Assembly (NCBI GenBank): GCA_022848835.1
Contig: JAJISG010000205.1
Location: 1-20,010 of the forward strand
Length of the DNA: 20,010 nt
Origin: Thermoplasmatota archaeon
GTDB lineage: Archaea; Thermoplasmatota; Thermoplasmata; RBG-16-68-12; JAJISG01
Reading direction: 5' to 3'
The position numbers and the translations under genes were made by a program. Positions 1 through 20,010 of the stretch are shown one piece after another. Below the pieces are notes generated by a model. It did not search any database, had not been told where the DNA came from, and was given only the letters and a program-made list of their open reading frames with translations. Numbering within the stretch: position 1 is the first letter of the stretch; every line of letters begins with the position of its first letter.

Positions 1-69
1 GGGAGAGTGCCAGACTGAAGGCAGCTGGCAGATATCTGGAAGTCGCCGGTTCAAGCCCGGCCCGCGGCA
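1..69 (+). tRNA. tRNA-Phe (GAA), 3' part, with a 13-nt anticodon-loop intron
   Basis: The 5' end lies before the window; base 1 falls in the D-loop. Anticodon stem CCAGA (10-14) pairs with TCTGG (35-39). The loop starts CTGAAG (15-20), giving anticodon GAA at 17-19. The T-arm is GCCGG (45-49), loop TTCAAGC (50-56), CCGGC (57-61). The acceptor 3' strand CCGCGGC (62-68) with discriminator A69 is what archaeal tRNA-Phe has. CCA is not encoded. Thirteen bases (about 21-33) sit between positions 37 and 38, the canonical archaeal intron site. CTG 15-17 can pair with CAG 29-31, as expected of a relaxed bulge-helix-bulge. The exact intron ends are inferred. Confidence 0.88.
21..33 (+). other. tRNA-Phe intron, 13 nt
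   Basis: This is the insertion between loop bases G20 (position 37) and A34 (position 38). Removing it restores a normal 7-nt anticodon loop closed by a 5-bp stem. Pairing of intron bases 29-31 with exon bases 15-17 would give three of the four central base pairs of a splicing-endonuclease site. The boundary could shift by one base without changing the product. Confidence 0.7.
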
Positions 70-118
70 CTCCTCCAGGGCTCCGCGAATGAGCCGAAGG
101 GCATCGGGTCGGGGGAAC

Positions 119-129
119 TCTATAATATC
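119..129 (+). promoter_or_regulatory. TATA-like box upstream of tRNA-Tyr
   Basis: The sequence CTATAATATCC lies about 28 bp before the first base of the mature tRNA-Tyr at 153. This is the usual archaeal distance for a TATA box whose transcript starts a few bases before the tRNA. No BRE was resolved. Confidence 0.5.
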
Positions 130-152
130 CCGAGTGTGATACTGAGACCAGT

Positions 153-263
153 CCCGCCTTAGCTCAGCTTGGCTAGAGCGGCTGACTGTAGTGGGTTCCC
201 GGAGACGTCTCCGGCACAGCCGCCGAGATCAGCAGGTCCCCGGTTCAAATCCGGGAGGCGGGA
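153..263 (+). tRNA. tRNA-Tyr (GTA) with a 36-nt anticodon-loop intron
   Basis: Acceptor CCCGCCT (153-159) pairs fully with AGGCGGG (256-262), with discriminator A263. The C1-G72 pair is the archaeal and eukaryotic tRNA-Tyr identity feature. The D-stem is GCTC/GAGC (162-165/176-179). Anticodon stem GCTGA (181-185) pairs with TCAGC (229-233). The anticodon GTA is at 188-190. The T-arm is CCCGG, TTCAAAT, CCGGG (239-255). CCA is not encoded. The bases 192-227 interrupt the loop after position 37. The open reading frame that overlaps this gene upstream of the radical SAM gene is therefore not coding here. Confidence 0.95.
192..227 (+). other. tRNA-Tyr intron, 36 nt, with a perfect palindrome
   Basis: The insertion lies between G191 (position 37) and A228 (position 38). 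It holds the 16-base perfect palindrome CCGGAGACGTCTCCGG (199-214), which can fold as a 6-bp hairpin with an ACGT loop. Exon loop bases 186-189 pair with 222-225 with one mismatch, so the bulge-helix-bulge is relaxed. A better 4-bp match, CTGT 186-189 with ACAG 216-219, would leave extra bases in the anticodon loop and is disfavoured. Confidence 0.75.
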
Positions 264-387
264 CTCCCACCGGAGTTCCTTCTGCGTTAACGATGTTCAG
301 CCAGAGGGGTCGCGCTCTGCCAACATGCGCTTCCAAGGAAGACGAACGGAAACCACTTTATCCTTGCACTTCGATTCTGAAACGAAG

Positions 388-1512
388 ATGCCCCTCACGC
401 GCCCCGACGCCATCTGGATATGGGGGAACCCTTCTGTCCAGGAGAAGCTCAGATGGTACTATGAAGTAATGACCGATAAGATGTCTGCAAAGTTCCTGAT
501 CTGCAAGAAGGTCGCCGTGGAGGGACCTCTAGAAATCATCAGCGAGGGTGAGCTCTGGCGTGTCCATGAGAGGGCCTCCGAGGAATTCCGGACGATTCAT
601 GCGACGGTCAGGGAGGGGAATGTGTCACCATTCGAGCTCCCAGATCCGCCCACAAGTTTCCTGGATCTGAAGGTGGAGCTGGCCTATCGAATGCTGAGAG
701 CGTGCAACTTCTGCGAGTGGAGGTGCGGCATCGACAGGAGTGCACACAAGTTTGGTGTCTGCAAGTTGACGAGCACCAGCCGTCTCCATTCGGCCTTCCA
801 CCACATGGGGGAGGAGAGCCCCTTGATTGGGGAGGACCAGGGTGGGAGTGGTACCATCTTCTTCTCTGGCTGCACGTTTCACTGCGTCTTCTGCCAGAAC
901 TATGACTGTTCTCTCGACCCAGAGAGCGGTAGGGACATCACGCCTGGTGAACTCTCCCACATCATCACCAGGCTACGCCGCGAGGGCGTGGCCAACGTGA
1001 ACTTCGTTGGAGGTGACCCCATACCCAACGTTCACAACATCCTGGCAGCCCTCAACCAGACCGACGTCAACGTCCCCACAGTCTGGAACTCAAACATGTA
1101 CGCCACCGAGGAGGGGATGAGGCTCCTCTTAGAGGTGACGGACTTCTGGCTTCCAGATTTCAAGTTCGGTAACGATGAGTGCGCCCGCCGCCTGGCCCGA
1201 GTGAAGGACTACTTTCATGTCGTGGGCAGAAATCACATACTGGCCTATGAGAACGGGGACATGATTGTCCGCCATTTGGTGATGCCAAACCACCTGGAAT
1301 GCTGCACGAAGCCTGTCATGGATTTCTTGGCCAAGGAGATGCCCGGAGTCCTAGTCAATGTGATGGACCAGTACTACCCTGCCCATGAGGTGGTAAGGGA
1401 TGCGACCCCTTGGGAGGAGATCTCTCGAAGACTGAGTCTTAAGGAAGCAAGAGAAGCCTGGGAATATGCCCGCAGCCTGGGACTGGACTTCGAGGCCATA
1501 TCCATCAATTAG
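388..1512 (+). CDS. Radical SAM protein, PflX / COG1313 type
   Basis: A protein of about 374 residues with the radical SAM cluster C162-x3-C166-x2-C169 in the stretch SGCTFHCVFCQNYD, which binds a 4Fe-4S cluster and SAM. A second set of cysteines lies before it (C106, C109, C113, C125, in ACNFCEWRCG...GVCK). That arrangement is typical of the PflX-like branch, named after pyruvate formate-lyase activating enzymes but with unknown substrate. No partner glycyl-radical enzyme is in the window. The frame runs open upstream through tRNA-Tyr, so the start must be internal. ATG 388 is preferred because a TATA-like stretch (CTTTATCC, about 356-363) lies about 27 bp before it, suggesting a leaderless mRNA. 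ATG 325 and ATG 469 are alternatives. Family assignment is firm, function is not. Confidence 0.85.
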   Translation: MPLTRPDAIWIWGNPSVQEKLRWYYEVMTDKMSAKFLICKKVAVEGPLEIISEGELWRVHERASEEFRTIHATVREGNVSPFELPDPPTSFLDLKVELAYRMLRACNFCEWRCGIDRSAHKFGVCKLTSTSRLHSAFHHMGEESPLIGEDQGGSGTIFFSGCTFHCVFCQNYDCSLDPESGRDITPGELSHIITRLRREGVANVNFVGGDPIPNVHNILAALNQTDVNVPTVWNSNMYATEEGMRLLLEVTDFWLPDFKFGNDECARRLARVKDYFHVVGRNHILAYENGDMIVRHLVMPNHLECCTKPVMDFLAKEMPGVLVNVMDQYYPAHEVVRDATPWEEISRRLSLKEAREAWEYARSLGLDFEAISIN

Positions 1513-1542
1513 ACCGCCACTCACAACCAAGGTCCGACCAAA

Positions 1543-1553
1543 CTATTTTATAG
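1543..1553 (+). promoter_or_regulatory. TATA box for the membrane protein gene
   Basis: The sequence CTATTTTATAG ends 44 bp before the start codon at 1598. Transcription would begin near 1574-1577, right at the first base of the strong hairpin at 1573-1595. Position and composition fit an archaeal TATA box. Confidence 0.55.
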
Positions 1554-1572
1554 GGCGCATATCCTAACACGG

Positions 1573-1595
1573 CTTCTCCGGCGCCGCCGGAGAAG
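1573..1595 (+). promoter_or_regulatory. 10-bp GC-rich hairpin immediately before a start codon
   Basis: Arms CTTCTCCGGC (1573-1582) and GCCGGAGAAG (1586-1595) are perfect reverse complements with a 3-base spacer GCC. The right arm contains GGAG and GAAGG-like ribosome-binding bases and ends two bases before ATG 1598. With the upstream TATA box the hairpin would form the very 5' end of the mRNA. It could sequester the ribosome-binding site or protect the end. The structure is seen; the role is inferred. Confidence 0.6.
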
Positions 1596-1597
1596 GG

Positions 1598-2587
1598 ATG
1601 GGAATGGTATTCAGCCGAACTAACGCAGGTTATTTTGCTCCCAGCACTAATTGGGCCCGAGCTCCCAGGCCTCTAACCTTACGAAACGACCGGCACGGAC
1701 TCTATCGCTACGACTCCCGCTGGGAGGAGGACCTGCTATCCTTCGGCAGGAAGAAACCCTATTCCTTCTGGTCTTCCGCCAAGTACATCTTCATCCTTTC
1801 CCTCATGCTGTGGTGGATTCCCACCTTCGGGCAAATGATCGCTGGATACGTGGGTGGTCGCAAGGCAGGAAACCACTGGAAGGCCGTCGCCGCCGCCTCC
1901 CTCCCCGTCGCTCTCATCTGGATCCTCGCTCTCCTGGCGCAGGCTAGTGGAAGCTTCCCCCAGCTTGCCAATCTTCTGAGCCTTCCAGCCATGGCCGCAT
2001 ACGGTGTAGGGCAGGCGATACCCCTCTTCGACCCTTACATCCGTTTCATGGTGGACTACGTCACCTCCTTTGCCATGGCCCTGAAGCAGACCCTCGGAAT
2101 GGGCCTCAACGGCTATCTGATAACCATTATCTTCGCCTACATAGGGGGCCTTATCGCCGTCCAGACAACCCGCGAGAGGACTGCGCACTCTGACGAGGAG
2201 GCGGTGGTCCGAGACGTACTTCCACCTTACGAGCCTGGATTCCCGCCGTTGGAGGCGCCTCTGCTCAGACCTCGCGCTTCCCTAACTGCCGGCCCCAGCA
2301 ACTGGTATCAGGTCCACCAGGAGAGATACGACCACCTGCGGCGAATTCCAATGGCACCGTTCCCCTATGAGGAGGAGCCGGTGGAGTACTATGAACCCCC
2401 TAGGATTCCAGCTCAGCGACGCCTCGAGGAGGGTTATGACCTGGATGATGCTTACGGTCCGGCACCAGAGAGGGAACCAATGAGGGAGCCCCCACGAAGG
2501 CGACGTCTGAAGAGACTTGACAAGGAGGAGCTGATACGGAGGCTGGTGGAACGGGCCTTGAGGGAGTACGACAGGTCCCTTGCCTGA
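1598..2587 (+). CDS. Unknown membrane protein with three helices and a charged C-terminal tail
   Basis: I do not recognise this 329-residue protein. Hydrophobic segments at about residues 62-85, 96-114 and 170-189 are probable membrane helices. Between helices 1 and 2 is a glycine- and basic-rich loop (GYVGGRKAGNHW). Residues from about 190 to the end form a long soluble tail rich in Pro, Tyr, Glu and Arg, with a basic cluster (PPRRRRLKRLDK) followed by a short predicted helix at the C-terminus. There is no signal peptide and no enzyme motif. The gene stands alone with its own TATA box, and a strong hairpin precedes the ATG. ATG 1604 is a second possible start. Such helix-plus-tail proteins are often lineage-specific membrane scaffolds, but nothing here shows a function. 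Confidence 0.75.
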   Translation: MGMVFSRTNAGYFAPSTNWARAPRPLTLRNDRHGLYRYDSRWEEDLLSFGRKKPYSFWSSAKYIFILSLMLWWIPTFGQMIAGYVGGRKAGNHWKAVAAASLPVALIWILALLAQASGSFPQLANLLSLPAMAAYGVGQAIPLFDPYIRFMVDYVTSFAMALKQTLGMGLNGYLITIIFAYIGGLIAVQTTRERTAHSDEEAVVRDVLPPYEPGFPPLEAPLLRPRASLTAGPSNWYQVHQERYDHLRRIPMAPFPYEEEPVEYYEPPRIPAQRRLEEGYDLDDAYGPAPEREPMREPPRRRRLKRLDKEELIRRLVERALREYDRSLA

Positions 2588-2663
2588 GTGTGTTCCAGCT
2601 TTGACCCAGCTGCTTGGTCGGGAGCGAAAGGTTGATTAGTTCCCTCCTTTGTCTTGGGAAGGG

Positions 2664-2984
2664 ATGTTCTGTGTCAAGTGTGGTTCCCTGATGTACCCGG
2701 AAGGGGGGAAGCTGGTCTGTCGCCGGGAGGAGTGCGGTTCCGTCCGAGACTTAACGGGGGATGACGACGTCTTCGCCAGGGTCGTTACCGTATCTAAACA
2801 GAAACCTCCGGAACCCCTCGTCTTGGAGGAGATAGCGGAGACTATGCCTAGGAGCCGGATTGAGTGTCCCAAGTGTGCGAACTTTGAGGCCATGTGGTAC
2901 ATGAGACAGACTAGAGCCGCCGACGAGCCCGAAACCCGGATATATAGATGTGTCAAATGCAGCCATACTTGGAGGGAGTACTGA
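2664..2984 (+). CDS. tfs: Transcription factor S (TFIIS-like RNA polymerase cleavage factor)
   Basis: TFS enters the secondary channel of archaeal RNA polymerase and stimulates cleavage of backtracked RNA. The 106-residue protein has both expected zinc ribbons: N-terminal C3, C6, C19, C24 (starts MFCVKCGSLMYPEGG) and C-terminal C68, C71, C96, C99. The invariant acidic pair D87-E88 in RAADEPETR is the catalytic tip of the second ribbon. Length is that of the family (about 100-110). ATG 2664 is chosen because family members begin directly with the first zinc ribbon; an upstream TTG at 2649 would only add five residues. PCNA lies 101 bp downstream with its own promoter, so the two may be transcribed separately. 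Confidence 0.95.
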   Translation: MFCVKCGSLMYPEGGKLVCRREECGSVRDLTGDDDVFARVVTVSKQKPPEPLVLEEIAETMPRSRIECPKCANFEAMWYMRQTRAADEPETRIYRCVKCSHTWREY

Positions 2985-3004
2985 GAGTCTAGGACCCATG
3001 GCCA

Positions 3005-3013
3005 GATTTTTAT
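3005..3013 (+). terminator. T-rich terminator candidate after tfs
   Basis: The run ATTTTTATT lies 21 bases after the tfs stop codon. Archaeal RNA polymerase commonly terminates at such T-rich stretches without a hairpin. The adjacent TATATATGG could also act as a promoter element, so the assignment is tentative. Confidence 0.35.
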
Positions 3014-3039
3014 TATATATGGAGAATGAAATATGAATA

Positions 3040-3081
3040 GCTTTATTATCGACATTACCTTAGGGGTGATGAACGGGGGAG
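3040..3081 (+). promoter_or_regulatory. PCNA promoter and ribosome-binding site
   Basis: A TATA-like stretch GCTTTATTATCG (3040-3051) is followed by a strong ribosome-binding site GGGGGAG (3075-3081) ending 4 bases before ATG 3086. A transcript starting about 26 bp after the box would have a leader of about 15 nt, just long enough to carry the binding site. Confidence 0.55.
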
Positions 3082-3085
3082 TTCG

Positions 3086-3823
3086 ATGTTTAGTGCTAAG
3101 ATAAAATCCGAAGTGCTCAGGGAGATCACTGACGTGATATCCACACTCGTGGATGAGGCCAAGTTCAACATCTCCCCAGATTCTCTCTCCGTCAGGGCAG
3201 TGGATCCTGCCCATGTGGCTATGGTGGACATGTCCGTGGACAAGGCTGCCTTCGAGGAGTACAAGGCTGATGAAGGGGAACTGGGGATAGACTTGGACAA
3301 GATTAAGGAGGTCCTTCGCCTTGCCCGGTCCGGGGATGTAATCAGTCTAGATCATGATGAAGACAGGAACCGACTCGTCGTTCACGTGGGCAACATAACC
3401 CGCCAGATGTCCTTGGTGGATACTGCTGGAATGTCTGATCCTAAGGTCCCCAACCTAGACCTCCCCGCCAAGATAGTATTGAGGACCAATGAAATGAGGC
3501 AGGGCATCAAGGCGTCGGAGAGCGTCTCGGATCACATCGCCCTCGTGGCTCACTCCGACGGCTTCGAGATGATATCTGAGGGAGATGCCGACACAGTGAG
3601 GTTGGATCTCCCCAAGGACCTGCTCGACGAGCTTCAGTGCAAGGAGAAGGTCCGCTCCCTCTTTCCTCTAGACTACTTCTCCAACATGGTGAAGGCAATA
3701 AGCGGCACCTCCACCCTTACCATCCACCTAGGCAATGACTATCCGGTGAGGATGGAGTTCACATTTGCGGGGGAGAACGGTCGGGCTACCTATTTGCTGG
3801 CGCCTAGAATCGAATCGGAGTGA
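3086..3823 (+). CDS. pcn: DNA polymerase sliding clamp (PCNA)
   Basis: PCNA is the trimeric ring that tethers replicative polymerases, ligase and FEN1 to DNA. The 245-residue length and the pattern MFSAKIKSEVLREITDVIS...SVRAVDPAHVAMVDM match archaeal PCNA over its whole length, with two similar halves. The mid-protein linker and the C-terminal segment (FTFAGENGRATYLLAPRIE) are where PIP-box partners dock in known structures. The start is well fixed by family length and by GGGGGAG 4 bases upstream. Only one PCNA gene is in the window, consistent with a homotrimer. The next gene is convergent and over 500 bp away. Confidence 0.97.
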   Translation: MFSAKIKSEVLREITDVISTLVDEAKFNISPDSLSVRAVDPAHVAMVDMSVDKAAFEEYKADEGELGIDLDKIKEVLRLARSGDVISLDHDEDRNRLVVHVGNITRQMSLVDTAGMSDPKVPNLDLPAKIVLRTNEMRQGIKASESVSDHIALVAHSDGFEMISEGDADTVRLDLPKDLLDELQCKEKVRSLFPLDYFSNMVKAISGTSTLTIHLGNDYPVRMEFTFAGENGRATYLLAPRIESE

Positions 3824-4121
3824 TTCGTTAATATTTCTAGAAGTTCTCAACGAAATGACCAGGAAAGTAGCCTGCAGATAGTCAGTGGCCTTTTGGTCTC
3901 CTGTATTTCTTCTCACGTAGGACATCTGAGGAGATATCAGGCTACGCTGCTGGTGTTCTCGATGGCGATGGTTACCTTTCGATACTGAAGAGCAGGTTAC
4001 GAGGATGGAACCCATATTATCAGTTAGAGGTTGGTGCCTCTCAGCTCTGGCCGGGCCCAGCGCTCCGATTTATCGCGCAGAGACTTTGAGGAACTATCTT
4101 CGGACCAATTACCAAGGAGGG

Positions 4122-4244
4122 TCACAGGCCAATGACCAGATGGGGGAGCAGGAATGTCAGGGCGGCGAGGATTGTGAAGAACCTGCTCCCCATTTGAGGT
4201 AGAAGAGGGACCAGGCCCTCCTTGCTACAAGCCCAGGGTATCAT
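4122..4244 (-). CDS. Possible 40-residue single-helix membrane peptide
   Basis: On the minus strand ATG 4244 opens a 40-codon frame ending TGA at 4122. Its second half reads MGSRFFTILAALTFLLPHL followed by VIGL, a typical single membrane helix with a basic N-terminal side. An internal ATG at 4187-4189 would give just the 23-residue helix. No clear ribosome-binding site or TATA box was found before either start, and the coding strand also forms the long inverted repeat. It may be chance or a remnant of a membrane protein gene. It lies in the same direction as, and just after, the DUF47/ABC operon. Confidence 0.2.
   Translation of the reverse strand: MIPWACSKEGLVPLLPQMGSRFFTILAALTFLLPHLVIGL
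4143..4191. repeat. 10-bp perfect inverted repeat
   Basis: GGGGAGCAGG at 4143-4152 and CCTGCTCCCC at 4182-4191 are perfect reverse complements separated by 29 bases. With one bulged G the pairing extends to the neighbouring ATG/CAT. It could be a structured RNA element or a terminator for the minus-strand operon that ends at 4332. Confidence 0.55.
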
Positions 4245-4331
4245 TGGCGATATCTCTCGTAGCCGCATTGAACGCCTGACCGCGACCGGGCCATGCGGCT
4301 CCGAGGTGAGTGAGAGTGTCCTACCTGGAAG

Positions 4332-4961
4332 TCAACGATTCTTGGCCACGATGTCGCTCAGGGTGTCGGCTACATCCTCACAGAAGTCCGTGGCCAGCTC
4401 CATCTTCTCGTAGATCTCCTTCAACTTGATCACGGTGATGGCGTCCTTTGTCTTGAAAAGGACTGCAATGGCCTCGTTCATTATGTCGTCGGCAATGTTC
4501 TCCAGCTTGTGCACATCGACTGCAAGGCTCTCGACCTTGCCTCCCTCCTCCCGCCTCTCAATCATGTCAAAGGCCTCGTGCAACTTCTTCACCGATTGGA
4601 AGATTACCTCCGCTAGCCGGCGCATCGCTTCGTCTGGTTCCTTCACCTGATAGAGCTCCAAACGGAGGACCGTGGCGTAGAGCATGTCAATGACCTCATC
4701 CAACTTGCTTGCCAGGTCCCTCAGATCCTCTCTATCTATAGGTGTGATGAAGGTCTCGTTGAGGGACTCGTGTACCTTGTGGACGATCCCATCTGCTTTA
4801 TGCTCAAGCTCCTTCATGGCCTTTCTCGAGGAAGATAGGGAATCATAGCTATCCATCAGATCCACCATAGCCTGAGCCATATCCCGGGCCACCACTGCCT
4901 CCTGCCTCAGCAAGGAGAAGAAGCTGATTCCCTGCTCCGTCTCAGAGGCTCTGAAGGTCAT
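4332..4961 (-). CDS. DUF47 family (PhoU-like) protein, downstream copy
   Basis: An all-helical protein of about 209 residues of the DUF47/COG1392 family, relatives of PhoU usually paired with phosphate transporters. PhoU-type ExxxD metal-binding patterns are visible: ELEHKADGIVHKV, KLENIADDIMNEA and EKMELATDFCEDVADTL. Such proteins bind di- or trinuclear iron or manganese clusters and are thought to control the partner transporter at the membrane. ATG 4961 is preferred because GGTGAT, a strong match to the 16S tail, sits 4 bases before it. GTG 4970 would overlap the upstream stop as GTGA. It is the last gene of the ABC operon. Family is firm; phosphate as the signal is inferred. Confidence 0.88.
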   Translation of the reverse strand: MTFRASETEQGISFFSLLRQEAVVARDMAQAMVDLMDSYDSLSSSRKAMKELEHKADGIVHKVHESLNETFITPIDREDLRDLASKLDEVIDMLYATVLRLELYQVKEPDEAMRRLAEVIFQSVKKLHEAFDMIERREEGGKVESLAVDVHKLENIADDIMNEAIAVLFKTKDAITVIKLKEIYEKMELATDFCEDVADTLSDIVAKNR

Positions 4962-4966
4962 CGAAA

Positions 4967-5638
4967 TCACCTACCCGCCAGGACGAGGATGAAGAGCTGA
5001 TCGGCAGCCTCCTTGGCCATGTCGGCGGCCACCTCGATCTCGTTCAGTATGTCCACCAGCAGGGTCATGGCTCTAGCATCGGGAGAGGAGCGAATGAGCC
5101 TCTTCTTGATCTCGAAAAAATGGCCATCGATCCTGTGCTCCAGTTTCTTCACCTCCTCCCTCCAGCTCAGCACTTTCCTCTCATCGCTCGCGAGGGCCTC
5201 CACAGCAGACCACAATGCCCTACACGTGTCCACCAGGTCCTTGCTCATTTCCTTGAAACTAGCCCAGAACTCCTTCGGAACACGTCTCTCCCACTCCAAG
5301 AGGAGCTTTAGGTTGAGGCCAGCCTGCTTCACATGGTCAGAAATGTCGTCAATTCGTCTCGCAAGCAGCATGAGGCTCTCTCTCTGTTTAGGCTCCAGAT
5401 CCCCCCTAGCGAGCGTTCGAAGGAGGTCCACCTCCAGGTTGTCGGCTGCCTTCTCGTTTATGTCCAGTCTCTTGAGAGCCTCAAGGACTCCCTTTCTGTC
5501 CTCCCTGAGACAGTATGCCAGGGCGTTGTCCATCTCAACCACGGCGTCCAGCACCTTCGATAGATGCTCCTTTAGTTGTCGAGTCGCTGTAGACTCCCGT
5601 CGCCTCGATAGCCATCCCGTCAATGCCCTGTCACTCAA
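4967..5638 (-). CDS. DUF47 family (PhoU-like) protein, upstream copy
   Basis: A second helical DUF47-type protein of 223 residues, clearly divergent from its neighbour. It keeps acidic-pair helices such as RRIDDISDHVKQAG, KLEHRIDGHFFEIKK and EIEVAADMAKEAADQL. The pattern EKAADNLEVDLLRTLARG near residues 62-80 is the usual first metal helix of the family. The likely start is TTG 5638, with GGAGG (within 5646-5656 on the minus strand) before it; it overlaps the stop of the ATPase gene by 8 bases, so translation is probably coupled. The two unlike copies may form a heteromeric pair. There is no PiT permease beside them, the usual DUF47 partner; an ABC importer stands in its place. Confidence 0.85.
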   Translation of the reverse strand: MSDRALTGWLSRRRESTATRQLKEHLSKVLDAVVEMDNALAYCLREDRKGVLEALKRLDINEKAADNLEVDLLRTLARGDLEPKQRESLMLLARRIDDISDHVKQAGLNLKLLLEWERRVPKEFWASFKEMSKDLVDTCRALWSAVEALASDERKVLSWREEVKKLEHRIDGHFFEIKKRLIRSSPDARAMTLLVDILNEIEVAADMAKEAADQLFILVLAGR

Positions 5639-6728
5639 GTTTCAACGCCTCCTCCAAGCCCTCGTAAGGCCTAGGGTAGATTAACATCTTCTCATAATCG
5701 AATTCAACAGTAGTGTCCTCTCCCACCTTAAACCTTTCATGAGTCAGGGGGACGTCCACTGAGACCCTCTCCTCAGTGGCGAGCCTGACGATGTACCTCA
5801 ACTCTGACCCCAGAAACCTTTCACCCTCCACGGTTCCCGGAAGTCCGTTGGGCGAGTAGCCCTTGCGAAGGTCTAGGTACTCCGGCCTCCACGCTAGGAC
5901 CACGGCCCTACCTACAGAATGCCGGCCGTCGGGAACCCACAGGTACTGCTGGTTCCGCAGGGCGACCAGGGCCCATTCATCCGCCCTCTTAGCGATAGAG
6001 CCTTCCAGGAAGTTGTTTTCACCGACGAAGTTGGAGGTGAAGATGTGTGCGGGGGATCGGTAGAGTTCTCTTGGGCTTCCCTCCTCCACGATACGTCCCT
6101 TCCTCATCACCACGACCCTGTCCGCCACGCTGAGGGCCTCCTCCTGGTCGTGGGTCACATGTATGGCCGTCAGTCCCAGGTCCTTCACCAGGGCCCGCAG
6201 CTGATATCTCAACTCTAGCCTGACACGGGAGTCCAGGGCAGAGAGCGGCTCATCCAGGATCAGGAGCTGTGCCCTATTAGCCAGAGCCCGAGCGAGGGCG
6301 GCTTTCTGCTGGGCCCCACCGCTCAGCTCCCTTGGGAAGAAGCGAGATTGGTCCAGGAGGTCCACAAGCCGCAGCACCTCCTTCCCGATGGAGCTAACCT
6401 CCTCCTCACCAAGACCGCGAACCCACGGACTATAGGTGGCGTTCTTCCAGACGGATAGATGGGGAAAGAGTACGATGTTCTGGAAGACGTATCCCAGGTC
6501 CCTGTCCTCCAGTAGCACAGGGACGACGTCCCGACCATCGACGAGGACCTCTCCTTCGGTAGGCGCCCAGATGCCGGCTATCATCTTTATCAGGGTGGTC
6601 TTGCCACAACCGCTCGGCCCAAGAACGGTTACATACTCACCGTCGTCAACCCTGAGGTCGACATCCTCCACGGCCACGATAGGCCCGAACCGCTTGGTCA
6701 CCCTTCGAAGCTCCACGAGCGGCATCAC
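5631..6728 (-). CDS. ABC importer ATPase (CysA/PotA-like) with C-terminal TOBE region, copy 2
   Basis: A 365-residue cytoplasmic ATPase that powers solute import. It has Walker A GPSGCGKTT (37-45), Q-loop Q83, signature LSGGAQQ (135-141), Walker B LLILDEP (155-161) and switch His193 in VTHDQ. Residues from about 235 on form a TOBE-like regulatory domain. All catalytic residues are intact. GTG 6728 is directly followed by ATG 6725, and the start overlaps the previous stop as GTGA. The CysA/PotA/FbpC group carries sulfate, polyamines, iron, thiamine or phosphonates, so the substrate cannot be read from this chain. Together with copy 1 it probably forms a heterodimer on the fused permease. Confidence 0.93.
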   Translation of the reverse strand: MMPLVELRRVTKRFGPIVAVEDVDLRVDDGEYVTVLGPSGCGKTTLIKMIAGIWAPTEGEVLVDGRDVVPVLLEDRDLGYVFQNIVLFPHLSVWKNATYSPWVRGLGEEEVSSIGKEVLRLVDLLDQSRFFPRELSGGAQQKAALARALANRAQLLILDEPLSALDSRVRLELRYQLRALVKDLGLTAIHVTHDQEEALSVADRVVVMRKGRIVEEGSPRELYRSPAHIFTSNFVGENNFLEGSIAKRADEWALVALRNQQYLWVPDGRHSVGRAVVLAWRPEYLDLRKGYSPNGLPGTVEGERFLGSELRYIVRLATEERVSVDVPLTHERFKVGEDTTVEFDYEKMLIYPRPYEGLEEALKLE

Positions 6729-7825
6729 TCCAGCTCCAGGGCTGCGGTCAGACCTTCAGGTGGAGGTGTGAAGATCAAGCCATACTCCCGGGGAAAGGAG
6801 AAGTGCACCCTCTGCCCCTCCCTTAGGTGCTCTCCCGCAGAGGAGGGCATCTTGACCTTGGCCTTGCCGAGGCGGTCCAGGGACACCTCGTAGGTGGTCC
6901 TCTTGCCCGCGAAGAGGGCCCTGAGGATGGTGGCCTCGAAGGTGTTCTCCCCCCCTTCCTCCCGTGAGATTACACATCGATCCACCTTGACTCCGAGAAC
7001 AACTGCGTCCCCCACCTTAGCCTGGGAGGGGGAGGCGGCGAGTCTCTGACCGGTTCTGAGCCCCACATAGGCGGTATCGCTCTCAACATCGACCACCGTC
7101 CCCTCGAAGAAGTTGGCCTCGCCGACGAAGTGAGCTACGAAGGGCTCCGCAGGCCTCTCATAAACCTCCCTTGGAGAGCTTATCTGCTTGATGCTTCCCC
7201 TTCGCAGTACGAGGATTCGATCAGCCAAGTTCAGGGCCTCTTCCTGGTCATGGGTCACGTGCAGCGTGGTGATGCCAAGTTGACTTGCCAGGTCCTTCAG
7301 CTCTCGTCGGAGCTCAATCCTCAAGCGTGCATCCAGGGCCCTGAGGGGTTCATCTAGGAGGAGAATGTCCGCATTGGCCGCCAGGGCTCTACCTAAGGCA
7401 ACCCGTTGCTGCATTCCGCCGCTGAGTTCCCTCGGAAAGGAATATCTCCTCGCGAAGAGACGCACCAGATCCAACATCTCCCTCCCGACACGCTCCACCC
7501 TCTCCGGTGTCCAACCCTGTACCACAGGGCCAAAGATAGCGTTATTCCAGACATTGAGGTGATTGAAGAGGGAGTAGGTCTGAGGCAGATAGGCGATCCC
7601 CCGCTCTTCTGGAGGAACCCCATCCAGAGACCTTTCATCGAGGTAGACATGGCCAGCGTCCTGATTCAGGAGGCCGGTTATGATTCTCAGGAGCGTGGTC
7701 TTCCCGGCCCCGGTCGGGCCTAGGATGACGATGTACTCCCCGTCCTCCACCTCCAGGTCGATTCGATCTAGGGCAACAACGTCCCTGAAGGTCTTGCGGA
7801 TTCCTTCGAGTCTCAAGCGCGCCAC
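6725..7825 (-). CDS. ABC importer ATPase (CysA/PotA-like) with C-terminal TOBE region, copy 1
   Basis: A 366-residue ATPase paralogous to the next gene. Walker A GPTGAGKTT (36-44), Q82, signature LSGGMQQ (134-140), Walker B ILLLDEP (154-160) and His192 are all present, so it should hydrolyse ATP. A TOBE-like region follows from about residue 235. It starts with GTG at 7825, whose G is the last base of the permease stop TAG, a one-base overlap (TAGTG). Both ATPases end in similar words (EGLTAALELE here, EGLEEALKLE in copy 2), pointing to an old tandem duplication. Having two different complete ATPases next to one double permease suggests each pairs with one permease half. Confidence 0.93.
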   Translation of the reverse strand: MARLRLEGIRKTFRDVVALDRIDLEVEDGEYIVILGPTGAGKTTLLRIITGLLNQDAGHVYLDERSLDGVPPEERGIAYLPQTYSLFNHLNVWNNAIFGPVVQGWTPERVERVGREMLDLVRLFARRYSFPRELSGGMQQRVALGRALAANADILLLDEPLRALDARLRIELRRELKDLASQLGITTLHVTHDQEEALNLADRILVLRRGSIKQISSPREVYERPAEPFVAHFVGEANFFEGTVVDVESDTAYVGLRTGQRLAASPSQAKVGDAVVLGVKVDRCVISREEGGENTFEATILRALFAGKRTTYEVSLDRLGKAKVKMPSSAGEHLREGQRVHFSFPREYGLIFTPPPEGLTAALELE

Positions 7826-9549
7826 TATCTGGCCCTCCGGGTGATGTATCTCATGAGAAGCATAGCCGTTGCGGAGACGGAGATGAGAACCGTTGTTGCC
7901 AAGGCCGCTGCATAGAAGTTCTGTTCCTCCAGGATGAGGTTGACTATGTATACAGGCGCGGTGATGATGGCCTCCCGGCCAGCCACGGCCAGAGTAGCCC
8001 CTGTCTCCCCCACGCTCCGGGTGAAGGCCATGATGGCCCCCGCGAGGATAGAGGCCTTGATGATGGGAAAGGTTACCCTTCTAAAGCTCTGAAGAGGCCT
8101 AGCCCCGAGACTCCTGGCTGTCTCCTCCATCGCTGGGTCGAGTCCCTCAAGGGCCCCCGTCACGTTTCGCACAACGAAGGGGAAGGTGAAGGCTACGTGG
8201 GCGAGGGTTACGATGAAGAAAAGGGACGGGACGGGGACCAGTCTCTGTTGGGTGAAGAATAGGCTGAGGGATATACCTAGAGCAGCGCTGGGCACGATGT
8301 AAGGGACGTTGACCAGAACATCCATAGCCCGGCCGAGCCGCCTCATACCTCCGCGAACGATGAAGATGGCCATTGGTATACCGAGGGCCAGGTCTATCGC
8401 CGTTGCCACTCCCGCAATCATGAAAGAGAAGTAGATGCTCCGGTAGAGGGTGTTCCACTCAATCGGCTCAGGTGACCCGACAAGTAGGAATCCTATGAGG
8501 AAGAAGGAGGGAATGAGAACCAGGAAGATGAGGAAGAAGAAGGTGGCCCCATCCCTTATACGGGGGGCGATGCCCCTGCTCAGCCGCTTCTCCCACGTGG
8601 GAAAGATCCTCTTCATCGGTATCCTGGCTCTCATGGTCAGGATCTTGACGACAACAAGAAGGGCTAGGGCCGAGACGATCATCAGAATGGCCACTAGGGC
8701 GAGACCAGCGGTGAACTCGCTGGACTGGCAACCCGCAACATCAGACAGCGTCTTCCATGCGGCGATGAGGGCGGTGCCGTTGAGCTCTCCTTCGGCTCGG
8801 CAGTCGGCCGTGTTTACGCCAAACTTCCCGATTGTAGTTAGGGCCGTCACCACTCCCCCGGTATCGCTCAGGGCCTTGGCGAGAACTAGAGTGGCTCCCG
8901 TGGCGATGCCAGACCTGAAAAGGGGAAGGGTCACCGTCCTGGTCGCTGTCAGTTTACTGGCGCCAGAAGCCCTGGCCGCTATCTCGTAGTCGATGTCTAT
9001 CTCCTTCAGTATCGCTGACAGAGAGCGGACCATGTATGGGAACGTGGTGGTGAAGTGCAGGAGGATGAGGATGAGGAGCCCACTGGAGACGAGCCCGAGA
9101 GATCCAAACGGCTTGAAGTCTAGGAAGGGCGTTACGCCCCAAAAGAGGGCCACTGAGAATCCGAGACCGGCAGTGGGGACTGCGAGGGGCGAGTCAATCA
9201 GGGTATTCAGGAGACTCTTTCCCCTGAAAGCCCTCCGAACAAGGAACCAGGCCAGGGGGAGTCCAAATACCAGGTCCACCAGGGTGACAATGATGGCCGT
9301 TTGGTATGACAGGAGGATGGCGGACCCTATAGTACCTAGAACCTCAGGCCGGGCCGACAGGAGGCCCTGAATGGCCTGCCAGCCGGTGAAAACGAAAGAG
9401 AGAACAAAGAGGGTGGGGAGGAGTACTAGGAGAAAGAAGTACAGCAGGACAGCCCCGTACCAGGTGGCAATGATGGGGCGCCTCGAGAGGAATGCGAGCA
9501 ACCTCTGGCTGAGTCTTCTGTTTCTGGTATCCCCCTGACCCTCACGCAA
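7825..9549 (-). CDS. Fused two-domain ABC transporter permease
   Basis: A 574-residue membrane protein made of two BPD-type permease domains in tandem, about 12 membrane helices. Each half has an EAA-type coupling loop: EIAARASGASKLTATRTVTLP (about 189-209) in the first and EETARSLGARPLQSFRRVTFP near 480-500 in the second. The fused layout is that of ThiP- and FbpB-like permeases. The first half carries an extra stretch of about 40 residues after its coupling loop with two cysteines (NTADCRAEG and VAGCQSSE), probably outside the cell and able to form a disulfide. The upstream-most start is TTG 9549; a TTG at about residue 17 is an alternative. It heads the operon. No solute-binding protein gene is next to it. 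Confidence 0.92.
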   Translation of the reverse strand: MREGQGDTRNRRLSQRLLAFLSRRPIIATWYGAVLLYFFLLVLLPTLFVLSFVFTGWQAIQGLLSARPEVLGTIGSAILLSYQTAIIVTLVDLVFGLPLAWFLVRRAFRGKSLLNTLIDSPLAVPTAGLGFSVALFWGVTPFLDFKPFGSLGLVSSGLLILILLHFTTTFPYMVRSLSAILKEIDIDYEIAARASGASKLTATRTVTLPLFRSGIATGATLVLAKALSDTGGVVTALTTIGKFGVNTADCRAEGELNGTALIAAWKTLSDVAGCQSSEFTAGLALVAILMIVSALALLVVVKILTMRARIPMKRIFPTWEKRLSRGIAPRIRDGATFFFLIFLVLIPSFFLIGFLLVGSPEPIEWNTLYRSIYFSFMIAGVATAIDLALGIPMAIFIVRGGMRRLGRAMDVLVNVPYIVPSAALGISLSLFFTQQRLVPVPSLFFIVTLAHVAFTFPFVVRNVTGALEGLDPAMEETARSLGARPLQSFRRVTFPIIKASILAGAIMAFTRSVGETGATLAVAGREAIITAPVYIVNLILEEQNFYAAALATTVLISVSATAMLLMRYITRRAR

Positions 9550-9902
9550 CTTCTAACCGCCAGGCGTCGCTAATTGAAACCAAGTTAAATCGTTTGTGTG
9601 GATGCTCTAGACAGGGTGCAATCACCTCATCCCCGATCCGCCACAACGCAACGGCAATTGAATCGCTTCTCTCTCACAGTTCTGGAGGGCCATCCCATAG
9701 CTCACAGCAGCATAACTCCCCTTCATCGAATTCCACACTTTTTCCTCTTTCTATTATCGGCTAAAACACCTCCGTGCCGATTCATAAGGGCTCCGGAAGG
9801 AGTTTTCCGTGCATAACTTTGTCAGGGATATGACTATATAGTCTATGAAGATACAGCTTATGGTTTGATAAATAGTCAGAAACTATGGAGACGAGGGTCG
9901 TT
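9550..9902. promoter_or_regulatory. Divergent control region between the ABC operon and the AbrB-PhoU gene
   Basis: About 350 bp without a credible gene; the 72-codon frame at 9598-9816 has low-complexity composition and no family resemblance. On the minus side a TATA-like GATTTAAC (about 9584-9593) lies some 40 bp before the permease start. On the plus side there are the palindrome GACTATATAGTC (9832-9843) and a TATA-like TTTGATAAATAG (9863-9874) ahead of the AbrB-PhoU gene. The stretch 9720-9790 is T-rich but shows no strong hairpin. Confidence 0.6.
9832..9886 (+). promoter_or_regulatory. Two ACTAT/ATAGT operator-like palindromes
   Basis: GACTATATAGTC at 9832-9843 is a perfect 12-bp palindrome that also contains a TATA-like core. 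A second inverted repeat of the same half-site, ATAGT (9872-9876) and ACTAT (9882-9886) with 5 bases between, overlaps the second TATA-like box and the upstream ATG 9885. The shared half-site suggests one dimeric regulator binding twice, possibly the AbrB-domain protein encoded next. Confidence 0.5.
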
Positions 9903-10904
9903 ATGGAAGCTCGCAAAGTTCAGATAACCGGTGGATCTACGTACACTGTATCCTTGCCGAAGCACTGGGCCAAGAGCATGAATCTTAAGCAGGGGGATAT
10001 GATCTTCTTTGAGCCTCTGGAAAATGCGCTCATACTTCGCACCGAGCAGAGGGAGAAGAAGGAGCCTCGCACCAAGGTTCTTCACATCGAGAAAGGGGAG
10101 CGACGTGAACATGTGGTCCGTAAGCTCATAGGTGCATACGTCACTGGGTACCAGTTTATCGAGCTCCGCTTCGGGTCCAGTGAGGCCGCAACTGCAAGAA
10201 GAGCTGCTAGGGAATTCTCGCGGATGGTCATAGGTGCAGAGGTCGTGGAGGAGACGGGGGGAAGGGTTCTCATCCAGGATCTCGCTAACCCCATGGAACT
10301 CTCCCCCGACAAGTGTCTACGACGCATGTACATGACTGTCCGGTCCATGGCTGAGGACTCGATTGTTGCTTTGAAGGCAGCGGATCCAACGCGAGCGGAG
10401 GATGTACCCCCCCGAGATCAAGATGTCGACCGCCTATACTGGATGGTCGCCAAGCAGTACCATCTTGCCGTAACTGACCCCAGCTATATGGTCACCTACA
10501 GCCTTCGCGGAAAGCTCCACCACTTCCGCACCGTTGCCAAACTTCTAGAAAGAGTTGGCGACCATGCCGAGAAGATTGCCCTGGCGGTAATCCAGCTAGA
10601 GGGGGAGGACCAGGATGATACATTTCTCGCCAAAGTGGACGGGGCCGTTCACCTTGCGCTAGGGATACTGGAGAAGGCCTTTACAGCGCTGATGGCAGAA
10701 AATATGGACATGGCCAACGAGGCCTTGGATGCTTGGGAAACGCTCTACCTGACAGTTGAGGAGCTTACTCAGGAGGTGAGCGGTGCGCCAGGCCCGCGAC
10801 TACTGCCTCTGGCAACCATCATGGATAGCATCAGTCGAATAGGAGGCTACGCCTCCGACATAGCTGAGGTCGCGATAAACAACGTCATCAGCCAAGAGGA
10901 ATGA
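9903..10904 (+). CDS. AbrB-domain / PhoU-domain regulator
   Basis: About 333 residues. The N-terminus (MEARKVQITGGSTYTVSLPKHW) is the swapped-hairpin SpoVT/AbrB DNA-binding fold seen in a common archaeal group of PhoU proteins. From about residue 120 two PhoU helical repeats follow, with acidic patterns such as LLERVGDHAEKIA and SRIGGYASDIAEVA. In this family the protein probably joins phosphate sensing to gene control. ATG 9903 is preferred because GAGGG lies 5 bases upstream and family members begin with MExRKVQ. ATG 9885 would add six residues. It is transcribed divergently from the ABC-DUF47 operon, which makes it the obvious candidate regulator of that operon and of itself. Confidence 0.9.
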   Translation: MEARKVQITGGSTYTVSLPKHWAKSMNLKQGDMIFFEPLENALILRTEQREKKEPRTKVLHIEKGERREHVVRKLIGAYVTGYQFIELRFGSSEAATARRAAREFSRMVIGAEVVEETGGRVLIQDLANPMELSPDKCLRRMYMTVRSMAEDSIVALKAADPTRAEDVPPRDQDVDRLYWMVAKQYHLAVTDPSYMVTYSLRGKLHHFRTVAKLLERVGDHAEKIALAVIQLEGEDQDDTFLAKVDGAVHLALGILEKAFTALMAENMDMANEALDAWETLYLTVEELTQEVSGAPGPRLLPLATIMDSISRIGGYASDIAEVAINNVISQEE

Positions 10905-11005
10905 GGAAAAGGCTCAACATCCTCACACCTAGAACCTCCTCGTCAGCACCGAAACGAGAAGGCCCGACCAGCTTTTCTATCTGTTCGGCTACGCTCCTCG
11001 GCTAG

Positions 11006-12355
11006 CTACCTCCCCAAATCCCCTAGGTCAAAGCCGCCTGCCTTGAACTGCTTCATGAGCTGTCTCCTCATCTTCCTGTTGCCTGCCAGCCCTCTGATAG
11101 CCCTCTTTGAAGCGTTGTAGTACTTCAACAGTTCCTTCACGTCCTTGGGATCGGTCCCGCTGCCCCTGGCTATACGGAGTATCCTCGAGGACTTGATGGT
11201 CTTAGGGTTCTCCTTCTCGTACTCCGTCATCGAGTCCATGATGAACCTGAACTTCCTCAGCTTCCCCTGCGTCTCCTCCATCTGCTCCTCCGAGAGGACA
11301 TCAGGCATGCCTGGAAGCATGCTGAACACCTTGGAAAGGGGCCCCATCTTGGTGAGGGCCTCCATCTGCTCGTACATCTCCCGCAGGGTGAATCGTCCGG
11401 AAAGCAGCTTGCGAGCGGTCTCCTCCAACTGCTCCTGATCCAGGGCCTCCTGGGCCCTCTCAAGAAGGGACTGGATATCTCCCATGCCCAGTAGTCTGGA
11501 GATGAACCTGGGTGGCTCGAACTTCTCCAGGTCTTCGATTCTCTCCCCAACGCCCACGAAGCATATGGGAGCTCCCGTCTCGGCCACCGCGCTGATGGCA
11601 CCGCCTCCTTTGGCCGAGCCGTCCAGCTTGGTCACGACGACTGCGGTGATTCTGACCGCTTCATGAAAGGCCTTGGCCTGGGGTCCAGCCTGTTGTCCTG
11701 TGGAGGCATCCAGGATCAGAATCGTCTCATCGGGATTAACCGCCTTGGACACCTCCTTGATCTCCTCAATGAGATCCGCCTCTAGGGCGTGCCGGCCGCT
11801 GGAGTCGACTATGATTACGTCCTGATCAGCCAGCCTCTTCAAACCGCTTCGAGCCACCTTGATTGCGTTCTTCTCGGCCGGGTCCCCATAGAACGGGGTT
11901 TCCAACCGCTCCGCCAACTGCTCTAGCTGGTCGTATGCGGCGGGCCTGTGGGTATCGGCCTGAATCATGCCCACCTTCAGGCCCTTCTTCTGAAACCACT
12001 TGCCCAGCTTGGCCACAGTGGTGGTCTTCCCTTGACCGTAGAGCCCGACTAGGAGGATTCTCTGCTTGCCTAGCCTCAGATCTTTGGGCTGCCCTAGGAT
12101 TCTCACCAGTTCCTCGTAGATGATATGGATGACATGCTCTCTGCCACTCATGCCAGCCGGCGGCTTCTCCGTCAAAGCCCTCTTCTCCACCTGTCGGCTG
12201 AGCTGAAGGGCCATCTCCACCTTGATGTCAGCCTGCAGGAGGGCCCTCTGCAGATCCCTTACGACCTCACTGACGAGTCCCTGATCTACGTGGGAGGCCC
12301 TAGCTATCTTTCTGAGGACCTCTCTCAGGGATCCTCCCAGACCTTCGAGCACCAT
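11006..12355 (-). CDS. srp54: Signal recognition particle GTPase SRP54
   Basis: SRP54 binds signal sequences and SRP RNA and delivers ribosomes to the membrane receptor FtsY. The 449-residue chain has the N domain (1-90), the G domain with G1 GLYGQGKTTT (104-113), DTHRPAAYDQL (134-144), G3 DSSGR (184-188) and G4 TKLDGSAKGGG (242-252), and the methionine-rich M domain (about 300-430) with the RNA-binding part near SSRILRIARGSGT. G3 is usually DTAGR, so DSSGR is a variant. ATG 12355 is 27 bp from a TATA-like CTAATATAGG (12377-12386, minus), suggesting a leaderless mRNA. It is convergent with the AbrB-PhoU gene 101 bp away. Confidence 0.96.
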   Translation of the reverse strand: MVLEGLGGSLREVLRKIARASHVDQGLVSEVVRDLQRALLQADIKVEMALQLSRQVEKRALTEKPPAGMSGREHVIHIIYEELVRILGQPKDLRLGKQRILLVGLYGQGKTTTVAKLGKWFQKKGLKVGMIQADTHRPAAYDQLEQLAERLETPFYGDPAEKNAIKVARSGLKRLADQDVIIVDSSGRHALEADLIEEIKEVSKAVNPDETILILDASTGQQAGPQAKAFHEAVRITAVVVTKLDGSAKGGGAISAVAETGAPICFVGVGERIEDLEKFEPPRFISRLLGMGDIQSLLERAQEALDQEQLEETARKLLSGRFTLREMYEQMEALTKMGPLSKVFSMLPGMPDVLSEEQMEETQGKLRKFRFIMDSMTEYEKENPKTIKSSRILRIARGSGTDPKDVKELLKYYNASKRAIRGLAGNRKMRRQLMKQFKAGGFDLGDLGR

Positions 12356-12376
12356 TATGTCACCATCTGGTCGCTG

Positions 12377-12386
12377 CCTATATTAG
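12377..12386 (-). promoter_or_regulatory. TATA box for srp54
   Basis: On the minus strand the sequence CTAATATAGG is centred about 27 bp before the srp54 start codon at 12355. This distance places the transcription start at or within a few bases of the ATG, so the mRNA is probably leaderless and separate from the RNA candidate upstream. Confidence 0.55.
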
Positions 12387-12429
12387 CATGACGGCCGGAA
12401 TCCAAAACACATGATGACTATCCCGATAT

Positions 12430-12505
12430 AAGAAGAAAACAGGGAGAGGGCTAGCATTGTCAGAAGGGATGGGATGCACTCTAACGCACTAGCCCGATCT
12501 CCCCC
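12430..12505 (-). ncRNA. Candidate small structured RNA, unknown family
   Basis: On the minus strand a TATA-like GATTATATATTG (12524-12535) is followed 25-26 bp later by GGGGGAG. Three nested stems follow: 12499-12503 with 12442-12446 (GGGAG/CTCCC), 12489-12495 with 12448-12454 (GGGCTAG/CTAGCCC), and 12481-12485 with 12459-12463 (GTTAG/CTGAC, one G-U). A 17-base loop closes the fold. The T-rich TGTTTTCTTCTT (12441-12430) comes directly after the outer stem. This is the layout of an independent transcript of about 70-75 nt. It has no tRNA T-loop, no C/D boxes and no H/ACA end. It lies between the coiled-coil gene and srp54. Confidence 0.45.
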
Positions 12506-12523
12506 GTAATCCTATGCTTCATT

Positions 12524-12535
12524 CAATATATAATC
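12524..12535 (-). promoter_or_regulatory. TATA box upstream of the small RNA candidate
   Basis: GATTATATATTG on the minus strand sits about 30 bp after the stop of the coiled-coil gene and is centred 25-26 bp before the G-run that opens the stem-loop. It is not at the right distance to serve srp54, which has its own box. Confidence 0.45.
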
Positions 12536-12566
12536 CTTTTCATGCTAATGACATGCCTGGCTACTA

Positions 12567-13436
12567 CTAGAGGTATCCCGATTTCTGCAGGATCATGAGG
12601 TCCTCGGTGCTTAGTTTCTCCCCCTTCTTGAACTTCCCATAGATGAGCTCCGCCTCCTTCTTCGCGCTGACCTCCTCCTTCTTTACTCTTGACTGCCGGT
12701 CCTTGGCCCTGATGCCGTGGATGATCTTGTCATAGTCGCGGACTTGCCGTATGAATTCGATGTGCTTCTGATGTCTCTCGTCGGCGAGCATCTTCGTCTT
12801 GATGAATTCTTCCTGAGCACGGTCTGCCGTTCTGCGTGTTTCGTCCCCCTTCTCGTACAGGGCCAGCATGGCGTCGTGATCTATCTGGGCCTCTTCTGCC
12901 AGACGACTAACCTCACGATGACACGACTCCGCCATCTTCTTCGCTTCGTCTATTCTTTGCTGGTGCTCCCTGACCTCCTCGTCCTCCTGTAGCTGCCTCT
13001 CCATCTTCACTATGTCCGCCTGAAGACGGGCGATCTGCTCTATCAGGTCACGCTCTTTGTCCACGGCAAGGACAGAGGTCTGCTGCCTGAACTCCAGACT
13101 CCTCAGGTCTCTCCTCAGTTTGTCGATGGATATGCCCCCCTTGGGCACCTTCCTCCTCCGCAATCTACCGAGCTCCCCCAGAAGTTCAGCCACCTTCCTG
13201 TTCCATTTCTCCCTCTCGATCTTGGCCTCCTGGACCTCCTTGTTTAACCCATCCCTCTCCGCCTTGTGCTGTGTCGCCTCCTCCACAAGCTCTCTTACCC
13301 GAGCGTTAAGGCTGTCCCTCTTCTGAATCCAGTCCCTCGTCTTCTCGTTGAGTTCGTCCCTTTTGTGACGATGGAGGTCTGCCTGAGCATCCGCCTGATT
13401 TCTCTTCTCAACCAGTTCAGATAACAACTCGGTCAT
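12567..13436 (-). CDS. Archaeal coiled-coil protein (COG1340-like)
   Basis: A 289-residue soluble protein that is charged heptad-rich helix over almost its whole length, with a break near residues 110-120 (RRRKVPKGGISIDKL) that likely forms a turn between two antiparallel coiled coils. A short C-terminal part (GEKLSTEDLMILQKSGYL) is a probable capping motif. This layout matches the COG1340 group found widely in Euryarchaeota, with unknown function; the second half carries the conserved-looking KGGISIDKL and GEKLSTEDL words. ATG 13436 is chosen; a TTG at 13448 would add four residues. A TATA-like CATTTAAAGG (about 13467-13476, minus) lies 30-40 bp upstream. The gene is monocistronic. Structural role is likely but inferred. 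Confidence 0.8.
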   Translation of the reverse strand: MTELLSELVEKRNQADAQADLHRHKRDELNEKTRDWIQKRDSLNARVRELVEEATQHKAERDGLNKEVQEAKIEREKWNRKVAELLGELGRLRRRKVPKGGISIDKLRRDLRSLEFRQQTSVLAVDKERDLIEQIARLQADIVKMERQLQEDEEVREHQQRIDEAKKMAESCHREVSRLAEEAQIDHDAMLALYEKGDETRRTADRAQEEFIKTKMLADERHQKHIEFIRQVRDYDKIIHGIRAKDRQSRVKKEEVSAKKEAELIYGKFKKGEKLSTEDLMILQKSGYL

Positions 13437-13460
13437 GGTGGCTGGCAATCACTAGGAATT

Positions 13461-13514
13461 GTTGGGCCTTTAAATGCTTTGTCTGGCAAAGCCGCCTGAA
13501 GTCCCAGGCCCAAC
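13461..13514. repeat. Nested inverted repeats between glyA and the coiled-coil gene
   Basis: Outer arms GTTGGGCCT (13461-13469) and AGGCCCAAC (13506-13514) are a perfect 9-bp inverted repeat. Inside is a second perfect one, GCTTTG (13476-13481) and CAAAGC (13487-13492), with a 5-base loop. The left side overlaps the TATA-like box of the coiled-coil gene. It could end glyA transcription or form part of a longer RNA. The rest of the 13449-13638 gap shows no gene. Confidence 0.5.
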
Positions 13515-13638
13515 TCATTGCTGGATAGTGCAGCCTCCACGAAAAGCCGTCTCATCTGAACCTGCAGCGCTTGGTAAGGTGACGACTGCAGCCTGAACGA
13601 TACGCGGGAGAAGATGTCGTTCGAGAAGGTTCGGAACC

Positions 13639-14922
13639 TCAGTCTGCTACCAGCACGTAGCGTTTGTAGGCCTCCTCCATCTCGTTGAAGCAGTACTGGA
13701 TCGTGTTGAAGCCGGCCCTCAAAGACGCTACCTCCCTCGCTACCCTGTCCGGGTCCTCCTTCTTCGTAGCTACCCTGTATATGAGGTCACCCACTTCCTC
13801 CATCTCCGACTCTCTCATCCCCAACCTTGTCAGCTCCTGGCTGCCAAGGCGAATGCCACTGGGGGATATGGGACTCTTATCCTTGGGGAGTAGGTTCTTG
13901 TTGGTGATGATGTTCGCTTTCTCCAGGTCCAGGGCTACCTGAGCCCCCCCACCCTCCAAGGAGACGTCCACGGCTATGGTGTGGGACTCAGTGAATCCCA
14001 GCTGCTCGCCAAGGACCTTCATTCCTCTCTCGTGGAGGGCCTGACCAAGAGTCCTGGCGTTGTTAACCACCTGGTCAGCGTACTTCCTGCCGAAGACCTC
14101 AAACTCCGCCAGGGTGATTCCCAGAGCCGCCATGGCGTGGAGATGGTGATTGCTCACAACTCCTGGAAACACTCCTCGAAGAAGCCTCTTCTTCATCTTC
14201 TCATCCCGCGGATTCGCCAGGAGAACTCCGTGTTGAGGCCCAGGCAGTGTCTTGTGGGTGCTACCAGAGATTATCTCCGCCCCCTCCCTCAAGGGATCCT
14301 GGAATCTGCCACCTGCTATGAGGCCCAGGACGTGTGCTGCGTCGTACCAAACGTAACATCCCACTTCTTGAAAGGCGTCTTGGAGCTCCTTGAGGGGAGT
14401 GGGAAATAGGAAGACTGACTGGCCGAAAAGGGCCACCTTCGGTTTCACCTGTCTGATGAGTCTAGCAGATCCATCCACATCGATGGTCATGTTCTCCTCG
14501 TCCCACGGATAGGCGACAGTGTTAACGCCCCTCACACCCACTGCTCCGAATCTGGCAGTGCTGATGTGGGCACCATCTGAGAGAGCGACGGTGGTGATGA
14601 TGTCCCCCGGTTTTGTGAGGGCGAAGAGGACAGCCAGGTTGGCCACGGTTCCGGATGTAGGTCGGGGATCCGCAAGGTCACACCCAAAAATCCTCTTCAG
14701 CATCTTCGTGATGAGAATTTCGACCTCATCCACGTATGTGTTGCCCTGGTAGTAGCGCTTCCCCGGGAGCCCCTCGGCATATCGGTGTCCGAAGTCGGAC
14801 AGGTACATCTCCATGGATAGGGGGCTCATGAGATTCTCGGAGGCGATCAAACACAGGGACTTCTGAAACCAGGCATGGTGTTTGTCTACGGAATCGGTAA
14901 TGGCCTCAGCGTCTGCGTTCAT
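13639..14922 (-). CDS. glyA: Serine hydroxymethyltransferase
   Basis: A PLP enzyme that converts serine to glycine and passes the one-carbon unit to tetrahydrofolate or, in many archaea, tetrahydromethanopterin. The 427-residue length fits. The PLP lysine is K224 in GSTHKTLPGP, and D194 in WYDAAHVLGL contacts the pyridine nitrogen. Other family words are SENLMSP (28-34), GLPGKRYYQGN (51-61) and RPTSGTVAN (87-95). The fold type I aminotransferase-like domain is complete. ATG 14922 is supported by the TATA-like box at 14953-14958 about 31 bp away, giving a nearly leaderless mRNA. It is divergent to the uracil-DNA glycosylase and shares that box. The pterin used cannot be told from the sequence. 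Confidence 0.95.
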   Translation of the reverse strand: MNADAEAITDSVDKHHAWFQKSLCLIASENLMSPLSMEMYLSDFGHRYAEGLPGKRYYQGNTYVDEVEILITKMLKRIFGCDLADPRPTSGTVANLAVLFALTKPGDIITTVALSDGAHISTARFGAVGVRGVNTVAYPWDEENMTIDVDGSARLIRQVKPKVALFGQSVFLFPTPLKELQDAFQEVGCYVWYDAAHVLGLIAGGRFQDPLREGAEIISGSTHKTLPGPQHGVLLANPRDEKMKKRLLRGVFPGVVSNHHLHAMAALGITLAEFEVFGRKYADQVVNNARTLGQALHERGMKVLGEQLGFTESHTIAVDVSLEGGGAQVALDLEKANIITNKNLLPKDKSPISPSGIRLGSQELTRLGMRESEMEEVGDLIYRVATKKEDPDRVAREVASLRAGFNTIQYCFNEMEEAYKRYVLVAD

Positions 14923-14949
14923 TGACTCACGCGGCTGGTAAGGAGGCCG

Positions 14950-14960
14950 GGGTTATAAGT
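14950..14960. promoter_or_regulatory. Shared bidirectional TATA box
   Basis: GGTTATAAGT contains the palindrome TTATAA (14953-14958), which reads as a TATA box on both strands. Its centre (14955.5) is almost exactly midway between the divergent starts of glyA (14922) and the glycosylase (14987). No other TATA-like stretch lies in the 64-bp gap. The distances, about 32-33 bp, suit short-leader transcripts in both directions. Confidence 0.6.
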
Positions 14961-14986
14961 CTCCAATGGGCTGAGACCTCTTAGGG

Positions 14987-15736
14987 GTGAGTCTCCCTAC
15001 TGGCAAGAAGGCTTTTGTGCTTGGACGGCCCTGGGCGGATGTGGGCCGATCCAGGGAACTCCTGGAGCTGCGAGAGACCATCATAGCCTGTAGAATGTGC
15101 CCCCGCATGGTGGAGCTCAGGGAGAAGGTCGCCAGGGAGAAGCGGAGGGCCTTCATGGACTGGACCTATTGGGGTCGTCCCGTTCCAGGCTTTGGGGATC
15201 CCAAGGCGCAGCTCGTCATCATTGGTCTGGCTCCTGCAGCTCATGGTGGAAACCGCACCGGGAGGGTCTTCACGGGAGACCCTAGCGCCGCCTTTCTCAT
15301 GAAGTGCCTGCATGAGGCGGGATTCGCCAACCAACCCATCTCAGAGAGCCGGGACGATGGCCTCCGCCTTCGGAACGCTTATATGACGGCCGCGGTCCGG
15401 TGTGTTCCGCCTGAAAACAGGCCGACCTCCCAGGAGGTCAGGGAGTGTGCACCCTACCTCTGGAGGGAGCTGTACATCCTCCAACCTCGGGCGTTATTGG
15501 CATTGGGTCGCCTAGCCTTCGACGCCGCTATGGCCTACCTGGGGAGGAGCTACACAATACGGAAGCGGGAGGCGACCTTTCGTCACGGCGCTTTCTATCC
15601 CTTCCCTCGAGGTGCCCCGACCCTGTTCGTATCTTATCACCCAAGCCCCCGCAACACCCAGACGGGCCTGTTGACCCGAGAGTCGTTCCAAGATATCTTG
15701 AGCCGCATTGGCCTGTGGCTCGAAAAAGAGCGCTAG
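14987..15736 (+). CDS. Uracil-DNA glycosylase, family 5 (UDGb)
   Basis: This enzyme removes uracil, and in family 5 also hypoxanthine and other deaminated bases, from DNA. Motif A reads GLAPAAHGGNRTGRVFTGD (80-98), the family 5 signature in which the usual catalytic Asp or Asn is replaced. The second motif is SYHPSPRNTQTG (216-227) with His218. Four cysteines (C35, C38, C139, C154) bind the 4Fe-4S cluster of this group. The 249-residue length is normal. The start GTG 14987 fits the shared TATA box; GTG at 15017 is the next in-frame option. Family 5 is common in thermophilic archaea and bacteria. It is not part of an obvious repair operon here. Confidence 0.93.
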   Translation: MSLPTGKKAFVLGRPWADVGRSRELLELRETIIACRMCPRMVELREKVAREKRRAFMDWTYWGRPVPGFGDPKAQLVIIGLAPAAHGGNRTGRVFTGDPSAAFLMKCLHEAGFANQPISESRDDGLRLRNAYMTAAVRCVPPENRPTSQEVRECAPYLWRELYILQPRALLALGRLAFDAAMAYLGRSYTIRKREATFRHGAFYPFPRGAPTLFVSYHPSPRNTQTGLLTRESFQDILSRIGLWLEKER

Positions 15737-15764
15737 ATGACTGAACAGCATCAGAAGCTGCCAA

Positions 15765-15801
15765 CATCTTTATTCGAGCTGTCGGCTTGCTCTTCCGGAG
15801 G
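15765..15801 (+). promoter_or_regulatory. Promoter and ribosome-binding site of the transporter gene
   Basis: A TATA-like CATCTTTATT (15765-15774) is followed by GGAGG at 15797-15801. TTG 15808 lies 6 bases after GGAGG, the best supported start for the next gene. Confidence 0.5.
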
Positions 15802-15807
15802 CGATCC

Positions 15808-17148
15808 TTGCCCGAAACATATGTGATGGCGATATTCGCTGCAGTCATGATTCTCACATATATTGGCATCGCCTATGAGCGGATTCACAAGACCACGGCT
15901 GCTCTTCTTGGAGCAGGAACTGCCATCCTACTAGGCGTCTCCCTTGGGTTGTTCCCTTATGGTACTGTGTATGACGTGCTCAAGGACGACCTCAATATCA
16001 TTGGGGTCATCGTGGGCACGGGGATCTTGGTCGGTATCACTTCCCGGTCGGGTCTCTTCCAGTTCATAGGGATCAAGATTGTAAAGGCCACTGGGGGAGA
16101 CAAGATTCGCCTCTTCCTGTACCTGAACCTCCTGACCTTCGTCTTCGTTAGCTTCCTCACTATCGTCCCGTCGATGCTCATCATCGTCTCCCTTACCCTC
16201 GTGGCCTGTCGGGTCTTGGAGTACGACCCGAAGCCCTATCTGATTAGCGAGGCCATAGTCGCCAACTCGGGGGCACTGACCACCTACGCCAGCAGTCTGC
16301 CGAACCTCATCATCGGTACCGCAGCCGGCATACCATATGTCCAATTCCTCCTGGTCTCTGCCCCTTTCGCCTTCATCAGTTTCGCCTTGGCTTATGGCCT
16401 CCTGCGTTTCTTCCTACGTCGAGACCTCGGGCAGAAACCCTCCACCACGAGCCTACAGGAAATGCGAGAGAGGGTGGAGAGGTTCGATGAGTGGAGCGTG
16501 GTGAGGGACAGGACCTTCTTCCGTCGGTCCGGAGTCATCCTACTGGGCACTATCGTTGGCTTCGCTGTTGCCCCGCAGTTCGGTATCGGGCTGGACTTCG
16601 TTGCACTGATGGGAGCAACGGCTGCGCTTCTCCTGTCGGGAATAGACACTGACAAGGCTATTAAACAGGTCAACTGGGCGATAGTCCTCTTCTTCGTGGG
16701 GCTCTTCACAATCATCGCTGCAGTGGAGGCGTCTGGATTGCTGGAGGTGGTCGCCCTAGCGATCACAGATCTCACGGGTGGGGGTCCCATGGCAACCCAG
16801 GGTGTCATCCTATGGTTCTCCGCAGGGGCCTCTGGCTTTGTGGACAACATCCCAGTATCCGCCACGATGATCCCGATAGTATCGACGATGGGGCAGGCAG
16901 GCCTGAGCATGGACCCCCTGTGGTGGAGCGTTATCATCGGGTCCAATCTGGGCGGAAGCATTACGCCCATCGGAAGCATCAGCTGTGTCATTGCCCTCCA
17001 TTCCCTGGAGACTGAGGCCGACACCCGTGTCTCATGGCCTGAGTTCATCAAGATAGGCGGAATCATAGTAGCGGTCCAGATGGTGGTCGCGACCGCGTAC
17101 CTTTTCCTGCTTAGTACCTTCAACATGATACCTACCATACCAGGGTGA
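15808..17148 (+). CDS. ArsB/NhaD-superfamily ion transporter
   Basis: An integral membrane protein of about 446 residues with 10-12 hydrophobic helices. It belongs to the ion transporter superfamily that includes NhaD Na+/H+ antiporters, arsenite pumps and citrate or dicarboxylate carriers. Two re-entrant-type motifs are visible: ANSGALTTYASSLPNLIIGT in the first half and SGFVDNIPVSATMIPIVS then GSNLGGSITPIGS in the second. These repeats bind the substrate in the family. The substrate could be sodium, an anion or a carboxylate. TTG 15808 is chosen because GGAGG precedes it by 6 bases; TTG 15787 and ATG 15826 are alternatives. The USP gene begins 4 bases after its stop, so the pair is surely co-translated. 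Confidence 0.85.
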   Translation: MPETYVMAIFAAVMILTYIGIAYERIHKTTAALLGAGTAILLGVSLGLFPYGTVYDVLKDDLNIIGVIVGTGILVGITSRSGLFQFIGIKIVKATGGDKIRLFLYLNLLTFVFVSFLTIVPSMLIIVSLTLVACRVLEYDPKPYLISEAIVANSGALTTYASSLPNLIIGTAAGIPYVQFLLVSAPFAFISFALAYGLLRFFLRRDLGQKPSTTSLQEMRERVERFDEWSVVRDRTFFRRSGVILLGTIVGFAVAPQFGIGLDFVALMGATAALLLSGIDTDKAIKQVNWAIVLFFVGLFTIIAAVEASGLLEVVALAITDLTGGGPMATQGVILWFSAGASGFVDNIPVSATMIPIVSTMGQAGLSMDPLWWSVIIGSNLGGSITPIGSISCVIALHSLETEADTRVSWPEFIKIGGIIVAVQMVVATAYLFLLSTFNMIPTIPG

Positions 17149-17152
17149 AGAG

Positions 17153-18097
17153 ATGGAGCTGGGAAAGCGGGACGTGGAGAAGATTGTGGAGGAGCAGGTA
17201 GAGGCCTTTGAGGAGGCCCTTCTCGAACGCGTGAGGCTCGTGGAGCCCACCCCTAGGACCATCCTCCTCGCTCTAGACCACTCCGATCAGGACTCGATGG
17301 CGACAAGTTTGGGGGCGGAGATCGGCCGCAGGCACAATGCCGTCATCGCCGTCACTGGTGGCTTCCCCGATGAGATGGAGGAGGAGGCCAGGAGCTATCT
17401 GTCCGAGGCTAGCCACCGCCTCAGGGAGGAGGGGATAGATGCCAGGACGCTCTGGGCGCCGGAGAAGAAGTCCTTCGACAAGATTCTGTGGGCCCAGAGG
17501 GAATCCGGGGCGGACATACTGATCCTTCCGGCCCCGTACTTCAGGGATATTGAGACTCTCGGCGAGGATAGCATTGGCACGAATCTGGATGTTATCTTGG
17601 CACGATCGCCGATTCCAGTCCTCGTCATTAGAAATCCAGGCCCTGAGCCTGAAGAGGTGCTGGACCGTATCCATCTGGCGATTTTTGACCACACGCCTCC
17701 GAGCCAGGCATCTGCCGAGTGGGCCATCCTCTTGGCAGGAGGGGGCCGCATGGACGTCCTCGCCCTCGTGGAGGAGGAGTTGGTGGAGATGATGGAAGAG
17801 GCCCTCGTCTCCGAGGGGATCACGGAGGAGGATCTCGAGGAGGGGCTCATTCGCAGTCTGGTGCCTCTCGTATCCGCTGTACTCCGCCGATGCGACGATG
17901 CGGATATCCCGTGCGATGTGGACTACGTGACGGCGGACCTGGTGGATACGATCACCAGGCGGGCGGGAAGGAGGCGGGGGATGATCGTCCTCAGGGGATA
18001 TGAGGCTCGCGACAGACCTGGGGAGAAGGTCGCCCGAGAGGTCATCCTGCGCTCTAGGGCACCAGTCATGGTCGTGAAGGAACCCACCAGGTCGTAG
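17153..18097 (+). CDS. Tandem universal stress protein (USP) domain protein
   Basis: A 314-residue soluble protein with two USP-like halves. The first (about 33-158) has the strand RTILLALDHSDQDS, the long middle with GADILILPAP, and the end SPIPVLVIRN. The second (about 168-312) has IHLAIFDHTPPSQAS, GMIVLRGY and RAPVMVVKE. The ATP-binding glycine pattern G-x2-G-x9-G is not clear in either half, so nucleotide binding is uncertain. An N-terminal acidic helix (1-30) precedes. It follows the transporter by 4 bp, and USP proteins are often encoded beside transporters, where they may act as a cytoplasmic gate or sensor. Its 3' end is only 19 bp from the convergent mat gene. Confidence 0.82.
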   Translation: MELGKRDVEKIVEEQVEAFEEALLERVRLVEPTPRTILLALDHSDQDSMATSLGAEIGRRHNAVIAVTGGFPDEMEEEARSYLSEASHRLREEGIDARTLWAPEKKSFDKILWAQRESGADILILPAPYFRDIETLGEDSIGTNLDVILARSPIPVLVIRNPGPEPEEVLDRIHLAIFDHTPPSQASAEWAILLAGGGRMDVLALVEEELVEMMEEALVSEGITEEDLEEGLIRSLVPLVSAVLRRCDDADIPCDVDYVTADLVDTITRRAGRRRGMIVLRGYEARDRPGEKVAREVILRSRAPVMVVKEPTRS

Positions 18098-18116
18098 ACT
18101 CCTGCCTGGAAGAGCC

Positions 18117-19343
18117 CTAGAAGACGGTAATCTCCCCCTCCACAAGTCTGAGTGTGAGATCGGAGATGCGCCTCAGCCCTTCGTCTATGATGGCGTCAAC
18201 CTCAGCCTTCACCCTAGACAGGGGTACGCCCTTGGCCATGATGAGCTGTGACGTGGCCGCCTGAGGGTAGTCGATGGGCTTGCCTATCTGGGACACGATT
18301 CGCATATGTACCTCTTGAATGTCTCCTTGCCCCATGTCAAATATCCTTTCCGCTAGCTCCCTGGACAGGACGTTGTACAGCTTTCCCACGTGAGTGACGG
18401 GGTTCTTTCCGGCACACGCCTCCAGGCTCATCGGCCTGCACGGCGTTATCAGTCCGTTGGCCCTGTTCCCTCTCCCCACGGAACCATCATCACCATTCTC
18501 CATGGAGAGACCCGTGACGGTCAAGTAGAACACGTCCTGGTCGTAGTCGTCCCCAGTGTTGATGTCCACCTTCACGTTCCTCTTCGCATGCTTGGCGCTA
18601 AGGTCGAGAATCTCGTCTTGGAGTTGCTCGATAACGCTTACGTAGTGGCTCTTATCCGGGATGAACCGATCCACCATGGCAGCCGCTATGGTGAGCCTGA
18701 TGTTGTTCTCTCGGCGAACGCCCATTACCTTTATGTCGTGGCCAACCTCCGGGAGGTCGGACTTCAGGGGGCCATTTATGAATTTCTCTGTCTCGAGGAT
18801 GAGCCTTTCCGTCTCGCTCAGAGGGGCAAAGCTGACGCCGAATGATGTATCATTGGACAGGTGTTTCTGGGTGTCGTAGAGGGCCGTAAGGTCGTTGGAC
18901 CCCTTTCCGATCAAACAGTCGATGGTCACATCCGTATCAACTTCAAGGTGGGCACCCATCTTCCTGAGGTACTCCTTGGCGGCCTGCACCGCGCGACGGC
19001 CGACCGGGAAGCTATCACCGTTCGCGTCTACGGTGGCCCTTCCGACTAGGATGATCTTGGCCGGCTCCAATATATTGCCCCCTCCGAAGCGGGGATTGGA
19101 CTGGCCACCGACTATCTGAACCTCATCGGTGTTGTGATGGAGTATACGGCCAGACTCCTCCAAGTACATCTTACAGAGAGCCACAGAGACGGCCTCCGCA
19201 ATTGCGTCGGCCACGGTATCAGGATGGCCTACGCCCTTCCTCTCCACGATCTCGCTGAAATACATCTCGATGGGCGTATGTGTGAGTTCTTCGACGATGA
19301 TGTTTCTAGTCAGACCGAGGCCCCCAAAGATGGGCAAGAACAA
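18117..19343 (-). CDS. mat: S-adenosylmethionine synthetase, archaeal type
   Basis: This enzyme makes SAM from methionine and ATP. The chain is the archaeal form (AdoMet synthetase 2), quite unlike bacterial MetK, with [20 protein letters not shown] near residues 33-52, [31 protein letters not shown] and [12 protein letters not shown]. The length is normal (about 400). The start is uncertain: family members usually begin near RNIIVEEL, which is residue 13 of the longest frame. Candidates are TTG 19343, TTG 19337 and CTG 19313; only the last has a G-run (GGGGG) about 7 bases before it. It follows the RNase Z gene by 12 bp or more and may be co-transcribed with it. A TATA-like AAATATAAG lies on the RNase Z stop. 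Confidence 0.94.
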
Positions 19344-19354
19344 GGTTCGGGTTT

Positions 19355-19363
19355 CTTATATTT
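19355..19363 (-). promoter_or_regulatory. TATA-like box overlapping the RNase Z stop codon
   Basis: AAATATAAG on the minus strand includes the RNase Z stop TAA. A transcript starting 26 bp on would begin near 19333, after both TTG candidates for mat. If the box is used, mat must start downstream, for example at CTG 19313. Read-through from RNase Z would remove that constraint. Confidence 0.35.
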
Positions 19364-20010
19364 CTTTCTCCAGCCCAGCGTTCTCGCCATCCGGCATGGG
19401 AACTTCATATTCCATGAAGTCGTGGGCCACGTGAGACTCGGGGAAGATCTTCCGCGCCTCCTCTTCCATAGCCACCGGGTCGCCGTACCTTGGGCTGATG
19501 TGCGTCAGGAAAAGGAGCCTGGCCCCACACCTCTTGGCCATCTGGGCCGCCTGACGAGCCGAGGAGTGTCCGTACTCGTTGGCCTGGGCTTCCAAGGTGG
19601 ACTCCACCGTGGAGTCATGGATAAGGACATCACAGCCCTGAGCGAAGGACACAAGCTCCTCGTTGGGCCTTGTATCGGACGTGTACACCACCTTCTTCCC
19701 CCTCCTTGGAGGGCCGAGAACCAGGTCCGGCTTGATGACTTTCCCCTTCCAGAGCACCTCCTCACCCTTCTGCAGTTTGCGGTATAGAGGCCCTTGAGGA
19801 ATGCCAAGCTTCTTCGCCTTCTCGAGGTGGAACTTTCCCGGGCGCTCTTTCTCCTCAAGGCAGAACGTCAAGGTCGGGACTTGATGAAGGGAGCGCGCGG
19901 CCTTGATGTAGTACTCTCCGCAGTCCACCACTCCTCCAGGCTTCATGTCGTGGACAACCACCTCGAACGTGGCCTGGAAGAGGTTGATCTTCATGAGGGT
20001 CTTGACGGTC
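19356..20010 (-). CDS. rnz: RNase Z (tRNA 3' processing endonuclease), C-terminal part
   Basis: RNase Z cuts the 3' trailer from pre-tRNAs, needed here because the tRNA genes lack CCA. About 217 residues are in the window; the frame continues without a stop to the window edge, so the N-terminal half with the HxHxDH zinc motif is missing. Visible family features are the metal-binding D in VVYTSDTRPNEEL, H in YGHSSARQAA and H in LFLTHISPRY, plus IHDSTVES. ATG 19994 is only an internal methionine. It precedes mat on the same strand. Family assignment is firm because the DTRP and GHSSA motifs are distinctive for RNase Z among metallo-beta-lactamase proteins. Confidence 0.93.
   Translation of the reverse strand, partial: TVKTLMKINLFQATFEVVVHDMKPGGVVDCGEYYIKAARSLHQVPTLTFCLEEKERPGKFHLEKAKKLGIPQGPLYRKLQKGEEVLWKGKVIKPDLVLGPPRRGKKVVYTSDTRPNEELVSFAQGCDVLIHDSTVESTLEAQANEYGHSSARQAAQMAKRCGARLLFLTHISPRYGDPVAMEEEARKIFPESHVAHDFMEYEVPMPDGENAGLEKEI

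Follow-up and report, generated by a model that had tools for sequence, protein, structure and literature searches.

The gene set PERM-ATP1-ATP2-D47b, which encodes a fused permease, two ABC ATPases and a protein of the DUF47 family, is a widespread archaeal module. We judge it probable that this module is an ABC importer of phosphate distinct from Pst, PiT and NptA, and that it carries its DUF47 protein as a built-in gate. The case for phosphate as the substrate, and for import as the direction, draws on gene context and distribution. The locus studied lies in a 20,010-nucleotide stretch of DNA from a Thermoplasmatota archaeon (contig JAJISG010000205.1), referred to here as the window.

The operon and its recurrence across archaea

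The operon comprises five minus-strand genes, D47a, D47b, ATP2, ATP1 and PERM by ascending coordinate, with successive overlaps of 4, 8, 4 and 1 bases. An earlier note, made from the sequence alone, had described an ABC operon with two unlike DUF47 genes at positions 4,332-9,549 and a divergent gene for an AbrB-domain protein of the PhoU superfamily; both are present as it said, the latter at 9,885-10,904 on the plus strand, where Pfam matches MazE/AbrB and PhoU domains. PERM (7,825-9,549) contains two BPD_transp_1 stretches and is a CysT/ModB-like permease with two fused domains, as seen with Pfam, NCBIfam and a structure model. Both ATP1 (6,725-7,825) and ATP2 (5,631-6,728) have an ABC_tran and a TOBE_2 domain by Pfam, and when read by eye the motifs of ATP1 are intact, as are the Walker A, signature, Walker B and H-loop motifs of ATP2. 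The three proteins thus show the combination of BPD_transp_1 permease and TOBE ATPases by which a type I ABC importer is recognised. D47a (4,332-4,970) and D47b (4,967-5,638) match Pfam PF01865 with 97 and 75 bits, respectively, against a gathering cut-off of 24.4, and so both are DUF47 proteins; with 54.9 and 64.8 bits, the two stay under the TIGR00153 equivalog cut-off of 104.3. They are the only DUF47 genes found in the assembly (1.46 Mb, 94% complete).

The earlier note had called for a survey of this gene order, and the order is not unique to the contig. PERM-ATP1-ATP2-D47b recurs in records from Thermoplasmata, Methanomassiliicoccales and Heimdall/Hodarchaeota, most of the genomes compared being drafts, and because of this spread the arrangement is far beyond chance. 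D47b lies directly after ATP2 in 62 of the 64 named loci that are not cut by a contig end. This count combines 58 loci found by a strict measure (D47b and ATP2 on one strand and at most 60 bases apart) with four added by reading, wherein the two genes are same-strand neighbours and the start is unsure. The 8-base overlap of D47b and ATP2 in the window is matched exactly in 51 of the 58 strict-measure loci. Such constant adjacency makes D47b and ATP2 a simple pair for testing PhoU-like gating of an ABC motor.

Ancestry and predicted fold of the two DUF47 proteins

D47b belongs to a single clade (support 100/97) that takes up 40 of the 112 tree rows. Its predicted model (pLDDT 90) was compared with the PDB, where all 12 matches at E ≤0.001 were DUF47 or PhoU entries, with 2olt first, and the model aligns to 3l39 with a TM score of 0.82. 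A PhoU fold is therefore the predicted structure of D47b. As regards the metal-cluster role that the earlier note proposed, the acidic residues E62, E69, D97, E167, D171, E202 and D206 of D47b are invariant in 16/16 sequences. We infer that the PitR protein of bacteria is likewise a DUF47.

D47a, which was matched to 3l39 by sequence, falls inside the PiT-linked DUF47 proteins (99/92 fork, with a second tree in agreement), and its homologues adjoin PHO4 in loci L050-L052, L188-L204 and L206. Judging from the tree, D47a appears to be an add-on to the module that comes from among the DUF47 proteins encoded beside PiT phosphate permeases. Among the loci examined, the window and a relative of the same family, L030 (=L078), were alone in having an end-of-operon DUF47 pair, and D47a precedes PERM in L042 (=L081), L044 (=L122) and L049; the remaining module loci examined gave no D47a. 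The two DUF47 proteins had been taken to be a built-in pair, but they are not a fixed one, since only D47b is part of the core. A supposed D47a remnant in L079 (34% over 53 residues, E 7e-4) was set aside as weak. The trees favour separate captures of D47a on two occasions, by a difference that is not significant (AU p 0.080 and 0.067), and this idea was not adopted.

Probable substrate and the search for a binding protein

The distribution of known importers points to phosphate. Within the window's order, PiT is present in 0/17 module genomes and in 17/20 others (P 9e-8, uncorrected for kinship). To our knowledge phosphate uptake is universal, yet 13 of those 17 module genomes also lack PstA over cut-off, while all three non-module genomes without PiT have PstA over cut-off. 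Mutual exclusion of PiT and the module holds in this order and fails class-wide, where PiT and D47b occur together in 20 of 91 module genomes. No PiT gene was found in the window's genome, and PstSCAB is not recognised in G000, which gave no TIGR00974 (PstA) match over cut-off and no PF12849 (PstS) match. The window's genome does encode a weak Na_Pi_cotrans homologue (56 bits), so phosphate may also enter that cell by a route other than the module. Some unrecognised phosphate importer can also exist, as genome G058 has none of PiT, PstA over cut-off, PF02690 and D47b.

Neighbouring genes are of the same character. In L120 and L045, which are close kin by D47b, the module has a Pst operon divergent from it; in L079 the AbrB-PhoU gene, Pst and PERM-ATP1 follow one another; and in L048 (=L151), one of the 80 named loci, PPK1 and Ppx/GppA genes lie upstream on the same strand. 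It is from PERM itself that a different substrate could be argued. Among profiles it scores highest with the models for CysT, sulfate permease and ModB, and among solved structures it comes closest to 3d31 and 2onk, a sulfate/molybdate and a molybdate/tungstate permease, respectively. This would suit a module for the import of a different oxyanion (molybdate, tungstate or sulfate) that has recruited DUF47 for that purpose, as would the lack of a PF13531 or PF12849 binding protein in the window's genome, a lack which also means that no classical molybdate, tungstate or sulfate binding protein is seen there. We nevertheless regard this reading as unlikely, because the partners are of phosphate type (the PiT-type DUF47, the Pst-linked AbrB-PhoU, and the Pst and PPK/Ppx neighbours above) and because it leaves the PiT/Pst pattern in the window's order unexplained. 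PERM does not reach the cut-off for any of the 25 NCBIfam models listed among the 29 it matched, with 173.3 of 246.1 for CysT, 166.7 of 182.6 for ModB and 146.2 of 340 for WtpB as equivalogs. The CysTWA, ModBC and WtpBC importers are the nearest relatives of PERM by profile and solved structure, but differ from the module, which scores under their cut-offs, has a DUF47 partner and occurs in the window in a genome without a PF13531 binding protein. ThiP and PhnU2 resemble PERM in having both membrane halves in one chain, but PERM scores far too low for either model (49 of 821 and 74 of 593 bits, respectively), and the module has two ATPase genes and a DUF47.

Other flanking genes could suggest that the module transports a sugar phosphate, or has a part in nucleotide-sugar or glycan synthesis, instead of handling inorganic phosphate. 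A nucleotidyl transferase and a phosphosugar mutase flank many Methanomassiliicoccales loci; the mutase is within 6.5 kb of PERM in 41/80 named loci, and the transferase is upstream in 6 of 13 loci inspected (by reading, with Pfam run on one). This flank is not seen in loci of the window's order, and phosphate-type partners recur in separate lineages, which makes the sugar reading very improbable.

Type I importers as a rule need a binding protein. In the window's genome, a genome-wide search of three families, PF12849, PF13531 and PF13416, gave none, and none is seen in the operon, including one with a known unrelated substrate, which the earlier note had named as a possible refutation. The same families gave no hit in eight module genomes (G000, G002, G003, G007, G008, G012, G015 and G017, with G007, G012, G015 and G017 less than 90% complete). 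With the queries used, and leaving out that for L072 (a permease frame), every binding protein found in a module locus was PstS-type and lay in an adjacent Pst operon, in L045, L120 and L079. The PERM structure model contains no soluble binding domain, and upstream genes of 290-450 aa considered as binding proteins were, where scanned or read, SRP54 or nucleotidyl transferases. Transport may therefore proceed without a binding protein, in which case the module would be an unusual type I importer; a literature search for ABC importers of that kind found no papers.

Alternatively, a phosphate importer could use a binding protein of an unrecognised family encoded elsewhere, or PstS where Pst is present. 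The general need of type I importers, the PstS next door in L120 and L045, and the restriction of the genome-wide search to three families all speak for this, and we consider it a serious possibility, if slightly short of an even chance, given the eight genomes without a hit and the exclusively PstS-type finds in module loci. It is compatible with the preferred reading and differs from it at one step. Failure to find a binding protein in the three families, together with the PhoU-like partners, might also fit a phosphate system that exports or senses. However, both the permease and the ATPases, with their TOBE domains, belong to importer types, and genomes that have the module but lack PiT and PstA must still take phosphate up, so we give this little credence.

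Proposed mechanism and the divergent AbrB-PhoU gene

In the phosphate importer that we favour, PERM would supply both membrane halves in one chain and ATP1 and ATP2 would form a heterodimeric motor. PhoU is held to damp Pst, and PitR to damp Pit, at high cell phosphate. By analogy D47b, made in step with ATP2, would be a dedicated cytoplasmic PhoU-like partner that damps the ATP1/ATP2 motor under that condition. D47a may have been taken from a PiT system since lost by the lineage, and the divergent AbrB-PhoU protein, elsewhere often a neighbour of Pst operons, would control transcription of the operon. The earlier proposal of an oxyanion importer that has PhoU-superfamily partners of its own is supported, with the oxyanion now narrowed to phosphate, and our searches, like the earlier note, found no matching described system.

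PstSCAB-PhoU is similar in being an ABC importer whose operon ends with the gene for a PhoU-fold partner, and many PstS-type genes also have a divergent AbrB-PhoU gene beside them. The module differs in its fused permease, two unlike ATPases, DUF47 in place of PhoU and lack of PstS, and the best-scoring models for its permease and ATPases are CysT and PhnT2/PotA. PiT with DUF47 (PitR in bacteria) shares the branch to which D47a belongs, but here the transporter is an ABC importer. More tentatively, the module could be a fourth pairing of phosphate importer and accessory protein, beside PhoU-Pst, PitR-Pit and NptA, with its own DUF47 clade and no binding protein, which in the window's lineage displaced both classical importers while keeping a DUF47 from one and an AbrB-PhoU regulator from the other.

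According to a recent survey of 926 bacterial genomes, each PhoU-like family is tied to one importer family (PMC13170248); a DUF47 clade that goes with an ABC importer would run counter to this rule. In marine Thaumarchaeota, Pst and Pit-DUF47 interchange beside phoU (PMC9239043). Alternative phosphate importers there swap at a locus that keeps its PhoU gene, as may be the case here, but those importers are known ones, whereas the DUF47-ABC module would be a newcomer.

In 24 of the 48 genomes compared by best hits, the gene for a relative of the AbrB-PhoU protein has a PstS-type gene (PF12849 match) within 2 kb, and the two are divergent in 24/24, including the 16 top-scoring hits. The other 24 comprise ten in genomes without a PF12849 match, five far away on the same contig and nine on other contigs. 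In L120, L123 and L129 the AbrB-PhoU gene directly follows D47b. The divergent intergenic region of the window contains a 12-base palindrome (9,832-9,843), a candidate operator or TATA element, whose core CTATATAG is common to AbrB-PhoU/PstS intergenic regions. We do not claim it as a proven operator, because the single window copy has P 0.061, the related loci are kin and close copies are few, occurring upstream of PERM in only 2/78 named loci (5/1500 in random stretches). The idea that the divergent gap equals the Pst gap to the base was rejected, as the Pst distances end at the edge of the PF12849 match and not at the gene start. Within the window's order, SRP54 and/or PCNA genes flank the module in the window, L030, L036, L042 and L044, and other genes do so in L037.

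The importer operon and its conservation

All five genes of the operon in the earlier note were found in their places, on the reverse strand: a fused two-domain permease (PERM, 7825-9549), two ATPases (ATP1, 6725-7825; ATP2, 5631-6728) and two DUF47 genes (D47b, 4967-5638; D47a, 4332-4970), with neighbours overlapping, in order of coordinate, by 4, 8, 4 and 1 bases. Pfam identifies both DUF47 proteins, assigns ABC and TOBE domains to the two ATPases and two membrane-domain stretches to the permease, and finds an AbrB-type domain plus a PhoU domain in the divergent gene AbrB-PhoU (9885-10904, forward strand). By eye, the Walker A, signature, Walker B and H-loop motifs are intact in both ATPases. 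PERM fell under the cut-off for all 25 NCBIfam models shown of the 29 matched, reaching 173 of the 246 bits set for the sulfate CysT model and 167 of 183 for the molybdate ModB model. No further DUF47 gene was found in the 1.46 Mb assembly. Elsewhere in the window, a CitMHS/ArsB-family transporter is followed by a 314 aa Usp-family protein (15787-18097).

The importer module PERM-ATP1-ATP2-D47b, to which D47a is accessory, is real and conserved. It recurs repeatedly in the retrieved neighbourhoods of relatives, and D47b matches were seen in 24 of 61 genomes (the window's genome, G000, and 60 relatives), with scores of at least 78 bits in 20 of the 24. A scan with a permease profile added the named loci, which are the best 80 of 111; some come from the same assemblies as the genomes compared (e.g. 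L078 is L030, a same-family relative of the window). As 16 of the 80 stop at a contig edge ahead of a possible D47b, 64 were left to judge; in 58, D47b lies on the same strand within 60 bases of ATP2, and the two overlap by exactly 8 bases in 51 of those 58. From a reading of distances, D47b also adjoins ATP2 in L083, L088, L140 and L150, its open frame starting further up or down. In L141 it is divergent, ahead of PERM. D47b is not local in L116; the same chromosome has a D47b at 276 kb (L041), next to a gene taken as PCNA from its length and place. PERM-ATP1-ATP2 and D47b are separated there by about 544 kb, through either inversion or misassembly. When 5.8 billion proteins were searched by profile and 8000 candidates scored, 54 relatives of D47b were obtained at E 1e-20; those with a named source are all from Thermoplasmata or Methanomassiliicoccales.

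We found no description of the module in the titles and abstract openings listed from open-licence literature on DUF47, PhoU, Pit accessory proteins, AbrB, Thermoplasmata and Methanomassiliicoccales. Three bacterial regulator-importer pairs are described in a paper whose main text, taken by itself, lacks the words archaea and DUF47 (PMC13170248).

Two kinds of DUF47 protein and the predicted structures

In a tree of 40 of 112 DUF47 rows, picked for spread, all 19 module D47b proteins form a single clade (support 100/97), and five ABC-linked D47a proteins nest within DUF47 proteins adjacent to the phosphate permease PiT, this adjacency being derived by hand from coordinates. Another tree, built on 20 rows, agrees. 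D47a may have been captured once or twice (AU p 0.080 and 0.067). It comes after D47b in the window and in L030, and ahead of PERM in L042, L044 and L049.

PhoU proteins bind metal clusters, and PhoU acts on the Pst ATPase. The high-confidence D47b model (pLDDT 90) has DUF47 and PhoU proteins as its closest solved structures. By sequence, D47b is related to 2iiu/2olt and 3l39, D47a to 3l39, and AbrB-PhoU to 1t72 (PhoU of Aquifex) and 4q25. The PERM model (pLDDT 80) consists of helices and a single small hairpin, with no additional soluble domain. In PERM relatives of about 760 aa (e.g. L036:4980-7247), about 190 residues that include an fn3 domain are inserted past the first membrane helix; the window PERM lacks this insert.

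Distribution relative to known phosphate importers

Module carriers were called by D47b of at least 100 bits or PERM at E 1e-40 or lower in 37 genomes of the window's order. PiT is present in none of the 17 carriers, compared to 17 of the 20 genomes without the module, in statistics that ignore kinship. The three genomes lacking both (G016, G021, G025) have PstA over cut-off, which is absent from 13 of the 17 carriers. PiT-module exclusion is true of this order and of some other families. It is not class-wide, because among 400 genomes of the class PiT occurs in 20 of 91 with D47b of at least 100 bits, versus 192 of 309 others (again ignoring kinship). In Thaumarchaeota, Pst and Pit-DUF47 are described as swapping for one another beside phoU (PMC9239043).

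The Na/Pi cotransporter family PF02690 matched in 6 of 61 genomes, with only G000 and the same-family genome G001 carrying the module. Since G000 has such a homologue (L207:2621-3778, 385 aa, 56 bits), the module may not be its only phosphate importer. From a sequence reading, the genes flanking the homologue look Usp-like and sulfite-exporter-like. We see no hit to the binding-protein families PF12849 (PstS-type), PF13531 and PF13416 in G000, nor in G002, G003, G007, G008, G012, G015 and G017. With binding proteins of relatives as queries, the only ones found in module loci are PstS-type (L045, L120, L079). Overall, phosphate is the best-supported predicted substrate of the module.

AbrB-PhoU and its Pst neighbourhoods

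AbrB-PhoU relatives are present in 52 of 61 genomes. Positions were compared for the best hits of 48 genomes (the window, G023, G031 and G057 excluded): a PF12849 match lies within 2 kb in 24, divergent in every case, at 255-630 bases measured to the profile match, so that true gaps are shorter. The 16 top-scoring hits (47-50% identical) are all among these 24. For the remainder, 10 genomes have no PF12849 match, 5 have it distant on the same contig and 9 on other contigs. In the window the gap is 335 bases and PERM occupies the place of PstS. A palindrome with the core CTATATAG (9832-9843), 41 bases ahead of the AbrB-PhoU start, is a candidate TATA element or operator. Each of 11 AbrB-PhoU/PstS regions inspected (of 24), several of them near-copies, holds at least one CTATAG or CTATATAG; L120 has four copies and L045 two.

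In L120 and L045, close kin by D47b, the module has a divergent Pst operon as its neighbour, with PstS and permease (L120) and PstS and PhoU (L045) checked by Pfam. No separate PERM frame was found in L045. The frame ahead of ATP2 there (L045:6814-8142) holds only a TOBE domain and the ATP1 end, and the ATP2 and D47b frames are full-length; this module looks damaged or mis-assembled. In L079:3125-12118, AbrB-PhoU is divergent from PstS (Pfam), which is followed by frames taken as permease, PstB and PhoU from BLAST or by eye; PERM and ATP1 complete the row, where the contig stops. We infer that the window layout could arise from such a row via Pst gene loss. L079 is labelled Bathyarchaeota, perhaps wrongly; its PERM is 56% identical to that of the window.

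AbrB-PhoU lies immediately 3' of D47b in L120, L123 and L129. Polyphosphate kinase and Ppx/GppA genes are upstream in L048; among the 80 named loci only L151, which is from the assembly of L048, shows this. Archaeal polyphosphate genes are treated in PMC6864096. In G001, an AbrB-PhoU relative with two stops within the matched frame (C64:16806-17216) is on a different contig from the module.
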